From assembly GCA_944322305.1 (NCBI GenBank), contig CALUOP010000004.1, positions 124,001 to 188,000 of the forward strand: DNA of 64,000 nucleotides, written 5' to 3'. Under the pieces are notes generated by a model that was given only the letters and a program-made list of their open reading frames with translations, ran no database searches and was not told where the DNA came from. This document shows positions 1 to 64,000 of this stretch, one piece after another. How positions within the stretch are numbered: position 1 is the stretch's first letter; each line of letters starts with the position of its first letter. This DNA is from an uncultured Coriobacteriaceae bacterium. GTDB taxonomy: Bacteria; Actinomycetota; Coriobacteriia; Coriobacteriales; Coriobacteriaceae. The position numbers and the translations under genes are program-made.

Positions 1-231
1 GTCGGTGATCTCGTGGCGTGAGCGCGCAAGGTAGCCGTCGACCTTGTCGGTCAGGCTCAGCGTGAGGTAGATGAGAAACGCCAGCACGTCGAAGATCCCC
101 GTGCTCAGCCCCAGCGTGCCGTCGGGAAGGGTTGCCAGCACCATGTAGACGGGGATGAACAGGATGCGCACGCAGGTGACGATGTTGGCCGGCGTCCAGA
201 TGCTCGTCAGCTCTTTTTGAGTATCGCTCAT
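1..231 (-). CDS. pgsA: CDP-diacylglycerol--glycerol-3-phosphate 3-phosphatidyltransferase, N-terminal part (runs off window)
   Basis: Only the first 77 codons are present; the gene leaves the window at base 1. PgsA makes phosphatidylglycerol phosphate from CDP-diacylglycerol and glycerol-3-phosphate in the membrane. The visible part starts MSDTQKELTSIWTPAN, has a hydrophobic first membrane segment and ends in DKVDGYLAR, the first half of the CDP-alcohol phosphotransferase signature (D-G-x2-A-R). The rest of that motif lies outside. ATG at 229-231 begins 3 bases after the rimO stop, so it is co-transcribed as the distal gene of the rnj-ftsK-rimO run. The exact CDP-alcohol subfamily is inferred from the rimO-pgsA neighbourhood. 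Confidence 0.85.
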   Translation of the reverse strand, partial: MSDTQKELTSIWTPANIVTCVRILFIPVYMVLATLPDGTLGLSTGIFDVLAFLIYLTLSLTDKVDGYLARSRHEITD

Positions 232-234
232 GGC

Positions 235-1575
235 TTATTTCACCACATGTCCTATCAGCTCGTAGCAGAAGCTGTCCGTGAATTCACACGTTACCATATC
301 ACCAACGCGCGCGTCTGTGACGTCCAAATGCACGGCGCCGTCGGAATCGGGGGCTTGGAACCACGCATGGCCCACGAACTCAGGGCCGTCGTCCGTCTCC
401 TCCACGCCGTCGATAATGACCTCCGCGCGCTCGCCAACGTGCGCGGCGGTAGCGGCGAAGCCCAGCGACTCGGCCAAGTCCATGAGCGTCTGGGTGCGCT
501 CGCGCTTGGTCTCCTCATCAACCTGATCTGCCATGCGCGCCGCCAGCGTACCGTCCTCCCGCGAGTAGGCGAAGACGCTCGTGTAGTCGAAGCCCACGCG
601 GTCGAGGAAGTCAACGAGCTCGGCCGCCTCCTCGTCCGTCTCGCCGGGAAAGCCTGCCATGGCCGTGGAGCGCAGCACCATGCCGGGAATCTCGGCGCGC
701 AGGCGCGCAAAAAGCGCCTCAAGCTCGGGCGCCGACCCGCTGCGGCGCATGGCCGCGAGGATCCGCTCGTTGCAGTGCTGGATCGGGATGTCGATGTAGG
801 GCAGCACCTCGGGGGTGTCGCGGATGGCGGCGATGAGCTCGTCGGTCATGCCCTCGGGCTGCAGGTACAGCACGCGCACCCACACGCGCTCCGGGCGAAC
901 CGCCTCGGCCACCGCGCACAGAAGCTCGGCGAGCGTGCGGGGACCGGGGACGTCGTCGGAGAAGTCGGTGCCCCAGATGCCGGTGTCCTGGCCGATGAGC
1001 ACGATCTCGCGCACGCCGCCCGCCACCAGCTCACGGACCTCGGCGATGATGTCGTCGGCCGGGCGCGAGGCGTAGCGCCCGCGGATATAGGGAATCGCGC
1101 AGAAGCTGCAGAAGCGGTCGCAGCCGTCGGAGATCTTCACGTAGGCGCTCGCCGCGGTCACGGTGCGCAGCGTGTCGGGAATGAACGGGGGCTCGGCGCG
1201 GTGCGTCCCCACCACGGCGTCCACGCGCGAGACGATGTCGTCCTCCTCGTCCGTGCGCACGAAGGCGGCAACCTCCGGCAGCTCCTGGGGAAGCTCGTCG
1301 CCGTAGCGAGACGGCACGCATCCGCACATCACGATGGGCACGGAGCGCACGCCGTCGGCGACCTCCTCGGCCAGCTCGATGGTGGCGGTGACGCTCTCCT
1401 CGGTTGCGGAGGCGAGAAACGAGCAGGTGTTCACGATGACGCAGCTCGCATCGGCCGGCTCTGCGGCCTCCGCGTAGCCGGCAGCCGTGAGCCGGGCGCG
1501 CATGCGGTCGGTGTCCACCTCGTTTTTGGCGCAGCCCAGCGTGATGTAAAAGACAGATCCCAAAGCCTCAGACAT
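235..1575 (-). CDS. rimO: Ribosomal protein S12 methylthiotransferase RimO
   Basis: Radical-SAM enzyme (446 aa) that adds a methylthio group to an aspartate of ribosomal protein S12. The N-terminal UPF0004 domain has the cluster-binding cysteines in TLGCAKNE (C15), NTCSF (C51) and near C84/C86. The radical-SAM motif GCDRFCSFC (C152, C156, C159) is followed by IPYIRGRYASR, and a TRAM-like domain fills the C-terminus. The TLGCAKN start and full family length favour RimO over the tRNA enzymes MiaB or MtaB; a clear MtaB paralogue lies at 17012-18289. The ATG at 1575 has GAGGA just upstream. It lies between yajQ and pgsA on the same strand. Confidence 0.93.
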   Translation of the reverse strand: MSEALGSVFYITLGCAKNEVDTDRMRARLTAAGYAEAAEPADASCVIVNTCSFLASATEESVTATIELAEEVADGVRSVPIVMCGCVPSRYGDELPQELPEVAAFVRTDEEDDIVSRVDAVVGTHRAEPPFIPDTLRTVTAASAYVKISDGCDRFCSFCAIPYIRGRYASRPADDIIAEVRELVAGGVREIVLIGQDTGIWGTDFSDDVPGPRTLAELLCAVAEAVRPERVWVRVLYLQPEGMTDELIAAIRDTPEVLPYIDIPIQHCNERILAAMRRSGSAPELEALFARLRAEIPGMVLRSTAMAGFPGETDEEAAELVDFLDRVGFDYTSVFAYSREDGTLAARMADQVDEETKRERTQTLMDLAESLGFAATAAHVGERAEVIIDGVEETDDGPEFVGHAWFQAPDSDGAVHLDVTDARVGDMVTCEFTDSFCYELIGHVVK

Positions 1576-1615
1576 GGTTCCTCACATGACAGGTGAAAGC
1601 GGGCGGGAGCCCGGC

Positions 1616-2113
1616 TTAGCGGTAGTTCACGTACTGCAGGGGCTGACCGTAGTCTTGGTCGCGCAAAAAGGCGATGACCTGCTGCAAGGTGTCGCGCGAC
1701 GGCGAGCTCACGCGCAGCTTGTCGGACTCGATGGTGACCTTCACCTTGAGCTTGGTGCCCTTGATGTCCTTGTTGATCTTCTTGGCGGTGTCCTGGTCGA
1801 TGCCCTCCACGATGCGGCCCACGATGCGCACGCTGCCGCCCGAGGCAGCCTGCGGCTCTGCCCACGAGACGCTCTTGAGGTCGACGCCTCGCTTGACGAA
1901 CTTACTGTTGAGGATGTCGATGACCTGGCGCGCCACGAAGTCGGCCGGGGCGGTTACGGTGAAGGTCTTCTCGGGCTTGGAGAGCTCGATCGCCGCGCCC
2001 GACCCCTTGAGGTCGTAGCGCTGCGTGAGCTCGCGCGCGGCCTGCTGGTAGGCGTTGTCGACCTCCTGCATGTTCACCTGGGAAACGACGTCGAAGCTGG
2101 AATCCTTGGCCAT
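1616..2113 (-). CDS. yajQ: YajQ family nucleotide-binding protein (DUF520)
   Basis: A 165-aa protein of the YajQ/UPF0234 family: two ferredoxin-like halves that bind nucleotides, with c-di-GMP binding shown for some proteobacterial members. The start MAKDSSFDVVSQVNMQE and the segment RYDLKGSGAAIEL are typical of the family, and the length is normal. ATG follows AAAGGAG at good spacing. The cellular role in actinobacteria is not established, so nothing more specific is claimed. Confidence 0.9.
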   Translation of the reverse strand: MAKDSSFDVVSQVNMQEVDNAYQQAARELTQRYDLKGSGAAIELSKPEKTFTVTAPADFVARQVIDILNSKFVKRGVDLKSVSWAEPQAASGGSVRIVGRIVEGIDQDTAKKINKDIKGTKLKVKVTIESDKLRVSSPSRDTLQQVIAFLRDQDYGQPLQYVNYR

Positions 2114-2137
2114 AGCTGGCTCCTTTCAGGTAAGGAT

Positions 2138-2158
2138 GCGGGGCGCGAGACGCCCCGC
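2138..2158 (-). other. GC-rich hairpin between the RodZ-like gene and yajQ
   Basis: A perfect 8-bp stem (2138-2145 with 2151-2158) and 5-nt loop lie in the 67-base gap between the RodZ-like stop and the yajQ start. There is no T-run on the minus strand after the stem, so it is a weak terminator at best; it may act as a processing or pausing hairpin inside the operon. Confidence 0.45.
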
Positions 2159-2180
2159 GGTTACATGGCGCTCGGCTCTG

Positions 2181-3509
2181 TCACGCCGCACTGTCGGTAT
2201 CGCCGGCGTCGGTGCCTGAGCTGTCTGTCCCGGCGTCCTCGCCGGTGCCCGCAGAGCCGGAGGCAGCGGGCTGCGGCACCTCCACGGAGATGCGGCTCAC
2301 TCCGGCGCTCTTGCGGTCGAAGCTGAGCTCCTCGCCGTTCTCGGTCACGGTCACGGCGTCGGACTTGTCCACGCGAATCTCGAAGGACTCGGTGGGCTCG
2401 TACTCGCGCGAGAAGGGCCCGGCGGTTTGCGAGGCGTACACAGACTTGCCGTCCACGGTGATCTCCATCCACACCGACACGCCGCTTTCGACCTCCACGC
2501 CGATCACGGTCGGCTCGGCTGCTTGGTCGGCATCGGCGTCGCTGCCAGCGTCTGAGCTGCTCGCGCCGGAGCCTTCCTCACCGTCGGCGGCGCTGTCCGC
2601 GTCGGAGCCGTTTGCCGCGTCGGCGTCGCCGGCGTTCTCGTCGGATGTCTGGGCATCCGCGTCAGCGTTCTTGTCGCTGGCGCTCTCGCCGTCCGCGCTC
2701 CCTGCGCCGCCGGCGTCTGTCTGCGCGGCCGCCGGCTGGTCAGAGCTCGCGCCGTTCTCAGGCTGCGCGGTGCAGCCCCGCACCGCCAGCACGACAAGCA
2801 CCACCAGCAGGGCGAGAACAACCACCCCGCCTATGATGAGCAGGCGCGGATCGAACCCGAAACCCGCCGACGCGCTCCCCCGCCGTGTCCCGCGACCGTC
2901 GGCGGCACGGGAGGAGCGGGAGCCGGCCTGGCTCCTGCCCGCACCTGGGTGCGCACCGCTGCGCGCAGAACCACGTCCGCCGCGGTTGCGCGCGCCGGTG
3001 CCGCGGCTCTGCCCGCCGCGCGCGGAGCCCGCGCGGGAAGCTCCGCGCCGGGTCGGGTCGGCCGGTGCGAACGAGTTGCGCGGTAGCGTGCGCGTGGCAT
3101 CCGAGCCGTGCACGGCCTCGTAGTCGGACACGTAACCCGCCTGCGGGGGGCGCCCGACGCCGCGGGTGCCGGCCAGGCGCGAAGGCGCCGTCCGCGTCCC
3201 GCCGGACGAGCGCACCGTGGTCTCCATCACCGCGCCCTGGTAGCGCCCCGCGTGGGTCCGGGCGCTCTTCTCGAACTCGTAGAGGTCGTCGAAGTAGGCG
3301 TCGATGACCTCGCGGGGGTTGAGCCCCAGGTAGCGGGCATAGCTGGAGATCATGCCCTGAGCGTAGCCGCGCGGAGGCATCTGGGTGAACTCGCCGTTCT
3401 CGAAGTACTCGAGGATCTGTGGGCGGATCTTGATGACGTTGGCGACCTGTTGAATCGACATCCCCAGCTGGCGCCGGCGATTGAGGAGCATCTCGCTGAA
3501 CCGAGCCAT
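2181..3509 (-). CDS. RodZ-like membrane protein with N-terminal HTH domain
   Basis: A 442-aa single-pass membrane protein. Residues 1-80 form a RodZ-type helix-turn-helix (MSIQQVANVIKI, then FENGEF and PPRGYAQG as in the HTH_25 family). Residues 90-222 are a long Gly/Arg/Ser-rich basic linker and 223-243 a transmembrane helix. An Asp/Ala/Ser-rich acidic spacer follows, then a DUF4115-like extracytoplasmic beta domain near residues 330-420. RodZ links MreB to the elongation machinery in rods. No mreB is in the window, so a cell-shape role is inferred from architecture only. It sits directly downstream of ftsK (10-base gap) and may share cell-envelope functions with it. The basic and acidic linkers are unusually long. 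Confidence 0.8.
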   Translation of the reverse strand: MARFSEMLLNRRRQLGMSIQQVANVIKIRPQILEYFENGEFTQMPPRGYAQGMISSYARYLGLNPREVIDAYFDDLYEFEKSARTHAGRYQGAVMETTVRSSGGTRTAPSRLAGTRGVGRPPQAGYVSDYEAVHGSDATRTLPRNSFAPADPTRRGASRAGSARGGQSRGTGARNRGGRGSARSGAHPGAGRSQAGSRSSRAADGRGTRRGSASAGFGFDPRLLIIGGVVVLALLVVLVVLAVRGCTAQPENGASSDQPAAAQTDAGGAGSADGESASDKNADADAQTSDENAGDADAANGSDADSAADGEEGSGASSSDAGSDADADQAAEPTVIGVEVESGVSVWMEITVDGKSVYASQTAGPFSREYEPTESFEIRVDKSDAVTVTENGEELSFDRKSAGVSRISVEVPQPAASGSAGTGEDAGTDSSGTDAGDTDSAA

Positions 3510-3518
3510 AGGCCTCTC

Positions 3519-6266
3519 CTAGTACGCGCCGTCCATCTGCGCCTCAAGCCGCTTGAGCTCCTCAAGCCCCTCGGGATCGAGGAGCACCTCGCGCGGTTTC
3601 GAGCCGTCAGGAGGGCCGACGATACCCTTCTCTTCAAGCATGTCCATTATTCTACCAGCTCGCGCGTAGCCGACCTTGAGTCGGCGCTGCAAGCCGGAGG
3701 TAGAGCCCAAACCCGACTCGACCACCACCTGCGCGGCCTCCCACACAAGCGGGTCGTCCTCCCCCGCCTCGTGGGCGGCAGCCGAGCCCGAGCCCATGGC
3801 GGGGGTCACGGCCGAAAGTATCTCCTCGTGGTACTCCGGATCGCCCTGCTCCTTCCAGAACGCCACGATCTGGGCGATCTCCTCGTCCGAGACGTAGCAG
3901 CCCTGGATGCGCTTGGGCTTGCCCCAGTCGACCTTGGAGAAGAGCATGTCGCCCAGGCCGATGAGCTTCTCGGCGCCCACCTGGTCGATGATGACGCGCG
4001 AGTCGATGCCGGTGGCCACCTTGAAGGCGATGCGGTTGATGATGTTGGCCTTGATGAGGCCGGTCACCACGTCGGAGCTGGGGCGCTGCGTGGCCACGAT
4101 GAGGTGGATGCCCGCCGCGCGGCCCAGCTGGGCGATGCGCACGATGGAGGCCTCGACGTCCTTGCCCGCCACCATCATGAGGTCGGAGAGCTCGTCGATG
4201 ATGATGACGAGGTAGGGCATCTTGTCGGGCGGGTTGTCGTAGCCCTCGTAGGCGCCGGCGGCCTGCTTCTTGTTGAAGGTGCCGATGTTGCGCACGTTCA
4301 GACGCTCGAAGATCTTGAGGCGTCGCTCCATCTCGGCCACGCCCCACGACAACGCGCTGGCGGCCTGCTTGGGCTCGGTTACCACCGGCACGTACAGGTG
4401 CGGCAGCCCGTTGTAGCCCGAAAGCTCCACGCGCTTGGGGTCGACCATGATGAGGCGCACGTCCTCGGGCACGGCGCGCATGAGGATCGACGAAAGGATG
4501 GCGTTGATCATGACCGACTTGCCCGAGCCGGTGGAGCCGGCGATGAGCAGGTGCGGCATCTTGGCGAGGTCGGCGATGACCGGCGCACCCTCAACGTCGC
4601 GGCCGATGGCGAGCTCGAGCGGGCCGCCCTTGGCGAAGGGCAAAACGTCGCCCAGGCTCACGGTCTGACGGGTGCGGTTAGGGACCTCCACGCCCACGAG
4701 CGAGGTGCCCGGAATGGGGGCGAAGATGCGCACCGCCTCAGCGGCCAGCGAAAGCGCGATGTCATCCTCGAGGTTCTGGATCTTGCTGACGCGCTCGCCT
4801 TCGCCCATCTGCACCTTGTAGGTGGTGACGGTGGGGCCGGCGATAAGCCCGACCACGCGCGCCTGCAGGTTGAACTCCGCGAGCGTGGACTGCAGGCTCG
4901 CCGCGGTCTGCTCGAGCTCGGTGCGGTCGACGGCGGAGGTGGCGGACTGCGGGTTGTGCGCGAGAAGCCCCATGGGCGGCAGCCCCGCCGCAGCGGTCGC
5001 CACGGCCTTGGCCGCTCGCTTGGCGCCGCGCGCCACCGCGTTGCCCGTGCCCTCGGGGGTTTGCGCGGCGATCTTCTCCTGCGCCTGTACGGCCTGCGAG
5101 GCCGCCTGCTTGAGGAAGTCGGGCACCACGATCTCGTCGCCGTCTTCCACCGGCCGGCTCGCTTCCGCCGCGGCCCGCGCCGGCTTGGACGGCTTCTCGG
5201 CAGGAGGCTCCGCGGGAGCCTGCTTCTGCGTGGCAGCGGGCGTCTCGGACGCAGCCGTCGCGGCGCGCGCCTTCTTGGAGCGCGGGGCACGCTTGAGCAG
5301 GCGCGTGGGGGCGGTGCCCTCCTCGTCGTCTGAGAGCACGGTGTCCATCATCGGAAACGACTCGTCAGCGCCGTCGTCGGCAAAGGGCAAAAGCGTGGTT
5401 GCCGCCTCGTCGGCCGGGACGTCCTGCTCAACCTGCACGAAGGGATCCTCACCGTAGTCCACCCCGACGTTGCGGTCGATCACGGTGGTCATGCGGTTGC
5501 CGAGAAACGCCGTCTCGCTCGCATCGAAAAGCCGCCCTTGGCCTCCTGCGGCGGGAGCCGGCGCGGCACCTGCCGCCTCGACCCCGCCCCAAGGGGCGTC
5601 GTTGACCTCGGGACGGCGGCGCTCCACAAGCGCGGCCACGCGGTCGCGCGCCCCGGCGATAACGTCGCCGATGGAAAGGCCGAGCACCACGAAGCCGGCA
5701 ACCACCACGCCGACGAGAATCACCGCGGCGATGAGCGTGCCAAAGGCGGCTTTGAGCCCGTAGGCCACGAAGGCCCCGACGTAGCCGCCCGAGGCGGCCA
5801 GGTGAGCGTAGCCGAAGAAGGTGGTGCGCATCATATCCTCGGAGGCCCCGGGGCCGGCTACCCCCGTGCCGACGAACAGGGCGAGCAGTGCAAGCACGCC
5901 CACGAACACCAGCCCGCCGCCGCAGACGCTGCGCGCGCGCACGGGAAACCCGCTGCGCACGAACAGCAGCGCCGAGGCGGCGAGCAACAAAAACGGTATG
6001 AGGTAGGCGCCCAGGCCGAAGCCCGCGTGGAAAAACGACGCGATGGCCTGGGTGAGCGGTGCGGTCGAGGGGGCGACCACGGCGATAAGCGAGGCCACCG
6101 CCACGACGGCGATCCCGAGTGCCACCAGGTCGCGCGCGGTGCCCTCCCCTACGAGCGGGCTTGGGTTTTCCTCGGGCGCCTGCCGTGATGCGCGGAGCGG
6201 GGCCGCAGGGGCCCCGCCTCTCTTACCTTTTGATGCTGCTGCGTTTGAGCTGCGTTTCTGAGCCAA
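3519..6266 (-). CDS. ftsK: DNA translocase FtsK/SpoIIIE
   Basis: A 915-aa septal DNA pump that moves chromosome ends through the closing septum and aligns dif sites. Hydrophobic segments span roughly residues 45-200, with an acidic/Ala-Pro linker at 220-430. The motor follows, with Walker A GSTGSGKS at 577-584, Walker B-type LVIIIDEL, and RPSSDVVTG. A gamma winged-helix domain occupies the last 70 residues. The start is a TTG at 6264-6266 with GGAGGT 6 bases upstream, embedded in the last codons of rnj, so the two are translationally close. It lies 10 bases upstream of the RodZ-like gene. Confidence 0.95.
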   Translation of the reverse strand: MAQKRSSNAAASKGKRGGAPAAPLRASRQAPEENPSPLVGEGTARDLVALGIAVVAVASLIAVVAPSTAPLTQAIASFFHAGFGLGAYLIPFLLLAASALLFVRSGFPVRARSVCGGGLVFVGVLALLALFVGTGVAGPGASEDMMRTTFFGYAHLAASGGYVGAFVAYGLKAAFGTLIAAVILVGVVVAGFVVLGLSIGDVIAGARDRVAALVERRRPEVNDAPWGGVEAAGAAPAPAAGGQGRLFDASETAFLGNRMTTVIDRNVGVDYGEDPFVQVEQDVPADEAATTLLPFADDGADESFPMMDTVLSDDEEGTAPTRLLKRAPRSKKARAATAASETPAATQKQAPAEPPAEKPSKPARAAAEASRPVEDGDEIVVPDFLKQAASQAVQAQEKIAAQTPEGTGNAVARGAKRAAKAVATAAAGLPPMGLLAHNPQSATSAVDRTELEQTAASLQSTLAEFNLQARVVGLIAGPTVTTYKVQMGEGERVSKIQNLEDDIALSLAAEAVRIFAPIPGTSLVGVEVPNRTRQTVSLGDVLPFAKGGPLELAIGRDVEGAPVIADLAKMPHLLIAGSTGSGKSVMINAILSSILMRAVPEDVRLIMVDPKRVELSGYNGLPHLYVPVVTEPKQAASALSWGVAEMERRLKIFERLNVRNIGTFNKKQAAGAYEGYDNPPDKMPYLVIIIDELSDLMMVAGKDVEASIVRIAQLGRAAGIHLIVATQRPSSDVVTGLIKANIINRIAFKVATGIDSRVIIDQVGAEKLIGLGDMLFSKVDWGKPKRIQGCYVSDEEIAQIVAFWKEQGDPEYHEEILSAVTPAMGSGSAAAHEAGEDDPLVWEAAQVVVESGLGSTSGLQRRLKVGYARAGRIMDMLEEKGIVGPPDGSKPREVLLDPEGLEELKRLEAQMDGAY

Positions 6267-6267
6267 A

Positions 6268-7935
6268 TCAGACCTCCATGACGACCGGGATGATCATCGG
6301 CCGCGAATGGGTGCGGTTCCACAGGAAGTTGGTGAGCGAGTCGCGCACCGCCTTGCGCACGGCATCGGTGCCCGTGGTGAAGTTGAAGGAGCCCTTCTCG
6401 ATGGTGCGCAGGATAGCCTCGTTGGCGTCCACGGTGAAGGCGTCGTCGGTGGAGAAGCTCACGCCGCGGCTGGAGAACTCGATGCCCTCCACGCGGTTGT
6501 GCTTGGGAGAGACGGTGACGACCACGGTTACCAAGCCGTCGTTGGCGAGCTTCTGGCGGTCGCGCAGCACCACCGGGTCCGCGTCGGCGATGCGCAAGCC
6601 GTCCACGTACACCACGCCCGAGTCGACCGACGGGCCCACCTTCACGCGCCCGTCGCGCATCTCGAGCGTGTCGCCGTTGTCGAGCACGAAGATGTTCTCG
6701 CGCGGGATGCCCATCTTCTCGCCCAGCTCGGCGTGGGCGCGCAGGTGCACCGCCTCGCCGTGTACCGGCATGAAGTAGGCCGGGTGCGTCATGGCGAGCA
6801 TGAGCTTGAGCTCCTCCTGGGAGCCGTGGCCCGAGACGTGCACGAGCATCTTGGTCTTGTCGTACACCTCGCAGCCCAGCTTAGCCAAGTTGTTGACGAC
6901 CTGCTGGACGGCCTTCTCGTTGCCCGGGACGGGCGTGGCCGAGATGATGACGGTGTCGCCCTCGTGGATGGAGAGGGTCTTGTGCTCGCCGTTGGCCATG
7001 CGCGACAGCGCCGAGAGCGGCTCGCCCTGGGACCCGGTGCACATGACGACGATCTTCTCCTCAGGGATGGAGCCCACGTCGAAGGCGTCGACTATGGAGT
7101 CCTCAGGCACCTTGAGGTAGCCCAGTTCGCGCGCCACGCTGGTGTTGGTGAGCATGGAGCGGCCCGTCACCACGACCTTGCGGCCGCAGCCCACCGCGGC
7201 GTCGCAGATCTGCTGCAGGCGGTGGATGTGGGAGGAGAAGCTCGCCACGAAGACGCGCCCCTCGGCGTTCTTGATGATGTGGCGCAGGCTCGAGCCCACC
7301 TCGGCCTCAGACTTGGTGAAGCCGGGGACGGTGGCGTTGGTAGAGTCGGAGAGCAGAAGGTCGATGCCCTGGCGCGCGAACTTGTTGATGAGCTCGTAGT
7401 CGGGGCGCACGCCGTCGATGGGCGTCTGGTCGAGCTTGAAGTCGCCGGTGTGCATGACCGAGCCCTGCGGGGTGCGGATAAACACGCCCAGCGCCGCGGG
7501 GATGGAGTGGGTCATGGAGAAGAAGTCGATCGAGATGCAGCCCAGGTTGATGTGGGCACCGTCTTTGACCTCGCGCATCTTGACGTTCTTCAGGCGGTGC
7601 TCGGCGAGTTTGCCCTCGATGAAGCCGAGCGTGAGCTTGCTCGAGAAGATCGGCACGCGAACGTTCAGGTCCTGCAGCAGGTACGGCAGGGCGCCGGTGT
7701 GGTCCTCGTGGCCGTGGGTGATCACGATGCCGCGCAGCTTGTCCTCGTTCTCGAGCACGTAGCTGTAGTCGGGCAGCACCAAGTCGATGCCGGGCTGGGA
7801 GTCGTCAGGGAACATGAGGCCGGCGTCAACAAGCACCATGTCGTTGCCGCACTCGAAGGCGGTCATGTTCTTGCCGATGCCGTCCAAACCACCCAGCGGG
7901 ATGATGCGCAGCGGCGGGTTCTTGCGTTTTGCCAT
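6268..7935 (-). CDS. rnj: Ribonuclease J
   Basis: A 555-aa metallo-beta-lactamase/beta-CASP nuclease for mRNA decay and rRNA maturation (endonuclease and 5'-3' exonuclease). The metal-binding motif HGHEDH lies at residues 74-79, followed by a beta-CASP domain (FVASFSSHIHRLQQ), HVSGHG, and a C-terminal RNase J domain. The start at 7935 (MAKRKNPPLR) is chosen over an upstream in-frame ATG at 8052 because AAGGAG sits 10 bases before it and homology begins there; the upstream codons fall in the leader. It heads the rnj-ftsK-rodZ-yajQ-rimO-pgsA run. Confidence 0.95.
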   Translation of the reverse strand: MAKRKNPPLRIIPLGGLDGIGKNMTAFECGNDMVLVDAGLMFPDDSQPGIDLVLPDYSYVLENEDKLRGIVITHGHEDHTGALPYLLQDLNVRVPIFSSKLTLGFIEGKLAEHRLKNVKMREVKDGAHINLGCISIDFFSMTHSIPAALGVFIRTPQGSVMHTGDFKLDQTPIDGVRPDYELINKFARQGIDLLLSDSTNATVPGFTKSEAEVGSSLRHIIKNAEGRVFVASFSSHIHRLQQICDAAVGCGRKVVVTGRSMLTNTSVARELGYLKVPEDSIVDAFDVGSIPEEKIVVMCTGSQGEPLSALSRMANGEHKTLSIHEGDTVIISATPVPGNEKAVQQVVNNLAKLGCEVYDKTKMLVHVSGHGSQEELKLMLAMTHPAYFMPVHGEAVHLRAHAELGEKMGIPRENIFVLDNGDTLEMRDGRVKVGPSVDSGVVYVDGLRIADADPVVLRDRQKLANDGLVTVVVTVSPKHNRVEGIEFSSRGVSFSTDDAFTVDANEAILRTIEKGSFNFTTGTDAVRKAVRDSLTNFLWNRTHSRPMIIPVVMEV

Positions 7936-8047
7936 AGTGAGAAATACTCCTTTCGGAACGCGGTTGCTATGCAAACAGCGGCTGTATGCCGCAAACGGAG
8001 CAGGTGAGGCGCGAGAGAGATAAGGCGCCATGTTCGCAGTGTTCAAT

Positions 8048-8074
8048 ATCATACCGGTTCCGCAGGTATTTCAA
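8048..8074 (-). promoter_or_regulatory. Probable rnj promoter
   Basis: On the minus strand a TTGAAA -35 box (8069-8074) precedes TATGAT (8048-8053) with 15 bases between. An alternative -10, GATATT, gives 18 bases. Either implies a leader of about 100 nt before the rnj start. Called by eye. Confidence 0.45.
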
Positions 8075-8146
8075 ACGGCCACGTGCAAACCTAACAGGAA
8101 GTACGGAAAAGGCAGCGACGCCTCTTGAGGTCCAAGCGAATGCGCC

Positions 8147-8218
8147 GGCCGGGACAGGGGTTATGAACCCGAAATCTGTCCGATATCAGATTTCGGGTTC
8201 ATAACCCCTGTCCCGGCC
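8147..8218. repeat. Palindromic element A of the conserved-loop hairpin family
   Basis: A perfect 32-bp inverted repeat (8147-8178 with 8187-8218) around an 8-nt loop TCCGATAT. The loop, read on the opposite strand as ATATCGGA, matches the loop of four other elements in the window, whereas the stem sequence does not. At the position of the 3-nt internal loop in the other copies (AAC/GTT) this copy is fully paired. It lies between the rnj promoter and the tandem elements B and C. The 7936-8490 gap holds no credible gene. Confidence 0.85.
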
Positions 8219-8274
8219 TCATCGCCTTCTCCTTACGTGCGAGAGGCACAGCATGTTTTTGCTCGCAACAAAAA

Positions 8275-8341
8275 GGGGGCCGGTCGACAGAGTTCCTGAT
8301 TTTGTTATCGGGCAAAATCAGGGTTCCTATCGACCGGGCCC
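8275..8341. repeat. Palindromic element B of the conserved-loop hairpin family
   Basis: An imperfect stem (8275-8304 with 8313-8341) closes on loop TTATCGGG. The inner 10-bp stem ends in TTTTG/CAAAA as in C, D and E, and a small internal loop with GTT interrupts the stem at the family position. Together with its left flank it is a diverged tandem copy of element C, with a unit of about 110 bp. Confidence 0.85.
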
Positions 8342-8386
8342 TAACGCATGCGAGAAGGACAATGCATTTTCGCCTGCAACGAAGAA

Positions 8387-8454
8387 GGGGGCCGACCGTA
8401 AGGGCTCTGGATTTTGATATCGGGCAAAATCCAGCTTCCTTACGGTCGACCCCC
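8387..8454. repeat. Palindromic element C of the conserved-loop hairpin family
   Basis: Stem 8387-8416 with 8425-8454, loop ATATCGGG, inner arm TTTTG/CAAAA, and a 3-nt internal mismatch at the family position. It starts 36 bases after the pnp stop on the minus strand. In pnp-derived RNA the loop would read CCCGATAT, the same sense seen for elements D and E relative to their upstream genes. It could serve as the 3' end or stability element of pnp mRNA. Confidence 0.85.
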
Positions 8455-8490
8455 TATGCGTGCGCTAAAAACGCAGGCTATGCGAAGGGT

Positions 8491-10788
8491 TTACCCCTCG
8501 TGGTGACGGCGCGGACGACGCTCGGGACGGTCGCCGCGGTCGCCTCCGCGATAGCCGCCACGGTCACGGTCGGTGCGCTCGCGGCGCTCACCGCCCGCGT
8601 AGGGGCGGCCGCTGTTGCGGCCCGGGCGCGCAGAGCGGTCGCGGTTGCCTGCGAAGTTGGTGTGGTTGCCGCGGCCGTCACCGGAACCGGCGGGCGCGTG
8701 CGGCTTCTCGAGGCGGTCGAGCGAGATCTTGCCCTTCTCGTCCACGTCGATGACCTTGACCTTGACCTCGTCGCCGATGTTGAGGACGTCCTCGACCTTG
8801 TCGACGCGGCCCACGGCGACGCGGCTGATGTGCAGCAGGCCGTCCTTGCCTGGCAGCAGGTTCACGAACGCGCCGAAGGGCTGGATGGAGACCACGCGGC
8901 CGGTGTACTCCTCGCCGATCTCGGGCACCTTGACGATAAGCTCGATGCGCTCCTTGGCAGCCGTGACGGAGGCCTCGTCGCCGCCGATGTAGACGGTGCC
9001 GTCCTCCTGGATGTCCACCGAGGCGCCGGTCTCGTCCTGGATGCCGCGGATGGTCTTGCCGCCGGAGCCGATGACGTCGCGGATCTTGTCCGTGTCGATC
9101 TTGATCGAGATGATCTGCGGGGCAGTCGGGCGCACGGTCAGGCGCGGCTCGGGCACGACCTCGAGCATCTTGCCCAGGATGAAGGCGCGGCCCTGCTTGG
9201 CCTGCTCGAGCGCCTGGGCGAGGATCTCGGGTGTGAGGCCGGTGGCCTTGTTGTCCATCTGCATGGCGGTGATGCCGCGCTCGGTGCCGGTCACCTTGAA
9301 GTCCATGTCGCCGAGGAAGTCCTCGAGGCCCTGGATGTCAGAGAGGACGACGGTCTTGCCCTCCTCCTGGATGAGGCCCATGGCGATGCCGGAGACGGGG
9401 CGCTTGATCGGCACGCCGCCGTCCATCAGCGCAAGGCAGCTCGCGCAGGTGGACGCCATGGACGAGGAGCCGTTGGATTCCATGACCTCGGAGACCACGC
9501 GGATGGCGTAGGGGAACTCCTCCTCAGAGGGGAGCACGGGCAGCAGCGCGCGCTCTGCCAGGTTGCCGTGGCCGATCTCGCGGCGCTTGGGGCTGCCGAT
9601 GCGGCCGGTCTCGCCGGTGCAGTACGGCGGGAAGTTGTAGTGGTGCATGTAGCGCTTACCCTCGACCGGCTCGATGGTGTCGAGGCGCTGCCACTCGTTG
9701 AGCATGCCGAGCGCGAGCACCGAGAGCACCTGGGTCTGGCCGCGCTGGAACAGGCCGGAGCCGTGCACGAGCGGCAAGTAGCTGCCCTTCACCATGATCG
9801 GGCGGATCTCGTCGGCAGCGCGGCCGTCAACGCGCTCGCCGGTCTCGACGACCATCGTGCGCATGGCCTTCTTCTCGAGCGCCTTGAGCTCGACCGGGAT
9901 CTCGCGGGCCCAGGTCTCCTGCTCCTCGTCGGAGAACTCGGCGCGGATAGCCTCCTTGAGCTCCTCGACGTGGGCGATGCGCGAAAGCTTGTCGGCGTCG
10001 CGCAGGGCGGCGGCCATCTCGTCGTAGTGGGCGAAGACGCGCTCGTGGACCTCCTCCACCGGCTCGTCGAGCGGGTAGTCCTTCGGCTCGATAGGGCCGT
10101 TGACCTCTTCCCAGGCAGCCACGAAGTCCTTCTGGGCCTGGCAGAACGCGCCGATGGCCTCCTGCCCGAACGCCATGGCGGCCAGCATGTCCTCCTCAGA
10201 GACCTCGTCAGCCGAGGCCTCGACCATGGAGATGAAGTCGGCGGTGCCGGCGAGCTCGAGGTCGAGGTCGGAGTTCTCGCGCTCCTCGTAGGTGGGGTTG
10301 ACGATGAACTCGCCCGTCTCCTTGCTGCGGCCGATGCGCACGCAGGCAAGCGGGCCCTCGAACGGCACGCCGCCGAGCGTGAGGGCGAGGCTCGCGCCCA
10401 TGACGCAGATCACGTCGAAGGGGTTCTTCTGGTCGGCAACGAGCGAGGTCGCCACGATCTGAACCTCGTTGCGGAAGCCGGCCGGGAAGCTTGGGCGGAT
10501 CGGGCGGTCGATCATGCGGGCCGTGAGGGTGGCCTTCTCGGAGGGACGGCCCTCGCGCTTGAGGTAGCCGCCGGGGATGCGGCCCACGGCGTACATCTTC
10601 TCGTTGAAGTCAACGGTCAGCGGGAAGAAGTCGTAGTTCTTGCGCTCTTTTGAGACCACCGCGGTGAGAAGCATGGTGGTGTCGCCCTGCTTCACGAGCG
10701 CGGCACCCGTTGCCTGCTTGGCGAGCTCGCCCGCCTCGAGGGTGTAGGTCTTGCCGTAGAGCTCGAAGGTCTTGCTTACTTTGGTCAT
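8491..10788 (-). CDS. pnp: Polyribonucleotide nucleotidyltransferase (PNPase)
   Basis: A 3'-5' phosphorolytic exoribonuclease of about 765 aa. Two RNase PH-like core domains are joined by a helical domain. The second core carries the conserved MDGGVPIKRPVSGIAMGL region, then come a KH domain (GSGGKTIRGI) and an S1 domain. Beyond S1 is a tail of about 60 residues rich in Arg, Gly and Asp, longer and more RG-rich than in E. coli. The second of two consecutive ATGs (10786-10788) is preferred because GAGGA abuts the first. It is immediately downstream of rpsO, the classic order, with three leader hairpins between. Confidence 0.95.
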   Translation of the reverse strand: MTKVSKTFELYGKTYTLEAGELAKQATGAALVKQGDTTMLLTAVVSKERKNYDFFPLTVDFNEKMYAVGRIPGGYLKREGRPSEKATLTARMIDRPIRPSFPAGFRNEVQIVATSLVADQKNPFDVICVMGASLALTLGGVPFEGPLACVRIGRSKETGEFIVNPTYEERENSDLDLELAGTADFISMVEASADEVSEEDMLAAMAFGQEAIGAFCQAQKDFVAAWEEVNGPIEPKDYPLDEPVEEVHERVFAHYDEMAAALRDADKLSRIAHVEELKEAIRAEFSDEEQETWAREIPVELKALEKKAMRTMVVETGERVDGRAADEIRPIMVKGSYLPLVHGSGLFQRGQTQVLSVLALGMLNEWQRLDTIEPVEGKRYMHHYNFPPYCTGETGRIGSPKRREIGHGNLAERALLPVLPSEEEFPYAIRVVSEVMESNGSSSMASTCASCLALMDGGVPIKRPVSGIAMGLIQEEGKTVVLSDIQGLEDFLGDMDFKVTGTERGITAMQMDNKATGLTPEILAQALEQAKQGRAFILGKMLEVVPEPRLTVRPTAPQIISIKIDTDKIRDVIGSGGKTIRGIQDETGASVDIQEDGTVYIGGDEASVTAAKERIELIVKVPEIGEEYTGRVVSIQPFGAFVNLLPGKDGLLHISRVAVGRVDKVEDVLNIGDEVKVKVIDVDEKGKISLDRLEKPHAPAGSGDGRGNHTNFAGNRDRSARPGRNSGRPYAGGERRERTDRDRGGYRGGDRGDRPERRPRRHHEG

Positions 10789-10804
10789 CATTCCTCTTTC
10801 ATCT

Positions 10805-10896
10805 CCGCACGCCCCTTTGCGTGCGGGCTCCTACTCGCCGCTTCGGCGGCGCGCCGTCCCCGTCTGGGCGGCTCCACAACAGGCGCTTCTCGCCTG
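10805..10896 (-). promoter_or_regulatory. pnp leader with three successive hairpins
   Basis: Between the rpsO terminator and the pnp start are three hairpins: 10805-10811 with 10820-10826, 10836-10841 with 10846-10851 (UUCG-type loop read on the plus strand), and 10880-10885 with 10891-10896. In enterobacteria pnp autoregulates through cleavage of a leader stem-loop. That analogy is inference; the hairpins are seen directly. Confidence 0.5.
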
Positions 10897-10946
10897 GCAT
10901 GTACGTGACTTGTACGGCTCTCAGCATGAACGCCGAGACGCTATAC

Positions 10947-10976
10947 AGAGAAAGGAGCGCCGTAAAGGCGCTCCCC
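10947..10976 (-). terminator. rpsO intrinsic terminator
   Basis: An 8-bp stem (10954-10961 with 10967-10974) lies 15 bases after the rpsO stop and is followed on the minus strand by TTTCTC. It probably gives partial termination before pnp. Confidence 0.7.
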
Positions 10977-10988
10977 CGTCCAACGACT

Positions 10989-11267
10989 TTACTGGATGTT
11001 GTCGCGGATACCCAGCTTGGCGATGAGCTCGCGGTACTCCATGATGTCGCGCTTCTTGATGTAGGAGAGAAGGCGACGGCGACGGCCGACGATCATGAGC
11101 AGGCCGCGACGAGTGTGGAAGTCCTTGGGGTGGGACTTCATGTGCTCGGTGAGCTCGCGGATGCGCTCGGACATGATGGCGACCTGGGCCTTGGGGTTAC
11201 CCGAGTCCTGCGGGTTGTTGCCGAACTCGGCGATGAGCTCGGCCTTGCGCTCCTTGGAAATGGTCAT
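10989..11267 (-). CDS. rpsO: 30S ribosomal protein S15
   Basis: A 92-aa primary 16S rRNA-binding protein of the small subunit platform. The family pattern is clear: HMKSHPKDFHTRRGL, then GRRRRLLSYIKKRD. The start ATG at 11265-11267 (MTISKERKAE) has AAAGGTG upstream; in-frame codons further upstream reach into the promoter and are not used. It is followed by its own terminator and by pnp on the same strand. Confidence 0.97.
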   Translation of the reverse strand: MTISKERKAELIAEFGNNPQDSGNPKAQVAIMSERIRELTEHMKSHPKDFHTRRGLLMIVGRRRRLLSYIKKRDIMEYRELIAKLGIRDNIQ

Positions 11268-11356
11268 TTCCAACACCTTTCTGTCGTAGATGCGCCCCGA
11301 ACCGGGCCTGCCGCCGGTGCAGCGTGCAGCTAGGTACGGGGTACGGACAAGCGAGA

Positions 11357-11384
11357 ATGATACCATAGCCGCCCCCACCTGCAA
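11357..11384 (-). promoter_or_regulatory. Probable rpsO promoter
   Basis: Minus-strand TTGCAG (11379-11384), a 16-base spacer and TATCAT (11357-11362). The implied leader of about 80 nt before rpsO would leave room for S15 autoregulation, which is known in other bacteria but not shown here. Confidence 0.55.
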
Positions 11385-11435
11385 TATCATCATCATATGC
11401 ACATGCGGCAACGGCCGTGGGACAAGGCGCAGGCG

Positions 11436-11684
11436 CTACGGATGCAGCATCGCACGCGCGCGCTCCTCGCAGCGCGTGCCGACAACGGCCGAAAGCAGCA
11501 TGCCCGCGAGAAAGGTGACGAGCATGCCTACCACGTGTGCGATGCGCACCGGCGTTGCGTACCATTGGTACGTGACCGCGAAAAACGCGTACACCGCAAC
11601 AAGAAGAACGGCAAACACCGCGTACCACTTGAGCGCTTGGCGTCCGTAGTACGACCGCAGGGAACGACGCAACGCATCCGGCAT
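11436..11684 (-). CDS. Small two-helix membrane protein, unknown function
   Basis: An 82-aa protein with two predicted transmembrane helices (about residues 20-38 and 48-66), a basic N-terminus (RRSLRSYYGRQ) and a short charged C-terminus (CEERARAML). The ATG is preceded by GGAGGAG. I do not recognise a family. It is the last of three small membrane-protein genes (with 11711-12253 and 12431-12883) in the same orientation between recO and rpsO. Confidence 0.6.
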   Translation of the reverse strand: MPDALRRSLRSYYGRQALKWYAVFAVLLVAVYAFFAVTYQWYATPVRIAHVVGMLVTFLAGMLLSAVVGTRCEERARAMLHP

Positions 11685-11710
11685 GGCTCCTCCTCAGCCC
11701 AACATCTGCC

Positions 11711-12253
11711 TCAAACGTTTCCAGGAAGCTCCGAGGTGTTGGCAGGATCGTTCACCACAAACCGTCGACAGCATTGCGGCACGAGCACGCAGGTAACCAC
11801 AACCCACAGCGAGTCGGTTAAGAGATCAACCGTAAGGCCTTCGCTTGCCAGCGTGAGCACGAGGCCGAGCACGTTGGGCAGAAAAGCCCCGAGCCCGAAC
11901 AGGGCTGCTGCAAGCATGATTCCCTCGCCGCGCGACCAATGCGTCTTCTCAGGGTCCTTCTCGCCCGGAAACGTGCGGGCAAAGTAATCGGCCTTCACGG
12001 CCCGGTGCGCTTGGACCACCGTCCAGTAGTAAAAGATCACGAACGCACCACCCAAGATGAACGAACCGCCCATGAGGAAAAACAAGCTGCCCTGCACGAA
12101 GCCGCTGTTGAGGAGCAGGCCAGGCACAAGGGCGAGCAGCACCACCAACACGATGCCGCACGCGTTCACCACGACCATGCGCTTAAGCGTCATACGGGTG
12201 TGCGGCAAAAGCCGCTGCCACGACTGTTTGAGAAGCTCTACCACACCGTTCAT
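11711..12253 (-). CDS. Four-helix membrane protein, unknown function
   Basis: A 180-aa protein with about four hydrophobic helices, near residues 27-45, 52-74, 110-132 and 140-160. The N-terminal amphipathic stretch is LLKQSWQRLLPHTRMTLKRM, and the loop DYFARTFPGEKDPEKTHW is polar. The start ATG at 12251-12253 was picked for its GGAGGAG site; an in-frame start 49 codons upstream has none. No family is recognised. It belongs to the small membrane-protein cluster between recO and rpsO. Confidence 0.6.
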   Translation of the reverse strand: MNGVVELLKQSWQRLLPHTRMTLKRMVVVNACGIVLVVLLALVPGLLLNSGFVQGSLFFLMGGSFILGGAFVIFYYWTVVQAHRAVKADYFARTFPGEKDPEKTHWSRGEGIMLAAALFGLGAFLPNVLGLVLTLASEGLTVDLLTDSLWVVVTCVLVPQCCRRFVVNDPANTSELPGNV

Positions 12254-12430
12254 ATGCGCTCCTCCGCTACCCGTCCCACCGTTCAGGGTGCTTTCTGACA
12301 GTATGCCCGGAACTACCCCCCCCCTAGTCGAAAAACGAAATGAGGTTTGGGTATGTTGCCAGGGAACGCCAGGGTAACCAAGAGACGATCGCTCAAGCAC
12401 TCCATGCCCGAGAAGGTAATGCCAGATGTG

Positions 12431-12883
12431 CTACGCGTCGTCCTCCGCCTCGGCGTCATGGATAAGCGCGCGGCGCAGCAGCACGAACGCCACGACAGCT
12501 CCGACAACGAACGCCGCAGATAGGACGATGTTCCATATCTGGATCTGATCACCCGCTCCTCCGGCAACGAGCGTTGCCATCGTCACCACGATAAGCGCGG
12601 TCATCACCAAGCCTTCGGCGAACTCATAGAGCCTGCGGTGCAGATAGTCGGTCAGCTCCGAGCCCGCGCGCGGCCCGCGCCAAGGGTTGTCCTGCGCCCA
12701 CGGCTCGAGCTGGCGCGCCAAGAAGCAGGACAGCGACAACGTGATGGCGAGGTCGGCTATCAGGAGCACCCAGTACATGGAAGACACGGTGTAAAGCCCC
12801 GGGAACACCACCGCAATGGCCAAGAACACGAAGAAGATGAAGATGAGCTGGATAAGCGCCCACTTACGGTACCAGTACTTCAT
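12431..12883 (-). CDS. Four-helix membrane protein, unknown function
   Basis: A 150-aa protein with roughly four membrane helices and a central amphipathic segment with LARQLEPWAQ and YLHRRLYEFAEG, ending in an acidic tail. The start ATG at 12881-12883 (MKYWYRKWAL) is chosen over an upstream in-frame TTG at 12919; neither has an ideal ribosome site. It may be related to its neighbours only by being small and hydrophobic. Function unknown. Confidence 0.6.
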   Translation of the reverse strand: MKYWYRKWALIQLIFIFFVFLAIAVVFPGLYTVSSMYWVLLIADLAITLSLSCFLARQLEPWAQDNPWRGPRAGSELTDYLHRRLYEFAEGLVMTALIVVTMATLVAGGAGDQIQIWNIVLSAAFVVGAVVAFVLLRRALIHDAEAEDDA

Positions 12884-13074
12884 ACCAACCACCCGTCGGA
12901 GAACAGCCGAAACCGTCAAGCCATTCTATACCCCGTCAAGCGCGGTTGGGCACCCGCAACCGACTTGAGAGGCGAATGCCTCGCATCGTGGTATAGGGAC
13001 CTATCGGAAAGCGGCCTCGGCGATACAGGCAGGCACGTGCCGCACAGGGGCAGGCTCAGCGATCCTGCCCCCGC

Positions 13075-13824
13075 CTAGACGCCGAGCAGGAACTCCAGCG
13101 CGCGCAGCCGCGCGTCCAGATGCGTCGCCGCCCAGCTGTGGGCAAGCGAAAGCAGGAAGGCCGCCGTCGGCGCGTCGATCTGCGCTGAAGCGAGCTCGTC
13201 GAACCGCAGCCCCAGAAGCGCACGCAGCCAGTCGACCTCGGCGCACCCCAGCTGCTCGGCACCCGCCACCGAGCTTGCGCACGAGGCGCACAGAAGCCCG
13301 CCTGCCGCCGCCGAAAACCAGCTCACCGCCGCATCCCCACACGCCACGCAGGCCGAAAGGTCAGGTCGGTACCCGATGCGGGCGAGCACCTTGAAGACGT
13401 ACGCGGCAACCACCACGTCCAGGTGCGGTCCGTCCTCAAGCGCGCCGACAAAGGCCAGCGCCTTTTGCGTGATGGGAAACAGAAACGGGTCCTCGGCGTC
13501 CTCGAACGAGCACAGCCGCGCCACCTCGGCCACTGCGCTCGCCGCGCTCACCGCTTCGTAGCAGGTGTTGCGCGCAAGCGGTGCCTCAACCAGCCGCGCC
13601 TCGGACACGATGTCAAGCGAGCGCCCGCGGGCGAGCAGCATGTCGGTGGTTGAGAACAGCTCGCACCGGGCCGCCAGGCGCCCCCCGGGCTTGCGGGCCC
13701 CCTTGGCCACCGCCCGCACCTGCGCGCCGCTCTCAGCCAACAGCGTGAGAATCAGGTCGTTCTCCTTGAGCTTGGTCTTACCCAGCACCAAAACAAGCGT
13801 CCGATACGTCCGAGCCCCCGCCAA
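13075..13824 (-). CDS. recO: DNA repair protein RecO
   Basis: A 249-aa mediator that loads RecA in the RecFOR recombination pathway. It has an N-terminal OB fold (TYRTLVLVLGKTKLKENDLILTL contains the family signature), then KGARKPGGRL, a helical core, and a zinc site formed by CVACGD and CASC. The start is a TTG (13822-13824) with GAGGGGG upstream. It is downstream of era on the same strand, a common pairing, separated here by the 312-base gap that carries structured element F1. Confidence 0.92.
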   Translation of the reverse strand: MAGARTYRTLVLVLGKTKLKENDLILTLLAESGAQVRAVAKGARKPGGRLAARCELFSTTDMLLARGRSLDIVSEARLVEAPLARNTCYEAVSAASAVAEVARLCSFEDAEDPFLFPITQKALAFVGALEDGPHLDVVVAAYVFKVLARIGYRPDLSACVACGDAAVSWFSAAAGGLLCASCASSVAGAEQLGCAEVDWLRALLGLRFDELASAQIDAPTAAFLLSLAHSWAATHLDARLRALEFLLGV

Positions 13825-13978
13825 AGCGCAACCCCCTCTCGCCTACCGGCTGAACCATTCACTATTACACACAACCCCTCAGCACCGGGCCCGCTCAAAC
13901 CCAACGCAAAAATGCAAGCCAAGCGACCTGCAGCCACCGATTTCAGCGAGAAGGGGCGGCGGAATAGCCATGCGCAGA

Positions 13979-14087
13979 AGGCCGGGGCATATCGTCCCGC
14001 GCGCAGTTTTGCAGCCGCAGGAGATGCCGTTCCCGGCATCTCCGTCGCGGCGAAGCTGTTTGAGCACGGGATGATATGCCCCGGCCT
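13979..14087. repeat. Structured 109-bp element F1 (era-recO gap)
   Basis: Outer arms 13980-13999 and 14067-14086 pair over 20 bp with a single G:T, extended by one further pair. A central perfect 10-bp hairpin (14020-14029 with 14034-14043) has loop TTCC. A homologous element lies at 54866-54974, and at least two positions differ between copies by paired (compensatory) changes. It lies just after the era stop. The rest of the 13825-14136 gap shows no gene. Confidence 0.85.
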
Positions 14088-14136
14088 CCCCGGTTCGCAT
14101 CGTCCCGCCGCCCCCCGAGCGCAAGGGAAAACGTGG

Positions 14137-15063
14137 TTACTCGCCTGAATCGTAGCCGAACCGCCGGATCTCCTCCTGGTCGCGCCGCCAGTCGCGTTTG
14201 ACCTGCACCGTGAGGTCGAGCCACACGCGCTCCATGAACAGGTGCTCCAGGTCACGGCGCGCCTCGGTGCCGATCGCCTTGATCATGGCGCCCTTCTTGC
14301 CCACGATGATGCCCTTCTGGCTCTCGCGCTCGACGTAGATCGTCGCGCGGATGCGCACGAGCTTCTTCTCGAACTCGATCTCGTCGCAGAGCACGCCCAC
14401 CGCGTGCGGCACCTCCTGGCGCGTGTGCAAAAGGACCTTTTCGCGGATGAACTCCGAAACGAGCATCTCGTCGGACTCGTCGGAGGTCATGTCCTCGGGA
14501 AACCACCGCGGGCCCTCGGGCAGGTAGCGGGCCACCAGGCTCTCGAAGGCCTCCACGTTGAAGCCCTCGGTAGCGCTCACCACGATCTCGTCGTCAAACG
14601 GGGCGAGATTGCGCGCCGCCTCGAGCTGGGCGGAAACCTGCTCGGGCTTGGCGATGTCGGCTTTGGAGAGCACGAGGATCTTCTTGGCGGCAGACTCGGC
14701 CACGTGCTTGCCGACCCACTCGTCGCCCGTGCCCACCGGCTTGGTGGCGTCAACGAGCATGGCCACCACGTCCACATCGGCAAGCTCCTTCAGCGCCGAG
14801 CGGTTGAGCTCCGAGCCCAAGGTGTCCTTGGGCTTGTGCAGGCCGGGGGTGTCTACGATGATGAGCTGGCTCGTCGGGGTGTTCACCACCGCGCGCAGGC
14901 GCCGGCGGGTGGTCTGCGCTACGGGACTCGTGATGGCGACCTTCTCGCCTACGCAGGCGTTGAGCAGCGTGGACTTGCCGGCGTTGGGGCGCCCCACCAG
15001 GGCGACGAAGCCGCTGTGGAACGGCTGAGCGGCCGAAGCGGCCTCAGAGGTGATCTCAGACAT
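14137..15063 (-). CDS. era: GTPase Era
   Basis: A 308-aa GTPase that binds the 3' end of 16S rRNA during 30S maturation. G1 is GRPNAGKS (residues 24-31), with switch region TTRRRLRAV, G3 DTPGLH and G4 SKAD. A C-terminal KH domain contains GIIVGKKGAMIKAIG. The start ATG at 15061-15063 has AAAGGA at correct spacing; upstream in-frame codons are ignored. It lies in the phoH-ybeY-dgkA-era-recO order found in many Gram-positive bacteria. Confidence 0.96.
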   Translation of the reverse strand: MSEITSEAASAAQPFHSGFVALVGRPNAGKSTLLNACVGEKVAITSPVAQTTRRRLRAVVNTPTSQLIIVDTPGLHKPKDTLGSELNRSALKELADVDVVAMLVDATKPVGTGDEWVGKHVAESAAKKILVLSKADIAKPEQVSAQLEAARNLAPFDDEIVVSATEGFNVEAFESLVARYLPEGPRWFPEDMTSDESDEMLVSEFIREKVLLHTRQEVPHAVGVLCDEIEFEKKLVRIRATIYVERESQKGIIVGKKGAMIKAIGTEARRDLEHLFMERVWLDLTVQVKRDWRRDQEEIRRFGYDSGE

Positions 15064-15144
15064 GGCTGATCCTTTCAAACGTAAGAGAACAAGAGCGCCC
15101 GTCAGGCGACGCGGGCGCAAACGCGGGCCAAGCGACCCCGAGCG

Positions 15145-15522
15145 CTAGATGAGCCCCAGCGCGCGCCCGAAGACAAGCAGGCCCACCACCGCCGAGGTGC
15201 CCGACAAGGTGAACACGCTCGCCGCCGCGATGTCCTTGGCGCGCTTGGCCAGCGGATGGATGTCGGGGCTCGCAAGGTCAACGATGGCCTCCATGGCGGT
15301 GTTGCACAGCTCGGCGAACACCACCAGCCCGCAGCAGATGAAGATGATGATCCACGAGAGCAGGTCGAGCTCGAGCACCAGGCCGGCCACGATGGCCACC
15401 AGGCCGATGCCGAGCATCACCTTGATGTTGCGCTCGGTCTTGACCGCCGTGACAAAGCCCTCGATGGCGTAGCCGAACGAGCGCACGAACGTGGGATGCT
15501 CTTTGTTGGTACCGGGAATCAT
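15145..15522 (-). CDS. dgkA: Diacylglycerol/undecaprenol kinase family protein
   Basis: A 125-aa membrane protein of the prokaryotic DgkA family: three membrane helices and the signature E-L-C-N-T-A-M-E-A-I-V-D-L. In Gram-positive bacteria this family phosphorylates undecaprenol to recycle the lipid carrier for wall synthesis, so that activity is more likely than lipid turnover of diacylglycerol. Its position between ybeY and era is conserved in many genomes. ATG at 15520-15522. Confidence 0.9.
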   Translation of the reverse strand: MIPGTNKEHPTFVRSFGYAIEGFVTAVKTERNIKVMLGIGLVAIVAGLVLELDLLSWIIIFICCGLVVFAELCNTAMEAIVDLASPDIHPLAKRAKDIAAASVFTLSGTSAVVGLLVFGRALGLI

Positions 15523-15542
15523 GGCTGCTCCTTTACGCGGGC

Positions 15543-16037
15543 TCAGTCGTGGCGATGGTTGGTGGTGGGGCCCACGCTCACCTGCAGGGCGGGCACAAGC
15601 TGGCGCAGGAGCTCGTCCTCGCGCGCCTCCATGACCTCGGCCTCGTCGTCGGCGATGTGGTCGTAGCCCAGCAGGTGCAGCGTGCCGTGCACCAGCATGA
15701 GCGCCAGCTCCTCGGCCGGCGTGTTGCCGAAGCCGGGGGCCTGCGCGGCGATGACCTCGGGCGCCACGATGATGTCGCCGAGCTCGATGAGCTCGTCGGC
15801 GGGGATGTCCTCGTCAAAGGCCGAGTCGCACTCGAAGGAGAGCACGTCGGTGGGCTTGTCGATCCCGCGCCAGGCGCGGTTGAGCTCGTGGATCTCGTCG
15901 GTGTCCACCACCGAGACCGACACCTCCAGAGGGCGCGTCACACCCTCGGCGGCCAGCACCCCCTCTACCAGCGCGCGGATCTCTTCGTCGGAAAGGATCT
16001 GGTCAAGCGCGCTGTCATTGCTTATGGATACGCCCAT
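15543..16037 (-). CDS. ybeY: Endoribonuclease YbeY
   Basis: A 164-aa zinc-dependent RNase involved in 16S rRNA 3'-end maturation and ribosome quality control. The metal motif H-x3-H-x5-H is visible as HGTLHLLGYDH, preceded by the family segment NRAWRGIDKPTDVLSF. The reading frame overlaps the phoH 3' end by 23 bases, implying coupled translation. Confidence 0.94.
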   Translation of the reverse strand: MGVSISNDSALDQILSDEEIRALVEGVLAAEGVTRPLEVSVSVVDTDEIHELNRAWRGIDKPTDVLSFECDSAFDEDIPADELIELGDIIVAPEVIAAQAPGFGNTPAEELALMLVHGTLHLLGYDHIADDEAEVMEAREDELLRQLVPALQVSVGPTTNHRHD

Positions 16038-17001
16038 GGGCCTCCTCCTGCCTCTTGTCGTAGGCGTCGTACGCTGCCACGATGCGCCCCACGAGCGCGT
16101 GGCGCACCACGTCCTTGCGGTCCAGGTCGATAAAGGCGATGCCGTCCACGCCCTCGAGGATGTCGCGCAGCGTTGCGAGCGCCGAGCGCTTGCCCACGAG
16201 GTCGCGCTGGGTGGCGTCGCCGGTGATGATGAACTTGGAGTTGAAGCCCAGGCGCGTGAGAAACATCTTCATCTGCTCGGGCGTGGTGTTCTGCGCCTCG
16301 TCCAGGATCACGAAGGCGTCGTTCATGGTGCGCCCGCGCATGTAGGCCAAAGGCGCGATCTCGATCACGCCCTGCTCGATGAGGGCTGCGGCCCGCTCGC
16401 GGTCCATCATGTCGAACAGCGCGTCGTAGAGCGGTCGGACGTAGGGGTCGACCTTCTCCTCCAGGGTGCCGGGCAGAAAGCCGAGGTTCTCGCCCGCCTC
16501 GACCACCGGGCGGGTCAGCACGATGCGGCTCACCTCGTGGCGCGTGAGCGCCGCCACGGCAACGGCCATGGCAAGGTAGGTCTTGCCGGTGCCGGCCGGG
16601 CCCAGGCAGATGGTGACGGTGTGCTCGCTGATGGCCTCGATGTAGCGGCGCTGCCCCGGGGTCTTGGGGCGGATGGCCCGCCCGCGGTAGGTGTGCAGCA
16701 CCTCGCCGTGCAGCGAGGTCGAGCGGTACACGTCGGCGCGGATGGCCTCCAAGGTGCGCAGGGCGTCGTCGGGCGTGGGCTCCTCGCCACGGGAGACCTG
16801 CTCGACCAGGTCGGTGAAGAGCCGGGCAAGCTGTTCCACCTCGCCCGCCTCCCCCGCCAGCGCAATGCGGTTGCCGCGCACCGAGACGCGCGCAGGCGTC
16901 TCGGCCTCCACAGCGCGCAGCACCGCATCCTCGGCGCCGGTGACGCGCGCCGCGTCCACGCCGTCCGGTATCGTGAGGCTGACCTTGGTCGGCTGCTCCA
17001 T
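16015..17001 (-). CDS. phoH: PhoH family ATPase
   Basis: A 328-aa cytosolic ATPase of the PhoH/YbeZ type. An N-terminal small domain is followed by a RecA-like core with Walker A GPAGTGKT and Walker B VILDEAQN, and the helicase-like motif TGDATQRDL. The family is tied to RNA metabolism with YbeY, which it overlaps here. The start ATG at 16999-17001 (MEQPTKVSL) has AGGGGAG; an in-frame ATG 48 bases upstream would lie in the mtaB 3' end. Confidence 0.93.
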   Translation of the reverse strand: MEQPTKVSLTIPDGVDAARVTGAEDAVLRAVEAETPARVSVRGNRIALAGEAGEVEQLARLFTDLVEQVSRGEEPTPDDALRTLEAIRADVYRSTSLHGEVLHTYRGRAIRPKTPGQRRYIEAISEHTVTICLGPAGTGKTYLAMAVAVAALTRHEVSRIVLTRPVVEAGENLGFLPGTLEEKVDPYVRPLYDALFDMMDRERAAALIEQGVIEIAPLAYMRGRTMNDAFVILDEAQNTTPEQMKMFLTRLGFNSKFIITGDATQRDLVGKRSALATLRDILEGVDGIAFIDLDRKDVVRHALVGRIVAAYDAYDKRQEEAHGRIHKQ

Positions 17002-17011
17002 ACGCTCCCCT

Positions 17012-18289
17012 CTAACCCTCGGCGCCCACGTGTCCGCGCAGGATACCATCTTCGCCTATCCCCGTAATAGTAACGCGAACGAGCGTCCCCGGGCCAGGTG
17101 CGCCGGGATCGAGAAGCACGCGGTGAAACGAAGCCAGCGTGGCCTCGCCGGGGTACTCCACCACGCCCAGCTCCTCGGTGCCCACGCGGCCGCGGGCGTC
17201 TTGGCGCGCCATGCGCTGCGCCAGCCGCCGTAGGGCCGCCGCACGTTCGGCGCGCACCTCCGGGGGAACCTGGTCGGCGGATTCGGCCGCCACCGTGCCG
17301 GGACGCGCGCTGTAGCGGAACACGTGCATGCGCGCAAAGCCCACCTTCTCGCAGAAGGCCAGCGTTTGGGCGAACTCCTCGTCCGTCTCGCCGGGGAAGC
17401 CGGCGATGACGTCGCACGAAAGGGCGGCCGTCGGCAGCACGGCGCGGATGCGCGAGGCCACCCGGGCGTACTCGTCGGCCGTGTAGAGGCGCCCCATGCG
17501 CTTGAGCGTAGAGGTGCAGCCGCTTTGCAAGGGCATATGGAAAAACGGAGCCACGCGCCCGCCGGAGGAGGCGACGACCTGTATGAGCGCGTCGGTGACC
17601 TCGGGCGGCTCGATGGAGGAGAGGCGCACGTGCGCCGCGTCGGTCTCTGCCAGCACGCGCGCGAGCAAACCGTCCAGGGCAAGCGGCTCGCCGCCCTCCG
17701 AGAGGTCCTCGTAACGCCCCAGGTTCACGCCGGTGAGCACCACCTCGGCAGCTCCCGCCTCGACGGCGCGGCGCACCTCGGCCACCGCCTCGGCCGCAGG
17801 CACCGAGCGCGAGCGCCCGCGCGCCTTCCACACGATGCAGTACGTGCAGCGGTTGTCGCAGCCGTCCTGGACCTTCACGCCCAATCGGCTGCGCCCGAGC
17901 AAACCCCTGACCTCGGCGGGGTCGTGGGGTTGGGTGGGCACCTCGGCGTCGGCGCCGGCCAGGCGCAGCGCGCAGGCCGCCACGGCGGTCTTGAGCGGCT
18001 CCACGCACACGCGCTCGGAAAGCTTCGCCAGCTCGGCGGCGTGGAGGTTGGCCATGCAGCCGGTGGCGATGACCTGCGGGCGCTGGGGCAGACCGAGCGC
18101 GCGGCGCACCGCCTTGCGGGTCTTGGCCTCCGCCTCGCCGGTGACTGCGCAGGTGTTCACCACCACCACGGCGGCCTCGTCCGGCGCGCCCACGCAAAAA
18201 CCGGCCTCCACGAGGTCGCGCACGATCCGGTCGGACTCCACGCGGTTCACGCGGCATCCGAGGTTCTCAACAGCGGCGGTCAGCGGCAT
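17012..18289 (-). CDS. mtaB: tRNA (t6A37) methylthiotransferase MtaB
   Basis: A 425-aa radical-SAM enzyme that converts t6A37 of lysine tRNAs to ms2t6A. The N-terminal UPF0004 domain carries ENLGCRVNRVES and NTCAVTGEAE. The SAM motif is GCDNRCTYC, followed by IVWKARGRSRS, and a TRAM-type domain ends the protein. The GCRVN and NTCAVT forms separate it from RimO (235-1575) and MiaB. It sits between dnaJ and phoH, a common placement. Confidence 0.93.
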   Translation of the reverse strand: MPLTAAVENLGCRVNRVESDRIVRDLVEAGFCVGAPDEAAVVVVNTCAVTGEAEAKTRKAVRRALGLPQRPQVIATGCMANLHAAELAKLSERVCVEPLKTAVAACALRLAGADAEVPTQPHDPAEVRGLLGRSRLGVKVQDGCDNRCTYCIVWKARGRSRSVPAAEAVAEVRRAVEAGAAEVVLTGVNLGRYEDLSEGGEPLALDGLLARVLAETDAAHVRLSSIEPPEVTDALIQVVASSGGRVAPFFHMPLQSGCTSTLKRMGRLYTADEYARVASRIRAVLPTAALSCDVIAGFPGETDEEFAQTLAFCEKVGFARMHVFRYSARPGTVAAESADQVPPEVRAERAAALRRLAQRMARQDARGRVGTEELGVVEYPGEATLASFHRVLLDPGAPGPGTLVRVTITGIGEDGILRGHVGAEG

Positions 18290-18312
18290 GGAGCTCCTCT
18301 CGCCCGAAGGCG

Positions 18313-19461
18313 TTAGTCGATGATGTCGTCGATGGCGTCGCGCAGGCGCTCGCCGAAGTTCTTGCGCTTCTCGACCGTCTCGCCGGTGAGCTCGGCAAAG
18401 CGCTCAAGGCAGGCGCGCTGCTCGCCGGTGAGCTTGCGCGGAACGGCGACTTCGATGTGCGCGACAAGGTCGCCGCGGCCCGAGCCGCTCACACGCGGCA
18501 TGCCCTTGCCAGCCACGCGCACCGTAGCGCCGGGCTGCGTGCCCGCCGGGACTTCCACCGAAACGCCCTCGTCGGGCATGACGCCCTCGATTTCGACAGT
18601 GGTGCCGAGCGCCGCCTGCGTCATGGAGACGGAAACGGTGCAGGCCAGGTCGTCCCCGCGGCGCTGGAAGCGGTCGTCCTCGGCCACCTCGACCGTAACG
18701 ATGAGGTCGCCTGCTGGCGCGCCGCGCCAGCCCGCCTCGCCGTAGCCAGAGACGCGCAGCTTGGCGCCGGTGCTAACGCCGGCCGGGACCTGGATGTCGA
18801 TGCGCTCGTGCGTGGGCGTACGACCCTGGCCGTCGCACATCTCGCAGGGGTGGTCGATGACCGTGCCCTCGCCGTGGCAGTCTGGGCAGGGCGCGGACGA
18901 CTGGACCTGGCCGAAGATGGAGCGCTGCACCGTGGTGACGAAGCCGGTGCCGCGGCAGGTGGGGCAGCTGCGCTCGGTGGCGCCGTCGGCATAGCCCTTG
19001 CCGCCGCAGTCCTCGCAGGGAGCCAGGCGGTCGTAGCCTATGGTCTTGGTGCAGCCGAGGGCCGCCTCCTCAAGCGTGACGGTGAGGCGGATGGCCATGT
19101 CGCGCCCGGCACGGCGCCGCTCGCGGGTGCCGTGACCGCCCGCGCCGCCGAAGAACGACGAGAAGATGTCGTCCATGCCCATGCCGCCGAAGATGTCGCT
19201 GATGTCGACGTAGCCCGAGCCGCCGCCGAAGCCCGCCGGGCCGTTGGGGTCGCCGAAGCGGTCGTAGTTGGCGCGCTTCTGCTCGTCGGAGAGGACGGAG
19301 TAAGCCTCGTTGACCTCCTTGAAGCGCTCCTCGGCGTCAGGAGCCTTGTTGACATCCGGATGCAGCTCGCGCGCCTTTTTGAGAAACGCGCGCTTGATGG
19401 TGCGCTGGTCAGCGTCGTGTGCAACCCCCAGAACCTCGTAATAGTCACGCTTGTCCGACAC
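18313..19461 (-). CDS. dnaJ: Chaperone protein DnaJ
   Basis: A 382-aa classical type I J-protein that stimulates DnaK. The J domain (residues 1-70, HPD in ARELHPDVNK) is followed by a Gly-rich linker, four zinc repeats (CEDCGGKG, CPTCRGTG, CPDCHGEG, CEMCDGQG) and two beta-sandwich client domains. No hrcA, grpE or dnaK lies next to it. A second, abnormal DnaJ is encoded directly upstream on the same strand. Confidence 0.95.
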   Translation of the reverse strand: MSDKRDYYEVLGVAHDADQRTIKRAFLKKARELHPDVNKAPDAEERFKEVNEAYSVLSDEQKRANYDRFGDPNGPAGFGGGSGYVDISDIFGGMGMDDIFSSFFGGAGGHGTRERRRAGRDMAIRLTVTLEEAALGCTKTIGYDRLAPCEDCGGKGYADGATERSCPTCRGTGFVTTVQRSIFGQVQSSAPCPDCHGEGTVIDHPCEMCDGQGRTPTHERIDIQVPAGVSTGAKLRVSGYGEAGWRGAPAGDLIVTVEVAEDDRFQRRGDDLACTVSVSMTQAALGTTVEIEGVMPDEGVSVEVPAGTQPGATVRVAGKGMPRVSGSGRGDLVAHIEVAVPRKLTGEQRACLERFAELTGETVEKRKNFGERLRDAIDDIID

Positions 19462-19541
19462 GGTTAGGCCCTTCTCCCCTTATGCGCGCAGGGAGGCGCC
19501 CCCCCCCTGCATCGATCCTGAAACATGCAACAGTATGCCCC

Positions 19542-19575
19542 AAAAAGCGGCGCCGAGAAACCGCGGCGCCGCTTT
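19542..19575 (-). terminator. Intrinsic terminator after the membrane-anchored DnaJ gene
   Basis: An 11-bp perfect stem (19544-19554 with 19565-19575) with a 10-nt loop is followed on the minus strand by five Ts. It lies about 75 bases after the stop of the 19649-20758 gene and separates it from dnaJ. Confidence 0.85.
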
Positions 19576-19648
19576 GAGCGCAGCCGTCAACGCGCGCCGG
19601 CGTGACCCCGAGCTCAAACCAGGGGACGCGCCGGGCGCGGAACGTTCG

Positions 19649-20758
19649 CTAGAAGTAATAGTAGCTGTAAGGCGCGAGGAACATGCGCTGCGAGCAGCTG
19701 GTGAACCACACCGCCACGAGCGCGAAGAACAGCCCGTTGCCCACGCCGTTGAGCGCCTGCATCACGCCGCGCTTCCACCACAGGGCGCTGCGGTGGAGCA
19801 CGTCGCTCGTGAGCACCATGGCGACGCCGATCACGAGCGGCACGAGGCAGATCGCGGCGAAGACCGTGAAGACGCCCGCCGCAGCCGAGAAGGCCAGAAA
19901 CGGCAACATGAAGCCGATGAGGTAAAAGCCCGTGGCCGCGCGCCCCTCGAGGCGCTCGGCGGCCACCTTGGCGCGTCCCACCAGGTCGCCGGCGGCCGCG
20001 CCGTTGGTGCCGGCGTGGCCCTTGCCCTTGACGCGCACGGTGTCGCCGTCGTGCGTGCCGGGGGCGAACTCGATCACCGCCTCGGAGGTGACGCTCGTGC
20101 GGCCCGAGCCGCCGCACACGTTGCAGGGCTCGGCCACGACCTTACCCGAGCCGCCGCACTCGGGGCAGACCACCTGGAAGGTGCCCATGCCGAACAGGGA
20201 CGCCATGTCCACCGGGATGGAGCCCGCGCCGCCGCAGGTGGGGCAGGTGTGGGCGTGATCGGTGGCCATGGAGCCGGTTCCGGAGCAGTTGGCGCAGGGC
20301 TCGTAGTGGCGGTACGTCACGCCGCGGCGCGCCCCGTGCTTGGCCTCCTCGCGCGTAAGCTCAACGTCGACCACCACGTCGGCGCCGTTCTCGGGGTTGT
20401 AGGCCGCCCGCCCGCGCCGGCGCTGGCCGGTCCAGGCGCCACCGAAGGGGAACCCGTCGAACGGCGACCCGCCGAAGGGGCTGCCCGCGTAGCCGCCGCC
20501 CCCGTAGGGGCTCGACGGCGCGCCGGCAAAGGGGTTGCCCGAGCGCATGGCGTCGTAGCGGGCGCGCTTCTTCTCATCCGAAAGCACCGCGTAGGCCTCG
20601 GAAACCTCCTTGAAGCGCTCCTCGGCGTCCGGCGCCTTGTTGATGTCGGGGTGAAGCTTGCGGGCCTTTTGCTGAAAAGCCTTCTGAATCTCCTGCTTCG
20701 ACGCGTCCTTGGACACGCCGAGGATCGCATAGTAGTCCTTCTCGTTCATCGTCGCCAT
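19649..20758 (-). CDS. DnaJ-type zinc-finger protein with C-terminal membrane helices
   Basis: A 369-aa protein. Residues 1-75 are a full J domain with HPD at 36-38. A Gly/Phe/Pro-rich segment follows (about 80-115), then four DnaJ zinc repeats ([32 protein letters not shown]). Instead of a complete client-binding region, only a short remnant ([19 protein letters not shown]) remains. After it come two or three hydrophobic helices at about residues 277-296, 298-318 and 338-355, and a tail ending APYSYYYF. It looks like a DnaK co-chaperone tethered to the membrane. It has its own terminator and is separate from dnaJ. Frames are intact, so this is not a decayed copy. Confidence 0.85.
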
Positions 20759-20961
20759 CAGGCGTGTGACCTCCTCGGCCGCGCAGGCGGCCTTGAGCCT
20801 GGGTTTGGGCAGATAGTGTCAGAAGTATATACGAGGTGCATCTCCACGGCCAGCAGGCGTGCCGCTTGCCCACGCCAAATGCAGATAGAGCGCCGCTTGC
20901 TGAAAGGATCGCCCCATCGCATCCGGAGAGTGGTTGTCAGGCGATTGCCCTGTAACACCCC

Positions 20962-22218
20962 TCAGCTCGCGGCGAGGTCCCAGAAAAGGCCGTAGAGCTC
21001 GTTGCCCAACAGCCAGCCGCGCCGCGTGGGCATCAGGCGCGCCCCGCCGGTCGCAGGGCCTTTCCCCGCCGGCGCGTCTTCCCAGAAGGCGAGGCCCTCG
21101 GCGCAGGCGACCTTAACCGCGCGCGCCAGGGCGTCCCTCGGGATCACGGCTGCAGCGCGGGCGAGAAGCTCGGCGGACACGCCGCCGGTCATCCGCAGGC
21201 CGAGCATCAAGTCCTCGGCAGCCGCCTCGCGCGCGCTCAAGCACTCAAGGTCGAAGACAGGGCCGGGATCCTCCCCGGGCAAGGCGTCTCCCCGCTGCGT
21301 GAAGCGCAGGCGCGCGGGCGCATCGGCGGCAACGCCCTCCCCAGACGGCCCGAACGCCGCGCCCGCCTCGGGCAAGCCGAGCGCGTCGCGCAGGTCGGCG
21401 TACGTGCGCGCGTCGAGCATGCTCGCGGCCGAGCGACCTACGCCCAGGTAAGGAACGCCCGTCCAGTACGCGACGTTGTGCCGGCACGCCTTGCCCGGCC
21501 GCGCGTAGCTCGCCACCTCGTAGGGGGCAAACCCCGCTTGAAAGAGCACCTCGCGGGCCATCTCCATGCAGCACGCTTGGAAATCCTCGTCGGGCTCGGC
21601 AAAGGCCCCGCGGTCGATAAGCCGCTCAAGCGCCGTACCCTCCTCCACCGTGAGCGGGTAGACCGACACGTGGCCCGCGCCGCTTTTGACCGCGTCTTCA
21701 AGCGTATCCCGCCAGGAGGCCGCGGTCTGCAAGGGGATGCCGCACATGAGGTCAACCGAGACGTTGAGCCCGGCCGCACGCGCCTCAGACACCGCCACGC
21801 GGGCGCGCGCGGCGGTGTGCAGGCGCCCGAGCGCGGCGAGCTCCTCGTCGCAAAAGCTCTGAACACCGAGCGAGAGGCGCGTGGCACCGGCCTCCTTGAG
21901 CGCGAAGGCGAGCGCGGCGCTCAGCGACTCGGGGTTGGCCTCGCAGGTAAGCTCTTCAAGCGCCGGCGCAGCGTCCCGTATGGCACGCACCACCTCTGCC
22001 AAGCCCGCACCCAGAAGGGTCGGCGTACCGCCTCCTATATAGGCGGTGCGACAGGCCCCCAGGAACCCCTGCGCCCCCAGCCGCTCCACGCAGGAACGCA
22101 GGCGGCCAGCGTAGCCTGCGAGCAGCCCTGCGTCGCGACACGGAGCGGAGTCGAAGTCGCAGTAGCGGCACTTCAACGCGCAAAACGGCACGTGAAGGTA
22201 CAGAGCTTCGATCGCCAT
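20962..22218 (-). CDS. hemW: Radical SAM heme chaperone HemW
   Basis: A 418-aa radical-SAM protein of the HemN-like group. The motif FCALKCRYC near residue 12 supplies the three cluster cysteines. The family motif YIGGGTPTLL and a C-terminal HemN domain follow. It is commonly annotated as coproporphyrinogen oxidase, but the short N-terminus favours HemW, a heme-trafficking protein. Downstream of lepA, as in many Gram-positive genomes, although here dus lies between them. Confidence 0.88.
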   Translation of the reverse strand: MAIEALYLHVPFCALKCRYCDFDSAPCRDAGLLAGYAGRLRSCVERLGAQGFLGACRTAYIGGGTPTLLGAGLAEVVRAIRDAAPALEELTCEANPESLSAALAFALKEAGATRLSLGVQSFCDEELAALGRLHTAARARVAVSEARAAGLNVSVDLMCGIPLQTAASWRDTLEDAVKSGAGHVSVYPLTVEEGTALERLIDRGAFAEPDEDFQACCMEMAREVLFQAGFAPYEVASYARPGKACRHNVAYWTGVPYLGVGRSAASMLDARTYADLRDALGLPEAGAAFGPSGEGVAADAPARLRFTQRGDALPGEDPGPVFDLECLSAREAAAEDLMLGLRMTGGVSAELLARAAAVIPRDALARAVKVACAEGLAFWEDAPAGKGPATGGARLMPTRRGWLLGNELYGLFWDLAAS

Positions 22219-22240
22219 TTGCCGAAACGCCCTCCTTTGG

Positions 22241-22367
22241 GAAAATGGATGTTGTTTTCCGGAGTCCCGTCAAGTATACGAGCGTTTTGCCCGAGCAAAG
22301 GCGCTGGTAGAAGGCTTGCGCTTTCAGCGGCTACTTCGACGGACGCCGCAAAACAACATCCATTTTC
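22241..22367. repeat. 18-bp perfect inverted repeat flanking the putative hemW promoter
   Basis: GAAAATGGATGTTGTTTT (22241-22258) is repeated in exact inversion at 22350-22367. Between them, on the minus strand, is a TATACT -10 box (plus-strand 22273-22278), the likely hemW promoter. The right arm lies upstream of the promoter and the left arm in the leader. Either a small insertion (127 bp) or a pair of operator-like sites. Confidence 0.7.
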
Positions 22368-22403
22368 GCGTCTGCGCCCTTTTCACGCCTTCGAACGACC
22401 CCG

Positions 22404-23432
22404 TCAGAGCCCTGCCGCCCTCGTATCAATCACTTTTCCGCCCGCAACCACCCACGTTTCAGACGCTTTGCCCAGATCGCTCACCAACGCGCGGAAGTCC
22501 TCGGCGCTGACGCAGGCCGTGGCGCGGCGGCGCCACGCGGCGGCCTCGGGCAGCCCCTTCAGATACCAAGCGGCGAAGGTCCGCGCCCGCACCATGTGAG
22601 CCCCCGCCTCTTCGAGAAGCCCCAGGTGCTGCCGAAACGCCTCCAGGCGCTCCTCGAAGCCATGCGGCCGCGGCTCCTCGCCCGTGCGCAAAAGGCTGAG
22701 CGCGTCCTCGAAGATCCAGGGGTTGCCGTAGGTGCCGCGCGCGCAGAACACCGCGCTCGCCGCGGTCTCGGTGAGCATGCGCACGGCGTCTTGCGCGCAG
22801 AACACGTCGCCCGAGCCGATCACCGGCACACCCACGCGCGCGGCCACCTCGTCGATGATCGACCAGTCAGCCGTGCCCGTGTACATCTGCGAGGCCGTGC
22901 GCCCGTGCACCGCCACGGCGGCGGCGCCAGCCGCCTCCATGCGCGCCGCAAAGTCCGGCGCGGTGCGCTCGGCGGCCGTGTACCCGATGCGCATCTTCAC
23001 GGTCACCGGCACCTGAGCACGCTGAACGGCGGCGCGCACGATGGCCTCGGCGCGCTCGGGCGCGCGCATGAGCGCGCTTCCCTCGCCCTTGCCGGCTACC
23101 TTGCGCACCGGACAGGCCATGTTGATGTCGATGAGCGTGAGCTTCGCGCCAACACGCTCCTGGACCGCCTCGACGGCCGCGGCGAACTGCTCGGGCTTGG
23201 TGCCGAACAGCTGCACGCACAGCTGGGGCTCGCGCGCGTCGGGCATCACGAGGTCCCAGGTCTTCTCGCCGTTGTAGGCAAGGCCCGCAACGCTCACCAT
23301 TTCGGAGTACGCCCACGTGGCACCATGTGCACGGCACATGAGGCGGTACGGGGCGTCGGTCACGCCCGCCATCGGCGCGAGCAAAAAGGGCTGCGCGGCA
23401 AACGCGGCCCTGAGGTCGTCAGCATAACCCAT
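22404..23432 (-). CDS. dus: tRNA-dihydrouridine synthase
   Basis: A 342-aa FMN-dependent enzyme that reduces uridines in tRNA D-loops. Its TIM barrel starts with FLLAPMAGVTDAPYR. The catalytic cysteine is in NMACPVRKVAGKGEG, and GSGDVF and ARGTYGNPWIF bind FMN phosphate. Most similar by eye to the DusB/Dus group. The start ATG at 23430-23432 (MGYADDLRAA) has GGGGAG upstream; the apparent longer open frame runs out of frame through lepA and is not real. Confidence 0.93.
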   Translation of the reverse strand: MGYADDLRAAFAAQPFLLAPMAGVTDAPYRLMCRAHGATWAYSEMVSVAGLAYNGEKTWDLVMPDAREPQLCVQLFGTKPEQFAAAVEAVQERVGAKLTLIDINMACPVRKVAGKGEGSALMRAPERAEAIVRAAVQRAQVPVTVKMRIGYTAAERTAPDFAARMEAAGAAAVAVHGRTASQMYTGTADWSIIDEVAARVGVPVIGSGDVFCAQDAVRMLTETAASAVFCARGTYGNPWIFEDALSLLRTGEEPRPHGFEERLEAFRQHLGLLEEAGAHMVRARTFAAWYLKGLPEAAAWRRRATACVSAEDFRALVSDLGKASETWVVAGGKVIDTRAAGL

Positions 23433-23459
23433 GAGGTCTCCCCTGCTGCATGTATGAGA

Positions 23460-23497
23460 TCGGCCGGGCGCGGCCCTAGGCGCCGCATCCCGGCCGA
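23460..23497 (-). other. Hairpin between lepA and dus
   Basis: A 9-bp stem (23460-23468 with 23489-23497) with a 20-nt loop lies just after the lepA stop. No T-run follows on the minus strand, so readthrough into dus is likely. Confidence 0.5.
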
Positions 23498-23500
23498 GCG

Positions 23501-25309
<1,809 letters not shown>

Positions 25310-25400
25310 GGCGCCTATCATAGCGTATACCGCACCTACAGGGGAGAGGGACGCGCGTGTGCAAACGGTGAGAAACACAGGCTTTCCATGGGTTTTGCCC

Positions 25401-25429
25401 TTCTCACGGGCGGGCGCGCGTGCTATAGT
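25401..25429 (+). promoter_or_regulatory. Probable rpsT promoter
   Basis: TTCTCA (25401-25406), a 17-base spacer and TATAGT (25424-25429) give a start near 25436 and a leader of about 59 nt before the GTG start of rpsT. Confidence 0.55.
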
Positions 25430-25494
25430 GCAGCAGTTGATCTCAACGCCGTGTCTCAGAAGGCAGAGAGTACACACTGAAAGGAACGTTCGAA

Positions 25495-25758
25495 GTGGCA
25501 AACATCAAGTCTCAGAAGAAGCGCATCCGTCAGGCTGAGAAGGCCCGTCTCCGCAACCGCGCGGTCAAGTCCGAGCTCAAGACGCTCGTGCGTCGTGTCC
25601 GCGAGGCTGTGGATGCTGGCGACGTCGAGAAGGCGCAGGCTGCGGCCTCACACGCGTACAAGCGCCTCGACATGGCTGCAACCAAGGGCATCATCCACAA
25701 GAACCAGGCCGCCAACCGCAAGTCCGGCGTCCAGAAGCTTGTGAACGGCCTGAAGTAG
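25495..25758 (+). CDS. rpsT: 30S ribosomal protein S20
   Basis: An 87-aa primary 16S rRNA-binding protein. Sequence [18 protein letters not shown], then [11 protein letters not shown], is the family pattern. The start is GTG with AAAGGAAC upstream. This is one of very few plus-strand genes in the window. It has its own promoter and terminator, and it sits opposite holA, which lies downstream in the convergent orientation; the divergent neighbour is lepA. The lepA/rpsT and holA adjacency is common in Gram-positive bacteria. Confidence 0.97.
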
Positions 25759-25781
25759 TTTCTTCCCACATCGCGTTCGAG

Positions 25782-25817
25782 AAGGGCCCCGCGCATCCAC
25801 CGCAGGGCCCTTTCTTT
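25782..25817 (+). terminator. rpsT terminator
   Basis: An 8-bp stem (25782-25789 with 25805-25812) and T-rich tail TTTCTTT follow 23 bases after the rpsT stop. Confidence 0.8.
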
Positions 25818-25957
25818 GTGCGTCGCGCCCCAGCACGCGCGGCAAGCGAGGCCCCCGTTGGCCCGGAACGGATTCTTACCTGCGAGCATGGGCAGCTGGG
25901 ACGTGCCCGGCAGCTGTGTCGGCGGCGGTTGCCTCTGACGCACAGCGGCGTGAAGCG

Positions 25958-26917
25958 CTACGCGCCGCAGATGAACGTCACCCACTGGATCAGGGCCAGC
26001 TCGGCGTCGCGCGAGCCCTTGAGCGCGAGCTCCACCTCCACGGCGCGCCGCAGGGCCTCCACGAGCTCCGCCATCTTGAAGCTCCGCGCCCACCTCAGAT
26101 GGTTTTTCACCTGCCAGTCGCGCATGTTGAGCGTCTGGGCAAGCATGCCCCCCTCGCCGCGCGCATCGAGGCACTTGGCGACGATAAGCTCGCGGATCCG
26201 GGTGGTGGTGAGCGAGTAGAGCAGGTAGTCGCTTTTCGGCATCATCTTGAGGAGGCCAAGCGCCTTGGGGAGGTTCCGCGAGCACACCGCGTCGGTGAAG
26301 TCCCAGGGCTTGGGCTCAGCGGTGCGCACCACGAAGCGCTCAACGTCCTCACGCGTGATCTCGGGGCCGGCGACCATGCTCGCAAGCTTCTTGAGCTCGT
26401 TGTCAAGCATGCGGGTCGACTCGCCCACGCGGCTCACGAGCTCCTCGGCCGCACCCTGCGTGATGGCCTTACCGTGCGCCGGTGCGAGCGCCCGCACGTG
26501 GGCGGGCAGCTCCCAGCGCTTCTTAGGGGTGCAGTCGACAAGCGCCTTCTTGTCCCACTTCACCGCCGCCTTGTACAGCCGCGTGTTCTTGGCGAGCTTG
26601 TCGGCGATGATCATGAGCACGGTGGTCTCGCTCGGCTTGGCCAGGTAGGACACGAGCATCTCGCTCACGGCCTTGGGCAGCCGGTTGCAGTTCTCGAGGA
26701 TCACCAGCCGGAAGTCTGCGCCCATGGGATAGGTGTTGAGCGAAGAGAGCAGGTCCTCGGGATCCTGCTCTCCGCGCGCCATGTCGCGCTCGTCGAGGTT
26801 GAAGTCGGCCAAGCCGCTCGCCTCGAGCCGCTGCTTCATGCGGGTAACGGCGCGGTTGCGCTTGAGCTCGTCCGTTCCGATGATGAGGTATGCCGGCAAG
26901 AGCTTCGCCGTGGCCAT
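25958..26917 (-). CDS. holA: DNA polymerase III subunit delta
   Basis: A 319-aa clamp-loader subunit that opens the beta clamp. The start AYLIIGTDELKRNRAV and the region RLVILENCNRLPK match the HolA family; the middle and C-terminal helical domains are divergent, as usual. The ATG at 26915-26917 is preferred over a TTG two codons upstream because of the AGGGGG spacing. It follows comEC on the same strand, the standard comEA-comEC-holA order. Confidence 0.88.
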   Translation of the reverse strand: MATAKLLPAYLIIGTDELKRNRAVTRMKQRLEASGLADFNLDERDMARGEQDPEDLLSSLNTYPMGADFRLVILENCNRLPKAVSEMLVSYLAKPSETTVLMIIADKLAKNTRLYKAAVKWDKKALVDCTPKKRWELPAHVRALAPAHGKAITQGAAEELVSRVGESTRMLDNELKKLASMVAGPEITREDVERFVVRTAEPKPWDFTDAVCSRNLPKALGLLKMMPKSDYLLYSLTTTRIRELIVAKCLDARGEGGMLAQTLNMRDWQVKNHLRWARSFKMAELVEALRRAVEVELALKGSRDAELALIQWVTFICGA

Positions 26918-27054
26918 GGGCAAGCCCCCTTCGTACGTGTGCGGTCAGTCGTTCATTATACCGGCTCCGACCGATTTCGCCTCCCCGTTCCGAACTGTGA
27001 CCCGCCCGCCCATGCAAGCCATGTGAGGGGCGGGCGGAGAAGCGGCCCCGCGCG

Positions 27055-29433
27055 TCACCGCGCGGTCACCGCCACCCCCTCGGCGGCGGGAGCGAGCCGC
27101 ACGTCGCCGCTGTCGATGGTGCACAGAAAGGTAGCCCCCGACCGCTCAACCGCCTCTCGGCACGCGGGCGTGGGGTGCCCGTAGCGGTTCCCCGCGCCCG
27201 CGCTGGCAACAGCCACCTCGGGTCTCAGCGCGTCGAGAAGCTCGTCGTCAACCGACTCGGCAGAGCCGTGGTGTCCGAGCTTGAGCGCGTCTATGTCTCC
27301 CACCTCGTCGGCGATGCGGCTCAGCTGGTCGCGCTCGGCGTCCCCGGTGAGCAGGGCGCTGAGCGCATCCACCCCGTCGCGGTAGCTGACCTCAAGGCAG
27401 AGCGAGTCGCCGTTCTCGTTGCCCGCCACCTCCTCAAGAGGCCACAGCACGGTACAGACAAAGCGCCCCACGGCAAAGCTGTCCCCCGCCTGCAGCTCGC
27501 CCAGGGTGCCGGCAGCGGTGTCCGCAACCGCTTCCCGCACGTTGTCAGGTGCGTTGCCGGCCGCGCCCGCCGCCGCGTACACCGCGCCCACCGGTATCAT
27601 CTGGGCCACTTCGTCCAGACCTCCGACATGGTCGCTGTGCCAATGGGTAACCACCACCGCATCCAGGACGAGCACCCCGTTGCGCGCTAGGGCCGCAAGC
27701 GTCGCCTCATCCTCGCCGGCGTCCACAAGCACCGCCTGGCCTCCGTCGCGAATGAGAATCGCGTCTGCCTGTCCCACGTCAAGCACCGTCACGCACGGGG
27801 CGGCGCAAAAGCGCGCAACGTAGATCCAAAGCCCCGCCAGGGCGGCAAGCACACCCCCTGCCGCAAGGAGGTGCGCACGCCGCGGGCTGGCCCACAGCCA
27901 AAACACCGCCGCCGCGCTCCCCCACAGCACCGGGTAGGTCCACCCCGGCGCCTCAACCGCAAGCGCCGCATACGGCACGCCCGCCAACAGGTCCGCGGCA
28001 AAGACGGCCACCCGCGCGCAAGCAAGCGGCACCGCCCACAGAAATCCCAGAGCCGGATCCGCCGTGGCAAACGGCGCCACCACGATGCCGCAGGCGAGAA
28101 GCGCCGTCATCGGAGGCTCGGCCACCAGGTTCGCAAGCGGCGCGATAAGCGACACCTGCCCGAACGCGCTCATCGTCAAGGGAAGCGTGGCCCACTGCGC
28201 CGAAAGGGTGAGCGCCAAGAGCTCTGCCAGCGTGCGCGGCACCCCGACGCGACACAGCAGGCACGCAAGGTATCGGCTGAGCAGCAGGATGGAGAGCACG
28301 CTCGCCGCCGAGAGCTGGAAGCCCAGGTCATAGACCAGGCCCGGGCGTGCCACCAAAAGCACCCACACCGTGAGGCCGAGCCCCGAGAGCGCGTGCGGGC
28401 GCCTTCCGCCCAGCGAGCTGCCCATGCTCGCCATCACCATCACCAGCGAGCGCACCGCCGAGGGCGCGCCACCCGTGAACACCACGTACAAGCCCATGAG
28501 CGCCCCGATGAGCACCGTGCGCGCGGGGCGCGGGGCTGCGGCGCGCTCGAGCATCCCGGTGACGAGCGCAGCCACGAGCGTTAGGTGGCTCCCCGACACC
28601 GCCACCAGGTGCGAGAGCCCGGTAAGCGCAAACGCGTCCGAGGCCGGCATGGCGTTGAGCGCCGCGCTGTAACCGCACACCGTACCGGCCACCAGCGCGC
28701 GCTCCTGCGAGGCCTCGGGATCGAGGGAGGCAAGCACCGCCGCGCGCAGCGCGTAGAGCGGTGCCGCAGGGTCCTGCTCTGCGGTCACCGCCGCCACGCG
28801 GACCTGCCCCACCACGCCGCGCATGAACAGCGCACGATCCCAATCCCCCTCCTCCAAAGCTTCGACCGAGCCGACCGCGGTAAGGCACGTTCCCCGCTGA
28901 TAGGCTTCTGGAAGCGAGAGACGCACATCTGCCACGCGCGCGCCGTTGCGCCACAGCGTTGCATCGGCCGACACCCCGAACGGGCTAACCGAGGGGTCGC
29001 CGGTTATCTCAAGCACGCCGGCGCTCACCGGCGCCCGGCCAAGCTCATCCGCCGCGCAGACCTGCCCCGCCAGCTGAAGGGGCACCGCCCCGCAGGCGGC
29101 AAGGCAGCCTGCCGCACACCAGGCAACGCAACGGGCGAGATACCGCCCGGCGCGGCACCTCAAGGCGCGGGCCGCAGCCAAGCCGGCCGCGCCGACAAGG
29201 ATCCCGCCGGCCAGGCACGGGCCCAGGCCCGTACCCACCGCCGCCAGCGCATCGGCCCAGCCAACGCCGCGCGCCGCTCCATCTGCGCAGAACCAGCGCC
29301 ACCCCGCCGCCATGAGCACGGCGCAACCCGCCGCGAGCCCGACGCACCCTGCGAGCACGGGAGGCACGTACGGACGCGCGGGAAGCTCGCAGCCTAAGTT
29401 CCTAGACGCAGATGGACCCTTGGAGCTTCTCAA
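27055..29433 (-). CDS. comEC: DNA internalization protein ComEC/Rec2
   Basis: A 792-aa polytopic membrane channel for single-stranded DNA uptake. N-terminal helices precede a soluble DUF4131 region. The competence domain follows with many helices (LTGLSHLVAVSGSHLTL is the family core). A C-terminal metallo-beta-lactamase domain has HWHSDHVGG and LKLGHHGSAES. The start is a TTG at 29431-29433 with AGGGGAG, overlapping the comEA end by 32 bases, so translation is coupled. With comEA and holA it forms a late-competence operon; no comGA/comF is in view. Confidence 0.92.
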   Translation of the reverse strand: MRSSKGPSASRNLGCELPARPYVPPVLAGCVGLAAGCAVLMAAGWRWFCADGAARGVGWADALAAVGTGLGPCLAGGILVGAAGLAAARALRCRAGRYLARCVAWCAAGCLAACGAVPLQLAGQVCAADELGRAPVSAGVLEITGDPSVSPFGVSADATLWRNGARVADVRLSLPEAYQRGTCLTAVGSVEALEEGDWDRALFMRGVVGQVRVAAVTAEQDPAAPLYALRAAVLASLDPEASQERALVAGTVCGYSAALNAMPASDAFALTGLSHLVAVSGSHLTLVAALVTGMLERAAAPRPARTVLIGALMGLYVVFTGGAPSAVRSLVMVMASMGSSLGGRRPHALSGLGLTVWVLLVARPGLVYDLGFQLSAASVLSILLLSRYLACLLCRVGVPRTLAELLALTLSAQWATLPLTMSAFGQVSLIAPLANLVAEPPMTALLACGIVVAPFATADPALGFLWAVPLACARVAVFAADLLAGVPYAALAVEAPGWTYPVLWGSAAAVFWLWASPRRAHLLAAGGVLAALAGLWIYVARFCAAPCVTVLDVGQADAILIRDGGQAVLVDAGEDEATLAALARNGVLVLDAVVVTHWHSDHVGGLDEVAQMIPVGAVYAAAGAAGNAPDNVREAVADTAAGTLGELQAGDSFAVGRFVCTVLWPLEEVAGNENGDSLCLEVSYRDGVDALSALLTGDAERDQLSRIADEVGDIDALKLGHHGSAESVDDELLDALRPEVAVASAGAGNRYGHPTPACREAVERSGATFLCTIDSGDVRLAPAAEGVAVTAR

Positions 29434-30139
29434 ACTTCTTCTCCCCTATGCCTGACACCCGCATGATGTCCTCAACGCTCGTGAACGCCCCGTTCGTCTC
29501 GCGCTCCTCGATAATGGCTTGCGCGGTTGAGGGCCCCACGCCCGGCAGCGCGTCGAGCTCCTCGGCTGTTGCGGTGTTGATGTTCACCAGTGCCTGCGCC
29601 TCCGCCGCTCCCGCCGTTCCCGTGCCGCCCGCCGCAGGCGTTGCCTGCACCGGTGCGGCCTCCCCTTGCCGAGGCACATAGACCTTCTGGCCGTCCTCCA
29701 CCTTGGCGGCGAGGTTCAGCGAGGCGGTGTCCGCCTCAGCCGTCAGCCCGCCGGCGGCGGCCACCGCGTCGTTGACGCGGGCACCCGGCGCAAGGCTCAC
29801 CAGCCCCGGCGAGGCCACCGCGCCGCCCACGTCCACAAGCAGCTCCGCGGTCTCCCCTTCGCCGTCCGCGTCCTCCTCTGCCGCCTCATCCTCGTCGGCT
29901 TTGCCCTCATCTGCTTTATCGCCGTCTTTTTCCGCATCCGGTACCACTGCCGCCTCAGACCCCTCGGCGCGCGTCACGGTGAACTGCGTTGCGCGCGAGC
30001 CGCTCGTAACCCCGAGAACCACCACCACGACCACGCCCACAACGGCCACGGCAAGCATCACCGCCATCCACGGACGCTGCCGCAGCGCCTGGCGCACCTT
30101 GGCCGCGCCGCCCTGTCTCGCATCTCCCAACTGCGCCAT
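29402..30139 (-). CDS. comEA: Competence protein ComEA
   Basis: A 245-aa membrane-anchored DNA receptor for transformation. A basic N-terminus and transmembrane helix (about residues 26-44) are followed by an acidic Glu/Asp/Ala spacer, an SLBB-type domain (VDVGGAVASPGLVSL), and a C-terminal helix-hairpin-helix pair (NINTATAEELDALPGVG, then RVSGIGEKKFEKL) that binds DNA. The ATG and its ribosome site are enclosed by a hairpin (30129-30187). Confidence 0.92.
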   Translation of the reverse strand: MAQLGDARQGGAAKVRQALRQRPWMAVMLAVAVVGVVVVVVLGVTSGSRATQFTVTRAEGSEAAVVPDAEKDGDKADEGKADEDEAAEEDADGEGETAELLVDVGGAVASPGLVSLAPGARVNDAVAAAGGLTAEADTASLNLAAKVEDGQKVYVPRQGEAAPVQATPAAGGTGTAGAAEAQALVNINTATAEELDALPGVGPSTAQAIIEERETNGAFTSVEDIMRVSGIGEKKFEKLQGSICV

Positions 30140-30187
30140 ACCAAAACACCCCCTTGACCCGATGATGGGCCAAGGGGGTGCGCAGTT
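30129..30187 (-). promoter_or_regulatory. Hairpin enclosing the comEA ribosome-binding site and start codon
   Basis: On the minus strand an outer 8-bp stem (30129-30136 with 30180-30187) and an inner 9-bp stem (30148-30156 with 30171-30179) stack across an 11-nt one-sided bulge. That bulge holds the ATG (30137-30139). The 3' arm of the inner stem is AAGGGGGT, the only good Shine-Dalgarno for comEA. Translation would be blocked while it is folded. The inner stem plus TTTT could alternatively end thiI transcription. Confidence 0.7.
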
Positions 30188-30294
30188 AGGCGACGGACGA
30201 AAGCTTTGCCGCGGGATCTAGCCAAATCACCTGCACGATCTTGCCTAGCCAAATCCTTGGCAAAGGCGCCTAGGGAAAGCAGCCCTGCTCTTCG

Positions 30295-31530
30295 CTACCG
30301 CGGAGCCAGCACCTCGTGGCGCTCGCGCAGCGCGCGCGGCGCTCGGTAGCTCGGGCATGAATCGAAGTCCACGTACTCCAACGTGTCAACCAGGTGGTCG
30401 ATCATCGCGTCGTGGTCGAAGGCGTCCCACGCTTCGTGCACCTGGTCGAGCTTGGCGTGCGTCTCCGGGCGGCGCGGCATGAAGAGCGTGCAGCAGTCAG
30501 GCGCCGTCTCGGTGGAGATGCCGTAAGTGCCCAGCTCCTGGGCGCGTGCGATGATCTCCTGCTTGTCCGAGCCGATAAGCGGCCGAAAGACCGGCAGGTC
30601 CACCACCTCGTTCACCGCGATGATGTTCTCGAGTGTCTGCGAGGCCACCTGTCCCAGCGACTCGCCGGTGACGATGGCCTTGGCCTGCTCCATGCGCGCG
30701 ATGCGCTCGGCCACGGAGAACATCACGCGGCGGTACATGATCACGCGCAGGGCGCCCGGACAGGCGAGCGAGATCTCGCGCTGGCAGTCGCCGAAGGGCA
30801 CCACGTACAGGCGCCCGATGCCGCCGGCCGGCTCAAGCGCGCGCACGAGGTCCTGGCACAGGTACTCGCTCGTGTCGGCCACCTGAGGGCGGCCCGAGAA
30901 GTGCACCGGCACGCACACCGCGCCGCGGCGGATGATCTTCCACGAGGCCACCGGCGAGTCGATCCCCGAGCTCATAAGTGAAACCACCTTGCCGGCAGTT
31001 CCCACCGGCAGGCCGCCCACGCCGGCGTCGTGCCGCGCGAAAACAAAGACCGAACCCTGCACCACGAGCACGTTGACGACAAGGTCGGGGTGGTGCATCT
31101 GAACCTTCTTCTCGGGGAAGGCCTCGCACAGCACCTCGCCCACCGCGCGGTTGATCGCGATGGTGTCGAGCTCGTAGTCGGTGTTTGAGCGCTTGGCGTG
31201 CACCTTGAAGGTGGTGAAGCCGGTGACTTCAGCCTCGCGCATAGCCTCCACGGCAGCCGCGGCATACTGCTCGACGTTGCGCTCGCACAGGAAGGCGAGC
31301 GAAACGCGTGCCACGCCGGGTACCTTGCGGATGCGCTCGTGCGCCAACGGCACGTCGGCCTGCTTGGCGAAGGTCACCAGGATGTAACCGGAGAGACGAC
31401 GGATCTCACAGGGAGAAAAGGCGGCCAAAGCCGCCTTGAGGTTCTCGACCAGCTGGCGCTCGAAGCGCGCGCGGTTCTTTCCCTTGAGCCCGATCTCGTG
31501 GTAATGGACGAGACAGACGCGTTGAGCCAT
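30295..31530 (-). CDS. thiI: tRNA 4-thiouridine synthase ThiI
   Basis: A 411-aa enzyme that makes 4-thiouridine in tRNA (and feeds thiazole synthesis in some bacteria). The order is an N-terminal ferredoxin-like domain, a THUMP domain, and a PP-loop ATPase with SSGIDSPVAS. The length matches the form without a rhodanese domain. It starts 1 base from the rpoZ stop, in the mIHF-gmk-rpoZ-thiI run. Confidence 0.93.
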   Translation of the reverse strand: MAQRVCLVHYHEIGLKGKNRARFERQLVENLKAALAAFSPCEIRRLSGYILVTFAKQADVPLAHERIRKVPGVARVSLAFLCERNVEQYAAAAVEAMREAEVTGFTTFKVHAKRSNTDYELDTIAINRAVGEVLCEAFPEKKVQMHHPDLVVNVLVVQGSVFVFARHDAGVGGLPVGTAGKVVSLMSSGIDSPVASWKIIRRGAVCVPVHFSGRPQVADTSEYLCQDLVRALEPAGGIGRLYVVPFGDCQREISLACPGALRVIMYRRVMFSVAERIARMEQAKAIVTGESLGQVASQTLENIIAVNEVVDLPVFRPLIGSDKQEIIARAQELGTYGISTETAPDCCTLFMPRRPETHAKLDQVHEAWDAFDHDAMIDHLVDTLEYVDFDSCPSYRAPRALRERHEVLAPR

Positions 31531-31531
31531 G

Positions 31532-31810
31532 TTACTTCGTTGCCTTGCCCTTGATGGCCTGCTCGAACGCGTCGTGGTCGTAGGAGATGGTGCCGTCCAT
31601 GATCTCGTCCATGGACATGGAGATGGCGTCCTTGCCCGAGAGCATGATGGTGATGTCGTCCACGCCCTGTGCGGCGAGCACGCGGCTGTGCTGGCCGCGG
31701 ATCATGCTGTTGATGTCGCAGGCGCGCTTGGAAGCGAGCGAGGCGAGGAGGAACCGGTTGTGATCGGTCTTCTCGAGAAGGTTATCGATCGGAGGCTTGA
31801 TGACCGACAT
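31532..31810 (-). CDS. rpoZ: DNA-directed RNA polymerase subunit omega
   Basis: A 92-aa small RNA polymerase subunit that helps assemble beta-prime. The family start is KPPIDNLLEKTDHNRFLL, followed by ASKRACDINSM. It follows gmk by 7 bases, the conserved gmk-rpoZ pair. Confidence 0.93.
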   Translation of the reverse strand: MSVIKPPIDNLLEKTDHNRFLLASLASKRACDINSMIRGQHSRVLAAQGVDDITIMLSGKDAISMSMDEIMDGTISYDHDAFEQAIKGKATK

Positions 31811-31817
31811 TGCTACC

Positions 31818-32387
31818 TCATTTCCTTTCGTGTTCCGCGAGGGTGCGCAGGAGCTCCTGCACCGCCTCGGTAAGGTCGTCGTTTACGATAACCGCGTCGT
31901 AGCGATCGGCGAGCGCAAGCTCGCGCTCGGCGGTGGCCAGGCGCAGCGCCACGGACTCGGGCGCGTCGGTGCCGCGGCCCACCAAGCGCTCACGCAGCAC
32001 CTCGGGCGACGGGGGCTTGATGAAGATGAGCACCGCCTCGGGGAACTTCTCCTTGACCTGCAGGGCACCCTGGACGTCGATCTCCAGGATAAGCGAGTGA
32101 CCGGCTGCGAGGTTCTTCTCGACCTCGGTCACCAGCGTGCCGTAGCAGTTGTCGAACACGTGCGCCCACTCAAGGAAGGCGCCCTGCCGCACTAGCTCGT
32201 CAAAGCGCTCGCGGGTCATGAAGTGATAGTTGACACCGTCCACCTCGCCCTCGCGCGGCTGGCGCGTAGTGGCAGAAACCGTCAGGCCCAGGTCGGGGCG
32301 CTGCGCGCGAACCTGCGCTACCAGCGTGCCCTTCCCCGCGCCTGACGGCCCCGAAACGACGAACAGTGTTGGCGTAAACGCGCTCAC
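31818..32387 (-). CDS. gmk: Guanylate kinase
   Basis: A 189-aa enzyme that converts GMP to GDP with ATP. The P-loop GPSGAGKG lies at residues 13-20. SATTRQPREGEVDGVNYHF is the GMP-binding segment, and EIDVQGA lies in the core. The start is a GTG (32385-32387) that directly follows the stop codon of the mIHF gene, indicating coupled translation. Confidence 0.95.
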   Translation of the reverse strand: MSAFTPTLFVVSGPSGAGKGTLVAQVRAQRPDLGLTVSATTRQPREGEVDGVNYHFMTRERFDELVRQGAFLEWAHVFDNCYGTLVTEVEKNLAAGHSLILEIDVQGALQVKEKFPEAVLIFIKPPSPEVLRERLVGRGTDAPESVALRLATAERELALADRYDAVIVNDDLTEAVQELLRTLAEHERK

Positions 32388-32696
32388 TTACTTGGCGAGC
32401 TGCTCGAGCAGCTGCTCGCGCTGACGCACGCCGAGGCCCTGAACGCGACGGGTGGTGGAGATGCCCAGCTCGTCCATGATCTTGGCAGCCTTAGCCTTGC
32501 CGTAACCCGGGAGCGACTCGATGAGGGTGGAGACCTTCATGCGGCTGGCGATGGGATCGTCGGAGTTGAGCACCGACTCGAGGGTGACCTCGCCGTTCTT
32601 GATCTTATCGCGAAGCTCAGCACGGGCGTGACGGGCTGCAGCGGCCTTCTCGAGGGCAGCCTTGCGCTGCTCGTCGGTAAGCTGAGGAAGAGCCAT
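32388..32696 (-). CDS. mihF: Actinobacterial integration host factor (mIHF)
   Basis: A 102-aa nucleoid-associated DNA-binding protein of the actinobacterial mIHF type (helix-two-turn-helix), unrelated to proteobacterial IHF. The family parts are MALPQLTDEQRKAAL, LPGYGKAKA and GISTTRRVQGLG. ATG at 32694-32696 has GGAGGT at ideal spacing. It leads gmk-rpoZ-thiI, the order seen in actinobacteria, and is the best single taxonomic marker in the window. Confidence 0.92.
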   Translation of the reverse strand: MALPQLTDEQRKAALEKAAAARHARAELRDKIKNGEVTLESVLNSDDPIASRMKVSTLIESLPGYGKAKAAKIMDELGISTTRRVQGLGVRQREQLLEQLAK

Positions 32697-32783
32697 GAGT
32701 ACCTCCAAATGTAACCAAATAATCTCACGCTAGGGGCGCAGCCATCAGGCCCAACCGGGCATGCGGCCCCTAAACGACTGATA

Positions 32784-32812
32784 ACCATAGAGGAAGGAAC
32801 CAAGAATTGCAA
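32784..32812 (-). promoter_or_regulatory. Probable mIHF-gmk-rpoZ promoter
   Basis: Minus-strand TTGCAA (32807-32812), exactly 17 bases, then TATGGT (32784-32789). The leader of about 80 nt contains a 7-bp hairpin (32732-32738 with 32766-32772) before the ribosome site. Confidence 0.6.
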
Positions 32813-32935
32813 GCTAACGGGGCATGTTCGTTCAGTGAAGGCGCTCAGAACACACAGAAAGCACGGTGCCACGCCCTTCCTTAAAACAGCAGTTAACGCG
32901 CGCGGGGCAAACAGGGGCGTCTGAAGCTTCGGCAG

Positions 32936-32980
32936 CCCGCCCCGCCGCTGGCCTCATGGGACGGATCGCGGCGGGGCGGG
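32936..32980 (-). terminator. Long GC hairpin at the end of the pyr operon
   Basis: A perfect 13-bp stem (32936-32948 with 32968-32980) and 19-nt loop follow the pyrF stop by 14 bases. No T-run follows, so it may act as a 3'-end stabiliser or a T-less terminator. Confidence 0.55.
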
Positions 32981-32994
32981 AAGCGCGCGTGCGC

Positions 32995-33726
32995 CTACGC
33001 CGTGCGAGAAGCACCCTCGATCTCGGCGACGATGGTCTCGAAGGCCGCCACCGGGTCGTCCGCGCCGGTGATGGGGCGGCCCACCACGATGTGGCTCGCG
33101 CCGGCGGCAATGGCCTGGGCAGGGGTGGCCACGCGGCTCTGATCGCCCGCGGCGGAGCCTGCCGGCCGGACGCCCGGCGTCACGACCAGGGCCTCGGGTC
33201 CGAGAAGCGCCCGCATGCCGGCGGCCTCCTGGGGCGAGCAGACCACGCCGTCGATGCCTGCTTCCCGCGCAAGGGAGGCGAGCGCGGCGGCCTCGTCTGC
33301 CACGGGACGCTCGACGCCGATCTCGTCGAGCGCGGCCTGGTCCATGCTCGTGAGCACGGTGACAGCGATGACCTGCGGACGGAAGCCGAGCTCCGCCGTC
33401 GCCTCCTCGACGCCCCCGCGCGCGGCGGCGAGCATCTTGGAGGCGCCCAGGCCGTGAACGGTGATGAGGTCGGCGCCCGCAAGCGCCGCCGACCGCGCGG
33501 CACCGCGGACCTGGTGCGGGATATCGTGCAGCTTGAGATCGAGGAAGACTTTGAAGCCGCGGTCCTTGAAGGCCCTCACGATGGCGGGACCCTCGGCGTA
33601 GAAGAGCGTCATCCCCACTTTGAGCCACGTGGCGTGCCCGGCGAGAAGGTCGGCGAGCTCGAAGGCGCGGTCGCGGTCGCAATCAAGCGCGACCATGATG
33701 CGGTCGCGCACGGCGGTCTCTAGCAT
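32995..33726 (-). CDS. pyrF: Orotidine 5'-phosphate decarboxylase
   Basis: A 243-aa enzyme for the last step to UMP. The TIM barrel contains the catalytic FLDLKLHDIPHQV (D-x-K-x2-D type), with VTPGVRP and the phosphate-binding VVGRPIT at the end. The start ATG at 33724-33726 (MLETAVRDR) overlaps the pyrD stop by 7 bases. It is the last gene of the pyrR-B-C-K-D-F operon. Confidence 0.94.
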   Translation of the reverse strand: MLETAVRDRIMVALDCDRDRAFELADLLAGHATWLKVGMTLFYAEGPAIVRAFKDRGFKVFLDLKLHDIPHQVRGAARSAALAGADLITVHGLGASKMLAAARGGVEEATAELGFRPQVIAVTVLTSMDQAALDEIGVERPVADEAAALASLAREAGIDGVVCSPQEAAGMRALLGPEALVVTPGVRPAGSAAGDQSRVATPAQAIAAGASHIVVGRPITGADDPVAAFETIVAEIEGASRTA

Positions 33727-34643
33727 TCCAGGGCTCCAATCAGCTCGTTGATATCGTTCACGCCCTGCTCCTCGGCCCAGGCGGTGAGCTCGGAGAGGAT
33801 GCGCGCGGCGGCATCCGGCTCGGCAAAGCTCGCCATGCCCACGGATACGGCCGTGGCTCCCGCCAGGATGAACTCGGCCGCGTCCTCGCCGGTCATGATG
33901 CCGCCCACGCCGCAGACGGGGATGTCCACCGCGTTGGCGACCTCCCATACCATGCGCACGGCGATGGGATGCAGCAGCGGGCCGGAAAGCCCGCCCGTGG
34001 GCTTGGAGATCTTGGAGCGGCGCGTGTGCACGTCGATGGCCATGCCGGGGATGGAGTTGATGACGGTCAGGCCGTCGGCGCCCTCGGCCTCGAGCGCGCG
34101 GGCGATCTCGGGCAGGCGCACGGGGGCCATCTTCACCAGCAGCGGCTTCTTGGTCACGGGACGGCAGGCGCGCATGACCTCGGCCGCACCCTCGGGAGTC
34201 GAGCCGCACGCCGCGCCGCCTGCGGCGATGTTAGGGCAGCTCACGTTGAGCTCGAAGCCCGCCGCCCAAGGGCACAGCTCGTCGAAGAGCTCGAGCGCGG
34301 CCACGTACTCGGCGGTCGAGTGGCCCGCCACCTGGCAGATGACCTGCGTGCCCTTGGAGCTGAGCTCCTCGAGCCACGGGCCCGACTCGGCGGCGAAGGC
34401 GTGCACGCCGGGGTTCTGCAGGCCCACGGAGTTCATCATGCCGCCGTACACCTCGGTCATGCGGGGCTTGGGGTTGCCGGGCCATGGCTCGGCCGCGCAG
34501 CCCTTGGTGGTGATGGCCCCCAGGCACGAGACGTCGAAGAAGTTCTGGTACTGCCACCCGTAGCCGAACGTGCCGGACGCGGTGTTGACGGGGTTCTTCA
34601 TCTTGATGCCGCCGAGATCGACGGCCATGCTCACCTTGCTCAC
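33720..34643 (-). CDS. pyrD: Dihydroorotate dehydrogenase, class 1B catalytic subunit
   Basis: A 307-aa FMN enzyme that oxidises dihydroorotate with NAD+ through PyrK. The catalytic cysteine is in NVSCPN (class 1). KMAP, INSIPG and GVGGI bind FMN and substrate. The start is GTG at 34641-34643: GGAGGAGG lies 7 bases upstream, and GTGA overlaps the pyrK stop by 4 bases. Class 1B is inferred from the adjacent pyrK. Confidence 0.94.
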   Translation of the reverse strand: MSKVSMAVDLGGIKMKNPVNTASGTFGYGWQYQNFFDVSCLGAITTKGCAAEPWPGNPKPRMTEVYGGMMNSVGLQNPGVHAFAAESGPWLEELSSKGTQVICQVAGHSTAEYVAALELFDELCPWAAGFELNVSCPNIAAGGAACGSTPEGAAEVMRACRPVTKKPLLVKMAPVRLPEIARALEAEGADGLTVINSIPGMAIDVHTRRSKISKPTGGLSGPLLHPIAVRMVWEVANAVDIPVCGVGGIMTGEDAAEFILAGATAVSVGMASFAEPDAAARILSELTAWAEEQGVNDINELIGALEC

Positions 34644-35431
34644 CAGACAACCTCCTCCGCGTTGAACACCGGGCCGCACATGCAGGCGCCCACCATGCCG
34701 TGGGTGGTTTCCACGGCGCAGGTGTTGCAGGCGCCGAACCCGCAGCTCATCATCCGCTCGAGCGAGGCCTCGCAGGGCACGCCGGCCGCCTGCGCGGCGG
34801 CGGCCACCTTGGCCATCATGGGTTCGGGACCGCAGGTGGCCACATAATCGTAGCCCCCGCGGGCGAGAAGCTCGGCGGCGGGATCGGTGCAGAACCCGGC
34901 GAGTCCGAGCGACCCGTCGTCGGTCGATATGCGGACCTCGCCGGCGCCGAGCTCCTCGAGCTCGGCGGGACCGACCAGGGTGTCGGCGCAGGCGCTGCCC
35001 ACGCAGGCGTCGAAGTCAATGCCCGCGGAGACGAGCTCGCGCGCCAGGCACACGACGGGCGGCACGCCGATGCCGCCGGCGACCAGGAGCGCGCGCCGGC
35101 ATCCCTCGGGAACCGTCCAGCCGCGACCCCCCGGCCCGAGCAGCGTGCTCGTGGCACCGGGCTGCATCTGGGAAAGACGGCGGGTGCCGTCGCCCACCAC
35201 GGCGTACCAGATGTCGATGGTCCCGGCGGCCGGATCGGCGGCGGCGTAGGACAGCGGCACGCGCAGAAGCGATGCGGCGTTGCCCGGAACGGCGATGTTC
35301 ACGAACTGCCCGGGCTTGATGGCCTGGGCGAGCTTGGGTGCGCGTACCGTCAGCGCGTAGATGTCACGCGCCATCGGCTCGTTCGACACGACGGTGAAGT
35401 CGTGCACCCGAGCGGGAGAAGGTGTCGGCAT
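34640..35431 (-). CDS. pyrK: Dihydroorotate dehydrogenase electron transfer subunit
   Basis: A 263-aa partner of PyrD that carries FAD and a 2Fe-2S cluster and passes electrons to NAD+. A ferredoxin-reductase-like fold is followed by a Cys-rich end (CGFGACNTC and GACMCGPVF) for the cluster. ATG at 35429-35431 is chosen for its GGGGAG; a GTG two codons upstream is the alternative. It overlaps pyrD by 4 bases. Confidence 0.94.
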   Translation of the reverse strand: MPTPSPARVHDFTVVSNEPMARDIYALTVRAPKLAQAIKPGQFVNIAVPGNAASLLRVPLSYAAADPAAGTIDIWYAVVGDGTRRLSQMQPGATSTLLGPGGRGWTVPEGCRRALLVAGGIGVPPVVCLARELVSAGIDFDACVGSACADTLVGPAELEELGAGEVRISTDDGSLGLAGFCTDPAAELLARGGYDYVATCGPEPMMAKVAAAAQAAGVPCEASLERMMSCGFGACNTCAVETTHGMVGACMCGPVFNAEEVVW

Positions 35432-35459
35432 GAGCACTCCCCTTTTCTTCCGATATCCC

Positions 35460-35523
35460 GCGCGCCGCGGGCAGAGCCGCGGCGCGCCTGCTCCAAAGGC
35501 CCCGGCGACCAGGCGCCGGGGCC
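35460..35523 (-). other. Two strong hairpins between pyrC and pyrK
   Basis: Stem 1 has 11 bp (35460-35470 with 35477-35487). Stem 2 has 10 bp (35498-35507 with 35514-35523). Both are in the 108-base gap inside the pyr operon and have no T-run. They may set relative mRNA stability of pyrRBC versus pyrKDF, an inference. Confidence 0.6.
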
Positions 35524-35539
35524 CGACGATGTGCCTGTG

Positions 35540-36829
35540 CTAGCGCACCTTGCCGTCAGCGAGCGTGAGGCGGCCGCCGCAGAGGACGTACGTGGCGCGG
35601 CCCTTCAGCGCGACGCCCGCAAAGCCGCAGTTGTTGGCCTTGGACTCGTAGCCGTCGGCGCCCACGGTCCAGCTGACCTCCGGGTCGAAGACGGTGAGGT
35701 CGGCAGCGGAGCCCGCCTCGACGCGCACCGGGTCGAGGCCCAGGATGCGGCGCGGGTTCACCGCCATGAGCTCGACCATGCGCGCGTAGCTGATAGCGCC
35801 CGTCGACACGAGGTTGGTGAGCACGAGCCCCAGGCTGGCCTCGATGCCGGTCATGCCGAAGGGCGCCAGCTCGAACTCGCGGGCCTTCTCCCAGTCGGCG
35901 TGCGGGGCGTGATCGGTCACGATGGCGTCCACCGTGCCGTCCTTCACGCCCTCGATCACCGCGGCGGCGTCCTCGGCGGTGCGCAGCGGCGGGTTCACCT
36001 TGAGGCGCGTGTCGTAGGCGTCGGTGATGTCGTCCTCGGTAAGGAACATGTGGTGCGGCGTGACCTCGCAGGTGACGGCGAGGCCGTTTGCCTTGGCTCG
36101 GCGCACCATCTCGATGCCGCGCGCAGTGGAGAGGTGCTGCACGTGGAACTTGGCGCCGGTAAGCTCGGCCAGGGCGATGTCGCGCTGGATCTGGAGCTCC
36201 TCGCCCGCGGCAGGCCAGCCCAGAAGGCCCAGGCGCGTGGAGGCAACGCCCTCGTTCACCTGGCCCTTGTCGACCAGGCTCTCGTCTTGGCAATGGCTCA
36301 TGAAGACCTTGCCGAACATCTTGCCGTAGTCCATGCAGCGGCGCATCATGCCGGCCGTCTGCACGCCGCGGCCGTCGTCGGTGAAGGCCACGACGCCGGC
36401 GGCAACCATGTCGCCCATGTCCGAAAGCGCCTCGCCCCTGAGGCCCTTGGTCATGGCGCCGGCCGGATACACGTGGCACGCGCCCACCTCGGCGGCGCGG
36501 CTCTTCACGTAGGCAACCACCGCGCCCGAGTCGGTCACGGGGTTGGTGTTGGGCATAGAGCACACGCCGGTGAAGCCGCCCTTGGCCGCGGCGCGGGTCT
36601 CGGTGGCGATGTCGCCCTTGTACTCGTAGCCGGGGTCGCGCAGGTGCACGTGCATGTCAACCAGACCGGGCACCAGGTACATCCCCGCAAGGTCGATCAC
36701 CTCCGCGCCCTCGCAGGAGAGGTTCTCGCCCACCTGGGCGATCGTGGTGCCCTCTACGAGCACGTCGGCGATACCGTCGAGACCCGCCTGCGGGTCTACG
36801 ACATGGGCGCCTTTAAGCAGAAAGGCCAT
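35540..36829 (-). CDS. pyrC: Dihydroorotase
   Basis: A 429-aa zinc amidohydrolase that closes carbamoyl-aspartate to dihydroorotate. Metal ligands are in VDMHVHLRDPG. The family end has NPRRILGLDPV, and the substrate region is CEVTPHHMFL. It is the class I (Gram-positive) type by length. The start ATG at 36827-36829 has GGGAGGT and overlaps pyrB by 17 bases. Confidence 0.94.
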   Translation of the reverse strand: MAFLLKGAHVVDPQAGLDGIADVLVEGTTIAQVGENLSCEGAEVIDLAGMYLVPGLVDMHVHLRDPGYEYKGDIATETRAAAKGGFTGVCSMPNTNPVTDSGAVVAYVKSRAAEVGACHVYPAGAMTKGLRGEALSDMGDMVAAGVVAFTDDGRGVQTAGMMRRCMDYGKMFGKVFMSHCQDESLVDKGQVNEGVASTRLGLLGWPAAGEELQIQRDIALAELTGAKFHVQHLSTARGIEMVRRAKANGLAVTCEVTPHHMFLTEDDITDAYDTRLKVNPPLRTAEDAAAVIEGVKDGTVDAIVTDHAPHADWEKAREFELAPFGMTGIEASLGLVLTNLVSTGAISYARMVELMAVNPRRILGLDPVRVEAGSAADLTVFDPEVSWTVGADGYESKANNCGFAGVALKGRATYVLCGGRLTLADGKVR

Positions 36830-37760
36830 TGTCGGCACCTCCCAGCAACAGATAGAGAACGGCCATGCGCACGCAGATGCCCGCGTAGACCTGGTCCAGG
36901 ATGACGGAGCGGTTCGGGTGGTCGGCCATGTAGGAGTCAAGCTCGGCGCCGCGGTTGATGGGGCCGGGGTGGCAGACGATGGCGTCGGGCTTCATGAGCG
37001 GCTCGCGCTGCTTGGTGAGGCCGAACAGACGGTGGTACTCGTCGAGGTTCGGGAAGGGCGCGCCTTCCAGGCGCTCGTTCTGGATGCGGAGCATGTAGAC
37101 CACGTCGAGCTCGGGCAGCACGTCGTCCAGGCTGTAGCTCACGCGGTCGACGCCCAGCACGTCCGGACGGGCGGGCAGCAGCGTGCCCGGAGCCACCACG
37201 GTGACCTCGGCGCCCATGATCTTGAGCGCGGGGATGAGCGAGCCGCACACGCGGGAGTGCGCGATGTCGCCCACGATGCCGACCCTGAGGCCCGCGATCG
37301 CGCCCTTGCGCTGCCAGATGGTGTACAGGTCGAGAAGCGCCTGCGTGGGGTGCTGGTGCTTGCCGTCGCCGGCGTCCACCACCACGGCCGGCGTGTGCTC
37401 GGAGACGATGCGCGGCGCGCCGGCGTGCTTGTCGCGCACCACGACCATGTCGATCTTGTAGGCGTTGAGCGTCTCCACCGTGTCGATGAGGCTCTCGCCC
37501 TTCACCGTGGAGGTGGAGGAGCCGCCGAAGTTCAGCGTGTCGGCCGACAGGCGCTTCTCGGCAAGCTCAAAGGAGCTGCGGGTGCGCGTGGAGGGCTCGT
37601 TGAACATGTTGACGATGGTCTTGCCCTTGAGCGTGGGGACCTTCTTGATGCGGCGCTGGTTGACCTCGGAGAACAGCTGGGCGGTCTCCAGGATCTTCAT
37701 GATCTCGGCGTCCGAGTACTCCGCGATGTCGATCAGGTGCTTGTGGTTGTTAAAGGGCAC
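36813..37760 (-). CDS. pyrB: Aspartate carbamoyltransferase catalytic subunit
   Basis: A 315-aa enzyme joining carbamoyl phosphate and aspartate. The carbamoyl-phosphate site is EPSTRTRSSFE, with HPTQALLDL and GDIAHSRV further on. No pyrI regulatory subunit is present. I prefer the GTG at 37758-37760, since GGGAGG lies 8 bases before it; an upstream in-frame GTG at 37769 overlaps the Shine-Dalgarno itself. It starts 1 base after the pyrR stop. Confidence 0.94.
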   Translation of the reverse strand: MPFNNHKHLIDIAEYSDAEIMKILETAQLFSEVNQRRIKKVPTLKGKTIVNMFNEPSTRTRSSFELAEKRLSADTLNFGGSSTSTVKGESLIDTVETLNAYKIDMVVVRDKHAGAPRIVSEHTPAVVVDAGDGKHQHPTQALLDLYTIWQRKGAIAGLRVGIVGDIAHSRVCGSLIPALKIMGAEVTVVAPGTLLPARPDVLGVDRVSYSLDDVLPELDVVYMLRIQNERLEGAPFPNLDEYHRLFGLTKQREPLMKPDAIVCHPGPINRGAELDSYMADHPNRSVILDQVYAGICVRMAVLYLLLGGADNGLSA

Positions 37761-37761
37761 G

Positions 37762-38463
<702 letters not shown>

Positions 38464-38631
38464 TTATGAGCCGACCGCCTTACGGGTGTCTCGCACCTGC
38501 TTAAAAGCGTTCTGTCTGCTTCAGTCTACCACAGGAGGTTTGCGGCGGATCATTCATTTTGCCCGCGCAGCGCGGCAGCGGGCGCACGCCTTCCAAAGGG
38601 ACCGGTGCCCACCGAGGCGCATTGGGCCTTC

Positions 38632-38688
38632 CACAAGAAAACTGGCCCTGATCAGGAAGACGCGGCCTCCTATCAGGGAGAACCTGGC
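38632..38688. repeat. Three degenerate tandem units of about 20 bp
   Basis: Segments near 38632-38647, 38651-38667 and 38672-38688 share an AGGAAGA-x-CGGCC-like pattern at about 20-21 base spacing, between the pyr leader and the tRNA promoter. A short, decayed tandem repeat with no evident role. Confidence 0.35.
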
Positions 38689-38714
38689 TGTCGGAATTTT
38701 TTTCAAAAAAGTCC

Positions 38715-38742
38715 TTGCGCGCCGCGACGTCTTGTATATACT
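38715..38742 (+). promoter_or_regulatory. tRNA-Asn promoter
   Basis: TTGCGC (38715-38720), 16 bases, then TATACT (38737-38742). The start would be about 21 bases before the tRNA. Confidence 0.65.
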
Positions 38743-38770
38743 ATTCCTTGTGCTTGAGCGCACCACACAT

Positions 38771-38845
38771 TCCTCGGTAGCTCAATGGTAGAGCACGCGG
38801 CTGTTAACCGCGCTGTTGCAGGTTCGAGCCCTGCCCGGGGAGCCA
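38771..38845 (+). tRNA. tRNA-Asn (anticodon GTT)
   Basis: The full cloverleaf is readable. The acceptor stem is 38771-38777 with 38835-38841, the anticodon stem 38796-38800 with 38808-38812, and the loop CTGTTAA gives anticodon GTT at 38803-38805. The T-loop is GGTTCGAGCC, the discriminator is G, and the CCA end is encoded. It stands alone on the plus strand with its own promoter and terminator, and no integrase lies next to it. Confidence 0.96.
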
Positions 38846-38853
38846 GAGATTAC

Positions 38854-38877
38854 AGCCCCGCTTCGGCGGGGCTTTTT
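38854..38877 (+). terminator. tRNA-Asn terminator
   Basis: A perfect 8-bp stem (38854-38861 with 38866-38873), a TTCG tetraloop and a T-run. Confidence 0.9.
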
Positions 38878-38903
38878 CGTATCTGTCCAACACCTGCAGC
38901 GCA

Positions 38904-38947
38904 ACAAAAAGCGGCCGGAGCGATTTTCCCTTTCGCTCCGGCCGCTT
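38904..38947 (-). terminator. ftsH terminator
   Basis: A 15-bp perfect stem (38909-38923 with 38933-38947) follows the ftsH stop on the minus strand and ends in a T-run. It faces the tRNA terminator, so the two units are cleanly insulated. Confidence 0.9.
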
Positions 38948-38969
38948 AGGCTCAGATGAGGCGTCCCAC

Positions 38970-40868
<1,899 letters not shown>

Positions 40869-41065
40869 TCCAAAAGTTGCAAGGCCAATTGATACGTTCC
40901 ACCTGATACCCCCGAAGCGCTGAACCTAGACCGACCTGCGCAAAAGTTGTGCTTCAGGATGCGTGCAGGCAAACGGCAAAGCAGCGGTTCAGGCCGCGCT
41001 GTTTCGTTTATCATCGTGCAGGCAGTATGCGCATAGGCGAGAAGCACGCGAGAAGGGACGAGAGC

Positions 41066-42481
41066 ATGGCGTTTGCGCTGGGAAAACGTAAGTCGGGCAC
41101 GACGGGCACGGACTCGCTCGACGTGACGCACGGGGTTATCTGGCGGCAGCTGCTCCTTCTGTGCGTGCCCATCTTCTTCAGCTCGTTTTTCCAGCAGGCG
41201 CACGCGCTCGTCAACACCTTCATCTTGGGGCAGTTCGGCGGCAAGCTCGCGCTCGGCGGCGTGCAGGCCACCGCGTCGCTGTTCGAGCTCGCCGTGGGCT
41301 TCTCGGTAGGTTTAGGTGCGGGCTGTGCCGTCATCTCCGGGCAGTTCTTCGGCAGCCATGACGACGCGCGCCTTTCCCGCTCCATCCACACCGCCATGAC
41401 GCTCGCGCTTGCCATCGGGCTTTTCATCTCGGTTGCCGGCGTGGCCTTCATCCCGCAGATCCTCACCCTCATGGGCACGCCTGCCGAGCTCATGGGCGAG
41501 GCGATCCCCTACTCGCGCTTCTACGCCGCGGGTATGGTGTTCTCGCTCATACTCAACATGGGCTCGGCGCTGCTGCGCTCGGTGGGCGACACGCGCACGC
41601 CCGCCCTCATCATCGCAAGCGGCTGCGTGATCAACGCCTGCCTCGACATCCTGTTCGTAGCCGTGCTCAAGCTCGAGGCCATGGGCTGCGGCATGGCCAC
41701 CTGCCTCACCCTGTTCGCAAACGCCGCGCTTATCTGCCGCCGCCTCATGCGCGCCCCCGGCGCGTGGCGCCTCAACCCGCGCCAGCTCGGCATAGACGGC
41801 CGCATCTGTAAAAGCATGCTCGGAACCGGCCTGCCCTTGGGCATTCAGTCCTCGCTCTACTCCATCTCCAACATCATCCTGCAGTCGACGGTGAACACCT
41901 TCGGCACCGACGCCGTCACCGGCTGGGGCCTCTCCAGCCGCTTGGACGCCATCGTGTGGATGGTTACCGAGGCGCTCGGCGTGTCTATGACCACCTTTGC
42001 CGCGCAGAACTTCGGCGCGCGCAACTACGAGCGCATGCGCCGCGGCTATCACACCTCGCTTGTGATCACCGTCGTGGTGGTGGGCAGCATGTCGGCCGCC
42101 CTCGTGGCGTTCGTGGGGCCGCTGTCGCGCATCTTCATCAACGACCCCGCCGTCACCGGCTACACCACCACGATGCTGCACTTCATCGCGCCGTTTTACG
42201 CCTTTTACTCCATCGTGGACAACACCTCGGGCGCCATCCGCGGCTCGGGCGAGAGCTTCCGCCCGATGCTGCTCACCATCCTGGGAACCGTGGTCTTCCG
42301 CGTGATTTGGCTGCTCGCCGTGGTGCCCCTGCACCACACCATCGAGACGATGCTCATGGTCTACCCGGTAACCTGGATCCTCACCGCCGCCCTCTTCGTG
42401 GCCTACCACCACTGGGGCCGATGGCTCCACCACGCCGAAGCCAAAGCAAAGCGCCTGGAGTACCAAGAGGTGGCTCTGTAA
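41066..42481 (+). CDS. MATE family efflux transporter
   Basis: A 471-aa polytopic protein with about 12 membrane helices in two related halves. The family signature region is QQAHALVNTFILGQFGG, with the second-half match AVTGWGLSSRLDAIVWM and internal GDTRTP. MATE proteins export drugs or metabolites with Na+ or H+; the substrate cannot be told. ATG at 41066-41068 follows AAGGGA; in-frame upstream codons lack a ribosome site. Plus strand, divergent from ftsH and convergent with rpoD. Confidence 0.88.
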   Translation: MAFALGKRKSGTTGTDSLDVTHGVIWRQLLLLCVPIFFSSFFQQAHALVNTFILGQFGGKLALGGVQATASLFELAVGFSVGLGAGCAVISGQFFGSHDDARLSRSIHTAMTLALAIGLFISVAGVAFIPQILTLMGTPAELMGEAIPYSRFYAAGMVFSLILNMGSALLRSVGDTRTPALIIASGCVINACLDILFVAVLKLEAMGCGMATCLTLFANAALICRRLMRAPGAWRLNPRQLGIDGRICKSMLGTGLPLGIQSSLYSISNIILQSTVNTFGTDAVTGWGLSSRLDAIVWMVTEALGVSMTTFAAQNFGARNYERMRRGYHTSLVITVVVVGSMSAALVAFVGPLSRIFINDPAVTGYTTTMLHFIAPFYAFYSIVDNTSGAIRGSGESFRPMLLTILGTVVFRVIWLLAVVPLHHTIETMLMVYPVTWILTAALFVAYHHWGRWLHHAEAKAKRLEYQEVAL

Positions 42482-42542
42482 TCAGGCGATAAGATCTATC
42501 GCCGAGGGGCGGGGGTGATAAGACCGTCAACCACTCGGCTAA

Positions 42543-42612
42543 GGAGCGGGGGGCGATAAGAACCTCGATTTTGCCCGATATCAAAATCGAGAACCTTATC
42601 GCCCCCCGCTCC
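42543..42612. repeat. Palindromic element D of the conserved-loop hairpin family
   Basis: Arms 42543-42573 and 42582-42612 pair over 31 positions except a 3-nt AAC/AAC internal loop. The terminal loop is CCCGATAT, the exact inverse complement of the element C loop. It starts 61 bases after the MATE stop. A smaller hairpin (GGCGATA/TATCGCC) lies just before it. The 42482-42852 gap holds only hairpins and no gene. Confidence 0.85.
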
Positions 42613-42701
42613 AGCAACGAACAGCTCCTCCCCAGGACGAAGTCAGGTTGCCCCTCACAACAATAATAATGTTTTCCAGCTTTGCCGAAGTAGCCCCACC
42701 A

Positions 42702-42735
42702 GCTCCGGACGCGAGTAAAACGAAGCGTCCGGAGC
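42702..42735. repeat. Unrelated 11-bp hairpin between elements D and E
   Basis: A perfect stem, 42702-42712 with 42725-42735, and a 12-nt A-rich loop. It does not share the conserved loop of D and E. Confidence 0.65.
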
Positions 42736-42753
42736 GCACAGGATACCCACCAG

Positions 42754-42825
42754 AAAGGCCCCGGAGGATAAGGTTCCGAATTTTGATAACGGGCAAAATT
42801 CGGGTTCTTATCCTCCGGGGCCTTT
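42754..42825. repeat. Palindromic element E of the conserved-loop hairpin family
   Basis: Arms 42754-42785 and 42794-42825 pair over 32 positions except a GTT/GTT internal loop. The terminal loop is ATAACGGG and the inner arm TTTTG/CAAAA. It lies 28 bases after the rpoD stop on the minus strand and is followed there by TTTC, so it probably also acts as the rpoD terminator. Confidence 0.85.
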
Positions 42826-42852
42826 ACCTCCGAAGTATCCTCAGCCAAAAGC

Positions 42853-44157
42853 TTAGGACAGATAATCCTTCAGGCGTCCGGAGCGGCTCGGGTGGCGCAG
42901 CTTCGCAAGCGTCTTGCTCTCGATCTGCCGGATGCGCTCGCGCGTGACGCCGAACTCGCGCCCAACCTCCTCGAGGGTGCGCGGATGTCCGTCAACCAAG
43001 CCGAAGCGCAGCTCGATAACCTTGCGCTCACGGTCGGCCAGGCTGTCGAGCACCTGGGAAAGCTGCTCCTGCAGCATCGAGAAGCTCGCCGCGTCCGGCG
43101 GCACAACGGCCTGCGAGTCCTCGATGAAGTCGCCCAGCTGGGAGTCCTCCTCCTCGCCGATGGGCGTCTCGAGGCTCACGGGCTCCTGGGAGATCTTCTG
43201 GATCTCGCGCACGCGCTCGGCGCTCATGTCCATCTCGGCGCCGATCTCCTCGGGGGTGGGGTCGCGCCCCAAATCCTGCAAAAGCTGGCGCTGCACGCGC
43301 ACGAGCTTGTTGATCGTCTCGACCATGTGCACGGGGATGCGGATCGTGCGCGCCTGGTCGGCGATGGCGCGGGTAATGGCCTGGCGGATCCACCAGGTGG
43401 CGTAGGTGGAGAACTTGAAGCCCTTCTGGTAGTCGAACTTCTCGACCGCGCGGATAAGGCCCAGGTTGCCCTCCTGGATGAGGTCCAAGAACAGCATACC
43501 GCGGCCCACGTAGCGCTTGGCGATGGAGACCACCAGGCGCAGGTTGGCCGAGATGAGCGCCTGCTTGGCGTCCAGGCCCACCTGCTCGATGCGCATGAGG
43601 CGGCGCTTCTCGGCGCGGGTAAGGGTGGCCTCGCCCATCTCCTCGGCCTCGAGCTTCTTGGTGGCGTCCAGGCCGGCCTCGATCTTCATGGCCAGGTCAA
43701 CCTCGTCGGCAGCGGTGAGCAGGTCGACCTTGCCGATCTCCTTCAGGTACATGCGCACCGGGTCGCCGGTGAGCATGACGGTGGAGGCGTCCACGCCGCG
43801 CTGGCGCGCGCGATGGGTACGGTTGCGCACCACGGTGGAACGCTTGGTCTTCGCAGCGCCCATCTCGCGCTCGGCCACCTTGGCGAGCTTGGCATCCTGA
43901 TCCTCAACGTCCTCGTCGTCATCCAAGCTGGAGACATCGTCGTCCATGGAGTCGTCCTCGACGTTTTGCGAGACGATCTCAACGCCCTTGTCGCGCAGGA
44001 ACTGATACACGGCGTTCAGCTGGCTGTCGGTTACGTCGATGTCCTTCAAGACCACCTGGATGTCGTCTTCGGTAACGCTGCCTCCTTCGGAGCCGAGCGT
44101 GAGAAGCTTCTCGATGCATGCGTCGAGTTCAGTGTTCTTCGTGGTCTTCTTTGGCAC
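42853..44157 (-). CDS. rpoD: RNA polymerase primary sigma factor
   Basis: A 434-aa housekeeping sigma factor. Region 1.1-like and acidic linker (residues 1-110), region 1.2 ([16 protein letters not shown]), region 2 ([16 protein letters not shown], then [14 protein letters not shown]), region 3, and region 4 with [20 protein letters not shown]. The start is taken as GTG at 44155-44157 because AAAGGGG lies just before it; a TTG five codons upstream overlaps that site. It follows dnaG, the classical macromolecular-synthesis order. Confidence 0.95.
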
Positions 44158-44190
44158 ACCTGCCCCTTTCAAGCGTCACAAGTGGGAAAA

Positions 44191-44199
44191 ATTCTAGCA
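44191..44199 (-). promoter_or_regulatory. Probable rpoD promoter (extended -10)
   Basis: On the minus strand TGC directly precedes TAGAAT, an extended -10 box, giving a leader of about 27 nt before the GTG. No good -35 is seen. Confidence 0.5.
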
Positions 44200-44384
44200 G
44201 AAAACACTATACCCAGCGCTCATGCGCCTTATCCCTGTGAGGTTTCCACAACTGGCCAGCTTAGCGATCCTAAACGCGCACGCCTGCTAAGAAAAGACAC
44301 TGCGGAGGGCAGGGCGTACGTCGGCTGTCGCTGGCATCCCACCCCCCATGGCCGCCCTGGCAGGCCGCCCCGCCGCAGGTACCC

Positions 44385-46406
44385 TTAGGCAAGGTCTGCG
44401 AAGGGGTCGGCCACGCGGGCCGCTGCCTCGCTGAGCGCGCGGATCCTAAGCGTGAGCTGGGCCGCCTGCTCGGTGAGCGCCCGGCGGTCCTCAGAGCTGA
44501 GGGCGTGGTCGCTGCGCAGGCGGGAAAGCGCCTGGTCGCGCTCGCGCTGGGCGCCGTAGAGCTCCAGCGTGTCCAGGGTGAAGGCGATGTTGGTCTCCGT
44601 GGGGTGGCGGCTCGTTGCGCTGATCGTGCCGGCCGACACCAGCTCGGCAGCCTCCGGGCACACCGCGCGCGCCGCCGCCATGACGTCGGAGGCGGGCGTT
44701 CCCTCTGGCGTGGCGAGCACCGCCCAGGCGATCGCTTCGTCGCGCGGGTCGATCCAGCGCACCTGGGTGATGCGCTCGGCAAACGGGCGGAACTCGTCCG
44801 GGAAGGCCGTCATCAGGCAGAGCAGCTCGCGCTCTGAGCGCAGGCTGTGCCGCTCCACCTCCGTCAGCGCCTCGAGCGGCACCGCGCCGGACCCGCCCCC
44901 CGAAGCCGCAGACGGCGCCGGCGCCGGCGCGCCGGAACCGTCCTCGCCGGGATAGCCCTCGTCAACGTAGGCGTCGGCGTCCCCGTACGGCACGTACTCC
45001 CCCTCGCCCGCCGGCGCGGCATAAGCCGCCGAGCCAGACGCCGGCGCAGGCCCCGCTGGGCGGGTGCGCTGCTGCTCGGCCAAGGCGCGCGCTTCCTCGC
45101 GTCGGCGGTTCTGCGCCTCGGCGCGCTGCACGTCGCGCCACACGCGCTGAGACGACTCGCGCACCATCTCGGGATTGATGCCGAGGATGTCTGCAACCTG
45201 CTGGTAGTAGGAGTCGATCATGTAGCTTTGCCGCAGCGGGTAGAGGAGCCGGCAGGCGTCCTCGAGCGCCTTGGCGCGCCCGCCGGGGGTAGAGGTGTCG
45301 GACTTCTCCATCAGCCGGCGGAACACGAAATCCATGAGCGGCTGGGCCTGGTCGAGAAGTTCGCGCAGGGCGTCGGCGCCGCGCTGGCTCACGAACTCCA
45401 TGGGGTCGAGGTTGTCCGGCAGGATCACGCAGCGCAGGTCGACCGACTCCTTCTCCACGAACTGGATGGCGCGCTCGGCTGCGCGCTGGCCGGCCTCGTC
45501 GCCGTCGAACAGGTAGATGACCTTCTTGGCGAAGCGCGTGAGCGTCTTGACGTGGTGCTCGGTCAGCGCCGTGCCGAGGGTGGCCACCACGTTTTTGATG
45601 CCCGCCTCGTGGCAGGCGATCACGTCGGTGTAGCCCTCGGTCACAATGGCGCAGGCCTCGGCTACGATGTGCTCCTTTGCCCAGTTGAAGGCGTAGAGGT
45701 TGCGCTTCTTGTGAAACAGCGCGGTCTCGGCGGTGTTGAGATACTTGGGCTGGCCCTGCCCCATGATGCGCCCGCCGAAGGCGATGCAACGGCCCTGCTC
45801 GTCCATGATGGGGAACATCACGCGGTCGTAGAAGCGGTCCGAGAGCCCCCGCCCGCGCGACACCGCCACGTTGGCGTCGATCATCTCGCGCGGGGTGAAG
45901 CCGCGCGAGCGCAGGTGCGCCACAAGCGCGCCGCGCCCCGGCGCGAAGCCGAGCCGGTAGCGGCGGCACACCGCCGAGCCGAACCCGCGCGAGGCGAAGT
46001 ACTCACGCGGCCGGCTGTCCTTGCCGCGCATGAGCATGGTGTGGTAGAAGGCCGCCGTCTCCTCGCACACCTGCACCAGGCGCGTGCGCTTGGTGCCGCG
46101 CTCGCGGGTGGGGCCGTCGTCGGCGATCTCGATGCCGGCGCGGTCGGCCAGGTAGCGGATGGCCTCCGGGAAGCTCAGGTTCTCGCGGCGCATCACGTAG
46201 GTGAAGCAGTCGCCGCCCGCCCCGCAACCGAAGCAGTGCCACGACTGGGTGGACGGGATGATGTGGAACGACGGGGTCTTCTCGCCGTGAAACGGGCAGC
46301 ACCCCCAGAACTCGCCGTTGCGCGGCCGCAGCTCCACAGTCTCGCCCACAAGCGCCACCAGGTCGGTGGCGGCGCGGACCCTCTCCTTGTCCTCTTCCGA
46401 GATCAC
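44385..46406 (-). CDS. dnaG: DNA primase
   Basis: A 673-aa enzyme that lays RNA primers at the replication fork. The N-terminal CHC2 zinc domain (C37, H40, C58, C61 in CCPFH and CFGC) precedes the TOPRIM catalytic core (VTEGYTDVIACH and YLFDGDEAGQRAA). After a Pro/Ala/Gly-rich linker a helicase-binding domain ends the protein. The start is GTG at 46404-46406 and overlaps the ribF stop by 4 bases. Confidence 0.95.
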   Translation of the reverse strand: MISEEDKERVRAATDLVALVGETVELRPRNGEFWGCCPFHGEKTPSFHIIPSTQSWHCFGCGAGGDCFTYVMRRENLSFPEAIRYLADRAGIEIADDGPTRERGTKRTRLVQVCEETAAFYHTMLMRGKDSRPREYFASRGFGSAVCRRYRLGFAPGRGALVAHLRSRGFTPREMIDANVAVSRGRGLSDRFYDRVMFPIMDEQGRCIAFGGRIMGQGQPKYLNTAETALFHKKRNLYAFNWAKEHIVAEACAIVTEGYTDVIACHEAGIKNVVATLGTALTEHHVKTLTRFAKKVIYLFDGDEAGQRAAERAIQFVEKESVDLRCVILPDNLDPMEFVSQRGADALRELLDQAQPLMDFVFRRLMEKSDTSTPGGRAKALEDACRLLYPLRQSYMIDSYYQQVADILGINPEMVRESSQRVWRDVQRAEAQNRRREEARALAEQQRTRPAGPAPASGSAAYAAPAGEGEYVPYGDADAYVDEGYPGEDGSGAPAPAPSAASGGGSGAVPLEALTEVERHSLRSERELLCLMTAFPDEFRPFAERITQVRWIDPRDEAIAWAVLATPEGTPASDVMAAARAVCPEAAELVSAGTISATSRHPTETNIAFTLDTLELYGAQRERDQALSRLRSDHALSSEDRRALTEQAAQLTLRIRALSEAAARVADPFADLA

Positions 46407-47449
46407 GCGCAGCTCACCGCCTTGTCGCCAAAGGCCTCGCGGACCTGCTCGATGTTGCGCTTCACCTCGGCGATAAGCGCGTCAACGCTCTCAAAGGTCA
46501 GAGGCGCGCGCAGGCGGTCGAAAAACGCCACGCGCAGCTCGGAGCCGTACAGGTTGCCGGAAAAGCCCAGCAGGTTCGCCTCCAAGTGCGCGGAGCGCGC
46601 GTCGTCGGCAAACAGCGGCGGGAGCCCCACGTTGATCGCGGCAGGCCATGCGCGGTCCCCCACCAGGGCGAAGCCCGCGTACACCCCCTCGGCCGGCAGC
46701 TGCATGCGGCCGTCCACCGCCACGTTGGCCGTGGGGAAGCCCATCCCCGCGCCCTCGCCGCGGCCGTGCTCCACCACGCCGGCAACGGCGTAGGCGCGCC
46801 CCAGCTCGCAGGCGGCCTCGCGCACGCGGCCCTCGCCCACCAGCGCGCGGATGCGCGTGGCAGAAACCGGCAGGCCGCCGTCGCGCACCAACCGGTGCCC
46901 GAAGACCTCGACGCCGCAGGCGGACCCCCAGGCCGCGATGACCTCGACCGTGGAGGCGCCGCCGCGGCCGAGCCTGAAGTCCTCGCCCACGTGCACGGCC
47001 CGCACGTTGAGCACGCCGCCGAGCACCTGCGAGAAAAACGCCTCGTGGTCGAGCGCCGCCAGCTCGCGGGTGAACGGCACCACGAGCACCGCGTCCACCC
47101 CGCTTGCGGCGAGCGCGCGCAGACGGTCTGCGGAGGTGAGCAGGCGCTTTGCCGGCGTGCCAGGCAGCACGCAGTCAGGATCGGGGTCGAAGGTCACCGC
47201 CACGGCGGCGAGCCCGCGCGCCCGTGCGTCGGCAACCATCTTGGCCACGAGCGTCTGGTGCCCCTCGTGGAAGCCGTCGAAGGCGCCGATGCTCACCGCG
47301 CAGGCAAGCGGCGCGTCAGCAGGACCCTCCGAGCCCGCGGCAACGCACCCCGTGCCGCAGGCGGGATCGAACGCCAGGCGCCACGCCGGCGCCTGCGCCC
47401 CCGTCATGAGAAACGCCCGCTTGAGCTCGCTTGCCTCAACGCCTGTCAT
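46403..47449 (-). CDS. ribF: Bifunctional riboflavin kinase/FAD synthetase
   Basis: A 348-aa enzyme making FMN and FAD. The nucleotidyltransferase half has SIGAFDGFHEGHQTL. The kinase half has GMGFPTANV and VYAGFALV. ATG at 47447-47449 overlaps the truB stop (ATGA), and the 3' end overlaps dnaG, so the three genes are tightly coupled. In-frame codons upstream of the ATG fall inside truB and are not used. Confidence 0.94.
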   Translation of the reverse strand: MTGVEASELKRAFLMTGAQAPAWRLAFDPACGTGCVAAGSEGPADAPLACAVSIGAFDGFHEGHQTLVAKMVADARARGLAAVAVTFDPDPDCVLPGTPAKRLLTSADRLRALAASGVDAVLVVPFTRELAALDHEAFFSQVLGGVLNVRAVHVGEDFRLGRGGASTVEVIAAWGSACGVEVFGHRLVRDGGLPVSATRIRALVGEGRVREAACELGRAYAVAGVVEHGRGEGAGMGFPTANVAVDGRMQLPAEGVYAGFALVGDRAWPAAINVGLPPLFADDARSAHLEANLLGFSGNLYGSELRVAFFDRLRAPLTFESVDALIAEVKRNIEQVREAFGDKAVSCA

Positions 47450-48432
47450 CTGATGCCGCCGATCCCCTCTGGAAACACGTCTTTCATCCTCAGCGCCCCG
47501 CCGTCGTAAAACGCGAGCGCGCGCAGCCTGCCGCCCACCACCACGCCGGCACGCTCCTCTTCGCCGAAGGGCGCCTGCGTGTTGAAAGTGGCGGCGGCGA
47601 AGCGCCGGCGCGGAACCGCCCGGCCGCACAGGACGTCGTCGAGCGCCTCGGGCAGAAGGTCCACCCGGCCTACGCCGAGAGCCTTGATGGGGTCGATCGC
47701 CCAGCGGTTCTCGTCAAACGAGGAGAGCGCCTCCTCGTCAGCGCAGCGCGCCAGGGTAACGCAGCCCGAGGCCGTGCGCCTGAGCGCGCCCACGTGTGCA
47801 GCCGACCCCACGGCCCGCCCGATGTCGCGGGCGAGCGCGCGGATGTAGGTGCCCTTGCTCACCGTGAAGGCGACGTCCCACGCAACCGCGCCGCCCTCCG
47901 GGCCGCCGTTGTGCGCAGAGGCGTCCTCCTCGCCCTGCGCCACGCCGATGAGCTGCGCGGCGCGCACGGTAACCGAACGCGGGGCAAGCTCGAGCGCCTC
48001 GCCGGCGCGGGCGGCGCGGTACGCGCGCGTACCGCCCACCTGGATGGCCGAGTACGCGGGGGGCACCTGCATCTGCGGGCCGGTGAAGCGCGCGAGCGCC
48101 TGCGCGGCGAAGGCCGGGTCGGCAAGCTCGGGCGGCACAGGCGCGGTTGCGCGCACCGCGCCCTCGGCGTCGTCGGTCTCGGTCTCGGTGCCGAAGACGA
48201 TGCGCGCCACGTAGCTCTTCTCGTCCAGGGTGAGGCGTCCCAGAAGCCGCGTGGCCTGTCCGATGCCGATCACCATGACGCCCGAGGCGAGCGGGTCAAG
48301 CGTGCCGGCGTGGCCCACGCGGCGCTCCCCCACCAAGCGGCGCACGCGCGACACCATGTCGTGCGACGTGCAGCCAACCGGCTTGTCCACGGCGATGAGG
48401 CAGTTGTACGCAGAGGTTCGCTTCCGTGCCAC
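47446..48432 (-). CDS. truB: tRNA pseudouridine(55) synthase TruB
   Basis: A 328-aa enzyme for pseudouridine 55 in the T-loop of tRNAs. Family start LIAVDKPVGCTSHDMVSRVR. The catalytic Asp is in GHAGTLDPLASGV, with KGTYIRALARDIG further on. The start is GTG (48430-48432) after AAGGAG. The truB-ribF pair is standard. Confidence 0.95.
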   Translation of the reverse strand: MARKRTSAYNCLIAVDKPVGCTSHDMVSRVRRLVGERRVGHAGTLDPLASGVMVIGIGQATRLLGRLTLDEKSYVARIVFGTETETDDAEGAVRATAPVPPELADPAFAAQALARFTGPQMQVPPAYSAIQVGGTRAYRAARAGEALELAPRSVTVRAAQLIGVAQGEEDASAHNGGPEGGAVAWDVAFTVSKGTYIRALARDIGRAVGSAAHVGALRRTASGCVTLARCADEEALSSFDENRWAIDPIKALGVGRVDLLPEALDDVLCGRAVPRRRFAAATFNTQAPFGEEERAGVVVGGRLRALAFYDGGALRMKDVFPEGIGGIR

Positions 48433-48550
48433 CGCTTCTCCTTTTTCGTGTAGGTTCGCAGGCCCGCCGTGCGCCGCCGCATCTAGTGCGCGGCCTCACG
48501 CGGGGTGGGCGGGCATGCGCGCGTTCTTACCGATGCTTGCCGGCGCCTGG

Positions 48551-49570
48551 TTATGCGCCGGCCTGTTCACCTTCGGCGACAAGCGCCCGCAGGCGCGGGA
48601 GCACCGCGCCCAGCGCCTCGTCGACGGTGCCGGCGAAGGTGAAGCCCGCCGCCGCCACATGACCGCCGCCGCCGAGCTCGCCGGCCACAGCCGAGACGTC
48701 GAGCGCGCTTTTGGAGCGCAGGTTGCCGCGCACGCGCCCGTCGGCGGTGCCGCGCAAAAACAGGCACACGTCGACCCCGCCCACCGAGCGCACGATGTCG
48801 ATGAGCCCGTCGCACTCGTCGGGACTCACGCCGCAGCGCTCAAGGTCCTCGTGCGTGGCGAAGCTGTAGGCGATGGCGCCGCCCTCGACCGGGCACACCA
48901 TCAGGCGCTTCATCACGAGGCCCTTGAGGCGCAGGTACTCGGGGCGCTGGCTCTGGTAGACGTTGAGCGCGATCCACGCTGGGTCGGCACCGGCGGCAAC
49001 GAGTCGCGCAGCCGAGGCGAAGGCGGCCGCGTCGGCGTTTTGATACTGGAAGCGCCCCGTGTCGGTCACGATGCCGGTCATGAGGCAGGTGGCGATGGCG
49101 GGATCGATCTCGACGCCGGTGGCGCGCAGGAACTTCTCGATGATGACGGCGCAGGCGGCCGCGCGCGTGTCGCGCACCACCGCGTCGGCGACCTCAGCAG
49201 CCGCCGGGTGATGGTCGAAGACCGCCGTGGCGCCCGCGCGGTAGAACACGTCCTCGGCGTGGTTCACGCGCCCGGGATGCGGCGAGTCGACCATGATGAA
49301 GAGGTCCGGCGTCGCCGTGTAGGCGCTCGCCGGCTCAAAGCGCTCCGCGCCCGGCAGGAAGCGCAGCACGCGCGGCACCTCGGCGTCGTCGGCGAGCAGA
49401 AAGCTCACGCGCTTGTTGGGGAACAGCCCCTCGATGGCCTGCCCCAGCCCGAGCGCCGAGCCCAAGGCGTCGCCGTCGGGGGACGTGTGCCCCGAGATCG
49501 CGATGGTCTGCGCCTGATTGATCAGCTCGAAGATCCGCGCGCAAGCGGCGGAACCGTTGAACTCACCCAT
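48551..49570 (-). CDS. nrnA: DHH/DHHA1 phosphoesterase (NrnA-like oligoribonuclease)
   Basis: A 339-aa phosphoesterase that degrades short RNA (nanoRNA) or pAp. DHH-domain motifs are SGHTSPDGDALGS, the VDSPHP element and FDHHP, and the DHHA1 end is GGGGHVAAAG. ATG at 49568-49570 follows AAGGA. It lies between rbfA and truB, a usual place for the family in Gram-positive bacteria. Confidence 0.92.
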   Translation of the reverse strand: MGEFNGSAACARIFELINQAQTIAISGHTSPDGDALGSALGLGQAIEGLFPNKRVSFLLADDAEVPRVLRFLPGAERFEPASAYTATPDLFIMVDSPHPGRVNHAEDVFYRAGATAVFDHHPAAAEVADAVVRDTRAAACAVIIEKFLRATGVEIDPAIATCLMTGIVTDTGRFQYQNADAAAFASAARLVAAGADPAWIALNVYQSQRPEYLRLKGLVMKRLMVCPVEGGAIAYSFATHEDLERCGVSPDECDGLIDIVRSVGGVDVCLFLRGTADGRVRGNLRSKSALDVSAVAGELGGGGHVAAAGFTFAGTVDEALGAVLPRLRALVAEGEQAGA

Positions 49571-49615
49571 TGCTGTCCTTCGTCCTCGTTCTCCTCGGGC
49601 CGGGCCCGAACAAAG

Positions 49616-49637
49616 ACCCGGCCGCAAGCGGCCGGGT
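49616..49637 (-). terminator. Possible terminator between rbfA and nrnA
   Basis: A 9-bp stem (49616-49624 with 49629-49637), a 4-nt loop, and CTTTGTT after it on the minus strand. Probably partial. Confidence 0.5.
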
Positions 49638-49667
49638 ACGTATGCTAGCTCAGCTAAGATGCGTATT

Positions 49668-50108
49668 TTACGCCCCCGCGTTGTCCGAAGGCGCCGTGCC
49701 TGGCTCCTCGTCCGGATCGGGCGCGTCAGGGTCGATGGGGTAGCCCTCCTCGTCCTTCGGCACTGCCATGGTCTCGGGCACCTGCTTGAGCGCCACCGCG
49801 ATCCGCTCCGCCTCGTCGGTGGAGCGGTCGATCTTGAAGGCGAGCTCGGGCGTCACGCGCCAGTCGAGCGAGCGCGCCAGCAGCGAGCGGATGCGCCCCT
49901 TGGCGGCGTTGAGCGCCTCGAGCACCTCCTCGTAGCGATCCTCCTCGCACGACACATACACCTTCGCGAAGGCGCGGTCCACCGAGACCTCCACCCCCGT
50001 GATCGTGATCAGGTCGAGCCGGGGGTCGGCGATCTCGAACAGCAAGATGTAGCCGAGCTTCTCGCGCAGCTGCTCGCCGGTGCGGCGGGTGGCAGCGGTC
50101 TGCTTCAT
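49668..50108 (-). CDS. rbfA: 30S ribosome-binding factor RbfA
   Basis: A 146-aa cold-shock ribosome maturation factor with a KH-like fold. RRTGEQLREKLGYILLFEIADPRL is the family N-terminus in form, with AKVYVS in the core. It lies 9 bases after infB. The acidic Pro/Asp tail is a lineage extension. Confidence 0.93.
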   Translation of the reverse strand: MKQTAATRRTGEQLREKLGYILLFEIADPRLDLITITGVEVSVDRAFAKVYVSCEEDRYEEVLEALNAAKGRIRSLLARSLDWRVTPELAFKIDRSTDEAERIAVALKQVPETMAVPKDEEGYPIDPDAPDPDEEPGTAPSDNAGA

Positions 50109-50117
50109 AGCGCCCTC

Positions 50118-52763
50118 CTACTCCGTGCGGGCGATCTGCACGATCTCGTAGCCCTCGAGCACGTCGCCGGGCTTGATGTCCTGGAACTTGTCGAGGCCCA
50201 AACCGCACTCGTAGCCGTTCTTGACCGACGTGACGTCGTCCTTGAAGCGGCGCATCGAGGCGAAGGTGCCGTCGTAGATAACCACGCCGTCGCGCACCAC
50301 GCGCACCTTGTCGTTGCGGTGCAGCTCGCCCTCGGTGACCATGCAGCCGGCCACCACGCCGACCTTGGGCACGCGGAAGGTCTCGCGCACCTCGGCGGCG
50401 CCGGTCTGGCGCTCCTCCTCGGTGGGCTTGAGCATGCCGATGCGGGCGGCGTCGATGTCCTCGATCGCCTTGTAGATGATCGAGTAGGTCTTGATCTGCA
50501 CCTTCTCGCGCTCGGCGAGGTCGCGGGCCTTGCCCTGCGGGCGCACGCCGAAGCCGATGACGATGGCGTTGGAGGAGGCGGCGAGCATCACGTCGGTCTC
50601 GGTGATGGCGCCCACCGCCGAGTGGATGATGTTGATGCGCACCTCGGACTGGTCCATCTTGCCCAGCGCGTCGGCCAGCGCCTCGATGGAGCCCTGGACG
50701 TCGGCCTTGACCACCAGGTTGAGCTCCTTGAGGTCGTTGTCGCTCATCTCGGAGAAGAGCGTCTCGAGCGTCACGTGCTTGACCTTGTTCTGCTCCTCGA
50801 TGCGGGCCTTGAGGGCGCGCTCGTCGGCGAGCTTCTTGGCGTCGCGCTCGTCGTCGAAGACGCGGAACTCGTCGCCGGCCGCCGGTACGGAGGACAGGCC
50901 CAGCACCTCGACGGCATCAGAGGGGCCGGCCTCGGTCTTGTGCTCGCCGTGCTGGCCGATCATGGCGCGCACGCGGCCGTAGCTGAGGCCCGCCACCAGC
51001 GCGTCGCCCACGTGCAGGGTGCCGCGGTTCACGAGCACCGTGGCAACCGGGCCGCGGCCGCGGTCGAGCTTGGCCTCGAGGATGTAGCCGGAGGCGAAGG
51101 TGTCGGGGTTGGCCTTGAGCTCGAGCACGTCGGCCTGGAGCAGCACGCTCTCGAGCAGCTCTTCGATGCCCTGGTGCTTCTTGGCCGAGACGTTCACGAA
51201 CATGTTCTCGCCGCCCCACTCCTCCGGGATCACGCCGTACTCGGTGAGCTCCTGGCGCACGCGGTCGGGGTTGGCGTCGGGCTTGTCGCACTTGTTGACG
51301 GCCACCACGATCGGCACGCCGGCGGCCTTGGAGTGGTTGATGGCCTCGACGGTCTGGGGCATGACGCCGTCGTCGGCGGCCACCACGAGGATGACCACGT
51401 CGGTGACCTTGGCGCCGCGGGCGCGCATGGCCGTGAAGGCCTCGTGGCCCGGGGTGTCCACGAAGGTGATCTGGCGGCCGTTGATCTCAACCTGCGAGGC
51501 GCCGATGTGCTGGGTGATGCCGCCGGCCTCGCGGTCGATGACGTGGGTGTTGCGGATGGCGTCCAGAAGCGACGTCTTGCCGTGGTCGACGTGGCCCATG
51601 ACGGTAACCACCGGCGGGCGCGGCTTGAGGTCGGCCGGGTCGTCGTAGAACGAGAAGGAGTTCTCCTCCTCGGGGGTGATGATCTTGATGGAGCGGCCCA
51701 GGTCGTCGGCAACGAGTTCCACGAGGTCGTTGGACATGGACTGTGTCATCGTGAGCGGGGTGCCCAGCAAGAACAGGCGCTTGATGATGTCGTTGGCGGG
51801 AACCCCCAGAGCCTCGGCGAGCTCCTGCACGGTGATGCCCTCGGACACGCGGACGGTGTCCATCTCCTCGGGCGACAGGCCGTGCTCGAGCGCGTCCTGG
51901 AGCTTGGCCTCGTGCTCGGCGCGGGCGGCCTCGCGCTCGCGCTTCTCCTTGCGCTTCTTGCGGCGGCCGGTGGACTCGCGGGAAGCCTCCTCAACGGCGG
52001 CGCGGGCCTCCTGCAGCACCTTCTCGCGGTTGTACTCCTCGGCCTCGCGCGCCATGCGGGCGTAGCGATCCTCGCCCTCGTGGGACTCGTGGCGCTTCTT
52101 CTTGCCGCGGCCGCGCTCCGGCGCCGGTGCCGGAGCGGAGGCAGCCAGGTCGGCGGAGGCGCCGCGGCGGCCGGACTTGCCCGCCTTGCCGTGGGAGCGC
52201 TCGGCGCGCGCCTGCTTATTCTGCTCGGCGGCGGCGGCCTTCTCGGCGGCCTCCTTCTCCTTCTTCTCCTTCAGCACTTCCTCCTGCTCGGCGATCTGGG
52301 CGAGCAGCGAGCTGAAGCGGCTGGTTGAGGAGCCGGGTGCAGGCTTCTTCTTTTGCTTCTCGGCCTCGGCGGCGGCAGCGGCCTCGGCGGCCTCCTGCTC
52401 GAGGCGGCGGCGCTCCTCCTCGGCGAAGCGCGCCGTCTCCTCGGCCAGGCGCGCGGCCTCGGAAAGGCGGCGCTCCTCGGCGCGGCGGGCCTCAACGGCC
52501 AGGCGCTCCTTCTCGGCCTCGGCGGCAGCGGCGGCCTCCTCGGCGGCCTGAGCCTCCTGCTCGGCCTTCTTCTGCGCCTCGATCTCGGCGGCGCGGGCCT
52601 CAAGGATGGGCGCGAGCTTCTTGCGCACCATCGACACGTAGGCATCCTCCAAGGTGGAGCTGGCCGACTTGGCGGGGATCTTCATCTCCGCCAGATGACC
52701 GAGCATCTCCTTGGACGTCATGCCGAATTCCTTGGCAAGATCGTGTACACGAACCTTCGCCAT
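50118..52763 (-). CDS. infB: Translation initiation factor IF-2
   Basis: An 881-aa GTPase that places initiator tRNA on the 30S subunit. The IF2 N-terminal domain ([21 protein letters not shown]) precedes a long charged Ala/Glu/Lys helix region (about residues 50-300). The G domain begins near residue 385 with [10 protein letters not shown] and carries DTPGHEAF and NKCDKP, followed by domains II-IV. ATG start. Upstream gene is nusA after a 96-base gap; no ylxR lies between. Confidence 0.96.
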
Positions 52764-52859
52764 AAGCGTTCACCTACCTCCCCGGCTCATCGCCGGATCA
52801 ATCCTCTCCAACGGTCGCCTCCGCCTACGCGGTCCCCGGTTGCGCGCCGGGGCAAGCCG

Positions 52860-54137
52860 CTAGATCAGATCCTCCGCATCCTCGATGAGGTCGGATTCGG
52901 GCACGACCACGGTGGGGTCGACAAGCGACACGGCCTCGTGCACGCCGCAGTAGCGCGAACCGGGGCGCGCCTGGTTGCGGCAGCGCACGCCGGAGGGGCT
53001 CACGTACTCGCAGCGGCGCGGCTCGTCGGCGTCGATGAGGTCGTCGACGGGCTCGGGCGCCACGGGCACGTTCTTCAAGATGTCGGCCGCGAGCGTCTCG
53101 CTCTTGATGTCGATGTGCCAGCCGGTGAGGCGCGCCGCCAAGCGGGCGTTCTGGCCGGCCTTGCCGATGGCCAGCGACAGCTGGTCGTCGGGCACGATGA
53201 CGCCGGCGTAGTTCTTCTCCTCGTCGATAAGCACGCGGGTGACCTTGGCCGGGCTGAGGGCGTTGGCCACGTAGACGGCCGGGTCCTCGTCCCAGAGGAT
53301 CACGTCGACGCGCTCGCCGCGCAGCTCACCCACCACGGTGCGCACGCGGCTGCCCTTGGGGCCCACGCAGGCGCCCACCGGGTCGAGGCGCGGGTCGAGC
53401 GAGCGCACGGCCACCTTGGAGCGCTGGCCGGGCTCGCGGATGCAGCTCATGATCTCGACGGAGCCCTCGTAGATCTCGGGTACCTCGAGCTCGAAGAGGC
53501 GGCGCAGCAGCGCCGGGTGGGTGCGCGAGACCACGATGGAGGGGCGCGAGTGCTCGCCGCGCACCGGCTGAACCGCGGCGTTGGGGTCGCGCACGTCGAT
53601 GATGACGGCCTTCAGGCGCTGGTTGTGGGTGTAGCGCTCGCCGGCGGGGCGCTCGTTGCGCTCGTTCTCGTTGCGGCGCTGGTCGAAGTGCGGGAGCTCC
53701 GCCTCGACGCCCTCGCGGATCTTCAGGATGGTGAAGTCGGGCGTGGTCTGCAGCACGGTGCCGGTGATGATGTCGCCGATGCGGCTGGAGAACTCCTCGT
53801 AGATCTGCTGGCGCGCGGCGTTGCGCACGATGGCGTTGATCTCGGCCTTGGCGTGCTGGGCGGCGATGCGGCTCGTGTCCTTGGGCGTGACGTCCACCTC
53901 GGTGAACTCGGTGTACTCGCCGGTCTCGTCGTCGAAGGACTCCTCCACCGGCACGAGCTTGTACACGTAGATCTTGCCCGTGGCGCGGTCGATGGTGACC
54001 TTGGCGCCGTAGGTGAGGTTCAGGATGTCAGCGTAGCTCTTGGCGAGCGACTGCTCCAAGCGGTCGAGCAGGTACAGCTGGTCGATGTGCTTCTCCTGGC
54101 ACAGCGCCATCAGCGCTTCCATCATCTCAGATGCCAT
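52860..54137 (-). CDS. nusA: Transcription termination/antitermination factor NusA with Cys/His tail
   Basis: A 425-aa RNA polymerase-binding factor. The N-terminal domain binds polymerase, then S1 and two KH domains follow ([15 protein letters not shown], then [17 protein letters not shown]). The last 60 residues carry a Cys/His pattern, C376-x9-C386-x10-C397-x2-H400, inside [15 protein letters not shown], which resembles a small zinc-binding tail. A separate ylxR gene, usually between nusA and infB, is missing. The ATG overlaps the rimP stop by one base (TAATG). Confidence 0.94.
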
Positions 54138-54628
54138 TACTTCTCCTCCTTCGAGCCCTTGAAGTCATACGAGGGCTTGAGCGTTGCCTTCTTCATCTCG
54201 TCGAGGGTAAAGGTCACGTCCTCGCCGTCGACCTCCAAGGTGACGGCGTCGGTGCCCACGGCCTTGATGGTGCCGGTGAAGCTGCGGCGACCCTCCACGG
54301 CGTTGGTCTTGACCTCGACCTCGTGACCGCAGAAGCGCTCGAAGTCCTTGAGGCGGCGCAGCGGGCGCGCCATGCCCGGCGACGAGACCTCGAGCGTGTA
54401 GGAGCCGGGCAGCGGATCCAGCGCATCCAGGGTGTCGGAGATCCAACCGGTTTGGCCGGCGACCTCGTCCAGGTTGATGTCAGCGCCGTCCAGCTTCTCG
54501 ATGCGCACGCGCACGCACGGCGCCTTGGTGGCGCCCACCACCTCGACGTCCACGATGTCGACGCCGTGAGCCGCGGCCGCGTCCTCCAGCACGTCGAGAA
54601 CCGCCTGCTCCGTCTTGGTCTTAACCAC
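54137..54628 (-). CDS. rimP: Ribosome maturation factor RimP
   Basis: A 163-aa factor for 30S assembly. HGVDIVDVEVVG, the region DINLDEVAGQTGWIS, and YTLEVSSPGMARPLR are the family motifs, with an SH3-like C-terminal domain. It starts with a GTG after GAGGAGG and is followed directly by nusA, the conserved rimP-nusA-infB order. Confidence 0.94.
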   Translation of the reverse strand: MVKTKTEQAVLDVLEDAAAAHGVDIVDVEVVGATKAPCVRVRIEKLDGADINLDEVAGQTGWISDTLDALDPLPGSYTLEVSSPGMARPLRRLKDFERFCGHEVEVKTNAVEGRRSFTGTIKAVGTDAVTLEVDGEDVTFTLDEMKKATLKPSYDFKGSKEEK

Positions 54629-54804
54629 CGTCCCACCTCCTCATACAAGAAGAGAGCGGGGCGCGAACGCCCCACTCCCTCGTTTCAGCTGCTTTAGGTT
54701 AAGAATGAATATAGCACAAGCCGAGAAAATCTGCCACATTTCTCCATATGCCCAGCTCACACACAGGTTCTCCACGATCCGGACTTGGCGGTTGGGGCGG
54801 GGGC

Positions 54805-54824
54805 GGGCATATCATCCCGTGCTC
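54805..54824. repeat. Inverted partial copy of element F
   Basis: GGGCATATCATCCCGTGCTC is the exact reverse complement of 54949-54968 in element F2. It could be a remnant of a second copy or the second arm of a larger 164-bp inverted-repeat unit. Confidence 0.7.
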
Positions 54825-54865
54825 TCGAGCAGTCAACATCATCAGGACATGTCAACGTCAGGGCT

Positions 54866-54974
54866 GGGGCCGGGTATATCGTCCCGCGCGCAGTTCTGCA
54901 GACGCAGGACATGCCGTTCCCGGCATGTCCGTCGCGTCGAAGCTGTTTGAGCACGGGATGATATGCCCGGCCCC
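54866..54974. repeat. Structured 109-bp element F2 (leuS-rimP gap)
   Basis: Outer arms 54866-54886 and 54954-54974 pair over 21 positions with two G:T pairs. The central 10-bp hairpin (54907-54916 with 54921-54930) has the same TTCC loop as F1 at 13979-14087. It lies downstream of leuS. The rest of the 54629-55047 gap has no gene. Confidence 0.85.
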
Positions 54975-55047
54975 AACCCGTCAAGCACAAGGCCCGCGAC
55001 CGTTTTCCGATCGCGTGCCCTTCGGGTTGGCGCTTATCGCACAAAGC

Positions 55048-57642
55048 TTACTTGGCCACGATGTTCACGAGCTTGCCGGGAACGTAGATCACCTTGACCA
55101 CGTTCTTGCCGGCGATCCAGCGCTCGGCGGCGGCCAGCGCGGCCTGCTCAACCTCGTCTTTGGGGGCGTCGGCGGCAACCTCGATGCGCGTGCGCACCTT
55201 GCCGAGCACCTGCACCGCGACCTCCACGGTGTCGCGCTTGGCCTGGGCAAGGTCAAAGGTCGGCCACGGCGCGCCGTAGACGCTCTCGGTGTGGCCGAGC
55301 GCCTCGTGCCACAGCTCCTCGGCCCAGAACGGGCAGATGGGGGTCAGCGCCAGCACGATGTTCTCGGCCACCTTGGCGCACAGCGCGCGGTTGCGCTGCG
55401 CGGCCGGCACGTTGTTGAGGTAGGCGCTCGCAGCGTTCACGAGCTCCATGATCGCGCTGATAGCGGTGTTGAACTGCTGACGGTCGAAGTCCTCGGTGCA
55501 CTTGGCGAGCGTGCGGTGCATCTCGCGGTTGAGCTCGAGGGCGGCCTCGTCAAGCGCGGACGAGTCGACGACAGCGCCGAGGTCGGCGGTGCCGGCGAGC
55601 TGCCACACCATGCGCCAGGCGCGCTTGAGGAAGCGGTTCGCGCCCTCCACGGCCTTGGGATCCCAGTCGAAGTCCTTCTCGGGCGGGGCGATGAACAGGA
55701 TCGTGAGGCGCATGGTGTCGGCGCCGTAGGGCTCGATCACGCTCGACGGAGGCACCACGTTGCCCTTGGATTTTGACATGGTCTCGCCGTTCTCGTCCTT
55801 CACCATGCCCTGGCACAGCAGGTTGGTGAAGGGCTCGTCAACGCTGAGCAGCCCCATGTCGCGCAGGGCCTTGGTGAAGAAGCGGCTGTAGAGCAGGTGC
55901 AGGATGGCGTGCTCGATGCCGCCGATGTAGTTGTCGACCGGCATCCAGCGGTCGGCCGCCTCCTTGGAGAAGGGCAGCTCGGTGTTGTGCGGGTCACAAT
56001 AGCGCAGGTAGTACCAGCTGGAGCACGTGAAGGTGTCCATGGTGTCGGTCTCGCGGCGGGCCGGACGGCCGCACACCGGGCAGGTGGTCTCGTAGAACTC
56101 CTTGCACTCGGCAAGGGTCTCGCCCGCGCCGAGGTCGAGGTTGTCGGGCAGCACCACGGGCAGCTGATCCTCGGGCACCGGAACGATGCCACAGTGGTCG
56201 CAGTACACCACCGGGATGGGGTTGCCCCAATAGCGCTGACGGCTGATGAGCCAGTCGCGCAGGCGGAACTCGACCTTGCGACGGCCCACGCCGCGCTCCT
56301 CGAGCTCGGCCACCACGGCCGCCTCGCCCTCGGAGTGCTTGCCGCCGGTCATGCCGGTGAAGCGGCCCGACTGAACGAGCGTGCCCTCGGCGGCATGCGC
56401 GGACTCCCAGGCAACGGTGTCGGCGCGGTAGGAGGAAACAACCTCCTCGCGCGTCTTGCCCGTCTCGTCCACAAGGGCCTGGATCTCGTCGTCCATGAGG
56501 ATGATGGGCTTCACAGGCAGGCCGTACTTGGTGGCGAACTCAAAGTCGCGCTGGTCGCCGCAGGGAACAGCCATGACGGCGCCGGTGCCGTAGTCGGACA
56601 CGATGTAGTCGGCCACCCAGACCGGAACCTTCTCGCCGTTGATGGGGTTCACCACGTAGCGGCCCGTGAAGGCGCCGTGCTTCTCGAGCTCGCCCTGGGC
56701 GCGCTCCACCGCGGTGACGTGCTTGGCGCCCTCCACGACCTCCATGACGCCAGCCTCGTACTCCGTGCCGGCCACGAGGTCGTGCAGGCCCTCGTACTCG
56801 GGAGCGAGGAGGAAGAAGGTGCAGCCGAAGAGCGTGTCGGCGCGGGTGGTGAAGACGGTGATCTTACCCTTGTCGCCTGCGATGGGGTTGTCGTCGGCGT
56901 CGCAGAGCGTAAAGTCAACCTCGGCGCCCTCGGAGCGGCCGATCCAGTTGGCCTGCATCTGCTTGACGCGCTCGGGCCACCCCGGGAGCTTCTCCAGGTC
57001 GTCCAGGAGCTCCTGGGCATAGTCGGTGATCTTGAAGTACCACTGCTCGAGGTCGCGCTTCTCGGGCGCCTCGCCGCAGCGCCAGCACACGCCGTCGGTG
57101 ACCTGCTCGTTGGCCAGCACCGTCTTGCAGTTGGGGCACCAGTTGACCGGGTTCTTCTTGCGGTAAACCAGCCCGCGCTCCATGAGCTTCTCGAAGATCC
57201 ACTGACCCCAGCGGTAGTAGTCGGGGCTGCAGGTCCTCACCAGGCGGTCGAGGTCGTAGGAGAAGCCCATGCGGCGCATCGTGGCGAGCGCCTGGTCCAT
57301 GTTCTTGTACGTCCACGCCTTGGCCTGGGTGTTGTGCTTGATGGCGGCGTTCTCGGCAGGCAGGCCGAAGGCGTCGAACCCGATGGGGTGCAGCACGTCG
57401 TAGCCGCGCATGCGCGCCTGGCGGGCCATGGCGTCGCCGATGGTGTAGTTGCGCGCGTGGCCCATGTGCAGGTCGCCCGAAGGGTACGGGAACATCTCGA
57501 GGATGTACTTCTTGGGCTTGGCCGGATCGGTGTCCGTCTTATAGATGCCCTCGGCGTCCCAGGCGTCCATCCACTTGGCCTCGATGGCCTGGGCGTTGTA
57601 CGCGGGGATCTCGCGGGGCTCGTGCGTGGAGCAGTTGCACAT
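55048..57642 (-). CDS. leuS: Leucyl-tRNA synthetase
   Basis: An 864-aa class I synthetase. The HIGH motif variant HMGH lies at residues 59-62 ([14 protein letters not shown]), KMSKS appears as [10 protein letters not shown], and a CP1 editing domain contains the zinc-type [10 protein letters not shown] and CWRCGE pairs. The ATG at 57640-57642 ([10 protein letters not shown]) has AAGGAGAG; an in-frame ATG 8 codons upstream lacks a site. Its leader of about 116 nt shows no T-box core. Confidence 0.96.
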
Positions 57643-57764
57643 AGGCTCTCCTTCTTGAAGCTTCATGCGTAAAAGGGAGGCGGCGGGGCGGCGGCTGGTT
57701 GCACCGGATTGGCGCGCGACCGCCGACGCCCCCTGCTCCCTGCCGTGCGGCGTAAGCGTTCAAG

Positions 57765-57770
57765 AGTATA
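57765..57770 (-). promoter_or_regulatory. leuS promoter -10 box
   Basis: TATACT on the minus strand, preceded by TG, with only a weak -35 (TGGACG at a 15-base spacing). It is the best promoter candidate for leuS. Confidence 0.5.
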
Positions 57771-57814
57771 CACCGTTTGCTCCAGCGTCCACGACGTTCT
57801 CGCGGTTGTAACAG

Positions 57815-57940
57815 TGTGGGACGGGCGCGGTGCGGGCGGGGCGGCGGGCGGCGCGAGCGGGGCGGCGGTGTAGGTGGGGCGGCGGGCGGCGCGGGTGGTC
57901 GGGGAGGGCGGCCAGGGAGGGCGGCGCGGGTGGCGGCGCG
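57815..57940. repeat. G-rich low-complexity tract upstream of leuS
   Basis: The plus strand is a run of GGGC/GGCG units with many GGG tracts, able in principle to form a G-quadruplex. It lies between the leuS promoter and the first motif array. Confidence 0.6.
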
Positions 57941-58411
57941 CATTTTTCTCGACAGGTACCACGCGCCACGCATTTTTCTCGTCAGGCGCACTGGGCCGCA
58001 CATTATTCTCGTCAGGCACGACGCGCGCTGCAGCTTCCTCTTGACAGGCGCACCGGCCCGCATATTCCTCTCGGCAGGTTCGAGGGGTCGCATATTCCTC
58101 TCGGCAGGCACGACGCGCGCCGCCCGCTTTTCTCGGCAAGCGCACCGGGCCGCACTTTCTTCTCGGCAGGTATGAGAGACCGCGCATTCCTCTCGGCAGG
58201 TGCAACCTACCTCATAGGCTTTCCCAGCGTTCTGCACTAATTACTCGACAGAAACAAAATGGCCTCAGCGGACAGGCGGCGCATACGTGCAAAAGCCAAG
58301 TGAAATATGACAGGTCCCCATCCCAAGCGCCCTCATTTACGCATCTGCCAAGTAAAATGCGCCAAACGGGAATGATCCCCATCACGTACGCGGCATTTAT
58401 CGAGAAGAATA
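57941..58411. repeat. Left motif array of the accessory island
   Basis: Thirteen degenerate copies of a motif, consensus GYACCTGYCGAGAARAATGC. Ten read on the minus strand, anchored (first C of CTCG) at 57948, 57978, 58008, 58040, 58070, 58100, 58132, 58162, 58192 and 58244. That gives steps of 30, 30, 32, 30, 30, 32, 30, 30 and 52. Three then read on the plus strand, anchored at 58296, 58348 and 58400, in steps of 52. Intervening DNA is mostly unique. Open frames across it encode only a CREE-type decapeptide repeat and change frame at the 32-base steps. Confidence 0.8.
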
Positions 58412-58461
58412 CGCCGACGTCATCGAGCGATGCGTGCCCCCAATGACCGTCATGCTCACTC

Positions 58462-58835
58462 ACCGCAGCTCCCCCACCCGCTTGCAGCTCTCGTCCGTCG
58501 CAGCTCTCACACACGCTTGCAACCCCCGCAGCTGAAGTTCTCGCCCGCCGCAGCTTCCCTACATGCCGCAGCCCCCCCGCTTGAAGTTCTCTTCCGCCGC
58601 AACTCTCCCACCTGCTTGAAGCCCCGCATGCCTCAGCTCTCGCCCGCCCTCCTGCAACCCTCGTCCACCGCAGCCCTCCCCAAACATTTGCAGCTCCCCT
58701 GCATGCCGCAGTTCTCGTCCGGCGCAGCCCTCGCTCACCGCAGCTTCCCTACATGCCGCGGCTCTCCCACCCGCTTGCAACTCTCCCGCATGCTGCAGCC
58801 CTCTCGCCCGCCGCAGCTCTCGCCCGTCCTCAGCA
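58462..58835. repeat. Degenerate pyrimidine-rich repeat
   Basis: The plus strand repeats variants of GCAGCTCTCGCCCGCC at 15-19 base spacing, with a 22-bp exact duplicate (58548-58569 and 58738-58759) 190 bases apart. It lies between the left array and the DUF559-like gene. The plus-strand frame through it is a Pro/Leu/Ser-rich translation of the repeat, not a credible protein. Confidence 0.65.
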
Positions 58836-58844
58836 ACCCACCTT

Positions 58845-58867
58845 GCATCTGTCGAGAAAAACGAGCC
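58845..58867 (+). repeat. Solitary copy of the array motif
   Basis: GCATCTGTCGAGAAAAACGA matches the array consensus well, anchored at 58852, 452 bases beyond the last regular copy and 213 bases before the DUF559-like gene. Confidence 0.7.
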
Positions 58868-58928
58868 GACGCTACCGTTGGCAATGCATTTCCGACCGCG
58901 CAGCAAAACGCGCTTGCCCCTCAGCCCA

Positions 58929-58992
58929 AAAACGGCAACACTCCCCTTACCAGGAAACCCGGATGGCCGCCCCATCCGGGTTTCGCCGTTTT
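58929..58992 (+). promoter_or_regulatory. Nested hairpin upstream of the DUF559-like gene
   Basis: An inner perfect 12-bp stem (58955-58966 with 58972-58983) sits inside an outer 8-bp pair AAAACGGC/GCCGTTTT (58929-58936 with 58985-58992). The 3' side is T-rich, so it could be a terminator insulating the gene or an attenuator in its leader; the ATG is 73 bases further on. Confidence 0.6.
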
Positions 58993-59064
58993 ACGGGGGC
59001 TGGTTGGATGCGTGCTGGTTTTTCGGCAAGATCGTGCCGGCTTCCCTTGCTTGGAAGGAGAGCC

Positions 59065-60057
59065 ATGACCGTTGTTCTCGCCCACGCCTCGGCACTTCAA
59101 GCGCTGCAGCACCTTGCCGCACGCGGAGAAAAACCACGCCCCGTCTCGGTCTCGGGCGCGTACGGCACCTTGAAAGCGCCCAGCCTGTCGGAAATCGCCG
59201 GCATCGACCGCGCCGTACTGGGAATCGGCAAGCGCATACACATAGCCGTCCCCTCACGTGAGGCCGCCATCCGCAGAAGCGGCGTGGCGAGCCACGTGCT
59301 TGCGCGCCCGCTTCCCCGGTGGGCGCTGCTTTGTGTCGACCCAGGCCTCCTTTGCCTGCACCCCATTATCGCCGCCGCCCAGATGGCCCAACGCCTGGAT
59401 CTTGTTGAGCGCATCAGCCTGCTCTACGAGATCTGCGGCACATATGCCACCAGCGCAGGCGGCCGAAACAGCTACGCCGAGGTAAAACCGCTCGCAAGCG
59501 TACGCACGCTCACGCGCGCCCGCGAGCGTTTGCCCGAACTGCGCGGCGGCGCGCTGGTGGCTGACGCCTTGCGATTCGCAACCGACGGCGCAGCATCGCC
59601 CGCCGAAACGGAGATGGCGCTGCGCTTTGGGCTGCCGCGGCGTTTGGGCGGCTATGCCTTTGGCGTGCCGGTGCTCAACCGCGAAATCCGCGCCGGCAGC
59701 TTTCGGTACGCCGACGGAACGCCGGTGCGCAAAGGTCAGCCGCGCAAACCCGACCTGACATGGCCCGAGCTGAGCATTGCGCTCGACTACCACGGCGAGC
59801 GGTCGCATCAAACGTTCAAGCAGGTGGATCACGACCTGCGGCGCACAAACGAGCTGCAGATCTCGGGCATCACCTGCTTCACGCTCACGCGACATCAGGC
59901 GAGCGACTGCCTTGCCACCGACCGGCTGGCGTACCAAATGCAAAAAGCGGCGTTCGGGCGCATTCGCCGCTACCCGCCCGGGTTCTACGCCGCGCGGCTC
60001 GACCTTGCGGCGCGGCTTCTGCAAATTCGTCAACGGAACTGGCAGCGGCTCGCATAG
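59065..60057 (+). CDS. DUF559-like (Vsr/PD-(D/E)xK fold) protein of unknown function
   Basis: A 330-aa protein. Residues 1-175 form an unassigned N-terminal region with a Cys at 90 and a Tyr/Gly-rich middle. From residue 178 a DUF559-type domain is readable: SPAETEMALRFGLP (acidic residues E181, E183), RKPDLTWPELSIALDYHG (D230, D241, H243) and H248, then VDHDLRRTNEL. In the usual family pattern the second acidic residue is Glu in E-x-D-G; here it is D-Y-H-G, so activity is uncertain. ATG has AAGGAG upstream. It lies between two arrays of one motif, on the plus strand against the local trend. It may be a solitary nuclease-fold gene of an accessory island; no partner toxin, methylase or integrase is adjacent. 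Confidence 0.8.
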   Translation: MTVVLAHASALQALQHLAARGEKPRPVSVSGAYGTLKAPSLSEIAGIDRAVLGIGKRIHIAVPSREAAIRRSGVASHVLARPLPRWALLCVDPGLLCLHPIIAAAQMAQRLDLVERISLLYEICGTYATSAGGRNSYAEVKPLASVRTLTRARERLPELRGGALVADALRFATDGAASPAETEMALRFGLPRRLGGYAFGVPVLNREIRAGSFRYADGTPVRKGQPRKPDLTWPELSIALDYHGERSHQTFKQVDHDLRRTNELQISGITCFTLTRHQASDCLATDRLAYQMQKAAFGRIRRYPPGFYAARLDLAARLLQIRQRNWQRLA

Positions 60058-60098
60058 GCCGGGAGTGCGAAAGAAGCCTTCTCAGCGGCGCGACCGTG

Positions 60099-60575
60099 CA
60101 CTTTTCTCGACAAAGACGAGAAGGGCGCGCGTTATTTCTCACCGGGTAGAGAGCGCGCGCATTCCTCTTGACAGGTACAAAAGTGCGCACAATTCTCTCA
60201 GCAGGTGCAGACAACATTACCCTTTTGACGCTGTTTTTGCGCAAGTTACTTGGCAGATACAAAAGGGCCAGGCGACGCACACTGCGAGAGTGTGTACCAG
60301 CCGAGAAAAACCTGTCACTCCGAAGCGAAACAGCGCACGCCTTTTGCACCTGCCGAGAAGAACGCACCTGACCCAAGGCTCTCCTACGAGCCCTGTTGCA
60401 CTTGTCGAGAAGAATGGGCTGAAACCGCCTCATAGGGCCCAAGTACCATGCATCTGCCAAGAGGAATCTGCAGATGCAGGGCCGGCCAACGTACGCCATC
60501 GTACCTGTCGAGAAAAACCTGCGACCTCAAGGTGTTCTCGTGCGCATCCTTTGCACGAGCCGACAAAACGCGGCA
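60099..60575. repeat. Right motif array of the accessory island
   Basis: Eleven copies of the left-array motif. Five read on the minus strand, anchored at 60106, 60138, 60167, 60197 and 60249 (steps 32, 29, 30, 52). Six read on the plus strand, anchored at 60301, 60353, 60405, 60457, 60508 and 60560 (steps 52, 52, 52, 51, 52). The last minus copy and first plus copy are 52 bases apart by these anchors, exactly as in the left array. The region 60058-60615 has no credible gene. Confidence 0.8.
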
Positions 60576-60615
60576 GCACGGCTGACCCGGGGCGCCGGCC
60601 CAAGATGCCCGGCCG

Positions 60616-62049
60616 TTACAGGTATGCGCTGCCGCGGGACTCCTCTACCGAGCGGATGGTTGCCACGTTGGCGGCCTCCACGTCGCTGAGCGGCGAGGAC
60701 ATGGCATCGAACTCCTCCGGCGTGTATTGCTCGCTATACCAGGACTTGCCGTCGAAGTAATCCTGCAAATCAGCGCTCGAGAAGCCGCGACCATGCCGCG
60801 CGAAGATCTCGTTGCGCGCAAGGCAGAGCTCCCAGTCGGAGTAATCCTCCAGCTCGGAGGCGTCGTAGGCATGCGTGGCGCTGTCGGGCAGCACGTAACC
60901 CGCAGGATCGCTCAGCGCCGCCTCAACATCGGCGGCACTCTTGCCCTCATCGTCCTTGTCGTCGGCGTTATCGGCATCCGACACCAGGATAGCCGTGGTA
61001 GACGTGGCGCCCGCGTAACCGCTGAGCTCGTCCAGGGCCACCGAGACCGTGCGCGCGCCCGAGGCCGCCTTGCCGGTCAGGGCCGAAGAGTACACCAGGC
61101 GGCACGCCCCGTTGCCCGAGGCAGTGAACCGCTCGACCGTCGCCGCCGTGGCCGACCCGCCGTCCGCACCCGTCTCGGACACGGTAAAGTCGGCGGGCGT
61201 GAGGACGCTCGCGTCAAAGGAGCCGTCCGTTGCGGCGATGGTGAAGTCTACCACCACCGTAGGGTAGGCATCGGCATTTACCGCGCTGATCTGCAGCTTG
61301 AGCGGCATAAGCGTGGTAGTGTCGGCTGCGGGCACGATGTCGGTCTGCGTCGCCTGGTCGTCCGACGCGGCCGAGAACAGCCCGCCGCTGGCAACCATCC
61401 AGCCTACGAGCACGGCCACCACGAAAACCACCACCACTCCCGCGGCGACAAGCGCCGTGCGCCCGGCGCCGCGGTGTGGCACGGGCTTGCCGGGATAGAG
61501 GATCCCGTCTTGCGGAATGGACGGCGGCAGGGGCACGTTGATGGGCGCCGTGTCGCTGGGCTTGGCGGACTTTGCGGGCTCGGCTGCGGCAAAGGGATCA
61601 GTTCCGGCGCTCACTGTATCCACCGCATCGCCTGCGCCCGCCCCGTTAGCCGACACCGCAACGGTTGGCTGGGCATAGGGAGAAGCGACCACGGTCTCGG
61701 CAGGATCGGCCGGGTACGCATACGCCGCCCGGCGGTCGATCGGCACCGCGCCGCGCGCGTTGCCAGCCACGGGCCCCTGCGGGCACGCCGCCGCGCCGTC
61801 AGCACCGACAGCTCGCCCAGCCTGCGCGGCGTCGGCGCGCTGCTCGGCCGAGAAGAGCGCGGTGGCGTCGGCGTCAACGTCGGCTGCAGCGGCAACGCAC
61901 GTGCGGGCCATGGCGCTTGCAACCGCCTCGTCCTGCGCGCTCCGGGCGGCCGCATCCGCAGACGCGGGCGCGGACGCCACGCGCTTGCCGCAGTACGGGC
62001 AAAACGCCGTGCCCTTCTCAAGCTCGGCCCCACAGCTTACGCAATACAT
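60616..62049 (-). CDS. Zinc-ribbon membrane protein with C-terminal YARHG domain
   Basis: A 477-aa protein. An N-terminal zinc ribbon (CVSCG and CPYCG) leads into an Ala-rich acidic region. A basic patch and a transmembrane helix (about residues 205-225) follow, then an extracytoplasmic beta-rich domain. The end is a YARHG domain (ARNEIFARHGRGFSSADLQ, then YFDGKSWY), a peptidoglycan-associated or extracellular module found on surface proteins. ATG at 62047-62049. Its own promoter and the guaB terminator flank it. Function unknown; probably envelope sensing or binding. Confidence 0.8.
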   Translation of the reverse strand: MYCVSCGAELEKGTAFCPYCGKRVASAPASADAAARSAQDEAVASAMARTCVAAAADVDADATALFSAEQRADAAQAGRAVGADGAAACPQGPVAGNARGAVPIDRRAAYAYPADPAETVVASPYAQPTVAVSANGAGAGDAVDTVSAGTDPFAAAEPAKSAKPSDTAPINVPLPPSIPQDGILYPGKPVPHRGAGRTALVAAGVVVVFVVAVLVGWMVASGGLFSAASDDQATQTDIVPAADTTTLMPLKLQISAVNADAYPTVVVDFTIAATDGSFDASVLTPADFTVSETGADGGSATAATVERFTASGNGACRLVYSSALTGKAASGARTVSVALDELSGYAGATSTTAILVSDADNADDKDDEGKSAADVEAALSDPAGYVLPDSATHAYDASELEDYSDWELCLARNEIFARHGRGFSSADLQDYFDGKSWYSEQYTPEEFDAMSSPLSDVEAANVATIRSVEESRGSAYL

Positions 62050-62095
62050 GCCATCACGCTCCCCGCGCCATGCGGCGCCCCGGTTTTCTCGCCTA

Positions 62096-62124
62096 AGTAT
62101 AGCGGCAACGCGCACCGGGGCCAA
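62096..62124 (-). promoter_or_regulatory. Promoter of the YARHG protein gene
   Basis: Minus-strand TTGGCC (62119-62124), 17 bases, TATACT (62096-62101). Leader of about 40 nt. Confidence 0.6.
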
Positions 62125-62230
62125 AATCGAGCGCCCTTCCGCGTGCGTCGGCAGCGACACACCGCCGCGAACCCGCACCCCCCGCAGCATCCGCGGCGAA
62201 GGCCCCTCTCCGCCACCGCCGCCCGTAATG

Positions 62231-62259
62231 AAAAGGACCGCAGGCACATTCGCCCGCGG
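62231..62259 (-). terminator. guaB terminator
   Basis: An 8-bp stem (62238-62245 with 62252-62259, one G:T) is followed on the minus strand by TCCTTTTC, 84 bases after the guaB stop. The rest of the 62050-62342 gap holds the next promoter and no gene. Confidence 0.65.
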
Positions 62260-62342
62260 CCCCGCGCAGCCATATCAGCAGCGTCCGAACCTTAGAGCGC
62301 CGGCGTCCCCAACCAACCCGGGGAAGCCGCCCGCCCTCGCGC

Positions 62343-63851
62343 TTAGTAGCTCACGCTCTGGTTGGACTCCTTCACCACGACGTCGTGCGCGCCGCCCTCA
62401 ACGATGGAGGTGGCCGAGACCAGCGTCAGGCGCGCCTTCTCCTGCAGCTCTTTGATGGTGAGCGCACCGCAGTTGCACATCGTGGACTTGATCTTGTAGA
62501 GCGTCTGCTGCACGCCCTCCTTGAGGGAGCCGGCGTACGGCACGTAGGAGTCGACGCCCTCCACGAAGCCGAGCTTGGCCGCGCCGCCCAGGTCGTAGCG
62601 CTGCCAGTTGCGGGCGCGCGCCGAGCCCTCGCCCCAGTACTCCTTCATGTACTGGCCGTTCACGTTCACGCGCTCGGTCGGGCTCTCGTCGAAGCGGGCG
62701 AAGTAGCGGCCGAGCATCATGAAGTCGGCGCCCATGGCAAGCGCGAGCGTCATGTGGTAGTCGTACACGATGCCGCCGTCGGAGCACACCGGCACGTAGA
62801 CGCCCGTCTCCTCGAAGTACTTGTCGCGCGCGCGGCACACGTCGATAACCGCGGACGCCTGGCCGCGGCCGATGCCCTTGGTCTCGCGCGTGATGCAGAT
62901 GGAGCCGCCGCCGATGCCGACCTTCACGAAGTCGGCGCCAGCGTCGGCGAGGAACCGGAAGCCGTCCTCGTCCACCACGTTGCCCGCGCCCACCTTCACA
63001 GTGTCGCCGTAGCGCTCGCGGATCCAGTCGAGCGTGAGCTTCTGCCACTCGGAGAAGCCCTCGGAGGAGTCGATGCACAACACGTCGGCGCCGGCCTCGA
63101 CCAGCAGCGGCACGCGCTCGGCATAGTCGCGCGTGTTGATGCCCGCACCCACCATGTAGCGCTTGTTTGCGTCGAGCATCTCGTCAGGGTTGGTCTTGTG
63201 GCTGTCGTAGTCCTTGCGGAACACCATCGCCACCAGGTAGTCGTTCTCGTCAACCACCGGCAAGGCGTTGAGCTTGTTGTCCCAGATGATGTCGTTGGCC
63301 TTCTTGAGCGTGACGTCCTTGTCGGCCACCACGAGCTTCTCGCGCGGGGTCATGAACGTGCCCACCAGGCTGGACGGATCGTCGCGCGTGGGGCGGTAGT
63401 CGCGGCTCGTGACGATGCCGAGCAGCTTGCCGTGCGAGGTGCCGTCCTCGGTGACGGGCATGGTGGAGTGACCGGTGGCGGCCTTGAGGGCCATGACCTG
63501 GGCCATCGTCATGTCGGGAGTGAGGTTGGAGTCGGACTCCACGAAGCCGGCCTTGTGATCCTTCACGGCCTTGACCATGGCGGCTTCGGACTCGGGCGTC
63601 TGGTTGCCGTAGATAAAGGCCATGCCGCCCTCGGTGGCGAGCGCGATGCCCATGTCAACGCCGGACACAGACTGCATGATGGCCGAAACCATGGGGATGT
63701 TGAGCGAGATGGCGGGCTCCTCCCCGCGCTTGTACTTCACGAGCGGGGTCTTGAGGGAAACCTTGGCCGGGATGCACTCGGACGAGCTGTAGCCGGGAAC
63801 AAGCAGGTACTCGGAGAAGGTATGCGATTCATCGGGGAAAAACGTTGCCAT
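62343..63851 (-). CDS. guaB: IMP dehydrogenase (Tritrichomonas-type)
   Basis: A 502-aa enzyme oxidising IMP to XMP, the first step to GMP. The TIM barrel is interrupted by a CBS pair (about residues 105-220). The catalytic Cys is C319 in [10 protein letters not shown], and the flap Arg-Tyr pair is R418-Y419 in NWQRYDLGG. The catalytic-loop and flap sequences and even their numbering match the enzyme of the protist Tritrichomonas foetus rather than the usual bacterial GPGSICTTR type. ATG at 63849-63851 has AAGGAG. Single gene; guaA is not adjacent. Confidence 0.95.
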
Positions 63852-63906
63852 GTACGCTCCTTTTCGACGCCAAATGCCGTGGCTCGCGGCTAGCCGGTAC
63901 TGGCGT

Positions 63907-63939
63907 CCCATTGTAACGCAGCGATGCTGGTACAATGGG
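63907..63939. promoter_or_regulatory. Palindromic operator-like site upstream of guaB
   Basis: CCCATTGTA (63907-63915) and TACAATGGG (63931-63939) are exact inverted repeats 15 bases apart, 56 bases upstream of the guaB start. Plus- and minus-strand TACAAT boxes fall inside it, so it may overlap divergent promoters. No gene is visible on the right before the window ends, though a hairpin (CTGCGCA/TGCGCAG) follows. Confidence 0.55.
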
Positions 63940-64000
63940 AGAGAAAAACACCTGCGCAGCATTTGCGCAGAAGGGACAAGACGCGCCTGCGGGCTCGCTT

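Follow-up and report, generated by a model that had tools for sequence, protein, structure and literature searches.

REP and BIME elements are intergenic, dispersed palindromes that form inverted doublets of preferred polarity, belong to families of few species and show complementary changes in their stems, and a role in termination and mRNA stability has been proposed for them, as stated in passages of PMC3733652 and PMC2817692. The hairpins described here resemble them in being dispersed and intergenic, in forming inverted doublets, in being confined to two species and in the complementary changes of their stems. Integron attC sites keep the shape of a folded single strand while their sequence varies; our hairpins likewise keep shape over sequence, but they do not form cassette arrays, and their conserved parts are the loop and a symmetric internal loop. 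In the uptake-sequence terminators of Neisseria and Haemophilus, a dispersed motif sits in gene-end hairpins and the conserved motif is the stem, whereas here the stem varies, the loop is fixed, and the copy number is far lower. Intrinsic terminators, finally, share with these hairpins a GC-rich outer stem, a frequent T-rich tail and a location just past a stop codon; however, they are unrelated in sequence between genes, whereas the hairpins have a common loop, internal loop and core, and many of the hairpin tails are poor in T.

The family is real, covarying and lineage-restricted, and it is dispersed at gene ends in about 46 copies. It would most likely represent a mobile REP-like repeat serving as a candidate transcript terminator or 3' barrier, which would extend the REP/BIME concept to long-stem elements free of the GTAG/CGTC foot in Actinomycetota. 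In open-licence PubMed Central, searched with a few term combinations, no comparable element was found.

Hairpins between pnp and rnj

The locus belongs to a stretch of 64,000 nucleotides (the window, C4:124001-188000) of an uncultured Coriobacteriaceae genome of 2.35 Mb in 15 contigs (G000). A sequence-only reading had noticed here three palindromes, A, B and C, with one loop and unrelated stems, and had placed them between pnp and rnj, a setting confirmed by the match of both genes to NCBIfam models. The features are the following:

6268-7935, minus strand: RNase J gene (rnj), TIGR00649, above its cut-off; next gene downstream
8147-8218, minus strand: hairpin A, perfect 32/32 bp palindrome with the 8-nt loop ATATCGGA on the minus strand
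8276-8341, plus strand: hairpin B, 29-bp stem (79% paired), 3x3 internal loop, 8-nt loop TTATCGGG
8386-8455, plus strand: hairpin C, 31-bp stem (87% paired), 3x3 internal loop, 8-nt loop ATATCGGG
8270-8352 and 8382-8464, plus strand: tandem duplication of B and C, 72% identity over 83 nt, start-to-start distance 112
8491-10791, minus strand: pnp, polyribonucleotide nucleotidyltransferase (NF008805, 930 bits), preceding C and B on the message strand

All three are real hairpins, with stems of 29-32 bp and one type of 8-nt loop. The three-nucleotide internal loop ascribed to all of them is present in B and C, and A is fully paired; the outer stems of A are unlike those of B and C and still paired, and B and C with their flanks do form a diverged tandem copy. 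Hairpin A, antisense to pnp and rnj, has B as its inverted partner. On the message (minus) strand of pnp, C lies 35 nt past the stop codon, and B reads CCCGATAA, followed by the tail CTTTTTGTTG. Hairpin C has a syntenic copy in the nearest species, G001 (L146:4070-4147).

RNA folding gave z-scores of -6.7 to -16.1 for the eight strands folded. A terminator consensus scan of positions 7900-8600, whose stem and loop rule suits such long stems poorly, called none. With Rfam 15, no family exceeded its gathering score at the hairpins, the sole match in the window being a tRNA; the matches to A-C below threshold were mostly to long-hairpin microRNA models.

Each copy is a single hairpin, made of a variable GC-rich outer stem, a core and a symmetric AAC/AAC internal loop, with a stem length of 22-38 bp in the hairpin scan. 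The core of about 46 nt reads GATAAG-AAC-CCGGATTTTG-[CCCGATAT]-CAAAATCCGG-AAC-CTTATC on the message strand, and its consensus on the strand with the loop ATATCGGG is GATAAGGTTCCGGATTTTG-ATATCGGG-CAAAATCCGGGTTCTTATC. On this latter strand GGTTC is present in both arms, which leaves three bases symmetrically mismatched between them.

Eight hairpins passed a scan of the window, five of which carry the family loop: A, B, C and two more copies at a convergent locus:

42543-42612, minus strand: hairpin D, loop ATATCGGG on the minus strand, 61 nt past a plus-strand gene
42754-42825, plus strand: hairpin E, loop ATAACGGG, 27 nt past the stop codon of the minus-strand rpoD-like gene
42853-44157, minus strand: gene of an RpoD-type RNA polymerase sigma factor, its 3' end facing hairpin E

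With up to two mismatches, the core motif occurs 21 times in the window against 6.4 expected, a number that none of 100 shuffles reached; with up to one mismatch, the whole genome contains 62 matches against eight for a reversed control pattern.

Copies in the genome and drift of the stem

A loop search of the genome yielded 36 usable hairpins, from which a covariance model, R1, was built and run on the genome and on 34 stretches, the window included. R1 finds 48 places in G000, 46 of them clear and two decayed (L141 and L142, about 34 bits), the latter being removed before the counts. Neither of the two observations that would have refuted the sequence-only reading was made: the palindromes between pnp and rnj have about 46 further copies in their genome, and their stems are no recent identical duplications.

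The range of the family is narrow. The nearest species, G001, has nine copies, and the covariance-model search found none in G002 and G003, of the same genus. Hairpins are present in two of the 65 genomes of the bacterial family and absent from the other 63, and a sample of the class gave two positive genomes and 294 without out of 296, in a survey whose strict filters and few scored candidates per genome could let weak relatives escape. A virus-borne family was considered and rejected, as no viral contig had the exact pattern. A wider spread was considered after four matches in a contig database; however, two of these are G001 itself, and the other two (Clostridiaceae and Proteobacteria), with no palindrome round the core, were taken as chance.

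In an alignment of 36 copies, built from sequence without fitting to the structure, 92.1% of the cells are paired and both sides have changed in 26 of the 31 pairs. Double-changed cells number 272, against 84 in shuffles, and covariation scores 0.668, while versions with slid partners do not exceed 0.171. In the central outer pairs the two orientations are nearly equal (C-G 18 and G-C 14 at column 10), which indicates that the outer stem is free in sequence. The loop and its closing G-C are nearly fixed across copies, and the invariant or near-invariant columns fall in the loop and the internal loop, which is exactly AAC/AAC in 37 of 52 copies, kept in 47 and closed in five, A among them.

Copies of G000 and G001 were also compared in synteny, being paired through the neighbouring protein. 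The five syntenic pairs that differ show ten compensatory base pairs, four one-sided changes via G.T and ten pairs that have been lost in one of the genomes; another, the seventh, matched by its flanks only, adds three compensatory, two one-sided and three broken, and the hairpins of the pair L116/L143 are identical. Compensation is real, not absolute. The proposal that structure and loop are kept while the stem drifts therefore holds both among paralogues and between the syntenic copies of two species, and the family offers a natural case of a repeat with fixed loop and mismatch positions and a nearly free stem sequence, in one genome and across two species. It makes testable how dispersed palindromes remain complementary, whether by selection on RNA or by template-switch repair.

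Selection on the RNA strand, which should make G.U better tolerated than A.C, was sought in the mispairs of the message strand and does not show there, as G.T (23) and A.C (18) show no clear difference or asymmetry over 52 copies; with arm-templated DNA repair being possible as well, covariation alone is no proof of RNA. Template switching makes and maintains stems, according to part of PMC8794818. Alternatively, the family may be a mobile DNA palindrome. Template-switch repair at replication, and not selection for an RNA, would keep its arms complementary, and the 3'-end site would show only where an insertion is tolerated. We consider this rather unlikely. It would agree with the missing G.U excess among the mispairs and with the fact that four of the 13 compensatory changes between the two species are transversions, unreachable through G.U. 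It would also fit three copies (A at window 8147-8218, L138:13694-13771 and L144:4159-4236) where AAC/AAC is replaced by a paired AAC/GTT, a three-base change possibly copied from the other arm. However, such repair should erase the internal loop too, which 47 of 52 copies keep, and neither the orientation on the message strand nor the T-rich tail described below would follow from it.

Position at gene ends and candidate role

Genes were called with a home-made codon model instead of a standard annotator, and the called genes contain none of the analysed copies. With the CCCGATAT strand taken as the message strand in the orientation counts, it coincides with that of the gene just upstream in 41 of 55 copies (p = 0.0004, the copies not being independent). 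This count joins 38 of 52 parsed copies and three whose loop was not parsed (L124:3852, L135:4009 and L147:4021), which are sense by gene context and were excluded from the tail counts. Sense copies begin 6-155 nt after the stop codon, with a median of 41. All 17 copies at convergent loci have the sense orientation relative to the nearer gene; co-directional genes show a weak bias, with 23 sense and 12 antisense copies between them (p = 0.09).

The tails follow the same orientation. Sense copies have on average 3.21 T in the first eight nucleotides of the tail, against 1.93 in antisense copies (p = 0.0065) and 1.45 on the opposite strand of the same hairpins (p = 2e-5), and tails with at least four T are found in 17 of 38 sense and two of 14 antisense copies. 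Among the 14 pairs of neighbours less than 400 nt apart, 12 are inverted and two tandem, as in BIME-like doublets, and the inverted ones have a single polarity in 12 of 12 (minus-plus 12, plus-plus 2, plus-minus 0).

In the 160-nt flanks, once BLAST matches from an inverted partner hairpin inside the flank were discounted by position, no homology between loci was found except at copies in synteny, at partner hairpins and at three loci that a further repeat adjoins, which points to the hairpin itself as the unit that spread. At L136, as judged by eye, some 200 nt that include the hairpin are missing from the G001 site.

The explanation we favour, with confidence evenly divided, is that of a lineage-specific, REP/BIME-like dispersed hairpin, not a canonical REP, that acts as a candidate terminator or 3' barrier at the 3' ends of genes. 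The copies, which would have dispersed as hairpins, lie in intergenic gaps, mostly just past stop codons, where the long stem, often with a T-rich tail, would end transcription and/or shield the mRNA 3' end from exonucleases, the inverted pairs serving both directions of transcription. The stem would drift because pairing alone is required of it, and the loop and internal loop would stay because they are read by a putative factor, be it a mobilising enzyme or a binding protein. The number of copies, their covariation, site, orientation, tail bias and restricted range and the unrelated flanks are observed; termination or 3' protection, dispersal in hairpin form and the loop-reading factor are what we infer. 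The internal loop weakens the stem of the message strand, which is unusual in a pure terminator. Also against the favoured reading stand the many sense tails poor in T (fewer than four in 21 of 38), the weak bias between co-directional genes, the terminator scan with no call at A-C, the nine G000 sites that have a plain terminator-like hairpin as well, and the failure to find a mobilising enzyme among those searched for. The family also makes testable how gene ends get taken over by repeats.

The constancy of the loop could have another meaning. A trans-acting factor, such as an RNA-binding protein, a nuclease or a cruciform-binding protein, might read CCCGATAT together with AAC/AAC, in which case the roughly 46 genes would form a 3'-end regulon and the outer stem would be a scaffold. 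No other part comes near the constancy of the loop and the internal loop, the latter in its exact form in 37 of 52 copies, and a terminator alone requires neither of them; besides, the ten upstream genes that were profiled, which include rpoD, dnaA, glyS, tyrS, rplQ and nrdD, contain, together with pnp, housekeeping genes. However, the internal loop is closed in five of 52 copies, including A, two congeners do without the family, which would be unusual if core genes made up the regulon, and no candidate factor was found; a regulon of this type appears rather unlikely.

Going back to the terminator or 3' barrier, a simple rule for plain terminator-like hairpins within 150 nt of the stop codon identified them at 11 of 27 sites in G003, 10 of 31 in G001 and nine of 32 in G000. 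The insertion of the core into older terminators was considered and remains unproven, as the orthologous sites do not show the same outer stem minus the core.

At L118, in a single case judged by eye, a G001 terminator survives in G000 as its 3' half only, as though arrival of the hairpins had been followed by decay of the older terminator.

Mobilising enzymes and other repeats

The hairpins are REP-like in their working, and we do not file them as REP. Their stems of about 30 bp contrast with the 5-13 bp given as the REP range in the part of PMC3733652 that deals with it, and, contrary to REP elements, they have a symmetric internal loop and an 8-nt loop that is long and conserved, and are strongly biased to the message strand just past stop codons. 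Within eight nucleotides of the foot, GTAG and CTAC were found in none of 52 copies, CGTC in four and GACG in three. Contrary also to REPs linked to a RAYT, the transposase gene has no inverted flanking copies at either of the two RAYT loci:

L086:1075-1869 (G000, C4 near 265 kb), minus strand: RAYT-like gene, single copy
L087:1462-2205 (G001), plus strand: RAYT-like gene, single copy

The neighbours of this gene are presumably phosphoglycerate-mutase-like and secG-like genes. G000 and G001 have one such Y1 transposase each and the hairpin-free G002 and G003 have none, and the protein's best NCBIfam model is NF047646 (REP_Tyr_transpos), where it scores 71 and 65 bits against a required 80. Inverted doublets are, moreover, typical of REPs according to part of PMC2817692. 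The hairpins might accordingly be the REP elements of the single RAYT of the genome, moved as folded single strands. However, the gene is flanked by other repeats, different in each genome: in G000 by GGGGACGTGTTCCA repeats, with 13 matches at up to one mismatch in G000 and none in G001, and in G001 by a different one. Moreover, Y1 genes are present in 53 of the 65 genomes of the family, against two with hairpins, and the GTAG foot is absent. The RAYT was therefore set aside as the mobiliser, and we regard its involvement as very unlikely.

Two further candidates were rejected: a retro-element, as the four congeneric genomes have no reverse transcriptase domain, and an integron, as none of the four has an integrase above the cut-off, other tyrosine recombinases matching weakly. 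Among the enzymes searched for, none was found that would mobilise the hairpins.

The same genomes as the hairpins contain another structured repeat, about 130 nt long. Its internal GCGCAGTTCTGCAG and GAAGCTGTTTGAGCAC are fixed, and its outer, middle and tip helices vary yet pair. By exact pattern it occurs in two of the 65 family genomes, seven times in G000 and 14 in G001, and the seven loci scanned, L120, L124 and L167 among them, gave no Rfam match. Its copies include:

13971-14097 and 54858-54984 of the window, plus strand
L120:4068-4193
L124:8456-8582, minus strand
L145:4419-4545
L160, and L167 with two copies

Since this element and the hairpins, at least two unrelated families, occur in the same two genomes and have the same design, with fixed loops or internal loops and sequence-free helices, one machinery could read folded single strands by their loop geometry, disperse both families and mark gene 3' ends. 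Such a candidate two-genome system, which would be a new one, seems quite improbable to us.

Over about 9 kb, G000 and G001 are 98-100% identical, against about 87% alongside; this block runs from L116:4038 on (C1, approximately 323037-332000) and corresponds to L143/L231 in G001. It begins at the base of the hairpin of L116/L143 and includes genes for a LysR-type regulator and a radical SAM/SPASM protein. An island with a hairpin end was considered and rejected, as no recombinase was found among its six profiled proteins and the right-hand border fades out within a gene; for this recent exchange, a homologous one is likelier than an island.

The same design was sought in 400 kb of a genome of another genus (G058), which gave instead recurring hairpin families with kept stems; several conserved-stem palindromic families, such as that with CTTACATGCCGTTTTACGCAATAAGAG, are found there at L221-L228. 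In G001, past the stop codons at L152, L154 and L172, a recurring hairpin round AATCGCACCGAAGGCAT was seen by eye, with similar stems and a T-rich tail.

Follow-up and report, generated by a model that had tools for sequence, protein, structure and literature searches.

A nuclease gene in this DNA stands between two arrays of one short word, and the question raised by this locus is whether gene and arrays belong together and, if so, what kind of system they form. In the window (the whole 64,000-nucleotide stretch analysed here, from an uncultured Coriobacteriaceae bacterium), the features are as follows.

57938–58414: left array, with ten minus-strand copies of a 23-bp motif (anchors 57954–58250)
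58294 (weak), 58346 and 58398, plus strand: plus-strand copies of the left array, beyond a 44-bp switch
58844–58866, plus strand: isolated strong motif copy (32 bits), between the left array and the gene
59065–60057, plus strand: nuclease gene encoding a 330-aa protein, single copy, with six diverged paralogs in the genome
60096–60271, minus strand: left arm of the right array (anchors 60112, ~60142 (weak), 60173, 60203 and 60255)
60293–60574, plus strand: right arm of the right array (anchors 60299, 60351, 60403, 60455, 60506 and 60558 (weak))

Two arrays of one plan around a nuclease gene

The array word is the 23-bp motif TGYAYCTGYCGAGAARAACGYGC. A weight matrix derived from its own copies was used to locate them, and the first T of TGYCGAG was taken as the anchor. 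The right array (60096–60574) is made of two outward-facing arms and contains nine strong copies of 19–32 bits, four of them minus-strand and five plus-strand, with two weak copies near 60142 and 60558, in agreement with the eleven copies counted in the sequence-only reading. Same-strand steps are ~30, 31, 30 and 52 bp in the left arm and 52, 52, 52, 51 and 52 bp in the right arm, which is the order that had been described (steps of about 30 bases, one of 52, an inversion and five of 51–52). The left array follows the same plan, with nine minus-strand copies at 30/32 bp, one 52-bp step, the switch to the weak copy at 58294, and two further steps of 52 bp. The orientation switch had been given as 52 bases in both arrays; the distance is indeed the same in both, but it is 44 bp from anchor T to anchor T, and the figure of 52 depends on the anchor base. 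Motif and spacing are nearly all that the left and right arrays have in common, so neither is a recent duplicate of the other, and the earlier view of two arrays with one architecture holds.

The motif has no dyad symmetry and the repeat unit is not itself a short palindrome. A structured RNA was rejected for the right array, which has no Rfam match and gave z values of 0.05 and −2.3 when folding was compared with shuffled DNA; its centre, with z 0.05, folds no better than the shuffles. A CRISPR array was also rejected, since the copies are degenerate, the orientation inverts at a fixed point, the steps are 30/52 bp and Rfam gives no match. Between the left array and the gene (58463–58830) lie irregular GCAGCTCTCGCCCGCC-like and CCGCTTGCAGC-like words, unlike the array motif.

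No Pfam, NCBIfam, PADLOC or PHROGs family was assigned to the 330-aa product, and searches of Pfam, NCBIfam and PHROGs gave neither a transposase nor an HUH-transposase match; its homologs gave sub-threshold matches only, to DUF559 and REase_MTES_1575. An AlphaFold2 model from 12 homologs (pLDDT 84, pTM 0.85) predicts an AbiEi-antitoxin-like N-terminal half joined to a Vsr/I-Bth0305I-type nuclease fold at residues 177–298. In the predicted structure, these residues match the catalytic domain of the homing endonuclease I-Bth0305I with Z 11.1 and Vsr with Z 9.5. I-Bth0305I is also the only significant sequence match of the family profile against the PDB (3r3p, E = 0.003), and the catalytic-type residues E181, D230, H248 and R260 are conserved in ≥90% of the 12 homologs. 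The N-terminal 173 residues align with the Streptococcus agalactiae AbiEi structure with Z 6.9, in a range where Z alone is weak, and the AbiEi likeness of this modelled half is suggestive only. At the window locus, the neighbouring genes were read as leuS and a zinc-ribbon protein gene. No viral relative of the nuclease gene was confirmed, and no plasmid relative was found.

The array family in the genome and in a sister species

The motif has 148 sites with ≤5 mismatches in 669 kb of the source genome versus one in the reversed sequence, and its abundance is far beyond chance. The genome-wide lists were compiled by pattern search and from sampled stretches of the source genome, in which exact motif cores form tight groups across most contigs. 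The plan is not special to the two arrays of the window: in 18 stretches scanned with the weight matrix, ≥14 more arrays, in intergenic DNA at unrelated loci, show the same plan and keep the inversion. In this family, 11 switches measure exactly 44 bp and two measure 55 bp; among same-strand steps, 49 are of exactly 52 bp and the rest mostly of 30, 40–41, 50–51 and 60–63 bp. When the 52-bp steps are left out, the remaining 43 still gather on a single face of the helix with a 10.5-bp period (R 0.82, Rayleigh p ~3e-13), a phasing reached in 3 of 5000 randomly drawn sets of distinct steps. Such motif pairs are absent from 400 kb of other sequence of the same genome. The array copies are alike only in motif and phase, so either the copying was not recent or strong divergence followed it.

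Genes flanking these arrays include polA, purD, pgm and those for an SMC/RecN-type protein, phosphofructokinase, an Na+/H+ antiporter, Fic and an ECF sigma factor, and several arrays sit between convergent genes; gene-specific regulation was rejected, as the flanking genes are functionally unrelated. A separate block beside polA (L022 5101–8094) has a strong 61-bp repeat lag and is probably a CRISPR array, because a cas1-like gene is near. Outside the source genome, the exact window motif has 16 single matches in IMG/VR. Broad family-wide conservation of the motif, as read from raw counts, was rejected, since the Atopobiaceae matches that were checked lie largely in coding DNA, without arrays.

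Comparison with the congener G001, whose leuS is ~90% identical to that of the source genome, shows the island to be absent there as a whole. The distance from leuS to the next (zinc-ribbon) gene is 416 bp in G001 versus 2.97 kb in the source genome; G001 lacks the nuclease gene together with both arrays, and no recognisable array is present at the locus. Three other window-family arrays are likewise missing in G001 (150 versus 789, 134 versus 798 and 98 versus 986 bp), as is an array of another motif, that of the paralog C7 described below (L244 17395–18020; 37 versus 764 bp). The proposal of a composed unit of array, gene and array is supported by its absence as a block and by the recurrence of bracketing in paralogs and homologs; however, arrays also occur alone at many loci, and the island is not the only unit. 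Neither a clean duplication of the target nor a sharply bounded element emerged from these comparisons, and exact element ends cannot be read because the intergenic DNA has diverged between the two genomes. A related word, TGCGCAAGGCGAGARGAACGCGC, occurs in G001 as a pair with a 52-bp step.

The arrays could alternatively be operator or architectural sites, where a DNA-binding protein polymerises on phased sites and regulates genes or organises the chromosome; the binder would perhaps be the AbiEi-like half, and the nuclease fold and any mobility would be incidental. Strict helical phasing, like the inverted arms, is a usual mark of cooperative binding, and AbiEi antitoxins autoregulate via inverted repeats (PMC7319586), which fits an AbiEi-like N-terminal half, although that match is within the range where Z alone is weak. 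We nevertheless regard this explanation as unlikely, considering the unrelated functions of the flanking genes, the position of several arrays between convergent genes, the absence of arrays as blocks in the congener and the conservation of catalytic-type residues across the nuclease family.

Paralogs and homologs with private repeats

The idea that the window motif goes with every nuclease paralog was wrong. All six diverged paralogs in the source genome (C1, C3, C5, C7, C8 and C11) are without window motif arrays, and five of the six adjoin other inverted motifs. The C7 paralog has an array of GGGCGARAANNNNNYNGATACGA in 30-bp steps on either side, each running from plus copies through a centre to minus copies, and C3 and C5 are each bracketed by inverted pairs. 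Homologs in four relatives (two in G001, and those in G003, Olsenella G276 and an Atopobiaceae MAG) also adjoin private repeats, and those in two congeners and Olsenella are bracketed. The recurrence of bracketing has limits, as C1 and C8 each adjoin a single pair, on one side only, one G001 homolog (G001b) has an element on one side only, and C11, whose active-site residues are decayed, has no adjoining repeats. Altogether, two-sided bracketing is clear in 7 of the 12 genes. The match between upstream and downstream flanks beats all but ≤1 of 120 control ORFs in 7 of the 12, and inverted pairs beside the 11 non-decayed genes exceed those of 210 controls (Mann–Whitney p = 2e-7). In the 600-bp inverted-pair test, neither the window gene nor the Atopobiaceae gene is conspicuous, and several percent of control ORFs are also near such elements because the elements are common. 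In G003 (L118 1320–3560), a C7-type gene with arrays on both sides adjoins the border gene of the pgm-upstream array, a place where G001 has no array.

Most of the private motifs seen also occur dispersed in other places. The C3 motif has 14 sites, which form seven inverted pairs, all 105–106 bp apart (reversed control 0), and the C1 motif forms three inverted pairs of 120–121 bp, with no sites in the reversed control. For C7, 75 sites were found (reversed control 0), with arrays at six loci at least; no copies of the C5 motif were found outside the flanks of C5 itself.

Window 22240–22368: inverted pair of the C3 motif AAAATGGATGTTGTTTT, between two genes, 105 bp start to start
L232 6292–6865, L243 670–1031 and L247 4795–5265: dispersed C7-motif arrays, inverted, 30-bp steps
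L028 7943–8313, L033 1704–2200 and L244 17395–18020: dispersed C7-motif arrays, inverted, 30-bp steps

Long hairpin structure is seen in the C3 and C1 elements, and the C3-motif pair in the window folds into a near-perfect hairpin (z −7.8 versus shuffles); arm covariation within the C3 elements is not significant (p = 0.38). TACC(A/T)G, noticed after looking, lies at the exact element centre in seven of seven C3, four of seven C7 and two of three C1 elements. Across ten families, the higher the identity between two proteins, the more alike their motifs tend to be (Mantel r = 0.72, p = 0.0004; with the close ortholog removed, r = 0.38, p = 0.04); the motif examples were hand-chosen, and the motifs were found after looking. 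The C7 ortholog in G001 (70–73% identical) keeps the C7 motif, and the G003 homolog (41–42% identical) has a shifted version of it. Further phased array families, with the words GCGGAACG..GCTGATAC and a 40-bp GGTTACGCAT unit, were seen without a link to a paralog (L240 1290 and 8241, L237 19775).

If an ordinary transposase moved the repeats as non-autonomous transposable elements, the nuclease gene would be a passenger caught between two of them. Such an origin would account for elements missing at matching sites in the congener and for the long hairpins of the C3 and C1 elements, and a mutator-type transposase gene adjoins one array. Nonetheless, we consider it improbable: most paralogs have their own repeat and repeat similarity tracks protein similarity, which is unexpected of a passenger, and no target duplications were seen. 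Finally, the arrays could be dense clusters of a core, CGAGAAGAACGC, that serves as a DNA-uptake-like signal across Coriobacteriales, given that GCGTTCTTCTCG occurs 92–110 times in each of five Olsenella-type (g11) genomes (reversed pattern 0–2) in coding, intergenic, prophage and hairpin settings, but this is very improbable, as about one site per 20 kb is too few compared with known uptake signals, most Collinsella-like genomes are without a GCGTTCTTCTCG-type pattern, and the exact 52/44 spacing and the private motifs of the paralogs are left unexplained.

The five genomes with GCGTTCTTCTCG are G276, G294, G295, G323 and G212; inverted pairs of it lie in hairpins (L103 1258–1307, L187 5383–5404), and it is also found in coding DNA (L072 328–376). 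In prophage-like loci of the Olsenella-type genomes (L082 2970–4105, L141 and L170), a GIY-YIG-like gene, identified by eye, stands between terminase and portal genes with CGAGAAGAACGC motifs on both sides, 70 bp apart.

A proposed repeat system and its relation to known ones

On balance, we lean towards a repeat system of several families, of which this locus is one unit, operating in the manner of REPIN–RAYT with an unrelated enzyme. The pairing of nuclease genes with private mirror-image words points to an as yet unrecognised type of repeat system, selfish or self-spreading. The nuclease would bind its own private motif, with several molecules lined up along a single face of the helix in two mirror-image arms, and would cut in or near the element. 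Repair or copying of the break could then spread the element and multiply copies inside it, and the gene may persist because it is placed between two copies of its own target. We think that the nuclease recognises its own motif and that cutting drives the spread. More tentatively, and with somewhat more doubt than belief, these genes may represent an undescribed Coriobacteriales class of AbiEi–Vsr nucleases, each recognising and multiplying a private, helically phased mirror-image array, with co-evolving motif dialects and a TACC(A/T)G centre in several families. In the part of the literature that we searched, no paper linked this type of nuclease gene with repeats.

If the REPIN–RAYT-like reading is true, REPIN-like repeat populations tied to a host gene would have a second, independent origin, built on a nuclease in place of an HUH transposase. 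Several paralogs with different private motifs in one genome make protein–DNA co-evolution directly testable, and the proteins would be a natural set of specific nucleases if the sites that they cut are long, distinct and phased. For annotators, such intergenic blocks would not be random, and the spurious repeat-coded ORFs in them would be explained.

Three known systems resemble parts of this one. With the AbiE type IV toxin–antitoxin system, whose AbiEi binds inverted repeats (PMC7319586), the protein shares the N-terminal alignment (Z 6.9); here, in contrast, the protein carries a fused nuclease domain, the repeats flank the gene on both sides and also occur at distant loci, and no AbiEii toxin gene was found among the neighbouring genes read at the window locus. 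The EDxHD/Vsr-type homing endonuclease I-Bth0305I is closest in fold, with conserved catalytic-type residues, and in both cases the gene adjoins copies of a (here putative) target. The nuclease gene here is free-standing, and the putative target differs in being a dispersed inverted repeat array rather than one conserved gene site. In REPIN–RAYT, a single-copy, distinct gene has its own repeat family in its flanks and in dispersed intergenic inverted pairs of ~70–110 bp (PMC3116915). Each nuclease gene here is likewise single-copy and distinct, with flank repeats and dispersed inverted pairs of 105–106 and 120–121 bp; but the enzyme is a Vsr-like (Vsr/PD-(D/E)XK) nuclease with an AbiEi-like half instead of a Y1/HUH tyrosine transposase, the motifs are non-palindromic words of 20–28 bp, which in the window and C7 families have built up into phased arrays of up to ~15 copies.
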